From assembly GCF_016861655.1 (NCBI RefSeq), contig NZ_BOLN01000003.1, forward strand, positions 62,001 through 126,000: DNA of 64,000 nt, written 5' to 3'. The position numbers and the translations under genes are program-made. The DNA comes from Levilactobacillus lanxiensis (GTDB lineage: Bacteria > Bacillota > Bacilli > Lactobacillales > Lactobacillaceae). Shown here in pieces: positions 1-64,000 of the stretch (its first letter is position 1; every line of letters begins with the position of its first letter). The notes beneath the pieces are model-generated. The model was not told the DNA's origin. It saw nothing but the letters and a program-made list of their open reading frames with translations, and ran no database searches.

Positions 1-70
1 AGGGAATCACCAATAGATCCAGGCCGACGATCCCCAAGTTCTTGAAAATGAGGACCAGGTCCGTATTCAT
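1..70 (-). CDS. Partial gene, start only; unknown product, probably membrane protein
   Basis: An ATG at 70-68 lies three bases after the stop of the YbaK gene, with GGAG just upstream inside that gene's end. The reading frame stays open to the window edge. The 23 visible residues are hydrophobic (MNTDLVLIFKNLGIVGLDLL...), which suggests an N-terminal membrane segment. The tight spacing implies co-transcription with the YbaK gene. The rest lies outside the window, so no function can be given. Confidence 0.55.
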   Translation of the reverse strand, partial: MNTDLVLIFKNLGIVGLDLLVIP

Positions 71-73
71 CGC

Positions 74-577
74 TTACTCCAGCAAGTCGGTGAACGTGCC
101 GTGAACCAGCGTGGCGAGCGCCGTGGCATCAACTTCAACCGACCGACCAATCTGACCGGAAGAAACGAGAATTTGCCCTTGTTCCTGGGCGGTGTTATCG
201 AAATAAATTGGGAAGTGGTTCTTTTCCCAAATCCCAACCGGGGTGTTGGCCCCGTGCTCGTACCCGGTCGTCTTGACCAAGTCCTTCAGCGGCACCATGT
301 CGACCTTCTTGTTTCCAGAAACCTTGGCTAACTTTTTTTCATCTAGGTGTTCATCGATGGGAAGCACACCAACCACTGGCCCGGTCGTGGGACCGCTCAG
401 CACCAGCGTTTTGTAGATGTGATGCTCGTCAACGTCCTCGTGATCGACGTCTAATTGGGCGACGTCGCCCTGGGTGTGGGTCGCGAACTCGAATTGTTTG
501 TAGGCGACTTTGTTCTTATCTAAAATCTGTTCAACTAACGTCTTATGCAGGCGTTTACCTTTTTTCTTTTTGGACAT
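74..577 (-). CDS. ybaK: YbaK/EbsC family protein, probable aminoacyl-tRNA deacylase
   Basis: A protein of 167 residues of the YbaK/ProX-type editing family. Known members hydrolyse mischarged Cys-tRNA(Pro) in the cytoplasm. Family features seen are the KTLVL strand near residue 60, the VVGVLPIDEHLDEKKLAK stretch, the TGYEHGANTPVG loop (conserved G.. .P.G pattern) and a C-terminal ILVSSGQIGRSVE segment. The first 12 residues are rich in lysine. I chose the ATG at 577 because AAAGG lies eight bases upstream; an in-frame GTG at 586 abuts that site. The next gene downstream starts after three bases. Exact tRNA specificity cannot be read from the sequence. Confidence 0.85.
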   Translation of the reverse strand: MSKKKKGKRLHKTLVEQILDKNKVAYKQFEFATHTQGDVAQLDVDHEDVDEHHIYKTLVLSGPTTGPVVGVLPIDEHLDEKKLAKVSGNKKVDMVPLKDLVKTTGYEHGANTPVGIWEKNHFPIYFDNTAQEQGQILVSSGQIGRSVEVDATALATLVHGTFTDLLE

Positions 578-606
578 GGGACTCACCTTTCAAAATTTTA
601 TTAATA

Positions 607-642
607 AATTGGACCGCACTTTAAAAATAAATGGACCGGTTG
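607..642. promoter_or_regulatory. Candidate operator pair, GGACC direct repeats
   Basis: Two copies of a (T)TGGACCG-like box, with GGACC at 611 and 633, lie 22 bp apart (about two helical turns) between the divergent ybaK and gntR genes. The reverse complement GGTCCAA recurs upstream of the phosphoketolase gene. Binding by the adjacent GntR protein is inferred, not shown. Confidence 0.4.
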
Positions 643-762
643 TTTTTCTATAAAAGAAGACACCGCCACCAAAACCTGTTATACTCTATCAAAGAGAATA
701 CCTGTTGAGCGGTTGCGCTCAGCGTACAGTGACGTCTAGTTGAAGAGTTATGAGGAGATATC

Positions 763-1488
763 ATGGCAGATTTAGTCTATCGACAAGTGATGCGGGACTT
801 AAAACATCGTATCCATCAAAATGAATTTCCCAATAAACGGCTGCCGGACGAGCGGAGCCTCAGCGAAGCTTACGGTGTGAGCCGTAGCTCGGTGAAGCGA
901 GCACTCAGTATTCTGGCGAACCAGGGACTGATTTTTAAAAAGCGTGGTTCGGGAACCTTCATTAACCCATTATATATGAAAAACCAAACAATTTTTCAAT
1001 ATGAGGGGTCAAATTTAGGAATTACTGATAGTATGAAATCAGCAGGGAACACACCGGGCATTCGGTTGCTCAATTTTAACGTGGTTCCTGCCAGCAAGGA
1101 AATCCAACAGGACCTGTTCCTCGAGGAGGGCGACTTCGTTTATGAAATCAAGCGGCTACGGCTGTTTGACGACAAGCCGTTCATGATTGAAACGGGTTAC
1201 ATTCCCATTAAAATTGCGCCGAACCTGACGCAGGCAACAGTGTCGGACTCCATTTTTAATTACCTGGAAAGCCAGGACAAGGTTGTGACCAAGTCCTTCA
1301 TGTCAATCCAGGCGCAGCCATCAACGGCCGAAGATCAGGAGTTGTTGCAGCTGAAGCCGGTAGAACCCGTGGGTATCATGGAAGGCATCTTCTTCCTGGA
1401 TGACGGGACGCCGTTTGAAGTGTCCAACATGCGATTACACTATCAGTATTTGAACTATAACACCTTTGTTTCCCTAGATGAAGAATAA
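763..1488 (+). CDS. GntR family transcriptional regulator with UTRA effector domain
   Basis: A 241-residue regulator. Residues 5-70 form the winged helix of the GntR family (LPDERSLSEAYGVSRSSVKRAL recognition region, GSGTFI wing). Residues about 90-235 fit a UTRA domain, which binds sugar phosphates or related effectors in the HutC subfamily. GAGGAG precedes the ATG by six bases. The gene lies upstream of and codirectional with the phosphoketolase gene, separated by a repeat element and a terminator. GGTCC boxes near both genes suggest it controls itself and phosphoketolase. A short stem TGAGCG-GTTG-CGCTCA at 705-720 lies in its leader. The effector is unknown. Confidence 0.85.
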   Translation: MADLVYRQVMRDLKHRIHQNEFPNKRLPDERSLSEAYGVSRSSVKRALSILANQGLIFKKRGSGTFINPLYMKNQTIFQYEGSNLGITDSMKSAGNTPGIRLLNFNVVPASKEIQQDLFLEEGDFVYEIKRLRLFDDKPFMIETGYIPIKIAPNLTQATVSDSIFNYLESQDKVVTKSFMSIQAQPSTAEDQELLQLKPVEPVGIMEGIFFLDDGTPFEVSNMRLHYQYLNYNTFVSLDEE

Positions 1489-1520
1489 CGTTCGCTATGG
1501 GGTAAATAGGGTTGTTGAAT

Positions 1521-1710
1521 CGCCTCCGGGCTGGTGAAAATGGCCGTGGACGCGGTGGGCGGACGCCTAAAGCCAAAGGGCGGTCTTTAGGCTTACTTTG
1601 CGCCTCTGAGAAACGAGTCTCAAAGATACCAATTACCTAAATGGTTAGCGCCATCAAGGTAATTCCCACGGCTGAGCCATTTTCGCCAGCCCTGCGGTTA
1701 ACACGAGTTT
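1521..1710 (+). repeat. Type A structured intergenic element (copy A1)
   Basis: The terminal arms GGGCTGGTGAAAATGGC (1528-1544) and GCCATTTTCGCCAGCCC (1676-1692) pair over 17 bp with one G-T. Inside are the hairpin GCCTAAAG/CTTTAGGC (1565-1592), a CTTTG../..CAAAG hairpin and an AATTACC/GGTAATT hairpin (1631-1664). There is no coding potential. It lies between the gntR stop and that unit's terminator, so it is probably transcribed with gntR. Confidence 0.8.
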
Positions 1711-1771
1711 AGACCGTAGGCGACGATGTTCTTGGTGGGCACTAGCAGTAAAGTTAATATGTTTTTGTTAT

Positions 1772-1805
1772 AAGTCTGAGACAAGATGTCTTGGACTTTT
1801 TATTT
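1772..1805 (+). terminator. Intrinsic terminator after gntR and element A1
   Basis: The stem AAGTCtGAGACA-aga-TGTCTtgGACTT is followed by TTTTTATTTT. It separates the gntR unit from phosphoketolase. Confidence 0.7.
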
Positions 1806-1810
1806 TGTCC

Positions 1811-1914
1811 GGGTCCAATTTCTCGTTATTTGCGCAGTTTTGGTCCACGTTTTATCCAAATTGATACGGTCCAATTGTCGAAAAGGTTGACTTTTATAAA
1901 AAACAGCCTATGAT
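1811..1914 (+). promoter_or_regulatory. Phosphoketolase promoter with three GGTCC boxes
   Basis: TTGACT at 1887-1892 and TATGAT at 1909-1914, spaced by 16 bp, form a good sigma-A promoter. Upstream are three GGTCC boxes at 1812, 1842 and 1868; two continue as GGTCCAATT. The last box ends 15 bp before the -35 region. The same motif, inverted, flanks the gntR start, so regulation by that GntR protein is the simplest reading. Confidence 0.6.
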
Positions 1915-2021
1915 AGAGGCTGTAAAAAGCATCCCGGTAGTCATTACGAGATAAATTTTACGCGTTTTCTAACCATTAGATAACGATGTCGTTACGAATT
2001 CACAGAAGGAGTGTTAATTAC

Positions 2022-4406
2022 ATGGCAAATGCAGACTTCGATTCCAAGTCCTACTTGGAAGGCGTTGACAAGTATTGGCGTGCAGCAAATTACCTGTCAG
2101 TTGGTCAGTTATTTTTGCGTGACAACCCATTATTGAAGCGTGATTTAACCTCTGACGATGTAAAGATTAAACCAATTGGTCACTGGGGGACGATTGTTTC
2201 TCAAAACTTTATCTATGCTCACTTAAACCGGGCTATTTTAAAGTATGACTTGAACATGTTCTATATTGAAGGTTCAGGTCACGGTGGCCAAGTGATGGTT
2301 TCTAACTCATATCTTGATGGTAGTTACAGTGAAATTTATCCAAACATTTCTCAAGACGAAGCTGGATTGAAGCGTTTATTCAAGCAATTCTCCTTCCCAG
2401 GTGGTGTGGCTTCTCACGCTGCTCCTGAGACACCAGGTTCTATCCATGAAGGTGGGGAACTCGGTTACAGCCTTTCTCATGGGACCGGGGCTATCCTCGA
2501 CAACCCAGACGTCATTGCCGCCGTTGAAATCGGTGATGGTGAAGCTGAAACTGGTCCATTGGCCACTTCATGGTTCTCAGACAAGTTTATTAACCCAATC
2601 AAAGATGGTGCGGTATTACCAATCATCAACATGAACGGGTTCAAGATTTCTAACCCAACTATCCTGTCACGGATGTCCGACGAAGACTTGACCAAGTACT
2701 TCGAAGGTATGGGCTGGGATCCACACTTTGTTGAAATTGACGAAAACGAAAAAGACTTCACGCGGGTTCACGAAGACATGGCTAAGACTATGGATACGGT
2801 CATTGGCAAGATCAAGGCTATCCAAAAGCATGCTCGTGAAAACAACGACGATTCATTGCCTAACTGGCCAATGATCATCTTCCGTTCCCCTAAGGGCTGG
2901 ACTGGTCCTAAGGCCGATTTGGATGGTAACCCAATCGAAGGCTCCTTCCGTGCCCACCAAGTGCCAATTCCTGTTGCCGCTGGCGACATGGAACACGCTG
3001 ACATGTTGGTCAACTGGTTGAAGTCTTACAAGCCAGAGGAACTCTTCAACGAAGACGGTTCTGTTAAGCAAGAAATCCGTGACATGGCACCTAAGGGTGA
3101 ACAACGGATGGCCATGAACCCAATCACGAATGGTGGGATCAAGCCAGAACCTTTGAAGCTCCCAGACTACAAGAAGTACGCCGTTGACACCACTAAACGC
3201 GGTAAGACGATTGCGCAAGACATGTTAGTTTGGTCAGATTATCTGGCTGACGTCATGAAGTTGAACCCGAATAACTTCCGGGGCTTTGGTCCTGATGAAA
3301 CGAAGTCCAACCGGTTGTACGCTGCCCTGGATTACGGGAAGCGTCAATGGATGGAAGACATTCATGAACCAAACGATGAAAACATGGCCCACGAAGGCCG
3401 GATCATTGATTCACAACTTTCCGAACACCAAGCTGAAGGTTGGTTGGAAGGTTACGTTTTGACTGGTCGTCATGGTTTCTTCGCGACCTACGAATCCTTC
3501 GGTCGGGTCGTTGACTCTATGTTGACGCAACACATGAAGTGGTTACGCAAGGCCGTTGAACAAGACTGGCGCAATGATTACCCATCATTGAACTTCGTTG
3601 ACACCTCGACTGTCTTCCAGCAAGACCACAACGGGTACACCCACCAAGATCCAGGTATGCTGACCCACTTGGCTGAAAAGAAGCCTGAATTTATCCGTGA
3701 ATACCTGCCAGCCGATGCTAACACCTTGTTGGCTGTTGGTAAAGTGGCCTTCCAGAGCCGCAACAAGATCAACCTTATTGTGACGTCTAAGCACCCACGT
3801 CCACAATGGTTCTCCATTGACGAAGCCACAAACTTGGTTAACAATGGTTTAGGCTACGTTGACTGGGCTTCAACTGATCAAGGTCAAGAACCTGACATTG
3901 TCTTCGCTGCTGCTGGGACTGAACCAACTTGGGAATCATTAGCCGCAATTTCATTGTTGCACGACGAATTCCCTGAAATGAAGATCCGCTTCATTAACGT
4001 GGTTGATCTTTTGAAGTTGCGTTCACCTAAGTTGGACCCACGGGGGATTTCTGACGAAGAATTCGACCGTCTGTTCACGACTGACAAGCCCGTTATCTTT
4101 GCCTTCCATGGCTTTGAAGGCTTGATCAAGGATCTCTTCTTCGACCGTCACAACCACAACGTTCACGTTCATGGTTACCGTGAAAATGGTGACATTACGA
4201 CACCATTTGACATGCGGGTCTTGAACCAATTGGACCGTTATGACTTGGCCAAGGAAGCCGTCAGCGACATTAAAGCATACGCTGTTAAGGGCGCCTACTT
4301 TATCCAACGCATGGACGACATGGTTGCTAAGCACACGGCTTACATTCGTGAGGTCGGGACTGACTTGCCAGAAGTTAACAACTGGCAATGGAAGCCACTG
4401 AAGTAA
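2022..4406 (+). CDS. xpkA: Xylulose-5-phosphate/fructose-6-phosphate phosphoketolase
   Basis: A full-length enzyme of 794 residues. It splits xylulose 5-phosphate (and often fructose 6-phosphate) with phosphate into acetyl phosphate plus glyceraldehyde 3-phosphate (or erythrose 4-phosphate), the key step of heterolactic fermentation. Visible signatures are [15 protein letters not shown] (about residues 141-155) and the thiamine diphosphate motif [15 protein letters not shown] (about 171-185). AAGGAG lies 13 bases upstream of the ATG at 2022; an in-frame ATG at 1986 has no ribosome site and would overlap the leader. Codon use is strongly biased toward lactobacillar preferred codons, as expected for an abundant enzyme. 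It is a single-gene unit with its own promoter and terminator. Confidence 0.97.
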
Positions 4407-4422
4407 TTTAAAATTGTTTGAT

Positions 4423-4466
4423 GAGGCACCTACCTGGTCCATTTGGACTGGGCGGGTGCCTTTTTT
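4423..4466 (+). terminator. Phosphoketolase terminator
   Basis: GAGGCACCTACC pairs with GGGTGCC, followed by six T residues, 17 bases after the xpkA stop. Confidence 0.85.
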
Positions 4467-4580
4467 GGTGAGACGCTATGATTCCAGAAAGTAGTGTGGT
4501 ATAACTGGTTAATGGCATAACTGGTCACGGTGGGGAATCATGGTCCGTGGTCAAAATAGAAGCGGATAGGGGACGACGGC

Positions 4581-5255
4581 ATGCGTCGAGGTCGGATTTT
4601 AGTATTAGGCGTATTAGTGGGGTTATTGTTAATCGGGTTTGGGTATCGGAGTGGGCGGTTACCACAATTAACCGCCGCCATTGATCAGATTCGGAGCGGC
4701 AGTGTACTTGGATCGCCGCAGGACCCAACGATTACGCACGCGGCATCCGTGAAGGTGCCTAAGGACGCCACGCCTATCGTGGATATCGTGCAGGGCGTAG
4801 GGTTGTCGAAAACGTATTACTACCGGTTCAGCGACCAGCTGCCGGCGGATGGCAAACAAGTTTTTGCTGATGCCGTCCAGGTCTATAATCAGACGGGGAT
4901 CGTACATTTAGTTGAAAATTCTGGCTGGTCGGGCGCGGGGCATAACCAGATTACCTTTTCTGTGTATCACAAAAAGATGGCCAAACAGGCCGCAACGGTG
5001 GAGCTGGGTCACGGGGGTCCCGAGATTATTCAGACGAATGATGGCTGGGGGACCAACAGCGAAAATCATGCGGAGGCTAGCCTTAACGGCGATTACGCAG
5101 CGGCTTATACGGACGCCGTGGCCGTTCATGAACTGGGACACGCGTTGGGCTTAGACCACAGTAAGTCGCGCAAGTCGGTGATGTATCCCATTGCCCACGG
5201 TCAAACCCGGTTATCACGCGGGGACTTGAAGAGCTTGAAGCTGATTTATCAGTAA
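4581..5255 (+). CDS. Secreted matrixin-like (M10) zinc metalloprotease
   Basis: A 224-residue protein. Residues 5-22 form a hydrophobic signal or anchor segment, so the catalytic domain should lie outside the membrane. The zinc site HELGHALGLDH at 183-193 fits HEXXHXXGXXH, and SVMYP about eight residues later is the Met-turn. Those two features define the metzincin fold and matrixin group. The family cleaves peptides; the substrate here is unknown. GGGG lies about eight bases before the ATG. It stands alone, with an antisense-RNA locus downstream. There is no cell-wall sorting motif, so it is either anchored by its N-terminus or released. Confidence 0.85.
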   Translation: MRRGRILVLGVLVGLLLIGFGYRSGRLPQLTAAIDQIRSGSVLGSPQDPTITHAASVKVPKDATPIVDIVQGVGLSKTYYYRFSDQLPADGKQVFADAVQVYNQTGIVHLVENSGWSGAGHNQITFSVYHKKMAKQAATVELGHGGPEIIQTNDGWGTNSENHAEASLNGDYAAAYTDAVAVHELGHALGLDHSKSRKSVMYPIAHGQTRLSRGDLKSLKLIYQ

Positions 5256-5309
5256 AAAATGGCGGGGTATTTGTTGGTAAACCTTGGGTGAACATGGTAG
5301 ACTATAGCC

Positions 5310-5447
5310 ATCAGAAAAGGCCCGTGTCTGTTAAACACGGACCTAGTCTGTGAAAGCTAGCCGTTGAGACAACGGTAACTGATCAAGATTGACTCATGGA
5401 GCGAGTCTTCCCTAACCTGCTAAAGTTAGAGGGAAGGCTTATTTTTT
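5310..5447 (+). ncRNA. Candidate antisense (antitoxin) RNA, copy 1
   Basis: A run of hairpins: CCGTGT/ACACGG (5321-5339), CCGTTG-AGA-CAACGG (about 5370-5384), and a terminator in which AGTCTTCCCTAAC pairs with GTTAGAGGGAAGGCT, followed by ATTTTTT (5404-5447). A possible promoter is TTGGTA (5274) with TAGACT (5298), 18 bp spacing. The T-run overlaps the 3' end of the peptide gene on the other strand. The terminator portion is strongly conserved at the second locus near 57680. Role inferred from this convergent layout. Confidence 0.6.
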
Positions 5448-5522
5448 ATGATCTTGATTATCATGCCAAACCTGGTAGAGAAACGCTACCAAGGCCAACA
5501 TGAACGATAACCATGTAACCAT
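5439..5522 (-). CDS. Type I toxin-like small hydrophobic peptide, copy 1
   Basis: A 27-residue peptide: MVTWLSFMLALVAFLYQVWH followed by DNQDHKK. One transmembrane segment (about residues 4-19) precedes a polar tail ending in two lysines, the usual form of Fst/TxpA-like type I toxins. AAAGGA lies eight bases before the ATG. A homologue of identical length, with the same core LAL..FLYQ.W, lies at 57600-57683; both are followed by the same hairpin. An alternative ATG further upstream (start near 5549) opens a different frame that soon stops. I cannot place it in a named toxin family; toxicity is inferred. Confidence 0.65.
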   Translation of the reverse strand: MVTWLSFMLALVAFLYQVWHDNQDHKK

Positions 5523-5756
5523 TCTGGGTGTCCTTTGCGTGATTTTTGAATCATGTCAATCTCCCCTTCCAAAAAACAGAGGGTCGTTGCGACTGAGCCA
5601 AAGGTAACCAGTGCCGTTCTCCCAACTCCTACTGAGCCTAATAGTAACAGAGTTTAGGAAATAATCTGTCTAGACCGACTTGAAAACGACAAATTTGGCA
5701 TAAGGATATTTGTAATTGGAAAAGTACCGTGGCAGGTTAGTTTCAGGGGCAAAGTA
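5523..5756. other. Intergenic stretch without recognised gene
   Basis: This holds the leader and presumably the minus-strand promoter of the small peptide gene. I see no open frame or strong hairpin here. Confidence 0.4.
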
Positions 5757-5804
5757 AAAAACGCAACGGTCTGTCGCGCTAGGCGGCCGATTCGGTGCGT
5801 TTAA
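5757..5804 (-). terminator. Terminator of the GreA-like gene
   Basis: Read on the minus strand, AAACGCA and TGCGTTT close a long stem-loop that ends in TTTTTT. Confidence 0.6.
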
Positions 5805-5816
5805 CATGGTATACTA

Positions 5817-6302
5817 CTAATGGGATGAGGGATGCTCAAGGTCGACGGCAACGATTTGCACGTCGTAACTGGCGTTGGGTGCCTGAATCGTGACCGTTTC
5901 GCCGGGATGATGTCCCAGCAGGGCCTTGCCCAACGGCGACACCCGAGTGATTTTTCCTGCCTCAAGGTCGGCTTCTTGGGTGCCAACCAGTTGGTAAACG
6001 GCCTGGTCATCGTCGTCCATAAAGGTCACGGTGACCCACTTGCCGAGCTCGACCCGGTCGTTAGCGGCGGGGTTGACGACCTTGGCATACTGGAGCTGCT
6101 TGTTGAAGAACCGTAACTGACTTTCTAGGTGGCGTAGGTCCCGTTTAGCGGCGGAATATTCCGCGTTTTCTGAAAGGTCTCCGTGCGCCCGGGCTTCGGC
6201 TAGAATCGCAATCTTTTCGGGACGGTCGGCTTCGAGGGCCGCGATTTTTGTTTGCAGCTCTTGGTAGCCGGCTGCTGTGATGGGGTTAAAGTCTCCTGCC
6301 AT
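5817..6302 (-). CDS. greA: GreA/GreB family transcription elongation factor
   Basis: A 161-residue protein. The N-terminal coiled coil (about residues 10-75) carries the tip ARAHGDLSENAEYSAAK, the Gre hallmark with its acidic pair that promotes RNA cleavage in stalled RNA polymerase. The C-terminal FKBP-like domain ends with RVSPLGKALLGHHPGETV. Lactobacilli often carry more than one Gre protein; whether this is the main GreA or a second copy cannot be decided here. GAGGTGA precedes the ATG. It is transcribed alone, away from a pair of inverted repeat elements. Confidence 0.9.
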   Translation of the reverse strand: MAGDFNPITAAGYQELQTKIAALEADRPEKIAILAEARAHGDLSENAEYSAAKRDLRHLESQLRFFNKQLQYAKVVNPAANDRVELGKWVTVTFMDDDDQAVYQLVGTQEADLEAGKITRVSPLGKALLGHHPGETVTIQAPNASYDVQIVAVDLEHPSSH

Positions 6303-6345
6303 CGTATCACCTCAATTTACATATTTATTTGTTGCGGGTTGTCCG

Positions 6346-6625
6346 CGCTGCTGGCCTGGTGAAAACTGGGTCTGACCGCGGTGGTTTTCGTTCCCGACGG
6401 CAGATTCAAAGTGCCTGGCTATGGGGTCGGTTCCAGACTGAAAGGCGGTCTTCCACCTCGATTTTGAGCCAAAGAGCGGTCTCAAAAGTCGCCCCGTGGG
6501 CTAGGCTGGGGAAACGCGTCCCAGCCAAGACCACCGACACAGCCGGTCACTTTGATCTGCCTCTGGTCACTAACAACGACCTAGTTGGGCCCAGTTTTCC
6601 CAGGCTGGTATCTGAGACTGGTTTA
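6346..6625 (+). repeat. Type B structured intergenic element (copy B1)
   Basis: Ends of the CTGGTGAAAACTGGG and CCCAGTTTTCCCAG type enclose a type B interior: TTCAAAGTGCC pairing with GGTCACTTTGA, GGTTCCAG..GCGGTCTTCC, TTTTGAGCC../..GGTCTCAAAA, and a GGCTGGG/CCCAGCC hairpin. It lies in the divergent gap between greA and the gene at 7034. Confidence 0.75.
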
Positions 6626-6766
6626 GCTTGTCAATGAATCGTGTTCGACGGGGCTTGTCTGCTTAATTAGCGCAATTTCCTGTGAAGCGAATCAATGAGT
6701 ACGATCAGTTAGTCGAGAACACAAATAGTAAAATGGAACATGGTTAAGTCAGTTGAATAGTTGGCC

Positions 6767-6966
6767 AGTCTTAGCGACCAGAGGCGGGCCAGGGTGCCCA
6801 GCTGTGTCGGTGGACTTAGCTGAGTGATTTTCTCAGGTTAGCCCACGGGACAACCTTTGAGACCGGTTCTCAGGCTCAAAGTTGAGGTGGAAGACCGCTC
6901 CTCAGGCTGGAACCGGCCCCATAGCAGGGCACCCTGAGCCCGCCGCCGGGAGCGGCGTGGTCTATT
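6767..6966 (-). repeat. Type B structured intergenic element (copy B2), inverted relative to B1
   Basis: CAGGGTGCCC (6790-6799) pairs exactly with GGGCACCCTG (6927-6936), and flanking GGCGGGC pairs with GCCCGCC. In other copies the same helix reads CAAAGTGCCC with GGGCACTTTG, so both arms have changed together. The outermost stem is not well preserved. Confidence 0.75.
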
Positions 6967-7033
6967 CATTGCCAACCAGCCAACCGCAGTTCCATTTTAA
7001 CGAACGATTTGGAAAAAGAAAAGGAGTCACCTC

Positions 7034-7462
7034 ATGAAATTATTCGTACAGTATTGGGTCAAACAAACCGGAATCGGTCTGATTTTTACCCTGATCTTTA
7101 TGTTACTCGGGCACCTCAACTATGCACAGTGGCGCCTGATACCGGGGCTATCGATTGCCGACTGGTACTTTCTGGTCTGCCTGCTGTGCTTTGCCTTCGC
7201 CAAGTGGGTCATCCTTGAAGATAACCGGGATGTGAAGGCGCCCACGATTCGTCGTCGGCGGAAGCGGGGACTGAAGAAGGCCAGTGATGACACGGCCTCC
7301 GTTTATGAAAAAATGGCCAAGCCAGCGCGCGCCCCACGGCTTCAGGCGGCCCCGAAGACAACACTGAAATGGTACTGGTTAGTCCTGCTAGATATCGTGC
7401 TTGCCTTCACGAGCCCACTGATTTTAGGGGGATTTATCACTTATTCACTACGGCACAATTGA
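7034..7462 (+). CDS. Small membrane protein of unknown function
   Basis: A 142-residue protein with hydrophobic segments at about residues 12-29, 40-60 and 117-138. A basic cytoplasmic loop (RRRRKRGLKK, about 74-83) lies between the second and third. AAAAGGAG precedes the ATG by eight bases. The pattern resembles small DUF3899-type membrane proteins, but I am not certain of that family. It is not obviously in an operon: repeat element B2 lies upstream and a long non-coding stretch follows. Confidence 0.65.
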   Translation: MKLFVQYWVKQTGIGLIFTLIFMLLGHLNYAQWRLIPGLSIADWYFLVCLLCFAFAKWVILEDNRDVKAPTIRRRRKRGLKKASDDTASVYEKMAKPARAPRLQAAPKTTLKWYWLVLLDIVLAFTSPLILGGFITYSLRHN

Positions 7463-7599
7463 ATTGTGTGATTTTTTCAAGCTTTAACGTGCGTTAAATG
7501 ACGTTTTTGCGACTTCCCCCCTTATTGAGGGGTTTCATGTTAAAGTAGTAACAGTTGGAAGAGGTCAGTTTTACGGCAACTGATTTTGCCAGTCAATCG

Positions 7600-7868
7600 G
7601 TTAAAGTATACGTGAATAACGGGTTAACATGATTGAGGGGCATCCACTGGTTATCTAATCAGATATTGTCGGCCTGACAGTGCGTCAGAATGAGTTGTCA
7701 CTTAGGTTAATGGCGTTTTGAAGATTTGACCAATGTGCTGAAGAGTAAGTAGTGGTTATCGGAGGCCTAAGGGACACAAGTAGTTAGAACTTGGGGGAGT
7801 GCTAATTTGCCGACTGGAATTAAATAATCCACTTAGAAGAGGGCTACCAGGACTGGTGGTTCTTTTTT
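7600..7868 (+). ncRNA. Candidate non-coding RNA upstream of the two-component system
   Basis: The gap 7463-7960 holds no convincing gene. A clear terminator at 7839-7868 (CTACCAG-GA-CTGGTGG then TTTTTT) ends a unit that is not preceded by an open frame. A possible start is the TTGCCA (about 7586) with TATACG (about 7607) region. Upstream are ACAGTTGGA (7551) and TCAGTTTTA (7565), loosely like AgrA-type boxes. Tiny frames in the unit (for example a nine-codon frame at 7629) lack good ribosome sites. Function unknown; it may be a target of the adjacent regulator. Confidence 0.4.
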
Positions 7869-7970
7869 ATGCCTAGAAGGCACCGCAAAACGATTGCAAA
7901 CAAGTCAATTTCAAGGTACATTAGTGGGTAATAGGTACTGTGCAAGACTAGTTGAAAGGGTGTGATAGTT

Positions 7971-8726
7971 GTGTTGGCCGTTTATCTTTGTGAAGACAAT
8001 CCTGAACAGTTGAAACATTATACGGATGTGGTTCAGCGTTACATGATGATCAATGATTACGACATGCAGGTCGTCTGTGCGACAGCGAGTCCAGCAGAGT
8101 TGTTGCATCAGTTGACGATTGACCCGCCGGAGTACGCGCTATTTTTCTTAGATATTGAGTTCCCCGCCGAACAAATGTCGGGGTTAGAGACCGCCATTGC
8201 CATTCGAAAACAATTGGGATTCGCTGAAATCGTCTTTGTGACGACCCACTCGGAAATGGCTTTGTTAACGTTTGAGCGGAAGGTGGAGCCAATGGACTTC
8301 ATCGTGAAGGACCTTGGGCGCGAGCAGATCGACCAGAAACTCCGAGAAAATATCGATTACGGGTATGAGCGCTATACCAATTACTTAAGCAATACGGAAA
8401 ATCTGTTTAGCTACACGATTGGTGGCCGGAATTTCAGCCTACCGATGGGTGATGTTTACTTCGTGGCGACCGCGGAGACACCACACAAGGTCACGGTTCA
8501 CGCTGCCAGCCAGCTGGTTGAGTTTCCGGGGTTTTTGAAGGATATTGCGGATCAGTACCCGGAACTTTATCGAACGGACAAGAGTTTTTTGGTGAACTTG
8601 GCTAATGTGAGCGGGGTCGACGAGGCTAATCGCCAACTGCTTTTCCCTAATGGGGACCGAACGGATGTGGCGACCCGGCGTTTTCATGAGGTCAAAACGC
8701 TGGTGCAGAAACATCTGAAGGCTTGA
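7971..8726 (+). CDS. AgrA/PlnC-type response regulator with LytTR DNA-binding domain
   Basis: A 251-residue regulator. The N-terminal receiver has the acidic ED pair at residues 8-9 and the phospho-acceptor Asp61 in FFLDIEF. The C-terminal half is a LytTR domain (about 145-250) ending in the family pattern YRTDKSFLVNLANV..; LytTR proteins bind direct repeats upstream of quorum-sensing operons. I prefer GTG 7971 because GAAAGGG lies ten bases upstream; GTG 7962 touches that site. It is followed by two sensor genes with short spacing, forming a three-gene operon. No AgrB or AgrD homologue and no bacteriocin gene is visible nearby, so the signal is unknown. Confidence 0.88.
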   Translation: MLAVYLCEDNPEQLKHYTDVVQRYMMINDYDMQVVCATASPAELLHQLTIDPPEYALFFLDIEFPAEQMSGLETAIAIRKQLGFAEIVFVTTHSEMALLTFERKVEPMDFIVKDLGREQIDQKLRENIDYGYERYTNYLSNTENLFSYTIGGRNFSLPMGDVYFVATAETPHKVTVHAASQLVEFPGFLKDIADQYPELYRTDKSFLVNLANVSGVDEANRQLLFPNGDRTDVATRRFHEVKTLVQKHLKA

Positions 8727-8739
8727 AAGGGTGACAGGC

Positions 8740-10056
8740 GTGCACGTCTTTGACACACATTTTTGGATAAACTTGGTGCTGGCCGTGACCATGCAGTGGT
8801 TCATCACGCTCTGGATTGGGGTCATTCGGCCACAAAACTGGAAACTGCCTCTCAAATGGATTGGATGGGGCCTGATTCCCGCCGTCATCGGGGAATCCTG
8901 GGCCCTGATTCTGCCGCCGCTGAGCGCGCTCCTATACTTAATGCACCACCGGCCACGAATGACGGTAATCTTTGTCAACGCGACCATCGTGATTTACTTA
9001 GTCGTGGTACTAGTAAACGACGTGGTGCGGGCCGTCACGATTGAATTGTTTGGTTTTGCCACGAGTCAAATGCCGCTGGTGATTGCTTGTCGTCTCATTT
9101 TTCAATTGGTCATCTACAGTTTATTTTCGATTGCCGTGACGGGGATGCGCCTGCAACCGGGGAACTTGGAACGGCTGGCCTTTAATCGCAAGGAACAGGT
9201 GACGGTCATGTCCTTGCTGGTCAGCCTGGGTGTTCTGGCGCAATTGTCCTCAACTATCATTCACCGGCTGGCCATTACCCACGCGATGATGACGTTTGCG
9301 CTGAGTGTGGAATTGGTGATGATCCTGTTGATCAGTACCAGCCTGTTTTTCTTCCTGCAAAGCTTTTTCCACCGGCAACGGGTCCGCGCCTTGTACCAGG
9401 AAACGTTGCTGCGGACGCGTTATGACCGCCGGATTTCCAATCAAGTCCGGGCCATTCGCGAGTTCAAACAGATTTATCAAAAGCAGATGTTGCGGTTGGG
9501 CGACTACTTGGACGCCAAGGATTACCAAGGGTTAACGGCCTATTATCAAACGCTGAATTCGCGTTGGCAGGCGACCAGCCACCTGGCGGGCATCGAAGAG
9601 GAGGGGCTGCAGCGACTCAACGACCCCGCTCTAAAGAGTCTGCTCTTCCAGAAAATATTGGTCGCACAGAATCGGGGCCTGTCACTGCGGCTTGAAGTGC
9701 CGACCGTTATTCGTAGTCTACCCATGGACAGCGTGCTACTGTTGCGGGTGATGGGGATTCTGTTAGACAACGCCATTGAAGCCGGCGCCGTTGCTGGGCG
9801 GACGGCTATTTATTGTGCTGTGCTGGATTATCCCGATTCCGTTGAGCTAGCGGTGGCCAATCCCGTGTCGACCACGACGCCGCCGAAGATTAATGAATTT
9901 ATGACAGCGGGGTACACGACCAAGGGTGAGGGCCACGGTCAGGGCCTGAACACAGTTCGAGAAATTGTCGATGAGACGCCTAACGCGGCCCTGCAGATTG
10001 CTTTGAAACGCGGCATGCTGTATCTGACGCTAATTTTAACGAAGCCGGGGAGGTGA
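8740..10056 (+). CDS. HPK10/GHKL sensor protein with intact ATPase but no phospho-accepting His
   Basis: A 438-residue membrane sensor. Six or so hydrophobic segments fill residues 1-215, followed by a dimerisation helix and a GHKL ATPase domain. The N box LLDNAIEAG (about 342-350) and the glycine box GEGHGQGLNTVREIV (about 397-411) are intact. The usual H box F.HDYxN reads FKQIYQK, with Gln (about residue 244) in place of His. The protein should bind ATP but cannot accept phosphate at the normal site. GTG 8740 is chosen because AAAGGG lies eight bases upstream. The next gene encodes a sensor with the complementary defect, so the two may act as one kinase. Confidence 0.85.
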   Translation: MHVFDTHFWINLVLAVTMQWFITLWIGVIRPQNWKLPLKWIGWGLIPAVIGESWALILPPLSALLYLMHHRPRMTVIFVNATIVIYLVVVLVNDVVRAVTIELFGFATSQMPLVIACRLIFQLVIYSLFSIAVTGMRLQPGNLERLAFNRKEQVTVMSLLVSLGVLAQLSSTIIHRLAITHAMMTFALSVELVMILLISTSLFFFLQSFFHRQRVRALYQETLLRTRYDRRISNQVRAIREFKQIYQKQMLRLGDYLDAKDYQGLTAYYQTLNSRWQATSHLAGIEEEGLQRLNDPALKSLLFQKILVAQNRGLSLRLEVPTVIRSLPMDSVLLLRVMGILLDNAIEAGAVAGRTAIYCAVLDYPDSVELAVANPVSTTTPPKINEFMTAGYTTKGEGHGQGLNTVREIVDETPNAALQIALKRGMLYLTLILTKPGR

Positions 10057-10060
10057 GCAC

Positions 10061-11386
10061 GTGATTACGGTGAGTCAATTGAGCCTGGGGCTGGCGGACT
10101 ACTCGATGAGCTTCTGGTTCGTCCTGTTTCAATACTACTGGTTTCCGCAATTGTTGCCGATGAAGCATACGTCGTTGTACTGTGCACTGATTGCGGCGGC
10201 TTACACGGCGGTTGACCTGCTAAATCCCTTCACGGCGCACAGTACACTCCTTGGGGCGTTGCCGGTCATCTTGCTGTTAGGATTTGAATTCGCCGTGATG
10301 GGGTTCCGGCACCAATGGCAGTATCTGCCGGCGTTTATCGACATGACCATGTTGGCCTACCTGTTGATTGAATTCATTGATATGATGATGATTGCCGGTG
10401 CGATTGCCTTGACTGGGAAGGTGTTTGCCGCTAGTTTCTGGGGAACTTTGATTGAGCTGGTCATTAATAATATTATTTTTGCTGTGATTGGTTCCGGTCT
10501 GTGGCTGACCAGAGCGCCGATGGAAAATCTGATTCAAGACATCGTGGGGCGCTCAATGGAATACCTGTTTCTGGCTTTCATGTCGGTGCTGGGCGTGATT
10601 TACATTTTATTCGAGTATTCCTTACAATCCCTGCAAGACTCGGAATCCTACCTGGTTTTTCTAGGCGGCATCGCGGGCACCCTGGTGGTTGGCCTGTCGT
10701 TGAGCACGTACATGCTGATGCAGACCCACTTACAAACGGAGCACACACGATTTCAGACAGATCAACGAAAATTTCGAGAGCAGTACACGACGGAATTGAG
10801 CCGGCAAATGGGGGCGGTCCGTAAGTTTAATCATGACTACCAAAACATGTTGCTGGGCTTAGGGGGCTACCTCGCGGATCAGGATTACGATGGGTTTCGG
10901 CAGCTGTATATCGACATTCGTTCGGGCTGGGAGACCAGCAATGCCGCGGATCTGACGATTGAGGACCTGGCTAACGTGCCGAGTGCGGCGCTTCGGTATC
11001 AGCTTTATCATAATTATTTATTAGCGCAGCAGCAGGGGGTCCAGCTCTTCGTCAAGGTGCCCGAACCCCTCACGGCGACCGTGACGACGCTAAAAGATAT
11101 GGGACGAATCGTGGATGCAGCCTTGCCACCGATTTTACCCGTTTTGGGGCAGCTTCAGCCAGCCATCGTGACGTTCGAGCTGAAGGAAACGGCAAAGGAG
11201 CTTCGCTGGTCGCTGACCTTCCCAGTGCCTGGGGAGGCCCAACTGGATGGGCATACCCGAATTACTGCTGATAAAGGAGTATTAGATTTTTCTAATGCCC
11301 ACAAGTTGTTGCCGGCTAAAGCAGTACTGACTTTGCAGATGAAACTTCATTGGGGCCAATTAAGTGTGGCCCTGCCGAAGGACTAG
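10061..11386 (+). CDS. Sensor protein with intact H box but degenerate ATPase domain
   Basis: A 441-residue protein of the same overall build as its upstream neighbour: hydrophobic segments over about residues 1-225, then a dimerisation helix with the full H box KFNHDYQNMLLGLGGYL (His258). The region that should form the GHKL domain lacks the N box (MGRIVDAALPPI replaces the DNAIEA pattern) and has no glycine-rich lid, so ATP binding is unlikely. The start is GTG with GGGGAGG eight bases upstream, four bases after the preceding stop. It probably receives phosphate from the first sensor in a heterodimer and passes it to the response regulator. That role is inferred from motifs only. Confidence 0.82.
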   Translation: MITVSQLSLGLADYSMSFWFVLFQYYWFPQLLPMKHTSLYCALIAAAYTAVDLLNPFTAHSTLLGALPVILLLGFEFAVMGFRHQWQYLPAFIDMTMLAYLLIEFIDMMMIAGAIALTGKVFAASFWGTLIELVINNIIFAVIGSGLWLTRAPMENLIQDIVGRSMEYLFLAFMSVLGVIYILFEYSLQSLQDSESYLVFLGGIAGTLVVGLSLSTYMLMQTHLQTEHTRFQTDQRKFREQYTTELSRQMGAVRKFNHDYQNMLLGLGGYLADQDYDGFRQLYIDIRSGWETSNAADLTIEDLANVPSAALRYQLYHNYLLAQQQGVQLFVKVPEPLTATVTTLKDMGRIVDAALPPILPVLGQLQPAIVTFELKETAKELRWSLTFPVPGEAQLDGHTRITADKGVLDFSNAHKLLPAKAVLTLQMKLHWGQLSVALPKD

Positions 11387-11472
11387 ACGAAGTAACCGGG
11401 GCCTTGGAGTATTCACAAAATCAGCATGCAAAATCGTTTACAGAATGGTTTCGTTCGAATAAACTAATTGTC

Positions 11473-11509
11473 TGAAAACGCTTGCATTTCTACACCCATC
11501 TGATATACT
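11473..11509 (+). promoter_or_regulatory. Promoter overlapped by a cre (CcpA) site
   Basis: TTGCAT (11482-11487) and TATACT (11504-11509) are spaced by 16 bp. TGAAAACGCTTGCA (11473-11486) matches the cre core TGNAANCGNTNNCA at every fixed position and covers the -35 box, so repression in the presence of preferred sugar is expected. Confidence 0.65.
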
Positions 11510-11787
11510 AGGTCTTGTAATACCAATCAATCTTTCAGGGAAGTCGAAAAATAAAGTGATTTTGCGGGTTCTCGACATTGTGAAATTACTCTCAATCTTT
11601 ACGATTAGGAGAAACTTCGCTGCACAATTAGTTTTAACTAACTAAAAGTGATTTGAATTGCTCAATACTACATATTGAGATTATGGCTGATTTGAGTGAC
11701 AGCGTTATCCTGACTACAAACTGTGATTATGTTGAATGCTCTAATGATGCTAGTGGGAGTCGGAGAGTGGTTACTCCGGCTTTTTTT
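11510..11787 (+). ncRNA. Candidate non-coding RNA or very short peptide transcript downstream of the sensor operon
   Basis: A complete unit: promoter at 11482-11509 and terminator CGGAG-agtggtta-CTCCG plus seven T residues at 11761-11787. The region between has no good gene. A 37-codon frame from ATG 11684 runs through the terminator and has no clear ribosome site. AGGAGA near 11609 is not followed by a nearby start. It may be a carbon-regulated small RNA. Confidence 0.45.
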
Positions 11788-11792
11788 GTTGT

Positions 11793-11985
11793 ATAAAAGA
11801 GTGCGGAGCGAGCCGCTTAGACTCTGAGCATTAACGTGGCTAAGGGAATATCCCCGGGCTTGGGATATTTTCTTAGCCGGGTTAAGCGCAGGAGTCTGGC
11901 TCGTGTAGCACGTTTCGGAGGATGCCAGGACCGGGAAAGTTTGGCGAGAGCCAGTCAACCGATCCAAACCAAAATACATACCATA
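11793..11985 (+). repeat. Type C structured element (copy C1), directly after a terminator
   Basis: It starts with TATAAAAGAGTGCGGAGC just after the T-run. Nested arms: CGAGCC (11809) with GGCTCG (11898), AGACTC (11819) with GAGTCT (11892), and GGCTAAG..AATATCCC with GGGATATT..CTTAGCC. Conserved unpaired parts are GAGCATTAACG, GTTAAGCG and GCACGTTTCGGAGG. The distal part has GGCGAGAGCCAGTCAA. Confidence 0.7.
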
Positions 11986-12017
11986 AGCCCAGCGTTATTT
12001 CCTTAACATGGTTAACA

Positions 12018-12203
12018 CTAATCGGCCAAATGTAAAATTAAGAACCCACCCAAAACAAAGTAACTACCCACACCAATAAAAGCGCAATCCAGTAAACACC
12101 CAAAGTACTGGTGACCATTTGGCACCAACCGCAACTTCCAGTCGTCAAAGCGGGAAAGTAATTTAACTGCCAATACAATCACACCTTTTACAGCACTATC
12201 CAA
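12018..12203 (-). CDS. Possible small membrane protein, weakly supported
   Basis: An open frame of up to 61 codons from TTG, with a hydrophobic C-terminal stretch (FIGVGSYFVLGGFLIL). No convincing ribosome site precedes a standard start. It sits alone in the 300-base gap before the SDR gene. It may be a real small protein or chance. Confidence 0.25.
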   Translation of the reverse strand: MDSAVKGVIVLAVKLLSRFDDWKLRLVPNGHQYFGCLLDCAFIGVGSYFVLGGFLILHLAD

Positions 12204-12209
12204 TCAAAA

Positions 12210-12223
12210 TTAAAGCGCTTTCG
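12210..12223 (+). promoter_or_regulatory. cre-like palindrome upstream of the SDR gene
   Basis: TTAAAGCGCTTTCG keeps the AAAGCGCTTT centre typical of strong cre sites but differs from consensus at the second and last positions. It lies 76 bases before the SDR start. Confidence 0.4.
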
Positions 12224-12298
12224 CTAGTGCACGCAATCTCTTCGGTATAGACTGTGGCTGTTTCAATCAGTTCATTATACAAGAGAAGAGGAAATGTT

Positions 12299-13039
12299 AT
12301 GAGTCGTTTAGCAGGTAAAGTTGCGATTGTTACTGGTGGCGTCAAGGGAATTGGGTTAGCTTCGGCGAAAGCCTTTGCGCGTGAAGGTGCCAAGGTCGTC
12401 ATCACGGACATCGACGATAAGGGCAGTGAAGAAGCCTTAAAGGAAATTGGTCAGGATCAGGCCATCTTTGTGAAGCAGAACGTTGCCAAGGAAGCGGATT
12501 GGGAACCCGTTTTCGCCGCTGCGGAGGAAAAATTTGGTGCGGTCAACATCTTGATGAATAACGCCGGGATTTTACACTTTGATAGCGCTGAGGACATTGA
12601 AGAAGCCGATTGGCACCGCGTTCTCTCAGTCGACCTTGATGGCGTCATGTTTGGTGTCAAGCACGGCATTGCCCACATGAAGGCTAAGGGCGGGTCCATC
12701 ATCAACTTGTCATCCATTGCCGGTTTGATTGGAATCTCAAACCTATTTGCTTACAACGCAGCCAAGGGTGGCGTGCGCATGTTAAATAAATCCGCAGCGC
12801 TCTACTGCGCAGAAAAAGGGTACGCTATCCGGGTCAACTCGATTCACCCCGGCTACGTTCACACGCCAATGGTCGACGCCTACCCAGAAATGCGGAAATC
12901 GTTGGAAGACTTACACCCCATGAAGCGGTTAGCCCAACCCAATGAAATTGCCAACATGGCACTGTATCTAGCCTCAGACGAGTCCTCCTTCTCAACGGGA
13001 GCTGAATTCGTCGTCGATGGCGGGTACACGGCGCAATAA
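12299..13039 (+). CDS. SDR family oxidoreductase, R-specific alcohol dehydrogenase-like
   Basis: A 246-residue classical short-chain dehydrogenase. It has the cofactor motif TGGVKGIG near residue 13, NNAG near 88, the catalytic Ser-Tyr-Lys set (SSIAG.. .YNAAKGG, about 141-159) and the C-terminal pattern GAEFVVDGGYTAQ. The ending and several internal blocks resemble the well-known Lactobacillus R-specific alcohol dehydrogenase. An Asp after the second strand (ITDIDD) suggests NADH preference, though that is inference. AAGAGGAAA precedes the ATG at 12299. The substrate (acetoin, ketones or another carbonyl) cannot be fixed from the sequence. It stands alone. Confidence 0.9.
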   Translation: MSRLAGKVAIVTGGVKGIGLASAKAFAREGAKVVITDIDDKGSEEALKEIGQDQAIFVKQNVAKEADWEPVFAAAEEKFGAVNILMNNAGILHFDSAEDIEEADWHRVLSVDLDGVMFGVKHGIAHMKAKGGSIINLSSIAGLIGISNLFAYNAAKGGVRMLNKSAALYCAEKGYAIRVNSIHPGYVHTPMVDAYPEMRKSLEDLHPMKRLAQPNEIANMALYLASDESSFSTGAEFVVDGGYTAQ

Positions 13040-13089
13040 AATTGTTGTAAGGTGGGTCATCTTGTTACCCGGTGTGTTTAGTTGGGTTA

Positions 13090-13290
13090 GAACTAGCGTT
13101 AGCCGCAAGGCTGGTGGAAATGGACTCAGCCGTGGGAATTGCCTTAGCGGCGGGCTTTGCCACTTAGGCAATTGATATCTTTGAGACGCTTGAGCGGCTC
13201 AAAGTAAGCGCGGAGACCGTACTTTGGCTCCGGGCGTTCGCCCACAGCGTTCCGGTCCATTTCCACCAGCCTGGAGGCGCTGTCGTACAG
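13090..13290 (-). repeat. Type A structured intergenic element (copy A5)
   Basis: The terminal arms AGGCTGGTGGAAATGGAC (13108-13125) and GTCCATTTCCACCAGCCT (13255-13272) pair perfectly over 18 bp. Both arms differ from other copies at matching positions (GGAAA with TTTCC). The interior has the usual three hairpins. It lies in the convergent gap after the SDR gene. Confidence 0.8.
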
Positions 13291-13306
13291 AAATCTAACC
13301 CAAATT

Positions 13307-13348
13307 AAAAGTGTTACTGGACTCCGCATAGTCCGGTAACACTTTTTT
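13307..13348. terminator. Bidirectional terminator
   Basis: AGTGTTACtGGACT pairs with AGTCCgGTAACACT, flanked by an A-run and TTTTTT. It serves the SDR unit on plus and the small peptide gene on minus. Confidence 0.75.
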
Positions 13349-13352
13349 GATG

Positions 13353-13439
13353 CTAAAGTAGGTTAAGAATTCCCCAGATCAATAAGATGGCTAACAAGAG
13401 CAATAAAATAATCAGAGAAACGCGTGGTAGCCAACGCAT
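13353..13439 (-). CDS. 28-residue hydrophobic membrane peptide
   Basis: The frame MRWLPRVSLIILLLLLAILL plus WGILNLL is almost wholly one membrane segment with a short basic N-terminus. GGGGGG lies five to six bases before the ATG, and a terminator follows the stop by four bases, so it has the layout of a real gene. Function unknown; it could be a small membrane regulator or a toxin-like peptide. Confidence 0.55.
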   Translation of the reverse strand: MRWLPRVSLIILLLLLAILLIWGILNLL

Positions 13440-13534
13440 CGAATCCCCCCTAAGCCGCTCAACTGACACCAGTATAACAATAAAAATGGTTAACGGTTGC
13501 AATCGTCTAAATCGTCCAAATTTTGACGATAACG

Positions 13535-14425
13535 CTAATCTTGATGGAATTGGTCAAAATCAGCAGGTACGGGGGCCGTTACGGTCGTTTCACCCTGATC
13601 GAGGGTAAATGGTTGGGGGAATCCCAAACGCCAACAGTGAAGCCGTAAGCGGTCTTTGCTAGGCGGCCCGTATAGTGGGTCCCCAATCAGCGGATGTCCC
13701 GCTGCGGCCAGGTGTACACGTAGCTGATGCGTGCGGCCGGTTTCTAACCAAAGTTTGACGAGCGTGACGTTGGCTCGGTGTTCGAGGACTTCATAATGGG
13801 TAACCGCGGACTGAGCATGAACGCCGTTAACTAGGCGTTTGCGTTTATCCTCAGGGTCGCGTCCAATGGGGTCCGTGAAGGTGCCACTGCCAATCAGCTG
13901 ACCATGTACCCAAGCCAGATAGGTCCGGTGAACGCGTTTTTCAGCAATGTTTCTCACCATAATCGGGACAACGGCGGGCGTTTTCGTCATTAGGAGGGCC
14001 CCGGTGGTTTCCTGATCCAATCGGCTTAGGATGTAGGGCCCGGGGGCGTCTGGTCCTAAATAGGCGGCGACGTGGTTCAAGGTCGTGCCGCGTTCCCAAG
14101 GTAGATTGGGATGGGTCTTACTGCCACGGGTCTTATTGACGACAAGAAGGTCAGCCGTTTCGTAGAGCACACTGACGGTCGCGGCGCTGTCGGGCCACAC
14201 GTCGGGAAAGGGTTCCTTAAAGTCCGTGGGCACAAACGTTAGCGTGACGGTCTCGCCGCCATTTACCAGCTGGTTCATCGAGCGGTACAAGCCGTTGACC
14301 AGGACACGTTGGTGAATGCGTAGGTCGTGTATCAGGTGGCTAGGCAGGAGCCAGGCTGTCAGTAATTTCCGTAGCGGTTGTGCGGGTTGCGTGGCAGGAA
14401 GGGTAATTTTGTAGGACCAGTGCAT
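13535..14425 (-). CDS. RluA family RNA pseudouridine synthase
   Basis: A 296-residue enzyme that isomerises uridine to pseudouridine in rRNA or tRNA. The catalytic motif is SRLDQETTGALL (about residues 152-163, Asp of RLD catalytic). The typical GRTHQLRVHLAAAGHPLIGD block lies near 226-245. There is no clear S4 domain at the N-terminus beyond a short variant (LIHDLRIHQRVLVNG). AAAGGAG lies seven bases before the ATG. It follows the universal stress gene on the same strand, with a terminator between them. The target site is unknown. Confidence 0.9.
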   Translation of the reverse strand: MHWSYKITLPATQPAQPLRKLLTAWLLPSHLIHDLRIHQRVLVNGLYRSMNQLVNGGETVTLTFVPTDFKEPFPDVWPDSAATVSVLYETADLLVVNKTRGSKTHPNLPWERGTTLNHVAAYLGPDAPGPYILSRLDQETTGALLMTKTPAVVPIMVRNIAEKRVHRTYLAWVHGQLIGSGTFTDPIGRDPEDKRKRLVNGVHAQSAVTHYEVLEHRANVTLVKLWLETGRTHQLRVHLAAAGHPLIGDPLYGPPSKDRLRLHCWRLGFPQPFTLDQGETTVTAPVPADFDQFHQD

Positions 14426-14448
14426 AGCGAACTCCTTTCGACAAAAAT

Positions 14449-14475
14449 AAGGCCGGGAACCAGTCCCGACCTTAC
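14449..14475 (-). terminator. Terminator of the universal stress gene
   Basis: On the minus strand TAAGGtCGGGA pairs with TCCCGGCCTTA and is followed by TTTTT. Confidence 0.7.
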
Positions 14476-14489
14476 GTTGATGGTCAAAT

Positions 14490-14945
14490 TTACTTGATAT
14501 TTTCAGGCTTGACGATCAGCACGTCGCAGATTGCGGAACGGCTGACGTAGTTGGTCACGGAGCCGACCATTAAGCGTTCAACGGCTGTCAGACCAGTTGA
14601 GCCGATCACAATCAATTCTGACTTATGGTCAGCAGGGAATTCCCGCGCAATAACGGGCTTGGGATTCCCAAACCGCACGTGAATGCTGACGTCGGGAACA
14701 CCGGCATCAATCGCCTGTTGCTTCAAGGCGTCGAGCCGATCCTGAACGTCTTGGGAAAGCTTGTAGATGACGTCGCCACTAACGGCACCGCCATAGGTAT
14801 CGCTAAATTGGTTCACTTCGAGCACGTTTAAAATGTCTAAGTGGGTCTTGTTGCGCTTAGCGACTTCGATTGCTTTTTCTAAGACTGGTTGGGTTGCCTT
14901 GGAACCGTCAACGGGAACCAGAATGTTCTTGTATTGTTGTAACAT
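14490..14945 (-). CDS. Universal stress protein, UspA family, ATP-binding type
   Basis: A 151-residue cytoplasmic protein. It starts with the standard KNILVPVDGSK strand and ends with the ATP-binding pattern G-2X-G-9X-G-S (IGSTGLTAVERLMVGSVTN). These proteins are induced by starvation and stress; their molecular role is poorly defined. I place the start at ATG 14945, with GAAGGGG about ten bases upstream; a longer start at 14972 would swallow that site. It is a single-gene unit ended by a terminator. Confidence 0.9.
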   Translation of the reverse strand: MLQQYKNILVPVDGSKATQPVLEKAIEVAKRNKTHLDILNVLEVNQFSDTYGGAVSGDVIYKLSQDVQDRLDALKQQAIDAGVPDVSIHVRFGNPKPVIAREFPADHKSELIVIGSTGLTAVERLMVGSVTNYVSRSAICDVLIVKPENIK

Positions 14946-15111
14946 ATGGAATGCCACCCCTTCACGAGTCATGTTAAAACTTTACCTTAACTATATCATT
15001 TATTGCCGAGAGTGTAAGCATTTTATTCCTGAAAGTGCTCTTGAAAAGTGATGAAAAGGCCGTGAGGTGGGCGCGTTTGCAGAAAGTAAAAAAATCTGAC
15101 GGAGCGGGTCG

Positions 15112-16080
15112 TTAGAGCCGATTAGCCGGAACAACCATCAATGCTGTCGCGGCGACGTTAAACCGCTGTTTCATTAAAATGTTAATTTCGCGGGTCAATT
15201 CGTAAATTGTTGTGGCCGTCATCTGGGGATTCACAGCGATAGTGACGCTGACCATAATCAAATTGCCATCGTAGTAAGCCTTGAGGAAGACAACGGACTG
15301 GACGTCGGGCATCTGGGCAATTTGGGTGCGGTAGGCTTTTTCTAAGGTGGGGTCAAAGTAGTCGACTAAATTCAGCGCACTGTTGCGAAAAATTTTTACG
15401 CCAGTCCAAAGGATGTAGAGACCCAAAATCAGACTGGCAACGCCGTCAATCCAGGTAGCATGGAGCCAAGCGATGCCGAGAATCGTCAGGACCGTCACGA
15501 GACTGGTCAGTGCGTCGGTCCAGGAATCACGGGCAGCGGCTGCAAGAGCGGAATTGCTGAGCACGTGTGCCCAATGGTGATTGGTCGCCCAGAGCCCCAG
15601 CAGAATCAGACTGGAGATCCCCGCACCAACAGCGGTAAGGCCAGCTTCCAGATGATAGGTCGGCCGTTGAATCAGGATCATGGCGGCCTGGTAGACGACG
15701 TCCGCAGCAATCACGACCATCACGAGTCCCGCAATCAGCGTATAGATGGTTTCGAAGCGAAAGCGCGACTGCTGAATGCGTGGGCCAATCGCGTGTTGTT
15801 CTTCGGGAGAAATGGGGGCGCCCCACATGTCATCGTCATCCGTTTTGGCCGCGATGTACAGGCCGGTCATTAACAAACCGGTAGAGAAAATTCCAGACAA
15901 GTTGTTGAACGCATCGGCACGCAAGACTTGTGAGTGGCCAATCTGGGCGCAAAAGTATTCCACCAAGAAGAGTCCCAGGTAGGCGGCAACGTTCGTCCAG
16001 AGGTGATGGTGGGCCCGTCGAAGATTGTTGACGGCTGCTTGTTGAACCTGTTCCCAGTCGTGGGAGTGAACGGCATTCAT
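15112..16080 (-). CDS. Cation diffusion facilitator family metal exporter
   Basis: A 322-residue protein with about six membrane segments in residues 30-220 and a soluble C-terminal domain (about 235-322) of the CDF type. Metal-site acids lie in segment 2 (RADAFNNLSG) and segment 5 (ARDSWTDAL, a DxxxD pattern where zinc exporters usually show HxxxD). The DxxxD form is often seen in manganese or iron members, so the metal may not be zinc; this is inference. AAGAAGGTG precedes ATG 16080; the longer frame to 16140 has no ribosome site. Transcribed alone. Confidence 0.88.
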   Translation of the reverse strand: MNAVHSHDWEQVQQAAVNNLRRAHHHLWTNVAAYLGLFLVEYFCAQIGHSQVLRADAFNNLSGIFSTGLLMTGLYIAAKTDDDDMWGAPISPEEQHAIGPRIQQSRFRFETIYTLIAGLVMVVIAADVVYQAAMILIQRPTYHLEAGLTAVGAGISSLILLGLWATNHHWAHVLSNSALAAAARDSWTDALTSLVTVLTILGIAWLHATWIDGVASLILGLYILWTGVKIFRNSALNLVDYFDPTLEKAYRTQIAQMPDVQSVVFLKAYYDGNLIMVSVTIAVNPQMTATTIYELTREINILMKQRFNVAATALMVVPANRL

Positions 16081-16298
16081 GACAATCACCTTCTTTTTGA
16101 AATTGGCGCTTAGTATCACCCAAAGCAGGTGCTGAGGCAAGTTAAATTAGGTTGTTAGGGAACCCGATAAACCAAGCATAATGAAATAAATATGGGGACA
16201 AGTAAAGTCGCCTGATTTTAAGTGACCAAAGATAAGGTTAGCGGGCTTTATTAAGTACAACAATCGTTATAAACGCTGTCAGAACAAGCTTTCAGCCC

Positions 16299-16327
16299 TT
16301 GGCAAACGAGCGTGAATCACGTATAGT
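16299..16327 (+). promoter_or_regulatory. Promoter of the small membrane operon
   Basis: TTGGCA (16299-16304) and TATAGT (16322-16327) with 17 bp spacing, 42 bases before the first start. Confidence 0.7.
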
Positions 16328-16368
16328 CGCCCCTAGTAAGAGAGACGAGATTGAGGGGGGAATGACCG

Positions 16369-16485
16369 ATGACGGGAGGATCAGAGTTGGCGTGGACCGA
16401 CGCGATTTGGACCTTTGTGAAGGTCGGCCTGTTGCTGATTTTTCTAAGCGGCATGGTCTGGCAGTTTCGCCACCGACGCAAGTAA
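16369..16485 (+). CDS. 38-residue membrane peptide, first gene of a two-gene operon
   Basis: The frame starts at ATG 16369 with GAGGGGGG about eight bases upstream and stops 15 bases before the next gene. It encodes a polar N-terminus (MTGGSELAWTDA), one membrane segment (about residues 13-30) and a basic end (FRHRRK). Promoter, ribosome site and close spacing to the next gene all support expression. It may be a small partner of the downstream membrane protein. Confidence 0.6.
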   Translation: MTGGSELAWTDAIWTFVKVGLLLIFLSGMVWQFRHRRK

Positions 16486-16500
16486 AAAGGGGATGCAGGA

Positions 16501-17178
16501 ATGCTGAGAAGAGAAATATGGCAATACACGGGACAGCACTATCTACGGCTGTGGGTTCTGGTGACGGCTTTACTACTGACATTGGTAGCAGCGGGCTTTC
16601 AGCTTAAGTATCATGTGGCAGCCTTGGGTGGCTTAGATACGCTGGCGGTGATGTTGCCTGGCCTAATTTTGAGTACGACGCTCAGTAACCGGGAAGCATC
16701 ATTGTTACCAGTGACGCGCTTAAGTTTGGTCGCGTTGATCAGTGCTGGGTATTTGGTCTTGTTGGGTGGTGGGCTATTTCTATTGCTGCAATTACCCTGG
16801 ACCAATCCTCTGACGGTAGACACGGCAACGATGACGTCTCTGGCATATGGCGGGGCCAAGGCGTTACGGGGATTGGGGGTCATCTGGTTACTCCTAGTGA
16901 GTGTCGGGACCCTACAATTGATTGTGGGGCTGTATTTTCGCCGGCTACCTAGCATTGTCCCATGTATCGTTCCAATTTTGGGGCTGATCACTCACGGTAT
17001 TCTCTCCCTGACGGCAGTGCCGTGGAGTTATTCTGGCGTCTTTGCCATGGAATTTATGGTCATGCTGCCGTTTCTGACGATTGCGGGAACGGGCAGCCTG
17101 GTGGCAGTCTACCTGTATCTGGTGGCACACAAAAACCGCCGAATCCCGAAAGATTCGACGGTTCATCTGAGCGAATAG
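16501..17178 (+). CDS. Six-segment integral membrane protein of unknown function
   Basis: A 225-residue protein with hydrophobic stretches at about 17-34, 42-60, 72-96, 118-143, 150-172 and 180-207. It has the general look of an ABC-2 type permease subunit, but no ATPase gene is adjacent and no family motif is clear to me. AAAAGGGG lies nine bases before the ATG. It forms an operon with the 38-residue peptide. Its end lies only 19 bp from the end of oppA on the other strand. Confidence 0.65.
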   Translation: MLRREIWQYTGQHYLRLWVLVTALLLTLVAAGFQLKYHVAALGGLDTLAVMLPGLILSTTLSNREASLLPVTRLSLVALISAGYLVLLGGGLFLLLQLPWTNPLTVDTATMTSLAYGGAKALRGLGVIWLLLVSVGTLQLIVGLYFRRLPSIVPCIVPILGLITHGILSLTAVPWSYSGVFAMEFMVMLPFLTIAGTGSLVAVYLYLVAHKNRRIPKDSTVHLSE

Positions 17179-17197
17179 CCCAACTGATTCTAGAAGA

Positions 17198-19006
17198 TTA
17201 CTTTAAGCTTGAAGAAGTCAAACTCAAACTGCTCCAGAACTCGTTGTTCTTAGGACTCATGTCAAAGCCCTTAACCCGCTTGTTCACTGGACCCCAGTTG
17301 TAGGAGAAGGAACCAGGAGCAACGGCAGCTTGTTCGTTCATGTATTCTTGCCAGTTCTTGAAGGCCTTGGTCCGGTAAGCATCGTTCCAAGCCTGGTTGT
17401 TGTTCATCTTGTTCATGAGTTCAGTGTTCTTCTTAGAAACGAAGTGACCCATGTTGTAGGTTGCGTCTTCGCCGTACAGTTGTGTAGGGGTTGGTTCTGA
17501 TGATAAGCCCCAAGCAGCGGCGTAAACGTCAATCTTGCTTTGCTTTGGTGATTGTAACGTGGAGTAGAAGCTGTTCATTTCCATCGTCTTACCACCAGTG
17601 AATTGCACGTCCAAGCCAACCTTGTGCCATTGTTGCAGGTAGTCTTGGTATTCAGCAGCTTGAGCTGAGGTCCCAGTCATGGCACCGAAGTAGATGGTTA
17701 ACTTCTTGCCATTAGGATCTGAACGCCACTTGCTACCGTTACGCTTCTTGTAACCGGCGTCAGTCAGCAACTTGTTAGCTTTCTTGATGTTCAGTGGGTA
17801 ACCCTTGGCACTGGCGTCGTAGTACTTATCGAAGATTGGTGGAATCAAGGTGTTGGCACGCCAAGTAACCCCGTAACCAAACTTCTTCGTAACGGCATCC
17901 AAGTTCAAGGCGTACATCATAGCTTGACGTAAGCTCTTGTTAGCCATCTTGCTGTTCTTGTCCATGATGTTCTTTTGTGACTTCGTGTCGTAGTGACCAA
18001 CGTTGAAACCAAAGTAATCGTAGGAAAGGGCAGGTTGACCAACTAACTTGTAGTTCTTCGTGTTCTTCAATTGCTTGTAGTCGGTCCCATGCATAACGGA
18101 ACCAGGAACCGTGAAGTCATACTTGCCAGATTGGATGGCCTTGTCGATGTTGTTAGAAGAAACCACGTTGATGCTGATATGCTTGATTTGTGGCGTCTTG
18201 CCGTAGTAGTACTTGTTTGGTGACCAAGTGGTTGATTCACCTTCAACGACCTTATCCAGCTTGTAAGCACCCGTAAAGAGTGGATCTTTCCGGACTTGGC
18301 TGGAGGAAGCTAACTTAGCAATTGAGACGTTCTTGATGTATTCGTAAGGTTCAACAGTGCTCCAGATGAAGGAGTTCCCAGAGTACTTCATGGCTGGGGT
18401 CACGCTGTCTAAGTGAATGACAGCAGTCCGGCCCTTTTGACCGTCGGGATAGGTGATCCCAGAAATGGTCTTGGACTTACCAGTATGGTAGGCAGCCATC
18501 CCTTTGATGTGGTTGAAGTCAGCAGAGTATTGTTGAGAAGTTGTCTTTGGATTAGCGATAACTTCGTAGGCGTACTCGATATCCTTAGCGGTAACCTTGG
18601 AACCGTTAGACCACTTAGCATCGCTCCGTAACGTAATCGTGACAGTCTTAGCTTTTCGGTTGATCTTTTGGTTAGCCAGCCCACCATCAACGATCTTGTA
18701 GTTCTTGTCGACTTTCCAAAGATCGTTGGAGCCACCAGGTGCGAAGACGTCGGCATCTTCAGAGTTGGTAGCTAAGACGGGATCAGAGATTCCTTGGAAT
18801 GGTGAGTCGTTTGGTTCTGCGACCTTCAATGTACTGTTCTTCGTGGCGGTCTTGTCGGTTGCTTTCGTGTTGTTATAAGCTGGTGAGAGCTTAACAGAAG
18901 CAGTCGTCCCGCTCTTGCTGGATGAACTCTTGTTGCTGGAACATGCAGCGAGGCTAACAGTCGCTAAGACTGCCATCGCTGACAATGCGAGTTTTTTCTT
19001 ATCCAT
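17198..19006 (-). CDS. oppA: Oligopeptide ABC transporter substrate-binding lipoprotein
   Basis: A 602-residue extracellular binding protein of the SBP_bac_5 family, tethered by a lipid. The signal peptide ends in the lipobox LAAC with Cys22, followed by a Ser-rich linker. The body captures peptides and delivers them to the OppBC pore. The ATG at 19006 is preceded by AAGGGGG; the frame runs upstream without another ribosome site. It is the last gene of oppDFBCA, with a 140 bp gap after oppC that may hold a processing or attenuation site, as is common where the binding protein must outnumber the pore. Confidence 0.95.
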   Translation of the reverse strand: MDKKKLALSAMAVLATVSLAACSSNKSSSSKSGTTASVKLSPAYNNTKATDKTATKNSTLKVAEPNDSPFQGISDPVLATNSEDADVFAPGGSNDLWKVDKNYKIVDGGLANQKINRKAKTVTITLRSDAKWSNGSKVTAKDIEYAYEVIANPKTTSQQYSADFNHIKGMAAYHTGKSKTISGITYPDGQKGRTAVIHLDSVTPAMKYSGNSFIWSTVEPYEYIKNVSIAKLASSSQVRKDPLFTGAYKLDKVVEGESTTWSPNKYYYGKTPQIKHISINVVSSNNIDKAIQSGKYDFTVPGSVMHGTDYKQLKNTKNYKLVGQPALSYDYFGFNVGHYDTKSQKNIMDKNSKMANKSLRQAMMYALNLDAVTKKFGYGVTWRANTLIPPIFDKYYDASAKGYPLNIKKANKLLTDAGYKKRNGSKWRSDPNGKKLTIYFGAMTGTSAQAAEYQDYLQQWHKVGLDVQFTGGKTMEMNSFYSTLQSPKQSKIDVYAAAWGLSSEPTPTQLYGEDATYNMGHFVSKKNTELMNKMNNNQAWNDAYRTKAFKNWQEYMNEQAAVAPGSFSYNWGPVNKRVKGFDMSPKNNEFWSSLSLTSSSLK

Positions 19007-19146
19007 GCTATGTTTCCCCCTTGTTTTTAAAATCCTCATTTTAACGCCAATTGGTTCCCCTCAGAATCAATCGGTAAAGCGGTAACGCAACAGACGAACG
19101 TGTGACATTGAGTGGCACCATCTCCTCAAATGGGTTTAAATTTCAT

Positions 19147-20097
19147 CTAGTCGGCGGCACCTTGTCGTTGCGAAGCATCCGCAGCACGACGAAGAACTTG
19201 ACCGACGTAGCTAATTGATAAACAAAGAATGATAATTTCTAACGCAGCGGGTAACCAAGTCCACCAGTATTGGGTGATGTTGTTAGGGTCGTTAGCGTTA
19301 GCAATCATGGTCCCTAGGGAAGGCGTCTGGCTTGGTAGCCCGAAGCCCAGGTAGGAAAGACCCGTTTCAACCCCGATGTTTTCGGCGAAGGATAACGTAC
19401 AGTCAACGATAATCAATGACGAGATGTTCGGCATGATTTCGCGGAAGATAATCTTCCAGTGATTGGTCCCAGAAGTTCTAGAAGCAGAGACGTAATCCTT
19501 TTCCGATTCGGCTAAGGTCCGTGAACGAATCAGCCGTGACGTGCCTTCCCAGTAGAAGATGGAGAAAATCAACGTCAAAGTGACGGAGTTGTAGTGGGGG
19601 ATGATGGTTACCAGAACAATGATCATCATGGTCATAGGTAACATCATCATGAAGTCGTAAACCCGTTGCATGCCCCAGTCGATGTAACCGTTGAAGTAAC
19701 CGGAAATCAAGCCCCAGCAAATCCCAAAGGTGGAGGAGATGACGGTCAACCCAATGGCAATCCCGATAGAGTTACGGGAGCCCACAATCAACTGCTTGGC
19801 AACGGAACGACCACCAGAGTCAGCACCCAACCAGTACTCCGGTGTAAACGGCTGGTTGAAGTAACCCATGATGTTTGTCTCCATCATTTTAGGGGTGTTG
19901 ATAAATAAGGCCCCAATCATAACGAAGAGAATGAAACCAACAATAATGAAGAGTGCAGCCATAGCCGGTTTGTCGGCCTTGAATTCGCTCCAAATAATTT
20001 TAGCCGTGGAAGGCGTGGCTTCAGCCTGCGCTTCCTGTGTTAAACGGGCCAAATCAGCTGCGGAAACGTCTGAGTGTTGTTCAAAATTTTCTGCCAT
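19147..20097 (-). CDS. oppC: Oligopeptide ABC transporter permease OppC
   Basis: A 316-residue permease. One N-terminal segment (about 45-66) is followed by a periplasm-like loop with the WLGADSGGRSV pattern, then five segments. The EAA-type loop (ASRTSGTNHWKIIFREIMPN) that contacts the ATPases lies near residue 210. It pairs with OppB to form the membrane pore. It lies 14 bp after oppB. Confidence 0.95.
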   Translation of the reverse strand: MAENFEQHSDVSAADLARLTQEAQAEATPSTAKIIWSEFKADKPAMAALFIIVGFILFVMIGALFINTPKMMETNIMGYFNQPFTPEYWLGADSGGRSVAKQLIVGSRNSIGIAIGLTVISSTFGICWGLISGYFNGYIDWGMQRVYDFMMMLPMTMMIIVLVTIIPHYNSVTLTLIFSIFYWEGTSRLIRSRTLAESEKDYVSASRTSGTNHWKIIFREIMPNISSLIIVDCTLSFAENIGVETGLSYLGFGLPSQTPSLGTMIANANDPNNITQYWWTWLPAALEIIILCLSISYVGQVLRRAADASQRQGAAD

Positions 20098-20111
20098 TCT
20101 GTTTAGCCTCC

Positions 20112-21077
20112 TTATTCAATCCGAATTCGTGGATCGACAATACTCAAGATAATGTCTGACAACAACGTTCCAATTAAGTTTAGAATCCCGTAAATGAGGA
20201 CTAACGCGGTGATAACCGTGTAGTCCCGGTAACTGATCGAGTTCACGAACAACAGGCCCATCCCGGGGTAAGAGAAGACGGTTTCGGTAAAGATGGAACC
20301 GTTTAGTAACCCGGTAATGGAGTAGCCAGCGAACGCGGCGATAGGTAACAGGGAATTTCTGAAAATGTGGTGACGGTAGATATCCTTGCTAGGAACCCCT
20401 TTGGAACGTGCAGTCCGCACGTAGTCAGAGCCCTTAGCGTCAATCACTTCGGAACGCAAGTACTGGACGATGTTAACGGTCCCGAACAAGGCCCCTAAGA
20501 TACCTGGCAAGAGGATGTGGTAGAATCGACTCCCAATTGTCTGTAGCCAGCCACTCCCACTCGCTTCGGCCGAAATCGACCCGGTCGTTGGGAACCAACC
20601 AAAGACGTAACCGAAGATCCAAATCCCAATAACTAAGATAACGAAGAAGGGGATGCAGTAGGTCACGTAGGTGTAGACCCGGATGATGGTATCAGGTAAT
20701 TTACCTTCATGCCGACCGGCGAAGACACCCATTGGTAAGGCAAATGCGTAAGTTAAGATCATGGTGAAGAGGGCCAACCACAAGGTGTTACCGGCCCGAC
20801 CAGCAATCAAACGGGTTACGGGTTCTTGGTATTGATAACTGTTCCCTAAATTACCATGGAACAAGTGGACGACCCATTGCCAATATTGTTGGTACCAAGG
20901 GTCATACAATCCATTGATCTTCATCAAATGGTGAATCTGTTGGGGGTCAGCCTTAGGGTTGATCGACCCGGTAAATGGGTCACCAGGCATCGCCTTGGCG
21001 AGGAGGAAGACCAGGATACTTAGGATAATGACTTCTGGAATCATAATTAAGAAACGACGGAGAATTGTTTTCCACAT
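20112..21077 (-). CDS. oppB: Oligopeptide ABC transporter permease OppB
   Basis: A 321-residue permease with the standard N-terminal segment (about 10-29), the LGNSYQYQEPV loop and the EAA-like motif RTARSKGVPSKDIYRHHIFRN near 220-240. Its start overlaps the stop of oppF by one base, so translation is probably coupled. Confidence 0.95.
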   Translation of the reverse strand: MWKTILRRFLIMIPEVIILSILVFLLAKAMPGDPFTGSINPKADPQQIHHLMKINGLYDPWYQQYWQWVVHLFHGNLGNSYQYQEPVTRLIAGRAGNTLWLALFTMILTYAFALPMGVFAGRHEGKLPDTIIRVYTYVTYCIPFFVILVIGIWIFGYVFGWFPTTGSISAEASGSGWLQTIGSRFYHILLPGILGALFGTVNIVQYLRSEVIDAKGSDYVRTARSKGVPSKDIYRHHIFRNSLLPIAAFAGYSITGLLNGSIFTETVFSYPGMGLLFVNSISYRDYTVITALVLIYGILNLIGTLLSDIILSIVDPRIRIE

Positions 21078-22051
21078 TAGGCCTGCACCTCCCCTTCCTG
21101 GCTGGCAAGTTGTTTGGCGATGTTTTCAGGTAAGGCCACCGCATGGGTGGGGCTGACCTGAATCAACGGGAAGGCTTCACCGTTTTCGTCATAGTATTTG
21201 CTTTGCTGTTCTTGGTAGATTTTTTCAACGGCCAAACGGGAAGCACGGTGAGCCGCCCGTTGGTTAACGTTTGTTTCGGGGATGGCAGCCAGTAGCCGTT
21301 TCGTGTAGATATGTAACGGGTGGTTGTAGATATCCTCTCGCGTGCCAATTTCAACTAAGCGACCGCGGTTCATGATGGCAATGTTATTGCACATGTGCCG
21401 AACAACCCCCAAGTCATGGGAGATAAACAGGTAGGAAATCCCAAATTCACGTTGAATCTTTTTCATAAAGTTTAAAACTTGTGCTTGAACGGAAAGGTCC
21501 AAGGCTGAAACAGGTTCGTCAGCGATGATTAACTTGGGGTTCGTGGCGACGGCCCGAGCAACCCCAATCCGTTGCCGTTGCCCACCAGAGAACTGGTGAG
21601 GGTATTTGTACAGTGCATCGGCATCCAGCCCAACAATATCAAGCAATTGAAGAACACGTAATTTTTCATCGTCCTTGCTGAGGTGTTCGAAGTTACGGAG
21701 CGGTTCAGCAATGATGTCTTCAATTCGTTTCCGGGGATTCAAACTGGAAAGGGAATCTTGGAAAATCATTTGGACGTCTTGGTTGTAGTCCAACTTAGTA
21801 CGGTTGGCTTTCTTGGTGATGTCAACACCCTTGTACATAATGGAACCACTCGTGACTTTTTCCAGGCCAACGACTGATTTACCAGTCGTTGATTTACCGG
21901 AACCAGATTCACCAACCAAACCGTAAGTTTCCCCGGCTTCAATGTTGAAGGTGATGCCATCAACGGCCCGGACGGAATCGGTGATACGATTCCAGAAGCC
22001 GGTCCGAATCGGGTAGTGGACTTTCAGATCTTTGATTTCAACTAAGCTCAT
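21077..22051 (-). CDS. oppF: Oligopeptide ABC transporter ATP-binding protein OppF
   Basis: A 324-residue ATPase with Walker A GESGSGKST (about 48-56), signature FSGGQRQR and Walker B LIIADEP. The C-terminal oligopeptide/dipeptide domain is of usual length. Its ATG overlaps the oppD stop by four bases (ATGA), a sign of translational coupling. Confidence 0.95.
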   Translation of the reverse strand: MSLVEIKDLKVHYPIRTGFWNRITDSVRAVDGITFNIEAGETYGLVGESGSGKSTTGKSVVGLEKVTSGSIMYKGVDITKKANRTKLDYNQDVQMIFQDSLSSLNPRKRIEDIIAEPLRNFEHLSKDDEKLRVLQLLDIVGLDADALYKYPHQFSGGQRQRIGVARAVATNPKLIIADEPVSALDLSVQAQVLNFMKKIQREFGISYLFISHDLGVVRHMCNNIAIMNRGRLVEIGTREDIYNHPLHIYTKRLLAAIPETNVNQRAAHRASRLAVEKIYQEQQSKYYDENGEAFPLIQVSPTHAVALPENIAKQLASQEGEVQA

Positions 22052-23061
22052 ACGGTCACGCTCCCCTTCTCATCTGGAAATGAAAATTCTTTGTAGCAGG
22101 TGCAACGAACTTCGTGGCCCGGTGCAACTTCATGCATGCTAGGATTTTCTTCGTGGGCACTCGCTGGCACCCAAGGAATCCGTGGGGCAAAGCGGTCGCC
22201 AGTGCTAGGCATCTTCTGAAGGGAAGGGACATTGCCCTTGATGACGTAGAGGTCATCGTTTTCGTTGTCTCGCTGAGGCATTGACCGCAGGAGAGAACGC
22301 GTGTAGGGATGCTCTGGTGTGTTGAAGACTTGTTCCGCGGTACCTTCTTCAACGATTTGGCCCGCGTACATGACAGCGACTCTGTCGGCCGTTTCAGCCA
22401 CGACACCCAAGTCATGAGTGATGAGGATGATGCCCGCGTGGTTTTCCTTTTGAATATCGCGGAGAACGTCCAGAATCTGTGCTTGGATGGTCACGTCTAA
22501 GGCGGTCGTTGGTTCGTCGGCAATGATTAAGTCTGGCTTGCAGGCAATGGCAATCGCGATGATGACCCGTTGCCGCATCCCACCGGAAAGTTCATGAGGA
22601 AATTGATGAGCAGTTCGCTTGGGGTTTACAATCCCAACTTCATCGAGCAGTTGTAAAACACGTTCGTGCTTTTCTTCCTTAGATAAGGAAGTATGGTAAT
22701 CCATAACTTCACTAATCTGATCTTCAACGCGCTTCAGTGGGTTCAAAGCGGATAATGGGTCTTGGAAGATCATCCCAATCTTAGCGCCTCGGAAGTCATT
22801 GTACCCATCATCATCAAGATTAAGAAGGTTGGTACCTTCAAAATCAATTTCGCCAGAAATTTTTGTTTCGGCTGGGTCATGCAGACCCATGATTGTGGTG
22901 GCTAACGTACTTTTGCCACAGCCTGATTCACCAACGATGGCGAGAATCTCGTCATGGTGGACTTGGAGGTTAATGTGGGAGATGGCGTCGTAGAATTGGC
23001 CATTAATCTTGAAAGCCGTGCTGACGTCTTTGATGTTCAAAAAGTTTGATGCGGTTTCCAC
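22048..23061 (-). CDS. oppD: Oligopeptide ABC transporter ATP-binding protein OppD
   Basis: A 337-residue ATPase with Walker [10 protein letters not shown], signature LSGGMRQR and Walker B LIIADEP, plus a C-terminal domain containing the usual cysteines (VRCTCY) near the end. I place the start at GTG 23061, where GGGGAGGGA lies six bases upstream. The frame stays open to 23226, but that extension is unlike the family. It is the first gene of oppDFBCA, divergent from an Rrf2 regulator across 440 bp. Confidence 0.93.
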
Positions 23062-23433
23062 GGAAATCCCTCCCCAATGTAGTGATTCTAATATATCTCT
23101 CATTTTTGAATAAAGCCCGGTGAATAAACGTCTTTTCGTATTCAATTCGGTCCTTAACAATAATTGTGTTTGATTATAGTTAATCAAATTCTCATTTACA
23201 ACCCCAAATTTAAATAATGCGGCCATTAAATCTTCATAGAATCCTCACAAACTTTGTTATATCAATCATCGCAGACTATTCATAAAATGATAAAAAATTT
23301 AACCTAAAACCAAATAGTTGGATAATCTTCCTACCAAACCATTAATTAACAGGATTAACCTATGCACTCTTCTGAAAAATTATGCATGTATATTCTGAAT
23401 GAGAAAGTTCTTAGCATTTTGGTTTATACCTTC

Positions 23434-23457
23434 ATACCACTTCACAAGGTGTGGTAT
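23434..23457. promoter_or_regulatory. Inverted repeat, candidate Rrf2 operator
   Basis: ATACCAC-N10-GTGGTAT lies 46-69 bp before the Rrf2 start and overlaps TATGAT at 23455-23460. Its symmetry and place suggest autoregulation. The rest of the 440-bp opp-Rrf2 gap must also hold the opp promoter; I see no further strong motif there. Confidence 0.5.
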
Positions 23458-23502
23458 GATACCAGTAATAACTACAGAATTTTTGAAAGCGATGGCTGAA
23501 CG

Positions 23503-23967
23503 ATGAGATTAGACTTTTCTGTTGCAGTCCACAGCTTGCTTTACCTGGACGAAAATCGTCCCCGAAAAATTGCGAGCCGGGAGTTGGCAACATCCTTACA
23601 ATTGAATGCGGTCATGATTCGAAATATCCTGTCCGTTTTGCACAAGCAGGGCTATATTGAGGGCTCTGTTGGTAAGAACGGGGGATATCAACTGATTCGT
23701 GATCTTGCCGAAATCAACGTGGGTGAGCTGTACGATCTGACGATTCCGCCGACCATCAGCTATGCGCGGTTTATTACGGGCGACTCCAAGGGGACAAAGG
23801 CCACTGACAACACGGATATCTCTGCGAACATTTCGCAGACATTGACGGACCTGTTTACCTTGGCTGACGAAGATTATCGCAAATTCTATCATCAATTTAC
23901 GATGACCGATCTGAAGGAAGACCTACACCAGCACGGTTTCTTCCGCAAGCTGATTAACCACGACTAG
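23503..23967 (+). CDS. Rrf2 family transcriptional regulator without cysteines
   Basis: A 154-residue protein. Residues 1-80 form the winged helix of the Rrf2 family (MRLDFSVAVHSLLYL start, GYIEGSVGKNGGYQL wing). The Fe-S members carry three cysteines in the second half; this protein has none, so it does not sense through a cluster and is closer in style to CymR or YwnA. It is divergent from oppDFBCA and may regulate peptide uptake, which is inference from position. Confidence 0.88.
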   Translation: MRLDFSVAVHSLLYLDENRPRKIASRELATSLQLNAVMIRNILSVLHKQGYIEGSVGKNGGYQLIRDLAEINVGELYDLTIPPTISYARFITGDSKGTKATDNTDISANISQTLTDLFTLADEDYRKFYHQFTMTDLKEDLHQHGFFRKLINHD

Positions 23968-24068
23968 GGCTTTAATTAGTAAGCAGATTGCTGCCCTTTG
24001 GTAAGCAAAGCAGGTATAATATAGATGTAGATAAGAAATGGCGGTCACGGCCACCATTAATGTCGTCG

Positions 24069-24101
24069 GAAATCGCCCGGGGTGAACCTGGACGATTTTT
24101 T
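24069..24101 (+). terminator. Intrinsic terminator upstream of the C2 array
   Basis: AATCGCCCGG and CCTGGaCGATT form a stem followed by TTTTTT. A TATAAT at 24015-24020 lies upstream without an ideal -35 box, so a short transcript of about 75 nt may end here; otherwise it serves the Rrf2 gene. Confidence 0.6.
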
Positions 24102-24109
24102 AGTATAAG

Positions 24110-24690
24110 AGTGTGGAGCAGGGCGGTTAGCTGGCGAGCATTAACGGCGTAACGGGAATGACCCCGAACCTGGGTCGTTTTCGTTTCGGTGTTAAGCGGA
24201 ACCGGCTGCCCTGCGGAACACGTTTCAGAGACCGCCAGATTAGGGATATAGCGGCGAGAGCCAATCAAACGTACTAAGTAGATGTAGTCAGCAACGTAAA
24301 GCCGGGCAGAAGTTCTTAGGCTTTTTAAGCGCAGGGACCTGGTTGGTGGAACACGTTTCGGAGGCTGCCAGTTCAAGGATATAGTGGCGAGAGCCAGTCA
24401 AATGCTCTAAGCAAATAGAAAAGTCTTTACCTGGGTCGTTACCGTTACGGTGTTAAGCGGAACCAGCTGCCCTGCGGAACACGTTTCAGAGGCCGCCAGA
24501 TTAGGAATACAGTGGCGAGAGCCAATCAAACGCACTAAGCAAATGCAGTCAGTAACCGCAGAGCCGGGCAGGAGTTCCGGGCCTTTCTAAGCGCAGGGAC
24601 CTGCCTCACGGAACACGTTTCGGAGGCCGCCAGCTCAGGGATACAGCAGCGAGAGAAAATCAAACGCACCAAGCAAACACAGTCAAAAAT
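24110..24690 (+). repeat. Type C structured element (C2) with a tandem array of its distal half
   Basis: A full type C unit begins at TATAAGAGTGTGGAGC right after a terminator; GCAGGGC (24118) pairs with GCCCTGC (24208). The distal core GGAACACGTTTC.GAGG then recurs at 24214, 24348, 24476 and 24610, a spacing of 128-134 bp, each followed by a GCCAG..GGCGAGAG-like stretch (less exact in the last copy). The copies are diverged, so the array is not recent. No coding frame is supported. Confidence 0.7.
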
Positions 24691-24816
24691 CCCAACCAAC
24701 CATCTTTCACCAACGCAATGTCACCGAAAAAAGTTCGTGAAATTCCCGTCCAATCAGGGATTATCAGCGCAACTAGCGACAAATTTTCAAAAATCCTTTC
24801 CACTTTGTAAGCTAAA
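24691..24816. other. AT-rich spacer before lplA
   Basis: Nothing recognisable apart from the tail of the repeat array. Confidence 0.4.
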
Positions 24817-24845
24817 TTGTAATCGGTTACAACTCGTGCTATGAT
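24817..24845 (+). promoter_or_regulatory. lplA promoter overlapped by a perfect cre site
   Basis: TTGTAA (24817-24822) and TATGAT (24840-24845), spacing 17 bp. TTGTAATCGGTTACAA (24817-24832) fits WTGNAANCGNWNNCAW at all positions and covers the -35 box, so CcpA should repress lplA on preferred sugars. Confidence 0.75.
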
Positions 24846-24915
24846 TTAAAGTAACCGGGAAAGTTACCGTATGGGGCTGGTCCGGGTTGGTTAATTTGAA
24901 AGGGGTTTTTAGGTT

Positions 24916-25929
24916 ATGTATTGGTATGCCATGAAATCACACGATATTCGTCAGAATTTAGCAACGGAACAATACTTGATGAACAACAAAAAGTTCGATG
25001 AACCTTTAGTTTTGTTCTACTATGAAGGACCTTGCATCATCGTTGGTCGTAACCAAAACACACTGGAAGAGATCAACCAAAAGTACGTTGAAGAAAACAA
25101 CATCACGGTTACCCGTCGGTTATCGGGTGGCGGTGCTGTTTACCAAGACCTCGGGAACCTTTGCTTTAGCTTCGTGGTTGATAGCGATAGCGAAGAATTC
25201 GGGGACTTCAAGTCCTTCGTTCAACCCGTCGTCGATGCTTTACATGAAATGGGCGCTACGACTGCCGAAGTTTCTGGCCGGAATGACATTTTAGTCGACG
25301 GCAAGAAGTTCTCCGGTAACGCGATGTACTCGCACAGCGGCAAGACCTTCTCCCACGGCACCTTGATGTTGGACGTGGACCAAGACGTGATTGCGCATGC
25401 CTTGAACGTCCCAGCCGACAAGATGAAGTCTAAGGGCATCAAGTCCGTTCGTTCACGGGTCACGAACTTAAAGCCTTACTTAGCCCCTGAATATCAAAAC
25501 TTAACGGTCCCAGAATTCCGTGACACCTTATTAAAGGAACTGTTCCACGTGGATAACCTGGATGCCATCAAAGACAAAGAAGTCGTTATCGAAGACAGCG
25601 AAAAGGCTGCCATCGAAAAGATTTACAAAGACTACTACAGCAACTGGGATTGGGTTTACGGCAATTCTCCAGAATTTACGGTTAAGAAGCGTCAACACTT
25701 TACGGCCGGCACGATTGATGCTCGGTTGTTAGTTGAAAACGGGAAGATCAAGAACATCAAGTTCTACGGTGACTTCTTCGGTCCTTCTGACGCAACGGAA
25801 TTGGCTGACAAGTTAGCCGGCGTCCGTTACGACCGTGAAAACGTCGGACAGGTTTTGAACAGCGTCAACACGCAACTCTACTTCAATGGCATTGATACCA
25901 AAGATGTTTTGGACTTGCTGGTTGATTAG
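24916..25929 (+). CDS. lplA: Lipoate-protein ligase
   Basis: A 337-residue enzyme that activates free lipoate with ATP and attaches it to E2 or GcvH lysines. The catalytic-domain motif RRLSGGGAVYQDLGN lies near residues 71-85, with GRNDILVDGKKFSGNA (binding lysine region) near 117-132. The C-terminal accessory domain (about 250-337) is present, so this is a complete LplA. GAAAGGGG lies about ten bases before the ATG. It is a single-gene unit with a cre-controlled promoter, which suggests its target complex is used mainly when preferred sugar is absent. No dehydrogenase genes are in view. Confidence 0.93.
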   Translation: MYWYAMKSHDIRQNLATEQYLMNNKKFDEPLVLFYYEGPCIIVGRNQNTLEEINQKYVEENNITVTRRLSGGGAVYQDLGNLCFSFVVDSDSEEFGDFKSFVQPVVDALHEMGATTAEVSGRNDILVDGKKFSGNAMYSHSGKTFSHGTLMLDVDQDVIAHALNVPADKMKSKGIKSVRSRVTNLKPYLAPEYQNLTVPEFRDTLLKELFHVDNLDAIKDKEVVIEDSEKAAIEKIYKDYYSNWDWVYGNSPEFTVKKRQHFTAGTIDARLLVENGKIKNIKFYGDFFGPSDATELADKLAGVRYDRENVGQVLNSVNTQLYFNGIDTKDVLDLLVD

Positions 25930-25998
25930 ATTCCCGTTAGTTTTCGGCGATTAGCTGATTTTCCGCCGGGAATAAGTTAGAATAGAATGGAATTGACT

Positions 25999-26031
25999 AA
26001 GACGTGGTCGGTTTGACTGCGTCTTTTATTT
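25999..26031 (+). terminator. lplA terminator
   Basis: AAGACG..GGTC-ggttt-GACT..CGTCTT followed by TTATTTT. Confidence 0.75.
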
Positions 26032-26060
26032 TAGGAATTTATTGAGGAGTTTATTTTAAA

Positions 26061-26483
26061 ATGAAAGATCGTAACGTGATTGCCTGGGCCATCATTTCCA
26101 TGGTCGGCTTTATTGCTTTAAATTTTCTAATGTCCCGGCCCTTCGTTGACTCGCCCAACGTGCAAATGACCATGGCAGAGTTCTGGCACACAACGCTGAT
26201 TGCGTTCGTGCTCTACGCTGTGCCAATCGTGTTAGCCGCGCTGAACTGGAAGCCGTCCTTTTACTTCATGGGGCTGGTCATCGCACTGTACACGTTGTCA
26301 CCGGTTAGTGTGATCATTAACATGTGGATGGACAGCGGCGCCAGCATCATGATTAAGATGTTGATGTCAGCGTTTGGCTTGGCATTAATCGTTGCAAACG
26401 GCTACTGGCTGGTCCTGGCATTACGGTTACGGCTCCGGCAACAAAAAATTGCGGACGCCAAGCGATTCGCTGCGAAAAAATAG
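26061..26483 (+). CDS. Four-segment membrane protein of unknown function
   Basis: A 140-residue protein with hydrophobic segments at about 7-25, 44-62, 69-90 and 101-122, then a basic tail (RLRLRQQKIADAKRFAAKK). GAGGAG lies upstream of the ATG. It ends 11 bp before the next gene, so the two are probably co-transcribed. I do not recognise the family. Confidence 0.65.
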   Translation: MKDRNVIAWAIISMVGFIALNFLMSRPFVDSPNVQMTMAEFWHTTLIAFVLYAVPIVLAALNWKPSFYFMGLVIALYTLSPVSVIINMWMDSGASIMIKMLMSAFGLALIVANGYWLVLALRLRLRQQKIADAKRFAAKK

Positions 26484-26494
26484 AGGTGTAAGGC

Positions 26495-27139
26495 ATGAAA
26501 CGAGAAATTCAAGCATTTATTGACGCGGTCGAAGCCGATGAAATTCAACATTTCACGGCGGACACCACCGAAAAAGACTTTTTCAAGGATCCGGATGGCC
26601 TCATGGCACCCTTAGCGGCCTTCATCCGTGAACAAATTGGTCAGGATCAACTGGCCCAAGCCACGCTCAACGTGACCGACACGGACGTCTCCGTGCGACT
26701 GGAGATGAGTGTGATCAATTTGCCAATGCAAGATAGTAAAACTATTGGTAAAATTATGGAAACCACTGATGAAGCCGACCTGAACGTGTACGCCGTTATC
26801 GAAACGCCAGATATCAACGTTTCTGGGCTACGCATCGACGCCTTGGCGCCTGCCACGACTTACGTGGAGCAGGCCAAGGTCGCTGACCAAAGCCTCCATG
26901 ACTGGTTGGGCCTTCAGATTGAAAAGCTCCAGGCAGCGGCAACCAACGAAGCCGCTACCGACGTACCAAATGCGGACGTCACTAAACCGGCAGCTAAGAA
27001 AACGACGACTAAAAAGCCAGCCGCTAAAAAGACCACGCGCAAGACAACCACGAAGCGCACGACCACTGCCAAGAAGCCCGCAACCAAGCGGACTACGACG
27101 AAGCGGGCAACGACGCGGAAGACCGCGACTAAGAAGTAG
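26495..27139 (+). CDS. Unknown protein with a long histone H1-like Lys/Thr/Ala tail
   Basis: A 214-residue protein in two parts. Residues 1-150 form an ordinary, rather acidic domain that I do not recognise. Residues about 160-214 consist of repeats of K, T, A and R (units such as AAKKTTTKKP and TKRTTTKRA), like the tail of eukaryotic H1 or bacterial AlgP/Hc1-type proteins. Such tails usually bind nucleic acid or polyphosphate. AGAGGTG precedes the ATG. Repeated codons (AAG, ACG, ACT) make the tail prone to length change between strains. It is probably co-transcribed with the membrane protein upstream. Confidence 0.7.
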   Translation: MKREIQAFIDAVEADEIQHFTADTTEKDFFKDPDGLMAPLAAFIREQIGQDQLAQATLNVTDTDVSVRLEMSVINLPMQDSKTIGKIMETTDEADLNVYAVIETPDINVSGLRIDALAPATTYVEQAKVADQSLHDWLGLQIEKLQAAATNEAATDVPNADVTKPAAKKTTTKKPAAKKTTRKTTTKRTTTAKKPATKRTTTKRATTRKTATKK

Positions 27140-27141
27140 CC

Positions 27142-27386
27142 TTGTCTTTTGCGACTAAGTGTGCTAATATAGCTTCTATGCGATGAGTCGAGAAATCACG
27201 CGTCCCTTGCTTGCAAGGAGCGTCCGCACAAGCGGCTAGGTGAATTTGTCAGCAGGGCACATATGTCACCGTATTGTGACGTGTCTGATCTTGAGGGAAT
27301 GTGGATTCCGAGACGGATCCGTTCGGGAGACCGAACGCTGTGTGAAAAACGTCCAATCAGTCTTGTACTGGTTGGGCGTTTTTTTT
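27142..27386 (+). ncRNA. Strong candidate for a structured non-coding RNA of about 205 nt
   Basis: A complete transcription unit: TTGTCT (27142-27147), 17 bp, TGC-TAATAT extended -10 (27165-27170), then a region of hairpins, then a terminator in which AAAAACGtCCAAtCAG pairs with CTGgTTGGgCGTTTTTTTT (27346-27386). Internal stems: CCTTG-cttg-CAAGG, TGTCAC/GTGACG, GGAAT/ATTCC, and CGTTCGG-GAGA-CCGAACG (27320-27337, perfect). No open frame is supported. It lacks the SRP RNA core AGGTCCGGAAGGAAGCAGC, and I cannot match it to 6S, RNase P or any riboswitch I know. A TetR gene follows, but the terminator separates them. Confidence 0.65.
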
Positions 27387-27515
27387 GCGCTAAATTTGTG
27401 AAGTCAAATTACTTTGGTTTACAGACCATTCTGCCCAGTTAGTGACTTCCCCCTTGAATTCGTTAAGGGGGGCTTGCTATACTTAGCCCAGCACATTGGT
27501 GAGGGGCACTGACAT

Positions 27516-28070
27516 ATGGCAAAGAATACGAAACAAGAATTGTCGGCGGCACTGTTGACGCAGCTCCGGACAACGCCGGTTGATAAGATTACCATCAAAT
27601 CCATCGTGACGGCCTGTGACCTGACGCGGCAGACCTTTTACAACCATTTCAGCGACATTTACGAACTGGTTGAGTGGACCGCCAAGCAGGCGACCGCCGA
27701 ATCACTGCAAAACGTGGCGGACTATGACAATTGGCAACAGGGATTCTGTAACGTGATGACCACGATTAAGGAGAATCGTTATCTGGTGCAGAACACCTAC
27801 GAGTCAGCCTACTGTGACCTTTTAGAAAAATACATATATACGGTGCTGTACCAGTACATCATCGCCGTGGTTGAGCGCCAGGCGACGGGGATGCGAGTCG
27901 CTCAGAAGCACAAGGATTTCATCGCCCATTTCTACAGTCTGGCCTTTATCGCGCTCATTTTTGAGTGGGTCAAGGATGGGATGCAAGAGGACCCAGCCGA
28001 CATCGTCGAACAAACGGGCGTGCTGGTGCAGGGGGATTTTCAGAAGGCCTTACAGAACTATGCCGAGTAA
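27516..28070 (+). CDS. TetR/AcrR family regulator, probably of oleate hydratase
   Basis: A 184-residue protein with an N-terminal TetR helix-turn-helix (about 8-55, KITIKSIVTACDLTRQTFYNHF). The C-terminal part resembles the DhaS-type TetR_C_8 group. It lies just before the oleate hydratase gene, and palindromes fill the 120 bp between them, so it is a likely local repressor responding to fatty acids. The ligand is inferred from context. Start ATG 27516; GTGAGGGG upstream serves as the ribosome site. Confidence 0.88.
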   Translation: MAKNTKQELSAALLTQLRTTPVDKITIKSIVTACDLTRQTFYNHFSDIYELVEWTAKQATAESLQNVADYDNWQQGFCNVMTTIKENRYLVQNTYESAYCDLLEKYIYTVLYQYIIAVVERQATGMRVAQKHKDFIAHFYSLAFIALIFEWVKDGMQEDPADIVEQTGVLVQGDFQKALQNYAE

Positions 28071-28151
28071 TTGACAAAATTGGGGAGCTGTCAAAATTTT
28101 GACGGTTCTCTTTTTTTGTCAATTGTCTTGTTGGCGGGTGGGCCTTATCTT
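28069..28151 (+). promoter_or_regulatory. Oleate hydratase promoter with nested palindromes
   Basis: GTCAAAATTTTGAC (28090-28103) is a perfect 14-bp palindrome. Around it AATTGACAAAA (28069) and TTTTGTCAATT (28114-28124) form an outer inverted repeat. TTGTCT (28123-28128) and TATCTT (28146-28151), 17 bp apart, give a promoter whose -35 box touches the outer arm. The palindromes are the likely TetR operator; the outer hairpin with its T-run could also end the tetR transcript. Confidence 0.6.
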
Positions 28152-28191
28152 AAAGACAAGCACCTAATCCCAAACAAAGAAGGTCATCTTC

Positions 28192-29991
28192 ATGAATATC
28201 TATCAGACGATGTATCATCCACTCAAACCCGCTGGCATCGACGACCGTCGGGCCAACATTGTTGGTGGTGGGATTGCTGGGTTAGCCACCGCGGTCTTTC
28301 TTATTGACGACGCGCAGATGCCTGCCCAAAACGTCACCATTTATGAAAAGAAACCGGTGATGGGCGGTTCCATGGACGGTACCAAGGGTAATCAAGGTTA
28401 TCTGTGCCGGGCCGAACGGGAGCTGGAACCCTACATGGAATGTTTGTGGTACCTGTGCAGCAAGATTCCATCGCTCGAGAATCCCGGGCGCACGGTGCTA
28501 GATGACGTGGTCGACTTCAACCGCGATGAACCCATTCACAGCGAGGCACGGGTCATCGTGAACCAGGGTGAGATCGACAGTCATTACCATGATTATAAAA
28601 TGAAACCCGAATACGCGGCCGCCATGGAAACGATTATCAATTCCACGGAGGAAGAATTGGCCAACAAGCGGATCGATGAATTTTTCGACAAGGATTTCTT
28701 TAAAACCAATTTCTGGACCTGCTTCCACAGTCAATTAGCCTTCAAACACTACCACAGTGCCATTGAATGCCGGCGTTATTGGCAACGGTTCACCTTCATT
28801 TCCCGGCACGAATACCTGGAAGGGTTTGTCCACACCAAATACAACGAATACGATGCCATCATTTTACCAATCGAACGCTGGCTGATCGACCAGGGAGTCC
28901 ACTTTGAAAACAACTTCAACGTGACCGACCTCGGCTTCTCCGATGCCAACAACACGGTCGATGAAATTATCGCGACTCAAAATGGCAGCGCTGCCAACGT
29001 GGCTGTGCAACGCCAGGACCTGGTCTTCGTCACCACGGGGTCCATCAGTGAAAACAGTACCTTCGGCGACAATCACACGGTGGCCGAAACCAACCGCGAC
29101 ACGCAGGACATGGGGACGTTTACCATCTGGCAGAACCTGGCCAAGAAGGACGCCAAGTTTGGTCATCCCGAGAAGTTCCTGGGACAGATCGACCAGACCA
29201 AGTGGATTTCCTTCTTCCCAACGGTCAAGAACTATCCGGAATTCTTCAAGCGCATCGAGGAACTCTCTGGCAGTCCAGCCGGGACCGGTGGCCTCATGAC
29301 GTTCAAGGATTCCAACTGGGATCTTTCCTTTGAAATTCACCATAAGCCATTCTTCCCTTACCAAGCCGATGATGAAGAAGTGGGTTGGGGTTACGGCCTG
29401 TACGGCGAAAATGAAGGGAATTATATTAAGAAACGCATGTGGGACTGCACCGGCGATGAAATTTTGACGGAACTGCTGTACCACTTGGGCATGTTAGACA
29501 TCAAGGACGAGGTACTGGCCCACACCTATATGTCGACGACCATGATGCCGTACTGTACCAGTCAGTTCATGCCACGGCAAGCCGGCGACCGGCCACTGGG
29601 TGTTCCAGCAGGCTGCACCAACCTTGGCCTGCTCGGGCAGTTCGTGGAAATTGACGATGACGTGGTCTTCACGGTTGAAACCTCCGTTCGGACCGGGTTA
29701 GAAGCCGTTTACAAGCTGCTCAACTTTGATAAACGGCCAATCGAGGTCAACCCGTCACGTTACGACGTCCGCTACCTGCTGCAACGGATCAAGCGGTTCC
29801 AAGGCATCACCGGTGACGTGACCGCCGCCGATTTGCCACAGGTTGATCCGGCCCAATTACCAGCACTGACGGCTAAGCTGTTGAAGCTGGTCAACGCCGT
29901 CCCACCGTACTATCAGATGTACCTGGGTCGCGACCAAACTATCCCCCAAAAGGCCGCGGTGTTGCATCCCAAGGCCCCGCACAGTAAGTAA
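28192..29991 (+). CDS. ohyA: Oleate hydratase (MCRA family), FAD-dependent
   Basis: A 599-residue enzyme, in the usual family range. It adds water to the cis-9 double bond of oleate or linoleate to give 10-hydroxy fatty acids, a detoxifying step at the membrane. The N-terminal FAD motif GGGIAGLATAVFLIDD lies near residue 24, followed by YEKKPVMGGSMDGTKGNQGYLCR, split here as YEKKPVMGGSMDG and GNQGYLCR. The ENEGNYIKKRM region and the C-terminal CNFxx-like helices are present. AAGAAGG precedes the ATG. A TetR gene and operator lie directly upstream. Confidence 0.95.
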   Translation: MNIYQTMYHPLKPAGIDDRRANIVGGGIAGLATAVFLIDDAQMPAQNVTIYEKKPVMGGSMDGTKGNQGYLCRAERELEPYMECLWYLCSKIPSLENPGRTVLDDVVDFNRDEPIHSEARVIVNQGEIDSHYHDYKMKPEYAAAMETIINSTEEELANKRIDEFFDKDFFKTNFWTCFHSQLAFKHYHSAIECRRYWQRFTFISRHEYLEGFVHTKYNEYDAIILPIERWLIDQGVHFENNFNVTDLGFSDANNTVDEIIATQNGSAANVAVQRQDLVFVTTGSISENSTFGDNHTVAETNRDTQDMGTFTIWQNLAKKDAKFGHPEKFLGQIDQTKWISFFPTVKNYPEFFKRIEELSGSPAGTGGLMTFKDSNWDLSFEIHHKPFFPYQADDEEVGWGYGLYGENEGNYIKKRMWDCTGDEILTELLYHLGMLDIKDEVLAHTYMSTTMMPYCTSQFMPRQAGDRPLGVPAGCTNLGLLGQFVEIDDDVVFTVETSVRTGLEAVYKLLNFDKRPIEVNPSRYDVRYLLQRIKRFQGITGDVTAADLPQVDPAQLPALTAKLLKLVNAVPPYYQMYLGRDQTIPQKAAVLHPKAPHSK

Positions 29992-30033
29992 AAACACACC
30001 TCCGCTGTAGATGCTGTGCGGTCCTGTCTGAAA

Positions 30034-30058
30034 GTCGTCCCTTGTGGACGGCTTTTTT
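30034..30058 (+). terminator. ohyA terminator
   Basis: GTCGTCC-cttgt-GGACGGC followed by TTTTTT. Confidence 0.8.
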
Positions 30059-30134
30059 GTCGAGAAAGCCAAGCCCCGACTAGTGCAGAATTGTGCTATC
30101 CTAAAACTATCTTGAATTTTGAGGGGACTTACAA

Positions 30135-30725
30135 ATGGATAAAGGACGGGTGGCGGCCTTCACGGATGCCGTGGTGGCCATTGTGTTAACGATTATGGTG
30201 TTGGAGTTCAAAACGCCAGAGGAGCCGACGTTTGCGGCGTTGGCCAGTGAGTGGAGCTATTTTGTGGCTTACTTGATTAGTTTCTTGTTTATTGGCGTGG
30301 CTTGGTACAATCATCACTACATGTTTGCGCTGACCAAGCGGGTGACCAAGAGTCTTTACTGGGTCAACAATCTCTGGATTTTGGTGATGGCGATGCTGCC
30401 GGTGTCCACGGCCTGGGCCGGACGATTTATCATGGACGTGCAGCCGGAACTATTTTACTTCATCATCTTTACGTGCTGGACGCTGGTCTACGCCGCGCTA
30501 TCTTACACGGTGATGCGGGTCAATCGGAAACGGCATCCCGAGGTTGCGCGGAAAATTCGGTGTATGCCGGCCTACCGAGTTCACGTCAGTGTGTGGTTTT
30601 GGCTAGTTTGGGTCATCGTACTGGGCCTGATTTTTGTTTGGCCGCCAATCTCACTGCTTTTTACCTTAGCTGATCTTAGCATGATGGCGATTCGCACGTC
30701 GGATGATAGCGACAAATTGTTTTAG
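30135..30725 (+). CDS. TMEM175 family (DUF1211) potassium channel-like protein
   Basis: A 196-residue membrane protein with about six segments. The family signature RVAAFTDAVVAIVLTIMVLE at residues 5-24 (RxxxFSDxV type) lines the pore in known TMEM175 proteins, which conduct potassium. Bacterial members form tetramers. GAGGGG precedes the ATG by eight bases. It is followed after 14 bases by the YdcF gene, so the pair is an operon. Confidence 0.88.
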   Translation: MDKGRVAAFTDAVVAIVLTIMVLEFKTPEEPTFAALASEWSYFVAYLISFLFIGVAWYNHHYMFALTKRVTKSLYWVNNLWILVMAMLPVSTAWAGRFIMDVQPELFYFIIFTCWTLVYAALSYTVMRVNRKRHPEVARKIRCMPAYRVHVSVWFWLVWVIVLGLIFVWPPISLLFTLADLSMMAIRTSDDSDKLF

Positions 30726-30739
30726 AGGGGTTTAACGAC

Positions 30740-31810
30740 ATGCAAGACGAATTATTTAATATTCCGGCCTATTTTTATTTGGGTTGGCTGATTCCGCTGT
30801 TCTTTGGCGGGGTCTTTACCATTAGTTACCGGATTGAAAAACGCCGACTGGGCAATGGTATTTGGTTTTCGCTCTTTTTCTATTCGTTTTTGGCGTTACT
30901 GGCAATGACGATTCTGGGGACCAATAATAAATGGCTGATTGTCATCAGTCTGGCCTTATTCGTGATTCTCCTGCTCCTGATCGGGGTAGTTTTTGCCCTC
31001 CAAGCCTTCCTGTTGCTGTGGAATGCTTGGATCGTTTGGAAACGGGAGAGCCACACGTTGGCCAACATGCTGACGCTGTTTCTGGGTATCGCCATTTTAT
31101 TGGCACCATTTCTGACATCACTGATGACGCGCTATCTGCCCGTGCCAGTGGCCTCAGGCATCAGTCTCTTTGCCGCGATGGTGATTTTCTACGTCTTATT
31201 CTGGTTCTACAATTATCTGACGATGCTGGTGATTTATCAATTTAATCATCCCCGGTATAAGCAGGATTATTTAATCGTGCTGGGAGCGGGCCTGTTAAAT
31301 GGCAACGAGGTCTCCCCGCTGTTGGGCCAACGAATCAATCGCGCTTTGAAATTTTACCGCAAGCAATTGCGTAAGATTGGCCAAGGTCCCGTGATTATTT
31401 TCTCCGGCGGTCAGGGTGGCGACGAAACGGTTCCCGAGGGTGTGGCCATGCGTCAATATGCCATTGACCATGGCTTGCCACCTGAACAGGCGATTGCCGA
31501 GGATCAGTCGAAGACCACCTACGAGAATATGGTCTTTTCCAAGAAAATTATTGCCGACCGGGGGACTGTTCAGCCCCGGGTGACCTTCGTGACCAACGGC
31601 TACCATACGTTCCGTGCGGGGATGATTGCTCGCAAGGCTGGTCTCAAGGCCAACGGGATTGGCGCACACACCGCGAAGTTCTTCCTGCCCAACGCCATTT
31701 TGCGTGAGTACATTGCGATTTTCGTGGGGAATAAGCGCTGGCATACGGTGGCGGTGGGGCTGATGTTGGTGTTGACGCTGGTTCTCACCTGGGCCGAATA
31801 CCACGGGTGA
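30740..31810 (+). CDS. YdcF/SanA family (DUF218) membrane protein
   Basis: A 356-residue protein. Five or so hydrophobic segments (residues 8-175) precede a cytoplasm- or surface-facing DUF218 domain (about 178-320) with the motifs LIVLGAGLLNG, SGGQGGDETVPEG and EDQSKTTYENM. A last segment lies at 333-352. Family members are linked to envelope carbohydrate or vancomycin phenotypes, but the reaction is unknown. GAGGGG lies about ten bases before the ATG. A type B repeat begins right at its stop. Confidence 0.85.
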   Translation: MQDELFNIPAYFYLGWLIPLFFGGVFTISYRIEKRRLGNGIWFSLFFYSFLALLAMTILGTNNKWLIVISLALFVILLLLIGVVFALQAFLLLWNAWIVWKRESHTLANMLTLFLGIAILLAPFLTSLMTRYLPVPVASGISLFAAMVIFYVLFWFYNYLTMLVIYQFNHPRYKQDYLIVLGAGLLNGNEVSPLLGQRINRALKFYRKQLRKIGQGPVIIFSGGQGGDETVPEGVAMRQYAIDHGLPPEQAIAEDQSKTTYENMVFSKKIIADRGTVQPRVTFVTNGYHTFRAGMIARKAGLKANGIGAHTAKFFLPNAILREYIAIFVGNKRWHTVAVGLMLVLTLVLTWAEYHG

Positions 31811-32055
31811 AAATATGACCAGGTTGCGGTGGGGGTCGTTCCCGGCGGTGGATTCAAAGTGCCCTGCTGTGGGGCACGGTTCCGGCCTGAGAGGCGGTCC
31901 GGCACCTCGCCTTTGAGCCAAAGAGCGGTCTCAAAGGTCGTCCCGTGGTCTAGGTTGGGACAGAACCCCAACCAAGTCCACCGACACAGCTGGTCACTTT
32001 GATCCACCTCTGGTCACTGACACTGACCGCGCTGGTTCATTTTCACCAGGAATTC
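31811..32055 (+). repeat. Type B structured intergenic element (copy B3)
   Basis: Has the type B interior (GTTCCCGGCGGTGG, CAAAGTGCCC with GTCACTTTG, CTTTGAGCC../..GGTCTCAAAG, GGTTGGG/CCCAACC). The left end reads TGACCAGGTTGCGG rather than the usual CTGGTGAAAA, while the right end keeps TTTTCACCAGG. It starts at the ydcF stop. Confidence 0.75.
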
Positions 32056-32148
32056 AGTGGACGTTTGCCCCGGCATGGGGGGATTTCTGTGTGGGGTAGC
32101 GTCATTCAAAACAGATAGGCAGAAGATTCTCAAAAATTAGCCTACAAA

Positions 32149-32189
32149 AATATCGACCAGTCCAAATTGGACCAGTCGATATTTTTTTA
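32149..32189. terminator. Bidirectional terminator
   Basis: ATATCGACcaGTCC-aaat-tGGACcaGTCGATAT, with A-run before and T-run after. Confidence 0.8.
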
Positions 32190-32291
32190 TTCATCGCGAT
32201 GTGCTTGGTAACTGGCAAATGCTGCGTAGCCGAGTGCGACTAGCAGGATGCTCCCCAAACCGTAAAACAAAATATTCCCCAATGCTACCAT
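32187..32291 (-). CDS. 34-residue membrane peptide
   Basis: Frame MVALGNILFYGLGSILLVAL, then GYAAFASYQAHRDE: one membrane segment and a polar end. AGAGAGGAA lies upstream of the ATG, and the stop runs straight into a terminator. This complete small unit makes a real gene likely. Function unknown. Confidence 0.55.
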   Translation of the reverse strand: MVALGNILFYGLGSILLVALGYAAFASYQAHRDE

Positions 32292-32437
32292 GACAGCGTT
32301 CCTCTCTGTGTGACTTAACTTGTCATATCATAGCAAAACTTCATGGTAGGGTAAATAGTCTGAGGGGCAATGTAATATTACAATTTGTGAAATCGCGTTA
32401 ACCCAGAATTGTTATCCCGGAAAGGTACTGGGTTCGC

Positions 32438-33289
32438 CTATTTGACCAAATAAACGTGGTCCTGAACTAGGTCAATTTGGGTATAGTGGCGGTTCAGGTC
32501 ACGCGATTCCTTATTCTCTAACAAGTGGGCATGGTTCCAGAAGTCTTCGGACCCGGTGGCGCCGTGGGGTTCGCCCAGAACGACGAAGTCCACGTCCTTG
32601 TCCGTGGCGCGAATTGCCTGCAACAGGTCCCAATCCAGCGGTAAGCCGTCTGGTGACCAGGACATGACGACCACGCCGACCTGGTCCTGGTATTTCTGCC
32701 AGGCATCCGTGGCGGACAGGGCCTCAATCGCAGTCAGGGGATGACGGCCGGTTTCATTTTCCACGGTCCACGCCTGACTATCCGTGGCATACACGGTCTT
32801 GTGCGCGTCACGCAGGCCCTTTGAAATGTAGCCGTTACCCGCCATGACTTCCAGCACGGCCCGGTTACCGACAAACTTGGCCAGGTCACTCACGAAGGGG
32901 GCCGGTGTATAGGCCCACATGCCGTAGTGCGTTTCCAAATAATCCCGGAAGGAGCGCAAATCGTGGTCTAACTTTGGCAGCGCGTCGGACAGCGCGTTCC
33001 AAATTTTATCGCCGGTCGCGTCGCCAGCCGGGTAACGGGTATTGAGCTTTTGGAAAATCTGATCCTGACTGTCATCAGGCAGTTGAAGCAAGGGCATCTG
33101 TTGGGGCAGGTCGCCCGCTGCCAACATTTTATCCGCTAAGAGCACGTTACTGATTAAAATCTTAATGGATGGGTAGTCATTAAATTGGTGATAATAGGCC
33201 GTCATGCGTTCAATGTAGCTGGTTTTCCGTTCGCTCAGTGGGGCGTGACGGACTTTTTTCTTGAGTTTTTGCATTTTCTTGGGATTCAC
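32438..33289 (-). CDS. SAM-dependent methyltransferase-like protein
   Basis: A 283-residue cytoplasmic protein with a Lys-rich start (MNPKKMQKLKKKVR). Motif I, VLEVMAGNGYISKGL (about 149-163), and a downstream YATDSQAW acidic strand end fit the class I methyltransferase fold. VVVMSWSPDGLPLDW would be the motif IV region. The substrate is unknown. It follows an XRE regulator on the same strand after a terminator-like stem. Confidence 0.7.
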   Translation of the reverse strand: MNPKKMQKLKKKVRHAPLSERKTSYIERMTAYYHQFNDYPSIKILISNVLLADKMLAAGDLPQQMPLLQLPDDSQDQIFQKLNTRYPAGDATGDKIWNALSDALPKLDHDLRSFRDYLETHYGMWAYTPAPFVSDLAKFVGNRAVLEVMAGNGYISKGLRDAHKTVYATDSQAWTVENETGRHPLTAIEALSATDAWQKYQDQVGVVVMSWSPDGLPLDWDLLQAIRATDKDVDFVVLGEPHGATGSEDFWNHAHLLENKESRDLNRHYTQIDLVQDHVYLVK

Positions 33290-33304
33290 TAGTGAGGTCC
33301 TTTC

Positions 33305-33355
33305 TGGTGCCTAACACCGATAGAAAAGGCCGGCTGATTAGCGTTCGCTGACCAA
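33305..33355 (-). terminator. Terminator of the XRE gene
   Basis: On the minus strand GGTTGGTCAGC-gaac-GCTaATCAGCC, then GGCCTTTTCTAT. The T-run is short, so some read-through into the methyltransferase gene is possible. Confidence 0.55.
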
Positions 33356-33367
33356 CCGACCCGATAA

Positions 33368-33787
33368 TTAATGGTCGTCTAAATGAAGATCCAATTCTTC
33401 TTGCTGGTTCGGTTCCGGCGTGGTGGCGCGGTTTTCACGGCCATGCAGGTAACCGTCGATCAACTGGTAAATTTCGTAGCGGTCACGGCCACTTAACAGT
33501 TCGCTGTTGAAGCTCAACTGCTTACCGGACAGGAAGAGGCGGCCGAGGTCGTATTCATCTCGTTCGGCTTTCCCCGTTAAGTAGTCCATGGTCACGTCAA
33601 AATACTCCGCAAGCTTCCGGACTTCCAGGAAGGAAGGGGTCCGAATGCCCCGTTCCCAGTTGCCAATTTGTGACGCTGTGTTGGCATGCTCTTCCGGTTC
33701 GCCCGCTTGCGCATTGAGCGCCGTTGCCAGTTGTTCTAGTGTAATGTGTTGGCCTCTGCGCAAGGCCCGCAGTCGTTCTGAAAACAT
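33368..33787 (-). CDS. XRE family HTH transcriptional regulator
   Basis: A 139-residue protein. Residues 1-68 form an XRE helix-turn-helix (LRALRRGQHITLEQLATAL .. SQIGNWERGIRTPSF), followed by YFDVTMDYLTGK, a typical continuation. The C-terminal part is acidic and polar. I use ATG 33787; a GTG nine bases upstream also fits the frame. Targets unknown. Confidence 0.85.
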   Translation of the reverse strand: MFSERLRALRRGQHITLEQLATALNAQAGEPEEHANTASQIGNWERGIRTPSFLEVRKLAEYFDVTMDYLTGKAERDEYDLGRLFLSGKQLSFNSELLSGRDRYEIYQLIDGYLHGRENRATTPEPNQQEELDLHLDDH

Positions 33788-33886
33788 CCAACTCACCCGT
33801 TTCTTTCCAGTTTATGATAACTCTCATTATACCACTCTCTGTGGTTTTTAAGGGAAACTTGTCTGACTGGGTTAGGTCGTTGTTGG

Positions 33887-34140
33887 CCGCCTCCGGGCTG
33901 GTGAAAACTGGGTCTGGCCGCGTCCGTTCCCGGCGGCGCGCTCAAGATGCTCTGCTGTGGGGCCGGTTCCAGCCTGTGGAGCGGGCTTCCACCTCAACTT
34001 TGAGCCTGAGTAGCGGTCTCAAAGGTTGTCCCGTGGGCTAGGCTGAGAAAATACCTCAGCCAAGGCCACCGACACAGCCGGGCATCTTGGCTCGCCTCTG
34101 GTCACTCCTGCGGCCGGCCCAGTTTTCCCAGCCCTGCGGC
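33887..34140 (+). repeat. Type B structured intergenic element (copy B4)
   Basis: Left end GCCTCCGGGCTGGTGAAAACTGG, given here as GGGCTGGTGAAAACTGG, and right end CCAGTTTTCCCAGCCC. The inner helix CAAGATGC (33943-33950) with GCATCTTG (34082-34089) is perfect and differs on both arms from other copies. It forms a tandem duplication with B5. Confidence 0.8.
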
Positions 34141-34177
34141 TGACAGCGACGTAACCCCGTCAGGCAAGTGTTCTGCT

Positions 34178-34445
34178 GTTTTTTGTGAGCTGGCAGGTTG
34201 ATTTGACTGGTGGTTGCGTTCCCGGCGGCGCGCTCAAGATGCCCTGCTGTGGGGCCGGTTCCAGCCTGAGAAGCGGGCTTCCACCTCAACTTTGAGCCTG
34301 AGTAGCGGTCTCAAAGGTTGTCCCGTGGGCTAGGCTGAGAAAATACCTCAGCCAAGGCCACCGACACAGCCGGGCATCTTGGCTTGCCTCTGGTCACTCC
34401 TGCGACCGGCCCAGTTTTCCCAGTCCTGCGGCTTACGGCGGCGTA
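34178..34445 (+). repeat. Type B structured intergenic element (copy B5), tandem duplicate of B4
   Basis: Nearly the same sequence as B4, shifted by 291 bp and including the spacer GGCAAG.GTTCTGCTG after each. The left terminal arm is missing here. The high identity points to a recent duplication. Confidence 0.8.
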
Positions 34446-34586
34446 ACCCCATCCGGCAAGCGTTCTGCTGGTTTTTGTGAGCTGGCAGATTGCTTTCACT
34501 CTCATTTGTCGTGCAGGCGATAGTTTTGACCCACTAGATACTTGGCGACTAAATTTTGCTTTCAATAACTAATTCAATTCAAGCTC

Positions 34587-36395
34587 TTACTTCACCAACG
34601 GGTCCGTCAAACGCATGAACTCTGCGACGTCGCGCTTGATTAGCTTGACGCCGGCTTGCCAGAAGTCTGGTTGGGTCAGGTCGACACCTAAGTGCTTTTG
34701 GGCCAGTTCTTCGCTGGTCATGTTGGCCGTGTCCCGCAGTAGCGCGATGTAGTGGTCTTCGAAGTTGCCTTCCTGTTGGGCCTTGGCGTAGATGCCCAGG
34801 CTGAACAGGTAGCCGAAGACGTAGGGGAAGTTGTAGAAAGCCGGTTCGTCGATGTAGAAATGCAGCTTGCTGGCCCACAGGTGTGGCGAGTAGGTCGACA
34901 GGTCGTGACCGAAGGCTTCCTTTTGGGCGTTGAGCATCAGTTCGTTCAACTCGGCTGGCGTGACCAGTTTTTGTTGGCGTAACTGATAGAAGCGCGTTTC
35001 AAACAGGTAACGGGCACGGATGTTTAGGAACATCGCAACCGGGTTATCCATCTTGGCGTTCAACAGGGCAATCTTTTCGGCGTCGGTCTTGGCCGCCTTA
35101 ACGTTGGCGTCGGCGACAATCAGTTCACCAAAGGTCGAGGCCGTTTCCGCCACGTTCATCGCGTAATCCTGGCGGAGCTGGGGCAGGTCGTCGATGACGC
35201 TGGAGTGAAAGGCGTGGCCGAGTTCATGAGCCAGGGTGGCCACGTCGTTCGGTGAGCCGGTGAAGGTCATGAAGATGCGGGACTCGTGGGTCTCTGGGGC
35301 ACTTTCCATCCAGCCACCGGGAGCCTTGCCGGCACGGTCTTCGGCTTCGATCCAGTTATTTTCAAACGCACGTTGGGCCAGCGCTGCCATTTTCGGGGAG
35401 AACTCGCCGTAGTGTTTGATAATGAAGGCCGCCGCCTCGTCAAAGGTGAAATGGTGTTCGGCACTGCCGGGCAGGTTGAGTGGGGCTTCCACGTCCTGCC
35501 AGCCGGCGTGCTTTTTGCCTAACAAGGCCGCTTTACGGTCGAGGTAGTCCAGTAAAAATTGCTTGTTGTCGTCCACAACCTGCCACATGGTGTTCAGGGT
35601 CGCCGCACTCATCCGGTTATCCTTTAACGGTTCGCGAAGAAAATCAGTGGTGCCATGAGCGGCGTATTCGGTCAACCGGAAGCCGGCCAAATGGTTCAGC
35701 GTGTCGGCAAAGAGCTGTTCCTTGTCCGTCCAGGCTTGTTCCCAAGCTGGGAGGAGGGCCGCCCGGTAATCGGGGTCGGCGTTGCCCAGCAGATTGTTGT
35801 CGGCTTGCCCGGCTGACAGCGTCGTCGGGTTACCGTCGGCATCGTGAAACGGCACGTTAACGGTCGAGACCAGGGAGTCGTAATGACTGCTCCAAGCGGC
35901 CTTGCCGTCGAGGTTCAAGCGGCTGATCAAGGCCTCGGTCTTGTCGTCGAGCAATTCCTTGCCATCGTCGCGCATTTCTTTTAAGTTAAACGCGATGGGT
36001 TTCAGGTCGGGAGTGGCTAACATGGCCGTGAAATTGGCGTCGGGCACTTGGACCAACACCTTTTTCAACTTGCCACTAACGTTTTCCGCCTGGTTGGCTA
36101 GGCCGCGGAGTTCGGCCTCCATGGGTGCCACGTCGGGGTTCGCGCTGTCCGCAGAACCGACCGCCATGATGAACAGGCCGGCTTGGCCAATGGATGCGCT
36201 AATTTCCTGTAGTTGCGTGATGAGTTTAACAAATTGTTGGTACTGGGGTGCATCGCTCGCAGCGTCCCAGCGGTCCAAGAGATCGCCCAACGACGCAATG
36301 GCCGTCTTGGTTTCGGTCAATTTCGTTTTCAGTTGGGTGGAGTTGATACCACCCGCAAACAGTGAGTCTAAATCCCAATTTAACGCATATTTCAT
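34587..36395 (-). CDS. pepF: Oligoendopeptidase F-type M3 metallopeptidase
   Basis: A 602-residue cytoplasmic zinc peptidase of family M3B that degrades oligopeptides brought in by Opp. The zinc motif HELGH occurs in TLAHELGHAFHSSVI near residue 388, with the third-ligand Glu about 25 residues later (AETASTFGE). Length and ends fit PepF. The GGAGG stretch precedes the ATG. It lies downstream of the B4/B5 repeats on the opposite strand. Confidence 0.93.
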   Translation of the reverse strand: MKYALNWDLDSLFAGGINSTQLKTKLTETKTAIASLGDLLDRWDAASDAPQYQQFVKLITQLQEISASIGQAGLFIMAVGSADSANPDVAPMEAELRGLANQAENVSGKLKKVLVQVPDANFTAMLATPDLKPIAFNLKEMRDDGKELLDDKTEALISRLNLDGKAAWSSHYDSLVSTVNVPFHDADGNPTTLSAGQADNNLLGNADPDYRAALLPAWEQAWTDKEQLFADTLNHLAGFRLTEYAAHGTTDFLREPLKDNRMSAATLNTMWQVVDDNKQFLLDYLDRKAALLGKKHAGWQDVEAPLNLPGSAEHHFTFDEAAAFIIKHYGEFSPKMAALAQRAFENNWIEAEDRAGKAPGGWMESAPETHESRIFMTFTGSPNDVATLAHELGHAFHSSVIDDLPQLRQDYAMNVAETASTFGELIVADANVKAAKTDAEKIALLNAKMDNPVAMFLNIRARYLFETRFYQLRQQKLVTPAELNELMLNAQKEAFGHDLSTYSPHLWASKLHFYIDEPAFYNFPYVFGYLFSLGIYAKAQQEGNFEDHYIALLRDTANMTSEELAQKHLGVDLTQPDFWQAGVKLIKRDVAEFMRLTDPLVK

Positions 36396-36600
36396 GGCGA
36401 GGCCTCCTTATGTAAGTTGTGACCATTATAGCAAACTTCAAAACGATTGCGCTCACCGAAAGAACTTCGTATACTTACCAGAGGGAGAAATCTGGCAGCG
36501 GGCCGCGACCCACCAGTTACTGGCGGTCGGCTGGCAGGCGCTATTGCGGGGAAAGTTACCCGCAGCGCGTTGAGAATTGAGAAATTGGGAGGAAATGAAC

Positions 36601-37545
36601 GTGAGTAAACGACTAAAGGGGTGGCTGATTGCCCTCGTGGTACTAGTAGTGCTGGTATGTGGCGGTTTAGTCGGTGCCAGCCTGTACTTCTACAACATGA
36701 CGGTGGCCAGCGGCAAGAAGGCGTTTGTGGCAACGAGCACCAAGCTGAAACGCACGGATCCGATGTACGACGCGAAAAAATGGTATCAGACCGTGCCCAA
36801 GCAACGGTGGACCGAAAAGGCTGCCGGCGCCAATTTAAACTTAGTGGCGGACTATGTGCCAGCCGCCAAGACGACCAAGAAGACGGTCGTGCTGGTTCAC
36901 GGCTTCGGGTCTGACAAGGAAGCCATGGGCGGGTACGTTGCCATGTTCCATAAATTAGGGTATAACACGCTGATTCCCGACACCCGTGGGCAGGGTCAAA
37001 GCCAGGGGAAGGTCATCAGCTACGGGTATTACGAAAGCAAGGACTATTTGAAATGGGTCAACCAGGTCATTGCCAAGCAAGGCCAACAGTCCCAAGTCGT
37101 CCTGTTCGGGGTGTCCATGGGGGGCGCTACGACCATGATGACCAGTGGCTTGAAAACGCCGAGCCAGCTGAAGGCCTACATTGAAGATTGTGGGTACACG
37201 GATGCCCAGGCGGAAATCACGTATCAGGCCAAGCAGATGTACAACATTCCGTACTGGCCGTTGGTGCCAATGACCAGCACCGTGGCGCGGATCAAGGCGG
37301 GGTTCCATTTCAAGGACGCCAACGCCTTAGCTGCGGTCAAACGGAATCACAAACCAATGCTGTTCATTCACGGCGGCGCGGATACCTTTGTGCCAACGCG
37401 GATGGTCTACCAGGTTTACCGCGCGGATGCCGGGCCGAAGGAGCTGTTGGTGGTGCCGGGGGCCAAGCATGCGGCAGCGCTGTCGCACGCCCCCGCCCTT
37501 TACACCAAGACAGTCAAAGCCTACCTGGCAAAATACATTCACTAG
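36601..37545 (+). CDS. Membrane-anchored alpha/beta hydrolase
   Basis: A 314-residue protein. Residues 7-30 form one membrane segment, so the hydrolase domain should lie outside the cell. It has an HGFGSDKEAMGGY oxyanion region, the nucleophile elbow GVSMGG (about residue 165), a catalytic Asp in HGGADTFVP and His in GAKHAAAL. This fits the BAAT/DUF1749-like extracellular hydrolases common in lactobacilli; the substrate is unknown. I place the start at GTG 36601, eight bases after GGAGG; the ATG at 36595 touches that site. It stands alone. Confidence 0.88.
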   Translation: MSKRLKGWLIALVVLVVLVCGGLVGASLYFYNMTVASGKKAFVATSTKLKRTDPMYDAKKWYQTVPKQRWTEKAAGANLNLVADYVPAAKTTKKTVVLVHGFGSDKEAMGGYVAMFHKLGYNTLIPDTRGQGQSQGKVISYGYYESKDYLKWVNQVIAKQGQQSQVVLFGVSMGGATTMMTSGLKTPSQLKAYIEDCGYTDAQAEITYQAKQMYNIPYWPLVPMTSTVARIKAGFHFKDANALAAVKRNHKPMLFIHGGADTFVPTRMVYQVYRADAGPKELLVVPGAKHAAALSHAPALYTKTVKAYLAKYIH

Positions 37546-37570
37546 GCCTGGTTACGCTGGTCGTTGATGG

Positions 37571-37840
37571 CGCCTCCGGGCTGGTGAAAACTGGGCCGTG
37601 GCGCGTTCGTTCCCGGCGGCGAGCTCAAGGTGCCCTGCTGTGGGGCCGGTTACAGCCTGAGAAGCGGGCTTTCACCTCAACTTTGAGCCAAAGAGCGGTC
37701 TCAAAGGTTGTCCCATGGGCTAGGCTGGGAGAATACCCCAGCCAAGGCCATCGACACAGCTGGTCGCCTTGGCTCGCCTCTGGTCACTGCCACGACTGGC
37801 CCATTTTCACCAGCCCTGCGGCTAACGTTAGTGTAACCGG
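37571..37840 (+). repeat. Type B structured intergenic element (copy B6)
   Basis: The ends GGGCTGGTGAAAACTGGGC and GGCCCATTTTCACCAGCCC pair with one bulge. CAAGGTG pairs with CGCCTTG (G-T allowed). It follows the hydrolase stop by 25 bases. Confidence 0.8.
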
Positions 37841-37928
37841 CCGTGAAGGTGGTTTGCCGGTGGGATTAGCTGTTGTTGGTGTGGGGCAAACGGGTTGAAT
37901 GTATTTGTTATGAATTAAAAGTTTGCGA

Positions 37929-37971
37929 GTGGACTGGGTTACCCGTATGTTGGGTGCTTGGTCCACTTTTT
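37929..37971 (+). terminator. Intrinsic terminator downstream of B6
   Basis: AGTGGAC and GTCCACT close a hairpin followed by TTTTTA. If B6 is transcribed with the hydrolase, the transcript would end here. Confidence 0.7.
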
Positions 37972-38135
37972 ATGTAGCGAAAAATAATGGGTCTAATCAT
38001 CCCCAGACAACTGGCCAGGGCGTTATAATTGACGTTGTAAATGGATTCTTTAAGCACTAACAACTTTGCTCTAAGACGAGTGAAAGAAAAAGAATAAGTC
38101 GCTTGCTAACGGGAAACAGCCTGTCAGCACCAAGC

Positions 38136-38378
38136 GATAGTGAAAATACGGGTACCACAGTGAGTGACCAGAGGTGGGTCAAAATGCCCGGTTGTGTCGA
38201 TGGTCTTGGCTAGGGTTCTTGCCTAGCCTAGTCCATGGGGCGACCTTTGAGACCGCCCTATGGCTCAAAGTCGAGGTGGAAGCCCGCCCTATAGGCTGGA
38301 ACCGACCCCACAACAGGGCGTTTTGAACCCGCCGCCGGGAACGGACAGCAACCACAACCTAAACGTATTTTCACTATC
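38136..38378 (-). repeat. Type B structured intergenic element (copy B7) with rewritten ends
   Basis: The terminal arms GATAGTGAAAATACG (38136-38150) and CGTATTTTCACTATC (38364-38378) pair perfectly over 15 bp, though both differ from the common CTGGTGAAAA end. Interior of type B, with CAAAATGCCC pairing to GGGCGTTTTG. Confidence 0.85.
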
Positions 38379-38428
38379 CTTGAGCTGACAAAGGGCGTTA
38401 ACCCAAGCAAGCGGAAGGAGATGATTGG

Positions 38429-39121
38429 ATGGAGCCGGAAGTTTCGCACCAATATCGGCCCGTCACCGAAACCATTCTGACGCTGGGGGCGACCCTGGTC
38501 ATGGGGATGATCGATGCGGACACCTTTCTGAATCATGGCGCCGTTTTCGTTAGTGCCCAGACCGGGAACCTGGTTGTGTTTGTCGTGAAACTCGTCGAAC
38601 ATGGCTGGGGCGCCGCCTGGGTCAACGTGCCCGTTTGGATTGGCTACTTCCTGGGGTGTTTTGGCGCGCAGGGGCTAACGGAACACTTGGGCAAGGCCAA
38701 CAAGCGCCAGCAGATGCGATGGCTGATGCTACTGGACGTGGTAGCGTATATGTTACTGGCCAGCCTGCAGCACGTCATGCCAACGATGTGGCTGATTTTT
38801 CTACTGGGTATCATGGCCGGCTATGAGCTGACCGTTTTCCGTCAGGTCGGCGGTATCGGCATCAACAACGGCATCATGACCGGGAATACGAAAAATTTAG
38901 CCACCAATGCCTACCGCGCCTGGTTTGACGGCGACAAGGCTGCCCGTGCCAAGCAAAATAGATTGGCGTTAGTTCTGCTAACGTTTATCCTCGGCTGTGC
39001 CGTGGGTGCCCGTTTGGCCAACCTGACGCCACTGGGTGTACTGTGGATTGCCTCCGCTTTAAAATTAATTTTATTGGCGTGGCTCTTTGTTCCCGCCGCG
39101 ATGGAGAAACCGGACGCATGA
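38429..39121 (+). CDS. YoaK family (DUF1275) membrane protein
   Basis: A 230-residue protein with about six membrane segments. The family start pattern is visible in LGATLVMGMIDADTFLNHGAVF, split as LGATLVMGMIDADTF and NHGAVF, then SAQTGNLVVF, and GIGINNGIMTGNTKNLA later. The function of the family is not settled. AAGGAG lies upstream of the ATG at 38429. It is followed by the RNase Y-like gene after 100 bp on the same strand. Confidence 0.87.
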   Translation: MEPEVSHQYRPVTETILTLGATLVMGMIDADTFLNHGAVFVSAQTGNLVVFVVKLVEHGWGAAWVNVPVWIGYFLGCFGAQGLTEHLGKANKRQQMRWLMLLDVVAYMLLASLQHVMPTMWLIFLLGIMAGYELTVFRQVGGIGINNGIMTGNTKNLATNAYRAWFDGDKAARAKQNRLALVLLTFILGCAVGARLANLTPLGVLWIASALKLILLAWLFVPAAMEKPDA

Positions 39122-39221
39122 TTGGTTTGGGTTGTGGCCGCAAATAGCGTATAATTAACGAGATAAGTGACCAACCCACCCGGCGCCTCGTCGGGACTGA
39201 AAACTAAGGAGCACGAATAAA

Positions 39222-40832
39222 TTGTTAATCACAGGACTCGTTATCGGTTTCCTGCTGATTGGGCTGGTAGCCGGCTATCTGGTGCGCCAGCATAAACATC
39301 GTCAGGAACTTCTGGCGGTGCAGGAACAGGCCCGAGACATCATTGCTCAGGCCAACGCACAGACCCAGCAGCGCGTACAAAAGCTGCACGAAAAGAGTCG
39401 GCGCGAGACCTTAGCCTATCAGCAGTCAGTTAAAGATGAACTAACCGAACAAAAAAGTGACATTGCCGTTAGAGAACAGCGTCGTCAGCAGCGTGAACAA
39501 CTGTTAGGCCAAATGGCCGTGCGGTTGGATGATCAAACCGCGATGCTCGATGAACGCAGCCAAGCCAACCGTGACCAGCGTCAAGCCATTCATGGATTGA
39601 AGGATCAAGCCACAGAGCTGAGCACCAAGCGTGACGATACGTTGGCAGAACGGGCGGGGATGGACGAGAAGGCCGCCCAAGACCACGTCATCCAACACAC
39701 CGAAGAAGAATTGACCCGCGACCGTGACGTGGAGGTCAAGGCGTTGAATGATAACGCCGTGGCCAACGCCGAGAAGTGGGCCAAGGACGTCGTGTTATCC
39801 GCGACCGAAAGTGGGCCGCAAGACTTGCCGAAGGAACACATGGAACACACGGTGACCGTGCCCAACGGCGAGATTCGCAGTAAGATCATCGGCCGCGATG
39901 GCCAGCATATCCGCTTGCTGGAAACGCTGACTGGGACGGACCTGATTTTTGTGCCGGATGACAACACCACGTTGTTCATCAGTACGCATGACCCGATTCG
40001 TCGGGAAGTGGCCCGGGTGGCGCTCACCAATTTGGTCGCCAGCCGCCGAATTTCCGCCAACCAGATCGAAACGCAAGTTGAAAATGCCCAACGGGACGTC
40101 AACCACAGCTTATGGGAGACCGGGGAACAGACCGTCAGCTTGCTACACGTGGGTTGGATGCACCCCGATTTGATGAAACTGATCGGTCGGCTCAAGTACC
40201 GGACCAGCTACGGCCAAAATGTCCTCTTGCACTCGATCGAAGTGGCCCAGTTAACTGGCGCCATGGCCGCACGGTTGGGGTACAATACCCGTTTAGCACG
40301 GCGGGCCGGCCTGCTCCATGACTTGGGAAAGGCCATCGACCACGAAGTCGAAGGCACCCACGTGGAAATCGGGACGGAATTTGCCCAGAAATATGGTGAA
40401 GAAGACGTGGTCATCAACGCGATTGCTGCGCACCATGGTGACGTCGAGAAGACCTCACCACTGTCCGACCTGGTTGCCGCGGCCGACGCCGTTTCCGGTG
40501 CCCGGCCTGGTGCCCGGAGTGAATCCGTTGAAGATTACATCAACCGTCTGCGGGCGTTGGAGAAGATTGCCAACGACCAAGAGGGTGTGGCCGAAAGCTA
40601 TGCCATCCAAGCTGGTCGTGAGTTGCGGATCATCGTGAAACCCAAGGAATTGGACGACACGGCCGCAGCCAACCTGACCCAGGAAGTGGCCAAGCAGATT
40701 GAGGCGACGTTGACTTACCCAGGTAAGATCAAGGTCACCACGATTCGCAAGTCCACGGCGGTCGAGTACGTCGGTGACGAAAAGAAAAAGGCCAAAAAGA
40801 AGAAAAAGAAAAAGGCCGCTAGCGCTAGTTAG
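39222..40832 (+). CDS. rny: RNase Y-like endoribonuclease with a poly-lysine tail
   Basis: A 536-residue protein with the RNase Y layout: one N-terminal membrane segment (3-20), a charged coiled coil (about 25-190), a KH domain with the GRDGQHIR loop (about 226-233), and an HD domain (LLHDLGKAIDHE, about 365-376). RNase Y starts decay of many mRNAs at the membrane. The start is TTG 39222, nine bases after AAGGAGC. The last 20 residues are almost all lysine and alanine, which I would not expect in the standard enzyme. The neighbours are not recA or cinA, so this may be a second RNase Y-type protein. Confidence 0.85.
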   Translation: MLITGLVIGFLLIGLVAGYLVRQHKHRQELLAVQEQARDIIAQANAQTQQRVQKLHEKSRRETLAYQQSVKDELTEQKSDIAVREQRRQQREQLLGQMAVRLDDQTAMLDERSQANRDQRQAIHGLKDQATELSTKRDDTLAERAGMDEKAAQDHVIQHTEEELTRDRDVEVKALNDNAVANAEKWAKDVVLSATESGPQDLPKEHMEHTVTVPNGEIRSKIIGRDGQHIRLLETLTGTDLIFVPDDNTTLFISTHDPIRREVARVALTNLVASRRISANQIETQVENAQRDVNHSLWETGEQTVSLLHVGWMHPDLMKLIGRLKYRTSYGQNVLLHSIEVAQLTGAMAARLGYNTRLARRAGLLHDLGKAIDHEVEGTHVEIGTEFAQKYGEEDVVINAIAAHHGDVEKTSPLSDLVAAADAVSGARPGARSESVEDYINRLRALEKIANDQEGVAESYAIQAGRELRIIVKPKELDDTAAANLTQEVAKQIEATLTYPGKIKVTTIRKSTAVEYVGDEKKKAKKKKKKKAASAS

Positions 40833-40841
40833 TTGCCAAAG

Positions 40842-40897
40842 AAAAAGGGTTATCCGTAGCCAACCACGATGGTGGTGGCGTACGGGTAACCCTTTTT
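40842..40897 (+). terminator. Terminator of the RNase Y-like gene
   Basis: AAAAAGGGTTAtCCGTA pairs with TACGGgTAACCCTTTTT. Confidence 0.85.
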
Positions 40898-40967
40898 GTA
40901 TGTAGCGTGTTTTGAAATAATTAATGAGAACGAGCGCAATCACTGACATCGGCGCACAGCGGGGTGA

Positions 40968-41160
40968 GCCAGTGTCAGCCGTGAGGGCGGTGCAAATGCG
41001 CTCAGCCGTGGGAGTTGCCTTAGCGGTTTACCACTTAGGCAACTGATAGCTTTGAGACGCGTTTTTTGTGGCTCAAAGTAAGCGCGGAGACCGGCCTTTG
41101 GCTCCAGGCGTTCGTCCACAGCGTCACGGCTCATTTGCACCGCCCGGTAAGGCGCAATTG
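40968..41160 (-). repeat. Type A structured intergenic element (copy A6)
   Basis: The terminal arms GGGCGGTGCAAATG (40985-40998) and CATTTGCACCGCCC (41132-41145) pair perfectly. The GCAAA of the left arm, GTGAAAA elsewhere, is matched by TTTGC on the right. It lies in the convergent gap, with its right end close to the nucleotidase stop. Confidence 0.8.
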
Positions 41161-41165
41161 GAGCG

Positions 41166-42743
41166 CTATCCCCGAGGTTCGTTGATGATGGTGAAGTTGG
41201 CGTTGGCCGTGGCGTCGATAGTGGGGTGTTCCTGCAGATAATCCGCAATGATTTCACTCATCGCACCCTGACTCTCGGCAATGATCTTGTCGGCGCCAAA
41301 CATGGCGTAGTGGCCGCCACCGACTGCGCGGTATTGGTTGAGCACGATGCGCAGGGATTGGTCCGGCGTCACGGGTTGACCGTGGTAGGTCAGCCGTTCC
41401 ACACGTTGACCAGCGGGGTTCGCCACGTTCAACGTGTAATCGATGCCTTCGTACATATCGTAATTATATTGCCGGTGTTTCGGGTGGATAAAGGCCGGGT
41501 TCACAATGATCTGACCGTCCTTCACACTAAAGTAGCGCGCACTGACCTCTAAGGCCGCCCGCAAGTCTGCTCCGGTAATTTTCAGGAGGGACAGGCCGTT
41601 CGGATACACGTAATTGGTCATGATATTGCGCATGGTGATGGGGTTTTCAAAGCCACGGGCCTCGTTGTTAAAGAGGGCGGTAGCGGAAATATCCGCGCCC
41701 ATCGTTGCCATTTGGACCTTTTGAATAAATTCAATGTAGGGGGTCTCGTGAATCCGCGCGTCAAACGGGTCGTCAAAGGTCATGTCGCCCTTGATGTGGC
41801 CGAGCGGTTGGTCCAACCAGTGGCCGACGGCATCGTTTAAGCCATTCGCAGCGGCCAGGACTTTTTTGTCGAGCGGGGCTTCCTGAGCGGAGACCAATTC
41901 AGAGTCGTGCTGGGTCACCGTGACCTTGCCCGCAGCGTCGCGGTCGAGGTCCAGGGTAATCTTACCCACGGCTTGCCCCCGAAAACCGGGTTGGGTCGTG
42001 GGAATATCAAAGACGTCGGTGGCGAGCTGGCGATGTTGATGGCCAGTGACCAAAGCATCGATGCCCGGAATGGCCTCTAGAATGTGGTAGGCTTCGTTTT
42101 CGCCGACATGAATGTCATTGGGCTGACCAGTGGTTAAATCGCGCTCAAAGCCACCGTGGTAGCACACAACGACCACGTCAGCCTGTTCCCGGATAATGGG
42201 GACGTATTTCTTGGCGGCGATAAAGGCCGACTCGAACTGCAGACCACTGATGTTGGTGGCCTTTTCCCATTTGTAAACGGCTTGGGTGGTCAGACCCAGC
42301 ACGCCAATTTTAATGCCGTCTTTTTCGATGATCTTGTATGGTTGGCCGTATTCGGGGTCGCCGTTTTTATCCAAAATGTTGGCGCAAAGAATCGTGCGTT
42401 TGGCATCTCGAATGGCGGCCTGTAGGTAAGCCTGACCATAATTAAATTCATGATTGCCGAGAATTCCGCAGTCATAATCAATCTGGTTATAAATGTTGAG
42501 CAGGGGCTGCGGGTCGCGGTCGGGCTGGACGCGCGCCACGTAGTAGGCCAACGGGGATCCCTCAAGGAAATCGCCATTTTCAATGGTCACAACGGGTCCC
42601 TGTTCCTTGGCAGCGGCTTGCTCGCGGGCGATGACCGTGGCCGCGCGGGCCAGGCCAAACCCCTGGTGGCTCCCCTTTTTCACGTAGTTCGTAGGGAAGA
42701 CGTACCCGTGGGTATCACTTGTCGATAAAATTGTCAGCTTCAT
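41166..42743 (-). CDS. Cytoplasmic 5'-nucleotidase/2',3'-cyclic phosphodiesterase family metallophosphatase
   Basis: A 525-residue protein. The N-terminal calcineurin-like domain has STSDTHGYVF (metal ligands D and H, residues 8-17), ENGDFLEG, LGNHEFNYG and GHQHRQ. The C-terminal 5'-nucleotidase domain spans about 300-515. There is no signal peptide, unlike most secreted 5'-nucleotidases of this size, so it probably acts on nucleotides or related phosphates inside the cell. TTGGAGGGTG precedes the ATG. Transcribed alone, with type A elements close on both sides. Confidence 0.9.
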   Translation of the reverse strand: MKLTILSTSDTHGYVFPTNYVKKGSHQGFGLARAATVIAREQAAAKEQGPVVTIENGDFLEGSPLAYYVARVQPDRDPQPLLNIYNQIDYDCGILGNHEFNYGQAYLQAAIRDAKRTILCANILDKNGDPEYGQPYKIIEKDGIKIGVLGLTTQAVYKWEKATNISGLQFESAFIAAKKYVPIIREQADVVVVCYHGGFERDLTTGQPNDIHVGENEAYHILEAIPGIDALVTGHQHRQLATDVFDIPTTQPGFRGQAVGKITLDLDRDAAGKVTVTQHDSELVSAQEAPLDKKVLAAANGLNDAVGHWLDQPLGHIKGDMTFDDPFDARIHETPYIEFIQKVQMATMGADISATALFNNEARGFENPITMRNIMTNYVYPNGLSLLKITGADLRAALEVSARYFSVKDGQIIVNPAFIHPKHRQYNYDMYEGIDYTLNVANPAGQRVERLTYHGQPVTPDQSLRIVLNQYRAVGGGHYAMFGADKIIAESQGAMSEIIADYLQEHPTIDATANANFTIINEPRG

Positions 42744-42960
42744 TAATTGTCACCCTCCAATAGGAAGTCTGGCTGGCCACGGGTCACGTAGACCAGTTGC
42801 TGGCAGACCGTTCGCGAAAAGACGCCGAAATCTTTAACGTGTTAAAGAAATTATAAGCTAGTTTGGGTTGCGTGTAAATTTTAGCTGGCTAAAATCGTAA
42901 ATTTTTCCAATTTTCTCCCGCCGAAACGATTTGCAGGGGGCTGAATTTGGTGGTTGTCAT

Positions 42961-43145
42961 CGCCTCCGGGAGGGTGAAAACTGAGCCGTGACGCTGTGGG
43001 CGCACGTCTGGAGACGAAGGGCGGTCTCCAGACTTACTTTGAGCCGCAGACCGCGTCTCAAAGATAGCAGTTACCTAAGCGGGAAACCCGCTAAGGTAAC
43101 TCCCACGGCTGAGCTCATTTTCACCCTCCCTGCGGCTGAGACTGG
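42961..43145 (+). repeat. Type A structured intergenic element (copy A2)
   Basis: The terminal arms GGGAGGGTGAAAA (42968-42980) and TTTTCACCCTCCC (43118-43130) pair perfectly. Hairpins are GTCTGGAG/CTCCAGAC (43006-43033), CTTTGAG/CTCAAAG, and AGTTACCT..AGCGGG-aaa-CCCGCT..AGGTAACT. Confidence 0.85.
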
Positions 43146-43279
43146 TTTGGGGCCCGCCCCCTGCAAAACATTTCGTGGTGTTTGTCCGTATTCTGAGACT
43201 GCCAACTGGGGAGGGGTAGCCGGTTAAATAAGGACGACGCGCTGTCACTTGAATTGGGTCCAGAGCAGTTTTCGGGTAA

Positions 43280-43420
43280 CAAAAAACGGCGGCCAGACCT
43301 TAATCGTCTGCGTCGTCGCTTTGAGAATAACGTATCTTACGTTTGGAGTGGGCTGGTTGCAGTAGCAGTGCCGCCCGTTTTTTACTTGGAGGAGTAAAAT
43401 TGGTAACTTATTCGTTTGTT
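43280..43420. other. Long hairpin plus remnant of a small peptide gene; possible decayed type I toxin locus
   Basis: AAAAAACGGCGGC (about 43280) and GCCGCCCGTTTTTT (about 43370-43383) enclose some 80 bases with an inner AACGTA-tct-TACGTT stem. A strong ribosome site GGAGGAG (about 43388) is followed by TTG, then seven codons (VTYSFV after the start) and TAG. Holin-like type I toxins of Gram-positive bacteria often begin MVTY, so this may be a broken copy with its antisense RNA. The reading is uncertain. Confidence 0.35.
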
Positions 43421-43702
43421 TAGTCGTAAGTTATGCAATTACTATACCAACAATTTGTGAAGAAAATGTGACGGAAATATTACAAAGAGGCCAGGACCAC
43501 CGGAATCAGCATGAAAACAAACGTCAAAGCCTATGATACCGGGATAGACCAGTGCGAAATGAGAAAAGGCAAAACGAAAGCAAACCCCGTCACTTTCCCA
43601 TTTGAATTTCACAAGCGATGGCAATACCAATGTATATTGAACGGCATCGAGAAATTAAATTACTTATTCAGGAATATTCTTGGGAAAATTGACAAGGGAC
43701 TG
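43421..43702. other. Intergenic stretch without supported gene
   Basis: A minus-strand frame at 43442-43630 codes for an odd composition with no ribosome site, and hydrophobic pieces appear in more than one frame. It may be degenerate coding DNA. I do not call a gene. Confidence 0.3.
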
Positions 43703-43740
43703 ACTTAAAATTGTGGTCATGGTAAAAAACAATTTTAAGT
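43703..43740. repeat. Perfect 12-bp inverted repeat
   Basis: ACTTAAAATTGT (43703-43714) and ACAATTTTAAGT (43729-43740) with a 14-base loop. It abuts the partial B element. No T-run follows, so it is not a standard terminator. Confidence 0.6.
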
Positions 43741-43870
43741 GCAGAACGACTGCGGTCTAAAACGATGTAAGCCGCAGGGCGGGTGCAAACGGGCTAGCAC
43801 GGCCAGTGTCAGTGACCAGAGGCGGATCAAAGTGCCCAGCTGTGTCGGTGGTCTTGGCTGGCGTTTGAAA
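43741..43870 (-). repeat. Partial type B element joined to A4 by a duplicated flank
   Basis: Only one end is present: GGGCGGGTGCAAACGGGC, then the type B stretch from GTGACCAGAGGCGG to GGTCTTGGCTGGCG, and then a break. The preceding flank (GCGGTCTAAAAC.ATGTAAGCCGC) recurs before A4 about 175 bp later, which points to recombination between copies. Confidence 0.65.
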
Positions 43871-43917
43871 TTCAGACGTTCATAAAAACTGAAACGGTAT
43901 AGTGCAAAACGAATTGC

Positions 43918-44112
43918 GGTCTAAACTAGTGTAAGCCGCAGGGCGGGTGCAAATGGGCTAAGCCGTGGGAGTTGCCTTAGCGGTTTACCGCTTAGGCAAC
44001 TGCTATCTTTGAGACTCGGTTTATGAGGCTCAAAGTAAGTCTGGAGACCGCTCTTCGGCTCCAGACGTGCGCCCACAGCGTCACGGCCCATTTTCACCCG
44101 CCCGGAGGCGAT
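43918..44112 (-). repeat. Type A structured intergenic element (copy A4)
   Basis: The terminal arms GGGCGGGTGCAAATGGGC (43941-43958) and GCCCATTTTCACCCGCCC (44086-44103) pair over 18 bp with one mismatch. The third hairpin AGTTGCCT/AGGCAACT differs on both arms from AGTTACCT/AGGTAACT of A2. Confidence 0.85.
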
Positions 44113-44129
44113 GGTAACACACAAAGAGT

Positions 44130-46205
44130 TTAGTCTGCAGCTGAGCTTTCTTGCATGTAGAGCATCTGGTCCGTCGACACCTGCTGGTACATCTCTTCAG
44201 CCAGCGCAGGCGAAACTTCCTTAGCACTCCGACGTTGCCGAATATAAGTGTATTCATACTGGAAGGCCTGGATGAATAATTCGTTTTGCTGGTCGCTGAT
44301 TTCCTTGGAGGCGAAGCGCCGGTGCCGGGCATTGTAGTAGTTCCGCACGGCGTTGACTTCTGTTTGGTTGTCGACGCTGGAAATGTCCGTCAGGTAAGCG
44401 ATGACGTCGTTGTACACGTCCTGTTCAATCTTGAGGTAGTTTTCCCGCCGGCGCTCATCGGCCGCGGAATCGCGGCGGCGACGGAAGCGACGTGGTTGGC
44501 GTTCCTGTTTGATGCGTTCGGCGCGTAACCGTTCTTGTTCCGCCGTTTGCGGATGTTGTTTCAACCACTTTTCCTGTTGCGCAATTCGCTGTTCACGGTG
44601 GCGGCGACGGCTAAAGACATGGGTCAGACGGTGCCAGACGAAGCGAATCCACAGCGTGGAATTGACGAAGGGGTTGTTGTGACTCATTTGCGATTTCATC
44701 AGGAGAATCCGCACGTAACGGTTGGCAAATCCTTGGGAAATGGTGCCGTTGTCGGCGAGTGCTTGGACGGTGTTCACTTCAATCTGAGTCGCGTGATTGA
44801 GAATTTCACTCATTTTCTGTCGGTCGGGACGTTCCGTGGTTGCTTGGCTGTTTAGCGTTTCAATCACGGCCTGCGTGGCACTAGGGGTATCCGGATTTTC
44901 TTGCGCTAAGCGTTCCGTTGCGTAGGCCACCAAGGCTTTACGTTCACGCAGGGCCTCGGCTGGGTCGACGGCCACTTCCTTATTTGGCAGTAGCATTGGC
45001 ATGATGAAGGTGGGCACGAGCAAACTCAAAATGATGACGACGGCCGCAATGAAAATCATGGAGTTTCGGAACGGGAAGGCGTGGCCGTTTAACGTGAGTG
45101 GTAGCGAGAAGGCCATGGCTAACGTAATGGTTCCGTGCACACCAGAGAGGGCACCAATGAGGGCGTTGTGCCGGCGGTCCTTATTTTCCGAACGAATCAG
45201 GGCCCAGTCGAAACGAATCCACAGGTAACGTAGCGCCAGCATCACCACGTAGAGGATGACGGCCAGGAGCACGTAGGTGGGAATGGATTTGGTGCTGTCT
45301 CGTTGAATATTTACCCAGACGGTTGGCAGCGAAACGCCCAGCAGGACGAAGACGAAGCCGTTTAAAATGCTGGTGAGAATGTGCCAGGTAGAACGCGAAA
45401 CCAGTTGGAGCTGGGTACTGGATAGGCGCAGTTGGTCGGTCGATATACTGAACATCAAGCCGGCAGCGACGACCGCTAAGATACCGGATAAGCCAATGTG
45501 TTCAGCGGCTAAATAGATAACGAAGGGGACTAAAATGTCATATGGGACGATGACACTGGAGGAGTCCATCCCGCCGCGGACCAGGTAGACCCGCAGCCAG
45601 ACGGCAATCACCCCGAGAATCAAGCCAATCAGGAGTCCCCCGAAGAAGACGATAAGGAAATGTTTGATTCCACCACCCAGGGAGAATTTCCCAGTGGTAA
45701 AGGCGGTCAGGGCCAGGCTGAAGGCAACCAAGCCAGAAGCATCGTTGAACAGCGACTCCCGTTCCAACATGCCCATGACTCGCTCGGGTACGGCCATATT
45801 GGCGGTGATGGAACCCACAGCAACGGCATCCGTTGGCGTCACGATGGCGGCCAGCGCAAAGGCTAGTGCTAACGGCAGGGTACTGAGGACAGCGTGACTG
45901 AGGTAGCCTAGGAGGACGACGGTCAGGATGGCCAGTACCACGGCCATGGACATCACGGAGCCCATATTTTTCCGGAGCTCACCGGCGTTGGCATTGCGGC
46001 CGTCGTAGAACATTAACGGCGCAATAATCAGGAGCATGAAGACTTCAGGCTCGAGGATAAAATGATGATACAGAGGCACTAACGAGAGTAAGCCCCCCAC
46101 AAAGATTTGGTAGAATGCCTGCGGTATGGCCGGAAAATAAGGGTAGATCGTATTGGCCACAATCGTCGCAAGGACTAGAAGCAGGACGGCATAGAAGATT
46201 TCCAA
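44130..46205 (-). CDS. CPA1-type Na+/H+ antiporter with long cytoplasmic tail
   Basis: A 691-residue protein. About 12 membrane segments fill residues 1-410; the ion-binding acidic pair lies in the LFNDASGLV segment (about 152-160), typical of NhaP/NhaK-like antiporters. The remaining 280 residues are hydrophilic and very basic around residues 525-580 (RRRHREQR, RQPRRFRRRRDSAADERRR), probably a regulatory tail. It exchanges sodium or potassium for protons. The start is TTG 46205, with GGAGGGA about six bases upstream. Transcribed alone toward element A4. Confidence 0.9.
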   Translation of the reverse strand: MEIFYAVLLLVLATIVANTIYPYFPAIPQAFYQIFVGGLLSLVPLYHHFILEPEVFMLLIIAPLMFYDGRNANAGELRKNMGSVMSMAVVLAILTVVLLGYLSHAVLSTLPLALAFALAAIVTPTDAVAVGSITANMAVPERVMGMLERESLFNDASGLVAFSLALTAFTTGKFSLGGGIKHFLIVFFGGLLIGLILGVIAVWLRVYLVRGGMDSSSVIVPYDILVPFVIYLAAEHIGLSGILAVVAAGLMFSISTDQLRLSSTQLQLVSRSTWHILTSILNGFVFVLLGVSLPTVWVNIQRDSTKSIPTYVLLAVILYVVMLALRYLWIRFDWALIRSENKDRRHNALIGALSGVHGTITLAMAFSLPLTLNGHAFPFRNSMIFIAAVVIILSLLVPTFIMPMLLPNKEVAVDPAEALRERKALVAYATERLAQENPDTPSATQAVIETLNSQATTERPDRQKMSEILNHATQIEVNTVQALADNGTISQGFANRYVRILLMKSQMSHNNPFVNSTLWIRFVWHRLTHVFSRRRHREQRIAQQEKWLKQHPQTAEQERLRAERIKQERQPRRFRRRRDSAADERRRENYLKIEQDVYNDVIAYLTDISSVDNQTEVNAVRNYYNARHRRFASKEISDQQNELFIQAFQYEYTYIRQRRSAKEVSPALAEEMYQQVSTDQMLYMQESSAAD

Positions 46206-46474
46206 GTGAATCCCTCCAAATGAATAGAATCGTTGGTTCTTATTTTACGCCACTCGGTCCAGAAATAATGGAATAATTGTCTGGGAGTTTGGAAAAACTA
46301 ATGTTTAACCAATTTCCAGCGAATGGCTAGGCGGTCTAAAGCGATTAAATTGTGCAATATGAATAATAATGCTGATGAAATGAATATACATACAATTAGG
46401 CGAAAAAGATACGCCCGGTAGGTATGTTCGTAAAAGTCCGTAACCTATCGGTGGATAATTGGTTGACTTGCAAA
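46206..46474. other. AT-rich intergenic stretch
   Basis: Contains the antiporter promoter region on the minus strand; I see no gene. A GCGGTCTAAA stretch near 46331 also occurs beside the repeat elements near 43750 and may be a leftover flank. Confidence 0.35.
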
Positions 46475-46569
46475 ACTTTGTGCCCCCGTTACAGGCCGAT
46501 ATTTCGGGAATTCGCCCAGTTTATCACAAAGTAACGGGGGTGAACGGAAATGGTTGGGAATCCCAACCA
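46475..46569 (+). other. Overlapping inverted repeats upstream of the Spx paralogue
   Basis: ACTTTGTG (46475) pairs with CACAAAGT (46525-46532), and CCCCCGTTAC (46483) pairs with GTAACGGGGG (46531-46540). The order a-b-a'-b' gives either a pseudoknot or two exclusive folds, as a' and b' share two bases. TGGTTGGGAATCCCAACCA (46551-46569) is a perfect palindrome. It may be an operator or leader; the transcript start is unknown. Confidence 0.45.
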
Positions 46570-46616
46570 ACCCACTAAAAAATGTCGCCCCTTATTTAGA
46601 AAGTTTCCAAAAAAGG

Positions 46617-46644
46617 TTGATTATTCATTCAATTGTGGTAACAT
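46617..46644 (+). promoter_or_regulatory. Promoter of the Spx paralogue
   Basis: TTGATT (46617-46622), 16 bp, TAACAT (46639-46644), about 100 bases before the start codon. Confidence 0.45.
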
Positions 46645-46743
46645 ATAAGTTGGTTCTACTAGATAGTTCGATAAATTGTTTAGGTGAACTTTGTTATGTT
46701 GTCTGTTATCGTTACTCAATCCAACGATAAGGAAGTGCTGAAT

Positions 46744-47142
46744 ATGATTAATTTGTACATTGCACCAAGTAGCGCATCCAGTCGGAAAGCACGCGCTTGG
46801 CTTAAGGGACATGATATTGCTTTCAGTGAACGTAATATCAAGTCTAAGCCATTGAATGCTGCCGAAGTTAAACAGATTCTACGTTTAACTGAAAACGGAA
46901 GTGAAGACATTATCTCCACGCGATCCAACGTGTTTAAGGAACTGCACGTTGATTTGGACAGTTTATCAGTTAGCCAATTAGTTGATCTCGTTGTGAAGTA
47001 CCCCGATTTGATCAAGCGCCCCATCATCTTTGATGACAAGCGGCTTGAAGTGGGTTACAACGAAGAAGAGATTCGGCGGTTCTTGCCACGGGATGTTCGG
47101 ACCGCAGAACTCCATCACTTGGAATCACAATTAAGCTCATAG
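46744..47142 (+). CDS. spx: Spx/MgsR family regulator lacking both redox cysteines
   Basis: A 132-residue protein of the ArsC/Spx family, which binds the alpha C-terminal domain of RNA polymerase. The body (RKARAWLKGHDIAFSERNI; FLPRDVR near the end) fits Spx. The redox switch CXXC at residues 10-13 reads SASS, with Ser at 10 and 13 in place of both cysteines, so it cannot form the disulfide that activates Spx under oxidative stress. AAGGAAG lies nine bases before ATG 46744; an in-frame ATG at 46696 lacks a ribosome site. It may be a constitutively reduced-like form. Confidence 0.9.
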   Translation: MINLYIAPSSASSRKARAWLKGHDIAFSERNIKSKPLNAAEVKQILRLTENGSEDIISTRSNVFKELHVDLDSLSVSQLVDLVVKYPDLIKRPIIFDDKRLEVGYNEEEIRRFLPRDVRTAELHHLESQLSS

Positions 47143-47148
47143 AATGGA

Positions 47149-47184
47149 TCGATCAGTTCTCGGGGGAGTGCTGGTCGGTTTTTT
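47149..47184 (+). terminator. Terminator of the Spx paralogue
   Basis: CGATCAG and CTGgTCG stem, followed by GTTTTTTATT. Confidence 0.75.
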
Positions 47185-47257
47185 ATTGAAATGATTATAA
47201 ACCACGTTCCGTTGGTCGAGTCTCAAGGCCGGCGAAAAAATGTGGGACGAAAAGAAA

Positions 47258-47303
47258 AGCTGACTCGGAAATCCTTGCGATTTCTTGGTCAGCTTTTTTG
47301 TCG
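47258..47303. terminator. Bidirectional terminator, mainly for the ATP-cone gene
   Basis: AAAAGCTGAC..GGAAAT-ccttgcg-ATTTC..GTCAGCTTTTTT, with A- and T-runs on both sides. Confidence 0.75.
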
Positions 47304-47309
47304 TTGAAA

Positions 47310-47594
47310 TTAGTGACTCGCTTTTAAATAGCTTTGGGCCATATGTGCGTATCCCAGTTGTTCCAAGGTTTCCACGATGGTAGCGGTAATGGTTCCGGTG
47401 GCCACCACGTCAAAACCAGCCAATTGGGCGACGATTAAGCTCTCTACCCGGTGCACAACGGTTGGGTCGTTGGTCAGGCTAGTGAGGGCTGTATGGATCT
47501 TTTTGGAATTGAACGGAGCGTGTTTACCGTCCGGGGTTTCCACGGTAAGACCGCTTGGGTCCATCGTCGTTTGTGATCTTCTGATAACGTCCAT
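47310..47594 (-). CDS. Stand-alone ATP-cone domain protein
   Basis: A 94-residue protein made of little more than one ATP-cone: the start VETPDGKHAPFNSKKIHTAL (residues 18-37) matches the domain that senses ATP or dATP in class I and III ribonucleotide reductases and in NrdR. No reductase or zinc finger is attached. It might regulate nucleotide metabolism in trans, as inference. AGGAGGG lies before ATG 47594; the longer frame to 47624 is unlikely. Confidence 0.8.
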   Translation of the reverse strand: MDVIRRSQTTMDPSGLTVETPDGKHAPFNSKKIHTALTSLTNDPTVVHRVESLIVAQLAGFDVVATGTITATIVETLEQLGYAHMAQSYLKASH

Positions 47595-47775
47595 CGTCTC
47601 TTGCCCTCCTAGGTTTGCTGGCACTTCAGGTGGTCGGTTATCACCAACTTGAAAAATGCCCGTACACCCATCTTACGATGAATCCAGCAAAAAAACAACT
47701 AGATATGGGGGTAAAAATTCGCTTAATTCTACATATGGTAGTAAAACCACAGAGCGTGGTCAGCCGTTTTTTCCG
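47595..47775. other. Short intergenic stretch
   Basis: Holds the promoter region of the ATP-cone gene and the 3' end of the reductase unit; ATATGGTAGTAAAA and ATATGGGGGTAAAA at 47703 and 47733 form a diverged direct repeat. Confidence 0.35.
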
Positions 47776-48705
47776 TTAGATGCCTTTAAGGGTTTCCTGG
47801 GCGTGAATCGCTTGGGCCAGGATGGCGTTTGTCGGTGCCGGCACGTTGAGTTGGGCGCCTAATTTAGCGACGTAGCCGTTGAGAAAATCAATTTCGGTTG
47901 GCCGCCGATTGGCCATGTCTTGATGCATGGACGGGTAGTGCCCGCCATTGGTTTCCGGTGAAAATTGGGCGGCAATCAGGTCCGTTACGTCCGCGGCACT
48001 GAACTGAATTTTAGCCGCGTCGGCCACGGCTTGAAATTCGTTGAGCACGGCATCGTTTAGCGTCCGCCAGTTTGGCAGTGTACCAAACTCGCCGATATTG
48101 CAGTCGAACAGGGTGCAGTAGGTGTTGAGCACGCTGTTCAGACCGGCCTTTTTCCAGATGGCGGCCATGACGTTGGCGGCTTCACTGGCATGCAGGCCAG
48201 CACCGTTCAACGTGTCCAGGACGGCTGGCAAATTTGGAAAGGCGTCCGGCACGACGGCCTGCAGAGAAATACTCCCGGTCCCCGTCACCTTGATGTGGCC
48301 GGGACCCGTCATGCCAGAGGACCAAACCGTTGTGCCGACCACGATTTGGGCCTTGGGCACGTGCCGTTCAATGGTTTCGACGTTGCCGATTCCGTTAGCC
48401 AGCGTCAACACGGCCGGCTGATTGCTGAGAACATCGCCGAGATCTTGCAGCATCTGGTCCATCTGCATGGCCTTGGTAAACAGAATCACGAGGTCAAAGT
48501 GGTCAGTTACGTCCTGTGGTGCCATGGCCGTCATGGGATAGACGTGGTCAGTCCCGTCATCGGTGGTCACAATCAGCCCGTCGCGGTTAATCGCCGCCAC
48601 GTGGTCGGCCCAGTTATCAATCAGGGTCACTTGGTTACCGGCGGCCTGTAGCTTCACGCCAAACCGACTACCCATCGCCCCAGCACCGGCAATCGCAATT
48701 TTCAT
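47776..48705 (-). CDS. panE: 2-dehydropantoate 2-reductase (ketopantoate reductase family)
   Basis: A 309-residue NADPH-dependent enzyme of pantoate, hence pantothenate and CoA, synthesis. The N-terminal Rossmann motif GAGAMGSRFG (residues 7-16), the catalytic-lysine region (WKKAGLNSVLN, about 187-197) and the C-terminal helix domain with HYPSMHQDMANRRPTEIDFLNG, split as HYPSMHQDM and RRPTEIDFLNG, are typical. Some family members reduce other 2-keto acids, so the substrate is not certain. AGGAG lies upstream of ATG 48705. Confidence 0.9.
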   Translation of the reverse strand: MKIAIAGAGAMGSRFGVKLQAAGNQVTLIDNWADHVAAINRDGLIVTTDDGTDHVYPMTAMAPQDVTDHFDLVILFTKAMQMDQMLQDLGDVLSNQPAVLTLANGIGNVETIERHVPKAQIVVGTTVWSSGMTGPGHIKVTGTGSISLQAVVPDAFPNLPAVLDTLNGAGLHASEAANVMAAIWKKAGLNSVLNTYCTLFDCNIGEFGTLPNWRTLNDAVLNEFQAVADAAKIQFSAADVTDLIAAQFSPETNGGHYPSMHQDMANRRPTEIDFLNGYVAKLGAQLNVPAPTNAILAQAIHAQETLKGI

Positions 48706-49040
48706 GGAAAACACGCTCCTTGGTTATCAGTAAATTTATGTTGGAACCACTGGCAATTAAGTTAACCAATCAATGTGGCACCAACATATAATGGATAACT
48801 TTAGTTTAGCAGTTTTCCGAGGTTTTGTGGTGTGAAGGAGACGCTGGGGAAGAAAGAGGGGACGGTGTGTGGGGAGCTGGCGGTTTTGAAGATAAGGGAA
48901 TTTAGAGATGTTAATTTCAGCGGTTGTTGGGGGTCAAATCGGTCTTGGTTCCAGAAATAGTAGAACTCAGTCAGCTCAGACGTCAGTGATTAAAGGCAGA
49001 GTGCAAAAAGGCTGTCAATTCAAACTATCGTTGCGGGTCA
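48706..49040. other. Intergenic stretch before element B8
   Basis: It holds the divergent start of panE. I see no gene; the purine-rich run at 48835-48900 is unremarkable. Confidence 0.4.
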
Positions 49041-49044
49041 AACC

Positions 49045-49325
49045 AGTGTAAGCCGCAAGGATGGTGAAAATGAGCCAGCGTGGCCAGTGTGAGTGACCAG
49101 AGGCGGATCAAAGTGCCCAGCTGTGTTGGTGGTCTTGGCTGGCGTTTTGTGCCAGCCTAGCCCACGGGACGATCTTTGAGACCGGTTTTCAGGCTCAAAG
49201 TCGAGGTGGAAGCCCGGTCTTCAGGCTGGAACCGACCCCATAGCAGGGCACTTTGAATCCGCCGTCGGGAACGACAGGACAGGCCCACAGCGTCACGGCC
49301 CATTTTCACCATCCCGGAGGCGAGG
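49045..49325 (-). repeat. Chimeric element (copy B8): type A ends, type B interior
   Basis: The ends GGATGGTGAAAATG (49059-49072) and CATTTTCACCATCC (49301-49314) pair perfectly and carry the type A-like GGCCCACAGCGTCACGG segment. The interior from GTGACCAGAGGCGG to CGCCGTCGGGAACG is type B. Confidence 0.85.
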
Positions 49326-49467
49326 ACAACGAAAGTTTAACGGCAACAGAAGTTTTACCCGCAAACGAGTAGATTGGTAATTGACATCCGCCGGGCACTA
49401 GGCTAACATGAAAATCAATCATTAAATGAGAAAATAATGAGAAAATTTATAATTAGGAGCGATGCGT

Positions 49468-51438
49468 ATGCCAAAAGGTGTCAGTGCACAAGATCTTTTC
49501 AAATTAAAATCGGTGGCTCAGCCGTTAGCCGCTGCCGGCCAAGTCTTTTTCGTTGAAAATAGTATTGATGAGGCTGCCAATGATTATCGCGCGCAGCTCA
49601 AGCGTGTTGACGCCGCTGGTCATACTCAGACGGTCGGGTCCAATGGCAAGCTCAACGTGCAGCCGGCAGTCGCTGGTGCGCAGCTCTTTTACGCGGCAAC
49701 AGTTGGTGACGCGAAGGCCCAACTTTTCCAAGTAGCTTTAGCGGGTGGCGAGGCCAAGTTGGTCACCACGACCACACCTGATGAGGCCGTGAATACGGTT
49801 ATCGCGTCAGCGGATGGCACTAGTGTCTTCTTTAAAACAACAGAAACGGCTGAACAGCCCAAGTTACCAAGTCCCCAAGCCTTCCCGCAAACGCGGCACG
49901 TGGACAAGCTCATCAACAAGGCCGATGGCTATGGCTGGTTGCCACTAGATGTGACCTACCGCTTACGCCGACTGGAAGTCGCCACCGGTGAAGTGACTGA
50001 AGTTTGCCAACAAGGCTTCGATTTTAGTTTGACCTCCGTCAGCGATGATGGCCGCTACGTCACGGTTTTACAGGACGATGATCCCGCCGACGAACGGAAT
50101 TTTGCGCATGGTGCCTATAGTTTGGATACCCAGACCGGCGCAACGGTTGACTTGACCGCTAGTCTCGCCCACGGGCATTTTGAGGACGCCACGTTCGCGC
50201 CCGATGGGGTTCACGTGGCCTTGATCGGTGACGATGGCCAGGCTGGCCGGCATACCGTGGCGACCCTGTACCTGGGCAATCGTGAAACCGGTGAATTAAC
50301 CGACGTGACGCCGGACTTACAAGCCGACCTGGCGCCTGAATTTGCCGGCGACTTCGTCCAACAGGCTGGCGGTAAATTGGTTCGTTGGCTCAGTGCCGAC
50401 CAGTTTGTCTTCGCCGCTTGCTTCCACGCCCACAGTCAACTCTACGTGGGGGATGCCAATGGCGTGAAATTGGTGGATGACACCGCGCGTCAGATTGTGG
50501 ACTTCACCGTGGTCGATGAACAGACCGTTGCGTTGGCCGTGTCCTACCAAGACAAGCCGAGTGAATTGGTGACGTTAAACGTGGCGACCGGTCAAGAGAC
50601 CGTCAATTACGATCCCAACGCCGCTTACGAAGATACGCATGAATTTGCCCATCCACAGCACTTTGACTTCGAATCCGAAGATGGTCAAGCGCTAGAAGGC
50701 TGGTATTTACCAGCGCAAACGACGGCGCCTAAGGAACCCGTCCTGTTGTACGTTCATGGGGGGCCGCACGCCAACTATGGCGAGACCTTCTTTTATGAAT
50801 TTCAAGTGCACGCCAGTCGTGGCTTCGGTGTGGTCTTCTTCAATCCCCGCGGATCAACCAGTTACGGGCAGGCGTTTGAAAGCAACGTGAATGGCCACTA
50901 CGGCGAGGATGATTTCAACGATGTGATGACCGGCCTCGACGTGGCACTCGAGAAGTTTCCGCAATTAGATGCCGACCGACAATACATTGCCGGCGGTTCC
51001 TATGGGGGTTTCATGACGACCTGGGCTGTGGGGCATACCAAGCGCTTCGCCGCCGCGGTTTCCCAACGGGCCGTCACCAACTGGATCAGCTTATTTGGGA
51101 CCAGTGATATCGGTTTTTACTTTAACCCAGAAGAACTGGACGTCGACCTCTTTGCTGAGGGCGGGGCGGAATCTTACTGGAAACAGTCGCCGCTGGCCTA
51201 CGCGCAAAACGTCACGACGCCAATTCGCTTGCTCCACGGAGAGTGGGATATGCGGTGCCCAATCAGCCAATCGGAAGAATTCTTCACCGCGGTCAAACGC
51301 AATGGGGTCGACGCCGACATGGTCCGCTACCCACAAAGCTTCCACGGCATCTCCCGTGGTGGCCTGCCAAACTTACGGGTCCAACGGCTGGACGACATGA
51401 CCGAATGGTTCACCGCGCATCCATCCGTTCAAAAATAA
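49468..51438 (+). CDS. S9 family prolyl oligopeptidase-type peptidase
   Basis: A 656-residue cytoplasmic serine peptidase. The N-terminal part (about 1-390) is a beta-propeller; the C-terminal alpha/beta-hydrolase domain has the nucleophile AGGSYGGFMTTW (Ser near residue 511), Asp in LHGEWDMRCP and His in SFHGISRGG. This is the acylaminoacyl-peptidase/dipeptidyl group (S9C). AGGAG is nine bases before ATG 49468; the ATG six bases upstream is too close to it. It probably trims peptides after Opp uptake. Confidence 0.93.
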   Translation: MPKGVSAQDLFKLKSVAQPLAAAGQVFFVENSIDEAANDYRAQLKRVDAAGHTQTVGSNGKLNVQPAVAGAQLFYAATVGDAKAQLFQVALAGGEAKLVTTTTPDEAVNTVIASADGTSVFFKTTETAEQPKLPSPQAFPQTRHVDKLINKADGYGWLPLDVTYRLRRLEVATGEVTEVCQQGFDFSLTSVSDDGRYVTVLQDDDPADERNFAHGAYSLDTQTGATVDLTASLAHGHFEDATFAPDGVHVALIGDDGQAGRHTVATLYLGNRETGELTDVTPDLQADLAPEFAGDFVQQAGGKLVRWLSADQFVFAACFHAHSQLYVGDANGVKLVDDTARQIVDFTVVDEQTVALAVSYQDKPSELVTLNVATGQETVNYDPNAAYEDTHEFAHPQHFDFESEDGQALEGWYLPAQTTAPKEPVLLYVHGGPHANYGETFFYEFQVHASRGFGVVFFNPRGSTSYGQAFESNVNGHYGEDDFNDVMTGLDVALEKFPQLDADRQYIAGGSYGGFMTTWAVGHTKRFAAAVSQRAVTNWISLFGTSDIGFYFNPEELDVDLFAEGGAESYWKQSPLAYAQNVTTPIRLLHGEWDMRCPISQSEEFFTAVKRNGVDADMVRYPQSFHGISRGGLPNLRVQRLDDMTEWFTAHPSVQK

Positions 51439-51444
51439 GCGGGA

Positions 51445-51640
51445 TTGCGGATGATTGGTCACCTGCGGCTTCCAGGGTTCCACCTGCTGTGGGGCCGGTT
51501 CCAGCCGAAGGGCGGGCTTCCACCTCGCTTGGAAGCCACGAAAAGCGCGTGTCTCCCAAGTCGTCCCATGCTGTAAACGACCAAAGAACAGTCGTTAACA
51601 CCATCGACACAGCTGGCTCCACCCTGGTTTCCTCCGGTTA
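51445..51640 (+). repeat. Diverged type B element (copy B9)
   Basis: It keeps CTGCTGTGGGGCCGGTTCCAGCC, given as GCTGTGGGGCCGGTTCCAG, and the GCGGGCTTCCACCTCGC block. CAGGGTTCCACC pairs loosely with a TCCACCCTGG end. The terminal CTGGTGAAAA arms are lost. Confidence 0.6.
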
Positions 51641-51674
51641 AGATTGATTGTTATTTAGATAATTATTTGTTCAG

Positions 51675-51713
51675 AAAGGCGTCACCACGGATTCGTCTGT
51701 GGTGGCGCCTTTT
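51675..51713 (+). terminator. Terminator of the S9 peptidase unit
   Basis: AAAGGCGtCACCAC pairs with GTGGTGGCGCCTTTT. Confidence 0.85.
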
Positions 51714-51784
51714 AAAGTACGATGATTCACTGTGATGGTAGTCAGTCGAATTAAGCAGCCAATCGATGTCTACGAGCCAGACGG

Positions 51785-52060
51785 GTGTTCAGCCGCCAGA
51801 CTAGTGAAAATAATTTCGCAAGAGTTAGTGACCAGAGGTGGGTCAAAGTGACCAGCTGTGTCGACGGTCTTGACTGAGTGGACTGCTCAGTCTAGAGCGT
51901 GGACCGACCTTGGAGACTCGCGAACTTTAGCGAGGCTTCAAGGCGAGGCGGAAGACCGCTCCTTAGGCTGGAGCCGGGTCCCACAGCAGGGCACTTTGAA
52001 CCCACCGCCGGGAACGGAATCCAGCGAACATTTTCACCAATCCAGCAGGGCTGACAACCC
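51785..52060 (-). repeat. Type B structured intergenic element (copy B10)
   Basis: GGTGGGTCAAAGTG pairs with CACTTTGAACCCACC. The ends AGACTAGTGAAAATAA and ATTTTCACCAATCC are only partly complementary. It lies upstream of the flippase gene. Confidence 0.75.
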
Positions 52061-52166
52061 AGTTTGGCCCGTACCAGGTGGATTGGTTATGTACAGCCGG
52101 GGATGAGAGGCGTATCCTAGCAGGTGATGCTTTTTTCTTAGAATTGAATTGGTGAGTGCACTATAT

Positions 52167-53777
52167 ATGGATAAAAAAATAATTTCAGGATCGTTTTGGC
52201 TCTCGTTTGGGAGCATTTTTTCACGGGTGCTGGGGGTTGTTTACCTGATTCCCTGGTTGGCGATGATTGGGTCGCCCGCGCACCAAACCGTGGCTCAGGC
52301 GCTGTTTAACACAGCCTACACGCCCTATGCGTTGTTCATTGCGTTAGGAACCGCGGGTTTTCCGTCGGCGATTGCCCGGCGAGTCGCGTTCTTCAATGGT
52401 GAGGACAGCTTCATTAACTCCAAACACATTGCGTTTGCCGGGTTCGGCTTCATGGTGATTTCCGGGATCATCTGTGGGGGCCTGCTGTACGGGCTCGCGC
52501 CGGTGCTAGCTGCCAACAGTCCCGTGAGTTCGGTGGCCAATGCTACGGTAGCGATTCGCTGTCTGGTACCGGCAATCGTGATTTTACCCTCGATGAGTAT
52601 TTTGCGGGGCTGGTTCCAAGGAAATGGGGACCTCAAACCGTTTGGGATTTCACAGCTGTGGGAACAGTTCATCCGAATCATCGTGATTTTGGGTGGCACC
52701 TACCTGCTGATCGAAGTCTGGCACCAGAGTTACGTTCAGGCCGTCTTCATCAGTGTCGCCGCGGCGTTTGTCGGTGCGATTGCCAGTTACCTGTATCTGC
52801 TGGGCCACCTCTGGCGCCAACGGGGCACGTATCGACAGTTAACGGCGCAGAGCCAGACCGGGAAGCAACATGCTGCTGGTCAGCTGTTAAAAATGATTGG
52901 CTACGAATCGATTCCCTTTGTGATTGTCGGGTCTGGGATTACCCTCAGTCAATTAGTGGATCAGTTGTTCTTTAAGCAAATTATGCAGGGCCTGCTTCAC
53001 CAGTCGGCGGCGATGACCCAGTATGTGTTCACGATTTTCTCGGCCAACCCCAACAAGATCACCACGGTGATTGTTTCGTTGGCGATGGCGGTGGCGGAAA
53101 CGTCCTTGCCGCTGTTGGCCGGTAAACTCGGGAACATTAAAGAAAACCGTCCACAAATTGGGGCGCTGTTAACGAATAATTTTCAGCTGTTAACGTTTGT
53201 GCTGTTACCACTAGTGATTTTGGTCAGTGTCTTTGCCTACCCAACCTACGGCATCTTCTTTAACTTCGATGGGGCCGGGGCCACGTACCTGGTCGCCAAC
53301 GTTTGGCAGAGCCTGGTGTTAGGGCTGGCGTTGGACCTCTTGACGGTGCTACAGGCGCTGCGGATGAGCAAGAAGGCCACGACTTACTTATTGACGGGTT
53401 TGGGCATTAAAATTGTCCTGCAACTGCCAATGGTTTATTGCTTCCAAGGTTACGGTGCGCTGTTGACCACGGCGATTGCCTTTGGTTGGATCACGGTCGT
53501 TAGCTGGCGCTTGATTCGCCGGAGCTATGCGGTCAAGCTGCGGGCTATCGGACCGATTGCGCGGTTAAATTTGGTCTTTGCGGTCGTCGCCACGATTTTG
53601 GTCGACGGTTGCCAGTGGTTGATTGGGAATTTCTTCTTCACCAGTAAGTTGCTGGCGATGGGCTACGTCGGCGTCCTGGGGCTGATCACGTTAGGCATCT
53701 ATCTGTGGTTAGCTAACCGGTTAGGCGTGTCAGAATTAATTTTCAAGCGACCGATAAAATTAGAATTACATCGTTAA
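52167..53777 (+). CDS. Polysaccharide/lipid II-type flippase (MOP superfamily, YtgP-like)
   Basis: A 536-residue membrane protein with about 14 segments across its whole length. The start GSFWLSFGSIFSRVLGVVYL, with a FPSAIARRVAFFNG loop near residue 70, fits the SpoVB/YtgP/MurJ branch of the MOP exporters, which move undecaprenyl-linked sugars over the membrane. MurJ-type lipid II transfer is likely but not proven. GGTGAG lies ten bases before ATG 52167. Transcribed alone. Confidence 0.88.
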   Translation: MDKKIISGSFWLSFGSIFSRVLGVVYLIPWLAMIGSPAHQTVAQALFNTAYTPYALFIALGTAGFPSAIARRVAFFNGEDSFINSKHIAFAGFGFMVISGIICGGLLYGLAPVLAANSPVSSVANATVAIRCLVPAIVILPSMSILRGWFQGNGDLKPFGISQLWEQFIRIIVILGGTYLLIEVWHQSYVQAVFISVAAAFVGAIASYLYLLGHLWRQRGTYRQLTAQSQTGKQHAAGQLLKMIGYESIPFVIVGSGITLSQLVDQLFFKQIMQGLLHQSAAMTQYVFTIFSANPNKITTVIVSLAMAVAETSLPLLAGKLGNIKENRPQIGALLTNNFQLLTFVLLPLVILVSVFAYPTYGIFFNFDGAGATYLVANVWQSLVLGLALDLLTVLQALRMSKKATTYLLTGLGIKIVLQLPMVYCFQGYGALLTTAIAFGWITVVSWRLIRRSYAVKLRAIGPIARLNLVFAVVATILVDGCQWLIGNFFFTSKLLAMGYVGVLGLITLGIYLWLANRLGVSELIFKRPIKLELHR

Positions 53778-53970
53778 CAAGGTTTGGCTACTGGCCAAGC
53801 CTTTTTTCGTGCGACAAGTGATGAATGCTGATAACGTAAGATTCGCAACCACTTTCGCAACGATTACGGGCGCAACTAGCCCGGGCAAAGTGCGGCTTGT
53901 TCGCTTTTGTTTGCTAGGCAGCCCGGTTGAACTTGGGTATGATGAGGACAGTCTAAGAGGGGATGAGAAT

Positions 53971-54348
53971 ATGGAAAATCGGTTTAGTCAGCAGTTGGGA
54001 AAACTTCGGCGACAACGGCAATTGTCACAGGAACAGTTAGCGAGCCAGTTGTTTGTTTCCCGGCAGTCAATTTCCAAGTGGGAGCAGGGGGAGACGTCGC
54101 CGGATTTAGACATGCTAGTGAAATTGGCCAATTTGTTACAAGTTGACCTGAACGAATTAATTGGTGGTGAGCAGCCCCAACCGGCAGCGCAGACAACGAC
54201 GGTCGAACATGAGGGGCCACATGATTACTTGCGGCGATGGAACGGGCGGCCGATGAACGGCTGGGAATTTCTAGCCGGTTACTGGTGGTTGCTGTTTCCA
54301 TTGATCGGGTCGATTGGTTGGGCGTTGCGGGTAATTACCGGACATTGA
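53971..54348 (+). CDS. XRE family regulator with C-terminal membrane segment
   Basis: A 125-residue protein. Residues 4-66 form an XRE helix-turn-helix (LSQEQLASQLFVSRQSISKW), a polar linker follows, and residues about 101-119 are hydrophobic (FLAGYWWLLFPLIGSIGWAL). Membrane-linked XRE proteins of this form are common in lactobacilli; function unknown. GAGGGG lies eight bases before ATG 53971; the open frame further upstream has no ribosome site. Confidence 0.87.
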   Translation: MENRFSQQLGKLRRQRQLSQEQLASQLFVSRQSISKWEQGETSPDLDMLVKLANLLQVDLNELIGGEQPQPAAQTTTVEHEGPHDYLRRWNGRPMNGWEFLAGYWWLLFPLIGSIGWALRVITGH

Positions 54349-54394
54349 TGGCATTGGCCGGTATAAGTCGTGTAAAATAGTAAGATATCTAGGT

Positions 54395-54466
54395 GAATAA
54401 ACCCCTTAAAGGTTTGCGGACGAAGGATTTTAAGCCATCCGGTAACTTTTAAGGGGATTTTTGTGT
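54395..54466 (+). terminator. Branched terminator or small structured leader
   Basis: CCCCTTAAA (54401) and TTTAAGGGG (54447) enclose inner stems including GGAT-tttaagcc-ATCC, followed by ATTTTTG. It ends the XRE unit. The branched form is unusual for a plain terminator. Confidence 0.6.
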
Positions 54467-54499
54467 GTGGTGAATAAACAGGTGGAAGGTGGTGAAGGT

Positions 54500-54607
54500 A
54501 TGGATATTGATTGTAAGTATGATGGGTGCGGTTGCGTATCAGTGATTGTGAGTGTCACGGTTGCGATAGTGATGATTCGGTTGTTAATTGGTGTTCTTAC
54601 ATATTAA
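54500..54607 (+). CDS. 35-residue Cys-containing membrane peptide, tentative
   Basis: Frame from ATG 54500: MDIDCKYDGCGCVSVIVSV, then TVAIVMIRLLIGVLTY. Three cysteines precede one membrane segment. A GGTGG/AAGGT-rich stretch lies upstream, though spacing is poor; GTG starts a few codons upstream are possible. A type C element follows at once. Function unknown. Confidence 0.4.
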   Translation: MDIDCKYDGCGCVSVIVSVTVAIVMIRLLIGVLTY

Positions 54608-54624
54608 TTTAGAGATGGCTGTAT

Positions 54625-54926
54625 TGGTTTGGTTCGTTAGACATTCTCTCGCCAATATATCCAGGTTCCTTGCGGCCTCCGAAACGTGTTCCACAGGACA
54701 GCTGGTTCCGCTTAACAACGCTAAGCAAATAGGTGGCTGTAAAGCTACATTAGTTTGAGTCGTTAGACATTCTCTCGCCAGTATATCCCGGTTCTTGCGG
54801 CCTCCGAAACGTGTTCCACAAGGCAGCTCCTTCCGCTTAGCACCATTAAGAAAATAACCCAGACCCGGGGTTATTCTCTTAATGCCACTAATGCTCGGGA
54901 GCTAATCGCCTTGTTCCACACTCTTT
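54625..54926 (-). repeat. Type C structured element (copy C3) with one extra distal unit
   Basis: On the minus strand it begins with AAAGAGTGTGGAAC directly after the NlpC terminator. CAAGGC pairs with GCCTTG, AGCTCC with GGAGCT, and CATTAAGAGAATAACCC with GGGTTATTTTCTTAATG. The distal core GGAACACGTTTCGGAGG occurs twice, about 121 bp apart. Confidence 0.7.
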
Positions 54927-54930
54927 ACCC

Positions 54931-54965
54931 AAAAATCCCCCGTCGCGACGTACGACGGGGGATAC
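54931..54965 (-). terminator. Terminator of the NlpC/P60 gene
   Basis: On the minus strand CCCCCGTCG and CGACGGGGG form a stem followed by ATTTTTG. Confidence 0.85.
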
Positions 54966-55009
54966 AGTTTATTTCATTTATGAAGGTTGGAACTGTTTAT
55001 GGAGCTAGA

Positions 55010-55492
55010 CTAGTCGGTGACCACGTTACCAACGCGGGCGTAACCAACAGCGTGCCACCATGGGGCGTGAACGGCTTCGGTCACAACACCACGGTTTTGG
55101 GAATCGATCATCCGACCGTTACCAACGTACAAACCAACGTGGGAGATAGAACGCTTAGACCCACCGAAGAAGACCAAATCACCCTTCTTGATGTTCTTGT
55201 AGCTCACGTGCTTGTACTTGTTGTATTGGGCTTGGGCAGTCCGTGGAATCTGCTTAGAAGCACCCTTCTTGTAAACGTAGCTGGTAAAACCAGAGCAGTC
55301 AAAGCGGGAAGGACCAGTTGAGCCCCAACCGTAAGGCTTACCTAATTGGGCTTTGGCAACCTTGTGGATCTTGTCGTAAGAGATGGTGCTGTCAGCTTGG
55401 GCGGTAGCGGGTTGGGTAATAGCAAACCCGGCAATAGCAAATGCGATAGTGGCCATAACAGTCAATACGATATCAGTAAACGTCTTCTTCAT
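55010..55492 (-). CDS. Secreted NlpC/P60 family cell-wall endopeptidase
   Basis: A 160-residue protein: signal peptide (about 1-33, cleavage near ATAQA), then an NlpC/P60 domain with nucleophile Cys in FDCSGFTSYVY (about residue 66), His in ISHVGLYVG (about 118) and a third polar residue (His-130s). Family members cut D-Glu to diamino acid bonds in peptidoglycan stem peptides. There is no LysM or SH3 targeting domain, so it is a minimal form. AAGGAG lies 13 bases before ATG 55492. Transcribed alone with its own terminator. Confidence 0.9.
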   Translation of the reverse strand: MKKTFTDIVLTVMATIAFAIAGFAITQPATAQADSTISYDKIHKVAKAQLGKPYGWGSTGPSRFDCSGFTSYVYKKGASKQIPRTAQAQYNKYKHVSYKNIKKGDLVFFGGSKRSISHVGLYVGNGRMIDSQNRGVVTEAVHAPWWHAVGYARVGNVVTD

Positions 55493-55646
55493 AAATGTAA
55501 ACAAACTCCTTAAGTTTTATTTTTTAGTAGTAAGTGTTACTCGTTGCGAATCAACATGCTTAATACTATCAGGGAGTTGTTACAGAAATGTCTCAAAGCA
55601 GTATCAATCGGATTAAAGTGAAAATTAAGTTTTGCAATATAAGTCG

Positions 55647-56603
55647 TTAATCAGCGGGATAGGCGTGTGGAAAATGCCGGTGGGCCGCCATTTCGGGGGC
55701 CAAAGTGATTTGTTGCAGCCGGTTGGTTGTTCGTGACATAAAGAAATATGTCAGCCGGGTTAAATCGATAATTCCCCGATAATGGGTGTAATTATGGTTA
55801 CCTTGATTGCGGCGAGCGGGGTCGTATGGCAAAATAACGGCCGCTAACCAGTCAAAAAGTTGGGTGACGGTGGCGTCGGTCGTGGCAATCGTGGGGGTGC
55901 CCCAGCGTTGAACGGCCATATGAATGAAGCGCCGAGTGGGGACCGGACCCGTGGGGAGTGGCGCGCCACTCGCTATGTAGGACTGCGCGGCGGTAATGGT
56001 GGCCGGTGTGAAGTCTGTGCCGGGAACGCCGAGGAAGTCGTTGAGATTTTGCAGGTGAGTGGCCAAGACAGGCGTATTGGTGAGAACAGCGGCTGCATCG
56101 GGTTCAGCGGTCAGGGGGCCGCCAGTGGGTTCGATGACCAGTGTTTGGCCCGACCGGTCACTGAGAATCCAGTGGAAAGGGTAGACGTACTTGTCTGCGC
56201 CCCATTTGCGACCGACGAGGGTCACGCGGGGCAGGTCGGCCACGACCTCGGCTAACGTCGCGTGTTCGCCTAAGACCCAGTTAATGAAGTCCTGGGGCGT
56301 CAGGTTTGTTTGGCCGGGGACCGGGTCGTCGGCGTAATCGACGGCACCAGGTAGGTAGAGTTCGGCACACGTGAGACCGTTTTCATTTACGCCGTCGGCC
56401 ATCAGGTACGCGGAAAAGTCCGCCGAGATGCGACCGCCGCCCAGTAAGGCGTAACGGGTGGTGCGCGTGGTGTTCAGAGCCGTTTGCCAAGAGTAGTGCC
56501 GGGGCAGAAAAACCGGCCGCCAGGGTGTGGTCGTGGGAAAATCCATGGTTCGTCCAAAAAAGTGGTGGCCTGTCGCGGCCGTATAGGTTAGACTAGTACA
56601 CAC
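55647..56603 (-). CDS. Choloylglycine hydrolase family enzyme (bile salt hydrolase/penicillin V acylase type)
   Basis: A 318-residue Ntn-hydrolase. The N-terminal MCTSLTYTA gives the nucleophile Cys2 once Met is removed; Arg18 and Asp21 in GRTMDF, the NENGLTCAELYLPG segment and the LTNTPVL Asn further on all fit the family's active site. It cleaves amide bonds of conjugated bile salts, penicillin V or acyl-homoserine-type amides; residues here do not settle which. No signal peptide, so cytoplasmic. AAGGAGG lies before the ATG. Transcribed alone. Confidence 0.9.
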   Translation of the reverse strand: MCTSLTYTAATGHHFFGRTMDFPTTTPWRPVFLPRHYSWQTALNTTRTTRYALLGGGRISADFSAYLMADGVNENGLTCAELYLPGAVDYADDPVPGQTNLTPQDFINWVLGEHATLAEVVADLPRVTLVGRKWGADKYVYPFHWILSDRSGQTLVIEPTGGPLTAEPDAAAVLTNTPVLATHLQNLNDFLGVPGTDFTPATITAAQSYIASGAPLPTGPVPTRRFIHMAVQRWGTPTIATTDATVTQLFDWLAAVILPYDPARRNQGNHNYTHYRGIIDLTRLTYFFMSRTTNRLQQITLAPEMAAHRHFPHAYPAD

Positions 56604-56754
56604 AAGGGATTCCTCCTTATATAGGAAATTGACTTCAGTATACCATTGAAATTGGCCGGGACTGTGGCTTGTATTCCCGGCACGAATCTCGTAAGCTATT
56701 AGAGAGAAGATTTACCCGAATTTTGCGGCTTAACTCTGGAAGGGAACTGGGAAA

Positions 56755-57381
56755 ATGAAATCGACATGGAATTTGGTGGGGATGGCACTCTGGCTGCTCG
56801 TCCTCGTAACGCTGGTCTGGATGGTCCACGACATGCGCGTGCGGCGGATTCGCCTCATTGTGAAGGAACACCACAGTTTTTCGTGGCAGAACTTTACCAT
56901 TTCAACGATTGAGCTGGTCGTTTGGCTGTTGTTCTTCGGTGGGATGAGCTACACGACTTTCTTCCAAAACGTCAACCAATTGGGCGACCGGGTCAGTCAG
57001 ACTACCCGTTACGAGCCACTGGTCATCAATACCGGGAGTGGTAGCGGATCCGCGTACTACGTGACCGTGAACAACAGTACCGGGAAGAAGCCCGTACAGA
57101 CCTATACATACCTGACCGAAGGGGAAAAATACCAGGTCAGCAGTACCGACGCGACCGTTTCGGCGGGCAAGAAGGCCATTAACCTGCCGGCTTCGGCGTA
57201 CAAGTGGAACACCAAGCAGGTGGCCAAGTATGATCAGCGGCATCAAAAAGCCTGGGTCGGCGTCATCGAAACGACCTACAAGAAGTCCTTCGTTAATGGC
57301 ATTGGCCTTCACGCGGGTCGACTTGCCAACCGCTTCACCTTGATTCGGATTCCGGATCATTCGTTTATGATGAGTGAATAA
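56755..57381 (+). CDS. Membrane-anchored protein of unknown function (LVIS_2131-like)
   Basis: A 208-residue protein with two N-terminal membrane segments (about 5-25 and 45-68) and an extracytoplasmic domain of about 135 residues (TTRYEPLVINTG .. YYVTVNNSTGKKPVQTYTYL). It resembles proteins I recall being annotated in Levilactobacillus as LVIS_2131 family; I could not check this. GGAAGGGAA precedes the ATG. Function unknown. Confidence 0.75.
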   Translation: MKSTWNLVGMALWLLVLVTLVWMVHDMRVRRIRLIVKEHHSFSWQNFTISTIELVVWLLFFGGMSYTTFFQNVNQLGDRVSQTTRYEPLVINTGSGSGSAYYVTVNNSTGKKPVQTYTYLTEGEKYQVSSTDATVSAGKKAINLPASAYKWNTKQVAKYDQRHQKAWVGVIETTYKKSFVNGIGLHAGRLANRFTLIRIPDHSFMMSE

Positions 57382-57386
57382 AAATA

Positions 57387-57434
57387 TCGCCTATAAATCC
57401 TTGATATAACGGGATTTATAGGCGATTTTGTTTT
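57387..57434. terminator. Terminator downstream of the LVIS_2131-like gene
   Basis: ATCGCCTATAAATCC pairs with GGATTTATAGGCGAT, followed by TTTGTTTT. Confidence 0.85.
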
Positions 57435-57599
57435 CTCTACGTGATTAGTCGGTTTTGGTGAATGACTCTGGTATGCTGAAAATTAGTAGGAGTTAGAGGG
57501 GTGTGCTGGTTTCGTTCGACTCAATGGACTGCTTTTTAGGCATTGAAAAGGATAGGTGAAAGCCAATGCAACAAAAATCTGTCGAGAGGAATTTAGCTA

Positions 57600-57683
57600 T
57601 TGGGCGACTGGATGTCTTTCGTGTTGGCTCTGGCAGTGTTCTTATACCAGATTTGGCGCGACCAGCAAAAGCCAAAAAAATAA
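57600..57683 (+). CDS. Type I toxin-like small hydrophobic peptide, copy 2
   Basis: A 27-residue peptide starting at TTG 57600 (GDWMSFVLALAVFLYQIW after the start, then RDQQKPKK). It aligns without gaps to the peptide at 5439-5522, including LAL..FLYQ.W and the two final lysines. GAGAGGA lies nine bases before the TTG, matching the spacing in copy 1; an ATG four codons in (57612) is the alternative. A hairpin shared with copy 1 follows the stop. Confidence 0.65.
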   Translation: MGDWMSFVLALAVFLYQIWRDQQKPKK

Positions 57684-57835
57684 GCCTTCCCTCAAACTTT
57701 AGCAGGTTTGGGAAGACTCGCAACATGAGTTGAACCTAATCGGCTATTGCCCTTTTAACGGCTAGCTAACATCTGAGAAGTTGGTGTACGACCACCAGCT
57801 TCTTTTTGATTGGCTACAGTATAGCATGAAACTTT
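57676..57835 (-). ncRNA. Candidate antisense (antitoxin) RNA, copy 2
   Basis: On the minus strand, TGC-TATACT (about 57821-57829) is an extended -10 promoter. The RNA has the hairpin GAAGcTGGTG-gtcgta-CACCAaCTTC and a terminator AGTCTTCCC..GAGGGAAGGCT with ATTTTTTTT, almost the same as in copy 1. The T-run overlaps the last codons of the peptide gene. Confidence 0.6.
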
Positions 57836-57849
57836 GGGATTAGCAGGTA

Positions 57850-57940
57850 ATTTCTCTTAGTAAATCAGAACCAAAAAATAGTATAGATGGTATCTACCAG
57901 CAGCGTGTTCTGTCGGTAAATCTGGTGATACTAGTTTTTT
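57850..57940 (-). pseudogene. Remnant of a paralogue of the 175-residue membrane protein gene
   Basis: The stretch matches the 3' end of the gene at 58256-58783 (AGAACCA.AAAA.GGTATAGAT then ..CGACCAGCA-like) and then jumps to a more internal part (TTTGTCGGTA.ATTTGG), so most of the copy is deleted. Flanks on both sides are duplicated too. Confidence 0.55.
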
Positions 57941-58004
57941 CGTGATTAGTCGGATTTGGTGAAGCGCCCTGATAGGTTGACTCAACACGAAAGTTAAAAG
58001 GACT

Positions 58005-58163
58005 TCAAGACTTACGATTTTTCACGGCAATTGCCAATCCCAAAAGGATAACGACAACCCAGATGCCAATTTTTAGCCAACTGGTATTCTTCAGGTTAAC
58101 GGTTAAGATAATTGCCAGGAACGCAATGAAACCCCAGATTAATTGCCAGTGTAATTTCCACAT
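58005..58163 (-). CDS. 52-residue membrane protein
   Basis: Frame MWKLHWQLIWGFIAFLAIIL, TVNLKNTSWLKIGIWVVVIL, LGLAIAVKNRKS: two membrane segments joined by a short polar loop, with a basic end. GAGGA lies about nine bases before the ATG. A promoter TGC-TATACT-GTAGCCA on the minus strand near 58211-58217 is a copy of the one driving antisense RNA copy 2. Function unknown. Confidence 0.65.
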   Translation of the reverse strand: MWKLHWQLIWGFIAFLAIILTVNLKNTSWLKIGIWVVVILLGLAIAVKNRKS

Positions 58164-58255
58164 TATGGCTAGTCCTCACTAAAGTGACTTTATTTTTTGA
58201 CTGGCTACAGTATAGCATGGAGCCCTGGACTCAGTTGGTAATTTCTCTTGGTAAA

Positions 58256-58783
58256 TTAGAACCAGAAAACGGTATAGATAGCGTCGACCAGCAACGTTGC
58301 GTAGGCGAAGACGACCGTGTAAATTTGAAAGACGGTACCCAGCCGGTCGACCCGAACGTGGGTAGCCATTAGTAGGTTGTTTTGTCGGTAGATTTGGCGC
58401 AATTGGCGTTTGGTCGAGAACATTAGCCATTGCGAAACCCCAACGGCGATGGCAAAAATTGCAATCAAGCTCAAGACAGCGGTCGGTGAGCCCAACCCAG
58501 GGAACATAACGATCCACAGCATTGGCAAAATAACGGCTGCGAGAAAAATATATGAAGACACTTGTATCCGCGGTCGGTAGGCGTCGTTCACGCGCTTCTC
58601 TGCCGGATGTTCTTGGAAGAATTGGTCCTGCGCAATGGTGTGGCGGGCGAGGTCCTGGACACTGACGTCATATTTACCCGTTCGCAAGCGGTTGTAAACG
58701 TGAATCAAGTAGAGCGTCAGGATGACAAAGACGACAATGAAAACGGCATAGACGATGAACACGGTTAGTAAACCCGTAAGCAT
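58256..58783 (-). CDS. Four-segment membrane protein of unknown function
   Basis: A 175-residue protein with hydrophobic segments at about 4-27, 75-93, 97-117 and 150-172. A polar stretch (residues 30-70) contains RPRIQVSSY. GGAGGGACACCC upstream of the ATG is the ribosome site. A broken paralogue lies at 57850-57940. I do not recognise the family. Confidence 0.65.
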   Translation of the reverse strand: MLTGLLTVFIVYAVFIVVFVILTLYLIHVYNRLRTGKYDVSVQDLARHTIAQDQFFQEHPAEKRVNDAYRPRIQVSSYIFLAAVILPMLWIVMFPGLGSPTAVLSLIAIFAIAVGVSQWLMFSTKRQLRQIYRQNNLLMATHVRVDRLGTVFQIYTVVFAYATLLVDAIYTVFWF

Positions 58784-58854
58784 GGGTGTCCCTCCTAAAT
58801 GATTTAATGACTTATATTATAGGCGTCATAGCAGAAAGAAGAAACTAGGGAACT

Positions 58855-58887
58855 AAAAAGTCCGCCGGCAACTGAGCCAACGGACTA
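58855..58887 (-). terminator. Terminator of the DUF5776 protein gene
   Basis: On the minus strand AGTCCGttgg..ccgGCGGACT, followed by TTTTAG. Confidence 0.7.
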
Positions 58888-58923
58888 GGGGTGTTTAGAT
58901 AGTGTAGTGACAACGGGGTGACC

Positions 58924-60231
58924 CTATTTCTTGATGACTAAGGTCTTGTTCCCGGTGATGTAAGTGCCATTGGTGAGAACCAGCCGAGTGGTCAAGTTGT
59001 GCTTCTCAATCCGCTTGATTTTCAGCGTGGTATCGCGCTTGTAGTGCCGCACCTTGCCACTCAAGTTTACCTTGTGGTAGGCGTTGAGACCGTGATTACC
59101 GATGACGCGGATAGTCTTGGGGTTGGCGTGGTAGTAAGTGTTGCGGACAAAGTTAGCATTGGCCGTGATGTAGCCGGTGCGGCCATCAAGGGACCGGACA
59201 CGGTAACGGAGCCGTCCAGCGTTGGACCGGGCGTAACCGGTGACAACAAATTGGGGCCGATTTGGCCGAGTCTGCTTGGTGTACCAGTGTGTCCGCGTAG
59301 ACTTGGTGAAGGTTGGCTTGTTGTAGAGCGCAATCTTCTTGGTCGCGTAAACGGCTGAGACCTTGACGGCAGAAACTTTGGTGGCGTCGGCTTGGTCGGC
59401 GGCGCCAGATGTCGTGAGGGATGCGCTACTACTGGTTGCGGCAGCTGGAGTGGCGCTTGAGGTGCTGCTTGAAGTGTTGCTGTTGGTGTTGCTTGCTTCG
59501 TTTGAAGTTCTGGTACTTGGGTGGTCACTTGACGTATTAGTGTCTGAATCTTTGGTGTAGTAGTAATTGACCGTAGCGGTTTGATCAGCAGTATCAGTTG
59601 TGCTCGTTGTAGACGTCTTAGAATCGAGTGTGTAACCCTTAAGTTGAACGTTTAAGGCTTTCAGGCCACTCATTGCGGCATCAAACAGAGGCGTGTCAGC
59701 GTCGAATCCGGTATCGACTGTTCTGGTTTGAATAGTCTTAGTTGGATCTGCTGTGTCGTAGAAGTTCAATGTAATTTTTACTGGTTTTGTATTTGATTCA
59801 AAAGTCATTTTGGCTGAATCAAATTTCATGTAAAAAACGTCTGTGTCAAGATGGCTGCTAAAGAACATACCGTAGTACACGACACCTGTATCTGCATCAA
59901 TAATAATATTGTCGATCATCTTGTGCATGCCTGCTGTTACATCACCATCACCATCAGATGAATACCGGGAACCATCGTCAAGGTAAAGAGGATAGCGATC
60001 GTCACTGGTACCACCCGTATAAAGGTTGCCATGATCTTCTGCTGTTCCCAAGCTTGCTAACAATTTAACCATATCTTTGCCATTGGATATGCTAGTTGTC
60101 TCAGAGCTGTCCGCAGTAACGGAAGACGTGTCCTGAGAACTGGCCCTCACATTAATAGCTGGTTGGTTAATGGATGTAATCAAAGCAACTGAAAATAGCA
60201 GGAATGGAATGGTCCAAAGTCTATTTTTCAT
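58924..60231 (-). CDS. Secreted surface protein with C-terminal DUF5776-type domain
   Basis: A 435-residue exported protein. The signal peptide (about 1-30, NVRASS) is followed by a globular region (about 45-215; Lreu_0056-like in appearance), a Ser/Thr-rich linker (about 230-300), then a C-terminal domain with wall-binding-like repeats ending KIKRIEKHNLTTRLVLTNGT and ITGNKTLVIKK, the pattern of DUF5776. Such domains attach secreted lactobacillar proteins to the cell wall. No LPXTG motif. Function of the N-terminal part unknown. Confidence 0.85.
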   Translation of the reverse strand: MKNRLWTIPFLLFSVALITSINQPAINVRASSQDTSSVTADSSETTSISNGKDMVKLLASLGTAEDHGNLYTGGTSDDRYPLYLDDGSRYSSDGDGDVTAGMHKMIDNIIIDADTGVVYYGMFFSSHLDTDVFYMKFDSAKMTFESNTKPVKITLNFYDTADPTKTIQTRTVDTGFDADTPLFDAAMSGLKALNVQLKGYTLDSKTSTTSTTDTADQTATVNYYYTKDSDTNTSSDHPSTRTSNEASNTNSNTSSSTSSATPAAATSSSASLTTSGAADQADATKVSAVKVSAVYATKKIALYNKPTFTKSTRTHWYTKQTRPNRPQFVVTGYARSNAGRLRYRVRSLDGRTGYITANANFVRNTYYHANPKTIRVIGNHGLNAYHKVNLSGKVRHYKRDTTLKIKRIEKHNLTTRLVLTNGTYITGNKTLVIKK

Positions 60232-60333
60232 GGTTCATACCCCTAGTGTATTTATTTGGTACCTAAAGTATAAGTCGTAAAATAAATAATAACAATATTA
60301 GCCGTCAATTGTTTATAATTTGCAATAGAAACC

Positions 60334-60367
60334 AAAAAAACGGGACAATTTGATTGGAATTGTCCCG
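60334..60367 (-). terminator. Terminator of the VanX-like gene
   Basis: CGGGACAATT-tgattgg-AATTGTCCCG with TTTTTTT on the minus strand. Confidence 0.85.
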
Positions 60368-60414
60368 CCAAAATTAGGCGTCAATATTTAGTGATTGCAG
60401 CCAATTAAATTAAG

Positions 60415-60969
60415 TTAAAAGTCATTCGGATCAGCCGCCGCAGGCTCGTAGTCGTCCATCTGTGTATCGCGGTAGTCCCACCACTCATTCTCGTAGCCGA
60501 AGAAGCCGGCTTCCTGCATGGCGCGGTCTAGAATTTGGTAGTGCTTCTCCTGAGTCGCAGTCCGGGGATGGTCCCGGTGGGCGGCCACGGTGAAGTCGTC
60601 GAATGGCGTCTGCATTTCCAATTCATTGCCGTCAAGGTCACAGAGTGTCAGGTCAAAGGTCACGCCCTTTTGGTGAGAGAAATTGGGATTGGGTTTGGCT
60701 ACGAACGAGGGGTCCGGGTAAACGTCGTATAATTTTTCTTGAGCCGGGATAGGCCGGTAAGCGTCCCAAACCTTTAATCGGTAGCCCTGTTCGCGCAACA
60801 AAGCACTAGCCTTGGCGAGCTTCTTCGCCGTACCGGTCCGCGCAATGGCGGTCGTGAAATCATAAATCACGTGATGAGTAAAATTGTCAGGGGTGGCATA
60901 GCGCAGGTCGACCAGAATGCTGGGGTCCAGCGCTTGAACGTTGGTAAAGCCAGTTTCGAGTTGTGTCAT
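60415..60969 (-). CDS. D-Ala-D-Ala dipeptidase, VanX/DdpX family (M15D)
   Basis: A 184-residue enzyme that cleaves D-Ala-D-Ala. Lactobacilli with D-Ala-D-Lac cell walls use it to remove the normal precursor, which explains intrinsic vancomycin resistance. Motifs: KVWDAYRP (catalytic Arg region), SHQKGVTFDLTL (SxHxxGxxxD zinc site) and GYENEWWDY at the end. In VanX the last motif is EWWH, whose His binds zinc; here it is Asp. I use ATG 60969, with GGAGGTG just upstream; the longer frame reads into repeat A7. Confidence 0.9.
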   Translation of the reverse strand: MTQLETGFTNVQALDPSILVDLRYATPDNFTHHVIYDFTTAIARTGTAKKLAKASALLREQGYRLKVWDAYRPIPAQEKLYDVYPDPSFVAKPNPNFSHQKGVTFDLTLCDLDGNELEMQTPFDDFTVAAHRDHPRTATQEKHYQILDRAMQEAGFFGYENEWWDYRDTQMDDYEPAAADPNDF

Positions 60970-61014
60970 GGTGCACCTCCAAGTGAATTTATGCTGAGTG
61001 TCGGTTTTTGTCAG

Positions 61015-61205
61015 CGCCTTACCGGCCGGAGAAAATAGACCGGAACGCTGAGGAAGGACGTCCGAAGCCAAAGAGCGGTCTTCGGACTCGCTTTGAACCT
61101 CTGGAAAACGCCTTTCAAAGTCGCCATTTTTTAAGAAAATAACTCAAAAAATCTCTCGGCTGAGTCTATTTTCACCGGTCTCACGGCTTACACTGGCGTA
61201 ACCAG
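61015..61205 (+). repeat. Type A structured intergenic element (copy A7)
   Basis: GAAAATAGAC (61031-61040) pairs with GTCTATTTTC (61164-61173), extended by GGCCGG with CCGGTC. Hairpins GTCCGAAG/CTTCGGAC (61060-61087) and CTTTGAA/TTCAAAG both carry paired changes from other copies. Confidence 0.8.
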
Positions 61206-61379
61206 CACCGCTGTCAGCATAGCTGTTGTGACCAGTATACCGGGTTTCAGAGGGGAAAGCTTGTGAAGTGGCTTGAGAAAACCTGGTTAGGAATTTAACG
61301 AGGACTATCGTCCAAATCCCACTAACAATAGTAGTTGAACGATTGAACGACTAGTGGCGTCGGCCATTTTCTTTAACGC

Positions 61380-61580
61380 CAACCAGGGGAACCGGAGGCA
61401 GTCAGGTGCGAAACCCTGTGTCGGTGGTGTTGGCCGGGTGATTTTCCCGGCCTTACAGCACGGGCCGTCGCCAAGACTTGCGGGCTAGGCAAGGCTTGGT
61501 GGCGAGGCTGGAGACCGCTCCTCAGGCTCCGGCCGTGCCCCCACAGGGTGGAAGTACCTGACTGCCGCAGGTGGACCGGT
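61380..61580 (-). repeat. Diverged type B element (copy B11)
   Basis: GGCAGTCAGGT (61397-61407) pairs with ACCTGACTGCC (61556-61566), replacing the usual CAAAGTGCCC helix on both arms. Also GGCCGGGtgattttCCCGGCC. It keeps CTGTGTCGGTGG and GAGACCGCTCCTCAGGCT. Confidence 0.75.
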
Positions 61581-61595
61581 CAATTGTGCGCAAAA

Positions 61596-61631
61596 GAAAA
61601 AACGGCCGACTCCCTTAGGAGGTCAACCGTT
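61596..61631 (-). terminator. Terminator of the nnrE unit
   Basis: On the minus strand AACGGtTGACCTCC-taag-GGAGTCGGCCGTT, then TTTTC. Confidence 0.75.
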
Positions 61632-61733
61632 AGTCGGGAAACACGAAAGTCACTCAGCTCTCGCATATCCCATTTTACGCGTTTTACGATATTTTCTAAG
61701 CAATATTTCTCGGTTGGTTAACTCACTAGCCAA

Positions 61734-62381
61734 TCACCGGGCGTGTTCCAAATGATCCTGGGCGTAGATGCCAATGTCGGCCACGTGAATCGTGCCAGCA
61801 TGCTGCTTGCCAATCGTGGTCAATAGGCCAATCTTGTTGTAGGCCATGGTGGTCGTACTGTCGGCCACGACCGCAACGCCCATGACGTCGCCGGTGTCGG
61901 CGTTGATGCCCGAAGGCACGTCGATGGCCACGGTCTTGGCGTCGGCCGCGTTAATCGCGTTGATGGCATCCGCAAATTTACCAGTGACCTCACGTGACAG
62001 GCCCACGCCGAAGATGGCGTCGACGATGACGGTGGCGTTGACCACGTGGTTCAGGTCGTTGGTCACCGGAATGCTGTAGTAGTTCGCAATCTTTAATTGC
62101 TGGCTGGTCTGCGGCGTCGCCTTGTCGGGGTTGCCCAGCAGGTAGATTTCCACGTCAATGCCGCGAATCTTGAGTAGGCGGGCGACCGCGATACCGTCGC
62201 CGCCATTGTTGCCGGTAGCGGCCACGACCACGACGCGGCTCAGGTCGAAGTCGTCATTTAAAATGTTGTTGAAAGTTGCCAAGGCGGCTCGTTCCATCAG
62301 GACTAGCGCGGGGATGCCGATCACGTTGATGGTGTGGGCGTCGTAGCGCTGGGCCTCGGCAATGGTAATGGCTTTACTCAT
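61734..62381 (-). CDS. nnrE: NAD(P)H-hydrate epimerase
   Basis: A 215-residue YjeF N-terminal domain protein. It interconverts the R and S hydrates of NADH and NADPH so that the dehydratase can repair them. Motifs: AQRYDAHTIN near the start, AATGNNGGDGIAVARLL (about 54-70), and DAIFGVGLSREVTG (about 118-131) at the K+ and product site. The dehydratase domain is not fused and not in the window. GGAGGG precedes the ATG, and the marR gene lies 31 bases upstream, so the two form an operon. Confidence 0.92.
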   Translation of the reverse strand: MSKAITIAEAQRYDAHTINVIGIPALVLMERAALATFNNILNDDFDLSRVVVVAATGNNGGDGIAVARLLKIRGIDVEIYLLGNPDKATPQTSQQLKIANYYSIPVTNDLNHVVNATVIVDAIFGVGLSREVTGKFADAINAINAADAKTVAIDVPSGINADTGDVMGVAVVADSTTTMAYNKIGLLTTIGKQHAGTIHVADIGIYAQDHLEHAR

Positions 62382-62412
62382 AAAAATCCCTCCTTAGTAG
62401 GGAAAGGCGTGG

Positions 62413-62865
62413 CTAGTGGGATTCGGACTGCTGGTCACGGAGAACACGTGATGAAAGTAGTTGGAGCTGGGTGGTGATGTTGGCGTAGTCAAAGTCGCTG
62501 TCTGGCGGCGTGGCTTCCTGCCACCAGTCGTGAAGCACGGCAATGGCCTGTTTGACCAATTCCTGGCCGTCGGCGGTGAGCTTGAGACGCCGGTTGCGGC
62601 GGTCATCGGGATCGGTTTCTTTTTGTAGTAAGGACAGGCTGACGAGGTGCTGGACCATGCGGGCCATTAAGCCCTCGTCGACCGCCATCGTCCACGCGGC
62701 GCGCCGTTGATTGAGCTGGCTGGTTTCGGAGACCAGCACTAACAAATAAAATTCGGTGATGTTGACCGGCATCTTGTCGGCCTCCAGAATCTGGTTCATT
62801 GCCCGCTGAAACTGCCGGTGGAGGATGGCCAGGTTCGTGGTAAAGTCTAATATCGAGTCTTCCAT
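62413..62865 (-). CDS. MarR family transcriptional regulator
   Basis: A 150-residue protein with a winged helix of MarR type: LNQRRAAWTMAVDEGLMARMVQHL recognition region, split as LNQRRAAWTMAV and DEGLMARMVQHL, and the wing KETDPDDRRNRRLKLTADG, with the classic DxRxxR pattern. GGAGGTGGGG lies upstream of ATG 62865; a longer start at 62877 is less likely. First gene of the operon with nnrE; targets unknown. Confidence 0.88.
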   Translation of the reverse strand: MEDSILDFTTNLAILHRQFQRAMNQILEADKMPVNITEFYLLVLVSETSQLNQRRAAWTMAVDEGLMARMVQHLVSLSLLQKETDPDDRRNRRLKLTADGQELVKQAIAVLHDWWQEATPPDSDFDYANITTQLQLLSSRVLRDQQSESH

Positions 62866-62923
62866 GAGTCGCCCCACCTCCTAGGTTACTAATTAGTCAT
62901 GTCCGGTACGTGGTGCGCTGACG

Positions 62924-63110
62924 GGGCCTCCGGGCTGGTGAAAATGAGACCGGTTCGCGGTGGGCGCCCGTCCGGAGCCAAAGAGCGGTCTCCGGACTTA
63001 CTTTGTGCCTCTGAGAAGCGAGTCACAAAGATAGCAATTCCCTAACCGGCGTTGCCGCTAAGGGAATTCCCACGGCTGAGCTCATTTTCACCAGCCCTGC
63101 GGCGAACGTT
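62924..63110 (+). repeat. Type A structured intergenic element (copy A3)
   Basis: GGGCTGGTGAAAATGAG (62932-62948) and CTCATTTTCACCAGCCC (63081-63097) pair perfectly over 17 bp. Hairpins: GTCCGGAG/CTCCGGAC, CTTTGTG/CACAAAG (63001-63030) and AATTCCCT/AGGGAATT (63036-63068). The cleanest example of the type. Confidence 0.88.
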
Positions 63111-63293
63111 GACGTAGCCCCAACCGTCCAAACTGAATGAGAGACTTAAATCTAGACGGTTGCCGGTACCAAAACATAGTCGTTCATATACCCTTAGTTT
63201 ACACCAGATTGCGGAGAAGGATAACGCTTTGACTCTATTCTTTGCCGGAACGTGCTAGAATAGCAATAAAACTAATTATAGGAGGCAACAAAT

Positions 63294-63620
63294 ATGATTA
63301 TCCAAGTACCAACCGATATGGATGAGGTTCAGATGCGCCAGCTTCAGCTGAAACAGCAGGGGGAGGACGTGAGTGAAGACGTCATCATCCGGCAGGCCGT
63401 CCTGGATATTTTTCAAAATGTGCTCGACCAGATTGAAGACGGGCACTACGATACAGCGGATTGGGCCGGGGAAACCATGACCGTTACCGACATTAATGGT
63501 GATCAGACCGCTGTGGTCAAGCCCCAGGGCGACTCGTTTGTGGCCGATTTCCGCGAAAATTCAGATGCCGCAGAAGACTATTTAGAACAACAAGCCATCA
63601 AAGCATCTGGCGCCCGATAA
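63294..63620 (+). CDS. Small acidic protein of unknown function
   Basis: A 108-residue soluble protein rich in Asp and Glu. The first half (MIIQVPTDMDEVQMRQLQLK) looks helical; the middle has a short beta pattern around GETMTVTDINGDQTAV. AGGAGG lies upstream of the ATG. It lies just before tRNA-Arg. I do not recognise the family; the start resembles antitoxin-type DNA-binding proteins only vaguely, and no toxin gene is adjacent. Confidence 0.65.
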   Translation: MIIQVPTDMDEVQMRQLQLKQQGEDVSEDVIIRQAVLDIFQNVLDQIEDGHYDTADWAGETMTVTDINGDQTAVVKPQGDSFVADFRENSDAAEDYLEQQAIKASGAR

Positions 63621-63667
63621 AAATATTTGGTCATTGGACTAATTTAGGACTAAAATAAAGGCGTAGC

Positions 63668-63739
63668 GCGCCCTTAGTGTAATGGATAGCACATGAGATT
63701 TCGGTCCTCATGATCCGAGTTCGACTCTCGGGGGGCGCA
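63668..63739 (+). tRNA. tRNA-Arg (anticodon TCG)
   Basis: A 72-nt cloverleaf: acceptor GCGCCCT/GGGGCGC, D arm GTGT..GCAC, anticodon loop TTTCGGT, T arm CCGAG-TTCGACT-CTCGG, discriminator A. CCA is not encoded. The anticodon stem TGAGA/CCTCA has an A-C pair next to the loop. A T-G pair closes the acceptor stem. Confidence 0.9.
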
Positions 63740-63771
63740 TCGCGTATTTAGGTTAATTAGTCGTCTAAGAC

Positions 63772-63852
63772 AACGAGTCTTTACTTAATATCTCTAACAA
63801 CGGAAAGTTTGGTTGAGATATTGGTTGAGACTCGTTGCCTTTTTTTCGCTTG
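63772..63852 (+). terminator. Nested hairpin terminator after tRNA-Arg
   Basis: The outer stem CAACGAGTC../..GACTCGTTG and inner stem AATATCTC../..GAGATATT are followed by TTTTTTT. The doubled stem is larger than a normal tRNA terminator. Confidence 0.7.
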
Positions 63853-63857
63853 GAATG

Positions 63858-63893
63858 AAAAACAGGTCAACCGCATGATTGCGATTGACCCGT
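63858..63893 (-). terminator. Terminator of the GGDEF gene
   Basis: On the minus strand GGGTCAATCGCA-atca-TGCGGTTGACC, followed by TGTTTTTC. Confidence 0.8.
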
Positions 63894-63905
63894 TAGTAAA
63901 GCAAT

Positions 63906-64000
63906 TTAAAATTTCCGCGTCTGACCCTCAACGGTAATCCGGTCGCGGCCGCCTTCTTTGGATAGGTACAGGTAGTGGTCGACCCGTTTGAACCAGCTGT
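63906..64000 (-). CDS. Partial gene: C-terminus of a GGDEF-domain protein
   Basis: Only the last 31 residues are in the window: SWFKRVDHYLYLSKEGGRDR, then ITVEGQTRKF. The pattern (R)ADxALYxAKxxGRxRV is the end of a GGDEF domain, which makes cyclic di-GMP when active. The catalytic GGDEF loop lies outside, so activity cannot be judged. A terminator follows. Confidence 0.7.
   Translation of the reverse strand, partial: SWFKRVDHYLYLSKEGGRDRITVEGQTRKF

Follow-up and report, generated by a model that had tools for sequence, protein, structure and literature searches.

A probable split histidine kinase of the AgrC family formed by two tandem membrane sensors in Levilactobacillus

Two adjacent membrane-sensor genes in Levilactobacillus lanxiensis raise the question of whether two proteins with opposite motif losses act together as one histidine kinase. 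They lie in the window analyzed here, a stretch of 64,000 nucleotides of contig NZ_BOLN01000003.1 (positions 62,001 to 126,000), in which a sequence-only reading had described two tandem sensors of nearly equal length, with complementary defects and one shared AgrA-type response regulator. The description holds, and we consider it quite probable that the sensors, termed HK1 and HK2, are two halves of one AgrC-family (HPK10) kinase in which HK1 phosphorylates HK2, most simply as a dimer.

Division of motifs between the two sensors

The operon, as read from the sequence, comprises the following features:

7962..8726, forward strand: response regulator of the AgrA type, first operon gene, with REC and LytTR domains (Pfam Response_reg and LytTR over cut-off)
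8731..10056, forward strand: HK1, AgrC-type membrane sensor with a complete ATP-binding (CA) domain and with DHp helices that lack the phosphoacceptor motif (Pfam, profile alignment, motif counts)
9463..9483, forward strand: degenerate H box FKQIYQK of HK1, with Gln247 at the site of AgrC's H-box His (profile alignment to AgrC)
9760..9948, forward strand: from the N box (LLDNAIEAG) to the G box (GEGHGQGL) of HK1 (motifs in 34/34 HK1; HATPase_c_5 match)
10061..11386, forward strand: HK2, AgrC-type membrane sensor whose DHp has its His intact and whose CA domain is degenerate (pseudo) (motifs, AlphaFold model, profile alignment)
10826..10846, forward strand: intact H box of HK2, FNHDYQN (His258, Asp259, Asn262), which also reads as an H-[DE]-x-x-[NT] phosphatase motif (34/34 HK2, 7/7 HK3)
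10973..11383, forward strand: HK2 pseudo-ATPase domain, predicted GHKL fold, without N or G box (AlphaFold model m03987b88e863; VIA-align)

Both sensors are 441 residues long as listed and their genes are 4 nt apart; the likely start of HK1 is the GTG at 8740, in agreement with the N-termini of several orthologues. The regulator lies just outside the stretch quoted for the sensors in the sequence-only reading. A third sensor of the HK2 type, HK3, is added in seven of the 34 loci found in the genus.

HK1 carries the ATP-binding half. Its window protein exceeds the Pfam cut-offs for HATPase_c_5 and HATPase_c, and both models were matched (E 0.01) by all 10 members submitted out of 34. The [LIVMF]DNAxE and GxGL motifs are present in 34/34 orthologues, and FxH[DE]xx[NT] in none (0/34). 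In profile alignment to the AgrC structure 6e52 (E 7e-34), FKQIYQK falls in register with the H box, the same AgrC site to which FNHDYQN of HK2 aligns (E 3e-9); an H box of HK1 at another position is therefore excluded. Site 247 is Gln in 24 orthologues, Arg in five and His in five. A histidine in the first protein had been named beforehand as evidence against the split; it does occur in these five, but H-[DE]-x-x-[NT] is restored in none of the 34, and the five His247-bearing proteins count as lacking a phosphoacceptor box because the acidic residue and the Asn/Thr are absent throughout: sites 247, 248 and 251 vary, 248 is never Asp or Glu, and 251 is never Asn or Thr. On the unrooted tree, gain and loss of this His look alike. 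The surrounding sites F245, Y249, Q250, Q252, M253, L254, L256, Y259 and L260 are invariant, so that HK1, judged by its sequence, has preserved the H-box helix and lost its chemistry. The single-chain structure predicted for HK1 is poor (mean pLDDT 60.9).

HK2 shows the opposite pattern. Among HK2 and HK3 together (34 and 7), H-D-Y-Q-N is present in 41/41, the N box in 0/41 and GxGL in 1/41, the lone case being a match anywhere within the last 150 residues. No Pfam family passes its cut-off for the window protein, and none of the 12 HK2-type members submitted out of 41 matched any family at E 0.01. In the single-chain AlphaFold model, residues 301-440 reach block pLDDT values of 73-87, and the C-terminal domain aligns with the AgrC chains 6e52, 4bxi and 6e95 at VIA-align Z 14.7-14.8 (identity 10-11%). 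The tail of HK2 is thus predicted to retain the AgrC ATP-binding fold minus its catalytic residues, and this predicted fold excludes a merely truncated or misannotated protein. The claim that the second sensor kept its H box and lost its N and G boxes stands as a statement about sequence; the prediction is that the fold of the ATPase domain persists.

Measured against the HPK10/AgrC type, the family H box F-x-H-D-[YF]-x-x is found in all 41 HK2/HK3 and in 0/34 HK1, and a GHKL domain with DNAxE and GxGL in 34/34 HK1, the N box being absent from every HK2/HK3; both sensors are related to AgrC by sequence and fold. As single chains, neither HK1 nor HK2 appears to be a complete kinase, and ATP-binding and phosphoacceptor functions, as assigned from motifs, fall on two proteins. 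The phosphatase motif lies on the phosphoacceptor subunit in 41/41 HK2/HK3, as expected of a split bifunctional kinase. In related frames outside the genus, one chain contains both halves: the H motif and GxGL occur together in 22/22, and the strict N-box pattern in 21/22, the remaining one reading LDNAID. These come from 23 frames read at the best-scoring loci outside the genus, which are not a random sample; L029 (319 aa), cut at its locus edge, was left out, and L019, among the 22, is only 259 aa long.

Conservation and descent of the pair

HK1 and HK2 are neighbors in 34 of 35 genomes of the genus, the exception being a genome that is 72% complete, and the reading frame is intact in 34/34 HK1 and 33/34 HK2, that of G213 being split over two frames. 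Orthologous pairs therefore co-occur and keep the complementary losses, a check that the sequence-only reading had proposed. An HK2 profile searched against 397 genomes of the family gave E 6e-198 or better in 25 matching genomes of the genus and 7e-28 at best elsewhere, the weaker matches being judged by E value and not individually. In a tree with long branches, of which two that meet are flagged, HK1 and HK2/HK3 form distinct, well-supported clades, and the outside kinases all lie on one side of a 98/88 branch.

The regulator gene is present in 33 of the 34 loci (the contig of L088 starts at HK1), and all 33 retain the FLDIEFP phospho-Asp site in a REC domain joined to LytTR. It is interrupted in one genome (L086, G204) and lies in two frames in another (L109, G219), which may mean that the pathway is dispensable in some strains.

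Where each protein is conserved follows the division of motifs. Mean dN, calculated without L111, is 0.132 for the DHp region of HK2 versus 0.418 for its CA domain, and 0.195 and 0.234, respectively, for HK1. Across proteins, the CA domain changes less in HK1 than in HK2, and the DHp region less in HK2 than in HK1. Invariant sites make up 53% of the DHp region and 13% of the CA domain in HK2, where the His, Asp and Asn of the H box are all invariant, and 37% and 33% in HK1. The contrast between DHp and CA is clear only in HK2 and over all pairs, since conservation in the DHp region of HK1 equals or exceeds that in its CA domain and, in the few close pairs of HK2, dN/dS is equal for both (0.062). 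For HK1 as for HK2, dN/dS stays at 0.03-0.09 in each of the three regions (6-15 unsaturated pairs per region).

A search with HK1 in the window's genome matched HK1 and HK2 alone, and no other AgrC-like kinase was found there. Among eight genomes of the genus searched, three have a third HK1-like match, which in G111 is HK3, so that other partners are possible there. Together, the genus-wide retention, the conservation pattern and the lack of another AgrC-like match in the window's genome strongly support a split kinase with complementary halves, on evidence that represents inheritance inside one genus and a limited number of independent trials. Because relatives keep the same division of labor, HK1 and HK2 probably must cooperate.

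Promoters, downstream RNA and search for a pheromone

The flanks of the operon contain the following elements:

7894..7922, forward strand: operon promoter, probably sigma-A-dependent (TTGCAA, 17 bp, TACATT), read from the sequence, with putative function
overlapping the -35 of that promoter, forward strand: weak cre-like AAAACGATTGCA, read from the sequence
11473..11509, forward strand: promoter of the downstream RNA candidate, with a cre-like TGAAAACGCTTGCA overlapping the -35 TTGCAT, 16 bp and the -10 TATACT, read from the sequence
11516..11787, forward strand: structured noncoding RNA candidate with a Rho-independent terminator (11759-11787), conserved behind HK2/HK3 in 34/34 genomes

A promoter of the form TTGnA, 17-19 bp, TA[CT]ATT precedes the regulator in 32/33 loci. 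A repeat that could serve as a LytTR binding site was not found 5' of the operon, either by a repeat search of 7700-8000 or by eye in two aligned promoters. At the promoter of the RNA candidate, GAAANCGCTTGCA recurs with at most one mismatch in 34/34 loci; the designation cre-like refers to the cre consensus. The RNA candidate shows changes on both sides in 19 of 40 predicted pairs and has no Rfam match at or near the gathering score, which sets it apart from known families; its candidate link to the kinase pair is one of position.

No peptide pheromone gene had been seen in the sequence-only reading, and this holds as far as the search extended. AgrB, whose presence would define agr quorum sensing, was matched in 0/35 genomes of the genus by a model that matched once, and never over cut-off, in 14 control genomes; on this basis, with no strong positive control, peptide quorum sensing was rejected. 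A C39 peptidase was not matched in the window's genome; across the 35 genomes it was matched in six, over cut-off in five. Small frames of 18-70 aa were scanned in the flanking gaps, 250 nt upstream and 900 nt downstream. Upstream, none recurs in more than seven genomes; downstream, the frames shared by the largest numbers of genomes (up to 22/34) run antisense to the RNA promoter, and a sense frame spanning the 3' end of the RNA and its terminator occurs in 18/34. Both downstream kinds were taken as DNA conservation and not as demonstrated peptides.

Proposed mechanism, alternatives and known systems

From the motifs we infer that HK1 binds ATP and that HK2 has lost this ability. A complete kinase would have been duplicated, and complementary losses would have given HK1, which would bind ATP and offer no phosphoacceptor, and HK2, which would offer His258 and be unable to use ATP. 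The catalytic domain of HK1 would phosphorylate His258 of HK2 in trans, most simply within an HK1:HK2 dimer held by the conserved DHp helices, and HK2-P would serve as phosphate donor for the Asp of the LytTR regulator. H-[DE]-x-x-[NT] is described as a phosphatase motif (PMC3591291), and HK2, the sole subunit bearing it, would on that ground act as regulator phosphatase whenever active HK1 does not engage it, which would make the ratio of HK1 to HK2 the determinant of a threshold. The heterodimer is plausible, the predicted structures being those of single chains. The AND gate on two inputs that had been proposed is not implied by this anatomy: one subunit alone may sense, or either may suffice.

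A split kinase could also operate through HK1 homodimers that phosphorylate HK2 homodimers in passing. CheA3 and CheA4 of Rhodobacter sphaeroides are such atypical proteins, which bind transiently and of which one phosphorylates the other (PMC3591291), and the DHp helices conserved in both HK1 and HK2 would permit self-dimerization; yet HK1 retains its entire sensor domain and an H-box helix whose framework is invariant, beyond the needs of a free catalytic partner, and the two genes adjoin, indirect points that leave this arrangement unlikely. Far less probable is a pair that forms no kinase, in which HK2 serves mainly as a phosphatase or as a regulatory subunit and HK1 has some other target. 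The phosphatase motif on HK2 would fit, as would the precedent of a pseudokinase variant of ChrS, obtained by evolution in the laboratory, that heterodimerizes with HrrS as a modulator (PMC9491836), but the N and G boxes of HK1 are kept in 34/34 with no other AgrC-like His acceptor in the window's genome, and the His, Asp and Asn of HK2 are invariant.

Decay of the pair towards loss is scarcely credible. The damaged regulator genes of G204 and G219 and the divided HK2 of G213 would suit it; against it stand the low dN/dS in every region, the single frames of nearly all HK1 and HK2 genes and losses that are complementary, not random, and pseudogene decay is rejected on the dN/dS and the intact frames. 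The split kinase in which HK1 phosphorylates HK2 accordingly remains the preferred reading. As a whole, a broader proposal seems doubtful and is offered tentatively: a genus-wide obligate heteromeric AgrC-family receptor kinase, derived from a duplication with complementary losses, whose one sensor would gate ATP use and whose other sensor would gate phosphoacceptance and phosphatase activity, without a peptide pheromone of known type, acting on a new structured RNA directly behind it, RNAIII-like and separately arisen, with three sensors per catalytic subunit in seven genomes.

Split kinases are already known, as in CheA3/CheA4, and HK1/HK2 is a new variant; our literature search, with most subscription papers outside its scope, found no description of such a pair. 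In Mycobacterium tuberculosis, ATP binding and phosphoacceptance fall to separate proteins, Rv0600c and Rv0601c, which work with a single regulator and represent a single kinase gene cut in two, unlike the two complete sensors here. AgrC of Staphylococcus aureus (HPK10), the best PDB match for both proteins, shares the membrane sensor, a DHp domain with F-[RK]-H-D-Y, the GHKL catalytic domain and a LytTR partner regulator. AgrC is described as one complete chain that works as a dimer with AIP as ligand (PMC6755735), whereas here two chains share the functions, and the genus yielded no AgrB match. Hik36/Hik43 of Synechocystis, a split histidine kinase with one regulator, Rre6 (PMC7656254), is a cheA homologue distributed over a pair of genes, in contrast to duplicated sensors with complementary loss. 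Complementary kinase mutants have been mixed in the laboratory to tell cis from trans phosphorylation (PMC5956149); evolution has apparently fixed this experiment across the genus, so that direction, subunit roles and signal logic are testable with native proteins. HK2, lacking a Pfam family, is probably a genuine signaling subunit, a warning for annotation. Modeling suggests that split bifunctional kinases can yield ultrasensitive or bistable responses (PMC3591291), and HK1/HK2 would be a membrane-receptor case of such a kinase in food bacteria. CheA3/CheA4 likewise place ATP binding and phosphoacceptance on two proteins, with phosphatase activity on the phosphoacceptor protein (PMC3591291); they are chemotaxis kinases lacking whole domains, whereas HK1 and HK2 are full-length membrane sensors with point-wise losses and a retained pseudo-ATPase fold.

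Gene order and the complementary motifs of the two kinases

In the 3.03 Mb assembly, the AgrA-type regulator and the two tandem AgrC-type sensors HK1 and HK2 form one tight + strand unit, with 4 nt separating the frames:

7962-8726, + strand: REC-LytTR regulator (Pfam REC and LytTR)
8731-10056, + strand: HK1 (two Pfam HATPase models)
10061-11386, + strand: HK2 (no family over cut-off in a Pfam scan)

HK1 may start at the GTG at 8740. The closest named relatives at the locus, L. mulengensis and L. wangkuiensis, both Levilactobacillus, carry an HK2 96% identical to this one. In most loci that reach far enough, a greA-like gene lies on one side and a pseudouridine-synthase/UspA-like pair on the other (names assigned by reading). 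Just upstream of the operon, most genus loci also encode a small protein of 142 aa (window 7034-7462) with no Pfam family over cut-off.

Profiles of HK1 (10 of 34 rows) and HK2 (12 of 41 rows) were aligned to S. aureus AgrC (6e52). In the HK1 alignment (E 7e-34), F-K-Q-x-Y-Q-K falls on the AgrC H box F-R-H-D-Y-V-N, and LDNAIEA and the G box fall on their counterparts; in that of HK2 (E 3e-9), F-x-H-D-Y-Q-N falls on the H box, and the N and G boxes are absent. The sequence-only reading had thus placed both H boxes correctly by eye. The complementary losses that it described are borne out across the genus. HK1 and HK2 are adjacent in all 34 loci, and the motifs are partitioned throughout: HK1 orthologues carry [LIVMF]DNAxE and GxGL in 34/34 and FxH[DE]xx[NT] in 0/34, while of the 41 proteins of HK2 and HK3, an extra HK2-type gene, all carry the H motif, none has the N box and one has GxGL. 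From the 22 best-scoring loci of other genera, 23 related frames were taken, one of which was cut by the locus edge and omitted; all 22 full frames have both halves, one reading LDNAID as its N box, and the losses therefore look specific to the HK1/HK2 pair of this genus.

The phospho-accepting position of HK1 is Gln in 24, Arg in 5 and His in 5 of the 34 orthologues. The same reading had named a His here as refuting a split kinase; such a residue does occur, but the partners expected in H-[DE]-x-x-[NT] are absent in all 34, the next residue never being Asp/Glu nor the fourth after it Asn/Thr, and HK2 keeps all three. Because of these missing partners, we do not think that the five His-bearing proteins refute the model. 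In an HK1 tree from which the H box was excluded, the Gln/Arg/His pattern needs at least five changes, at least two involving His and three involving Arg; as this tree is unrooted, a gained and a retained His are indistinguishable. The helix is otherwise invariant (F245, Y249, Q250, Q252, M253, L254, L256, Y259, L260), as would be expected if it dimerises yet is unphosphorylated.

The fold of HK2, including its ATP-binding (CA) domain, was examined by structural modeling. The AlphaFold model (12 rows; mean pLDDT 71.8, blocks of 73-87 over residues 301-440, below 50 at 256-296) has a C-terminal GHKL-like sandwich. In Foldseek, its top PDB hits are two AgrC kinase chains (6e52, 6e95), followed by the AgrC ATP-binding domain 4bxi, and VIA-align superposes 124-138 of its residues on AgrC (10-11% identity) with Z 14.7-14.8 and rmsd 2.2-2.9. 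HK2 is therefore predicted to retain a pseudo-ATPase domain. The HK1 model is weaker (pLDDT 60.9), its best match likewise being AgrC.

Conservation, spread and origin

Mean pairwise dN across genomes (excluding L111, a locus with HK3) is 0.248, 0.195 and 0.234 in the sensor, the H-box helices (DHp) and the CA domain of HK1, and 0.347, 0.132 and 0.418 in those of HK2; invariant positions amount to 23%, 37% and 33% in HK1 and to 10%, 53% and 13% in HK2. HK2 shows the expected contrast, with DHp the most conserved part and CA the least by dN. Within HK1 no contrast favours CA, the DHp side being slightly better conserved, but between the proteins HK1 is better conserved in CA and HK2 in DHp, the half that each keeps working. 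The summed dN over summed dS of 0.03-0.09, from few unsaturated pairs (6-15 per region), indicates that both genes are maintained; in the few close pairs, CA and DHp of HK2 have equal dN/dS (0.062).

HK2 was found in 34 of 35 genus genomes searched, the one without a match being 72% complete, and the regulator gene in 33 of 34 loci, the contig of the remaining one (L088) starting at HK1. Over 397 family genomes, the 25 genus genomes that match the HK2 profile do so with E values of 6e-198 or below, against 7e-28 at best elsewhere, the weaker, non-genus matches having been read in part. HK3 follows HK2 in 7 of 34 loci (L105-L111, seven genomes), where a single catalytic subunit may work with two phosphoacceptor sensors. 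Several genomes count against a simple story. In G204 (locus L086, 9054-10383), a transposase frame of 391 aa, presumably IS256-like, lies inside the regulator; the HK1 and HK2 frames are still open, with a His in the degenerate H box of HK1. The regulator of G219 and the HK2 of G213 are each split over two frames, and in G224 (locus L084, 4646-6672) an element with frames of 156 and 429 aa, which we take to be IS200/IS605-like, separates the regulator from HK1.

A kinase tree of 53 rows (14 of 34 loci, 21 of 23 outside frames; no root inferred) recovers HK1 (100/99) and HK2 plus HK3 (100/100) as clades, with every outside kinase on one side of a 98/88 branch, although the HK2 stem is long and the program warns of meeting long branches among the outside rows. 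Such a topology is compatible with a single duplication on the stem of the genus and complementary loss thereafter. HK2 and HK3 are not cleanly sorted by position.

A candidate structured RNA downstream of the operon

Directly 3' of HK2 (or HK3) is a conserved noncoding block that has a promoter and a terminator of its own:

11471-11787, directly downstream of the operon: structured RNA candidate with cre-like promoter and terminator (covariation, conservation)

RNAalifold gives 40 pairs, 19 of them changed on both sides. Over 27 of 34 sequences, 93.9% of cells pair versus 88.1% after shuffling, not one of 500 shuffled versions attains any of five measures and slid versions all score lower, in counts for which the structure derives from the same alignment and which kinship of the sequences inflates. 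Searched with a model of the 3' part, 34 of 35 genus genomes each yield a single copy, always here; 28 of these 34 sequences went into the model itself. In a 201-genome family sample, the model hits 8 genomes, every one a member of this genus. The candidate has no match in Rfam. Its promoter carries a cre-like core with at most one mismatch in 34/34, and a weak cre-like site overlaps the operon promoter (window 7880-7922); both transcripts may be under carbon catabolite control.

Just past the last kinase gene, TTCACAAA (window 11412-11419) occurs in 32 of 34 loci, and TTGTGAA, its reverse complement core, lies inside the RNA (window 11574-11584) in 30, both being present in 29; the two could possibly form a pairing or binding element. 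A small sense-strand frame beginning MLNALMMLVGVGEWLLRLF (window about 11723-11830) spans the RNA 3' end and terminator in 18 of 34 loci. Its recurrence probably reflects DNA conservation; less probably, it may encode a hydrophobic peptide.

Proposed phosphotransfer and known split kinases

A protein search of the window's genome with HK1 matches HK1 and HK2 only. PF14501 has six matches there, HK1 being the best, and two of the other five were taken, on reading them, for HisKA-type kinases. LytTR has three, and the two besides the regulator belong to open frames whose 172 and 183 aa leave no room for a REC domain as well. These searches leave one obvious acceptor for the HK1 CA domain and one obvious donor for the HK2 His. 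A third HK1-like match occurs in 3 of 8 genus genomes; in G111 it is HK3.

Gene order, motif partition and conservation are read directly from the sequence. In the mechanism proposed, HK1 would phosphorylate His258 of HK2, and phosphorylated HK2 would pass the phosphate to the regulator. The HK1:HK2 heterodimer would be the simplest geometry; complementation in mixed AgrC dimers is reportedly the subject of Cisar et al. (2009). The AND gate of the sequence-only reading is one possible logic, and OR, single-sensor and ratio control fit equally. No AgrB match was found in 35 genus genomes, in a search that had no strong positive control, nor a C39 peptidase in the window's genome, which makes a classical peptide pheromone unlikely. 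HK2 may also act as a phosphatase, because only HK2 carries H-[DE]-x-x-[NT], which PMC3591291 names as the phosphatase motif.

CheA3/CheA4 (PMC3591291) and Hik36/Hik43 (PMC7656254) are described as split kinases, 1.7% of HisKA proteins are estimated to be potentially split and bifunctional (PMC3591291), and HrrS is reported to form a kinase/pseudokinase heterodimer with laboratory-evolved ChrS (PMC9491836). The literature searched, whose coverage leaves out most subscription papers, showed no description of a split kinase of the AgrC family. Split kinases are thus already known, and the AgrC-family form appears to be new.
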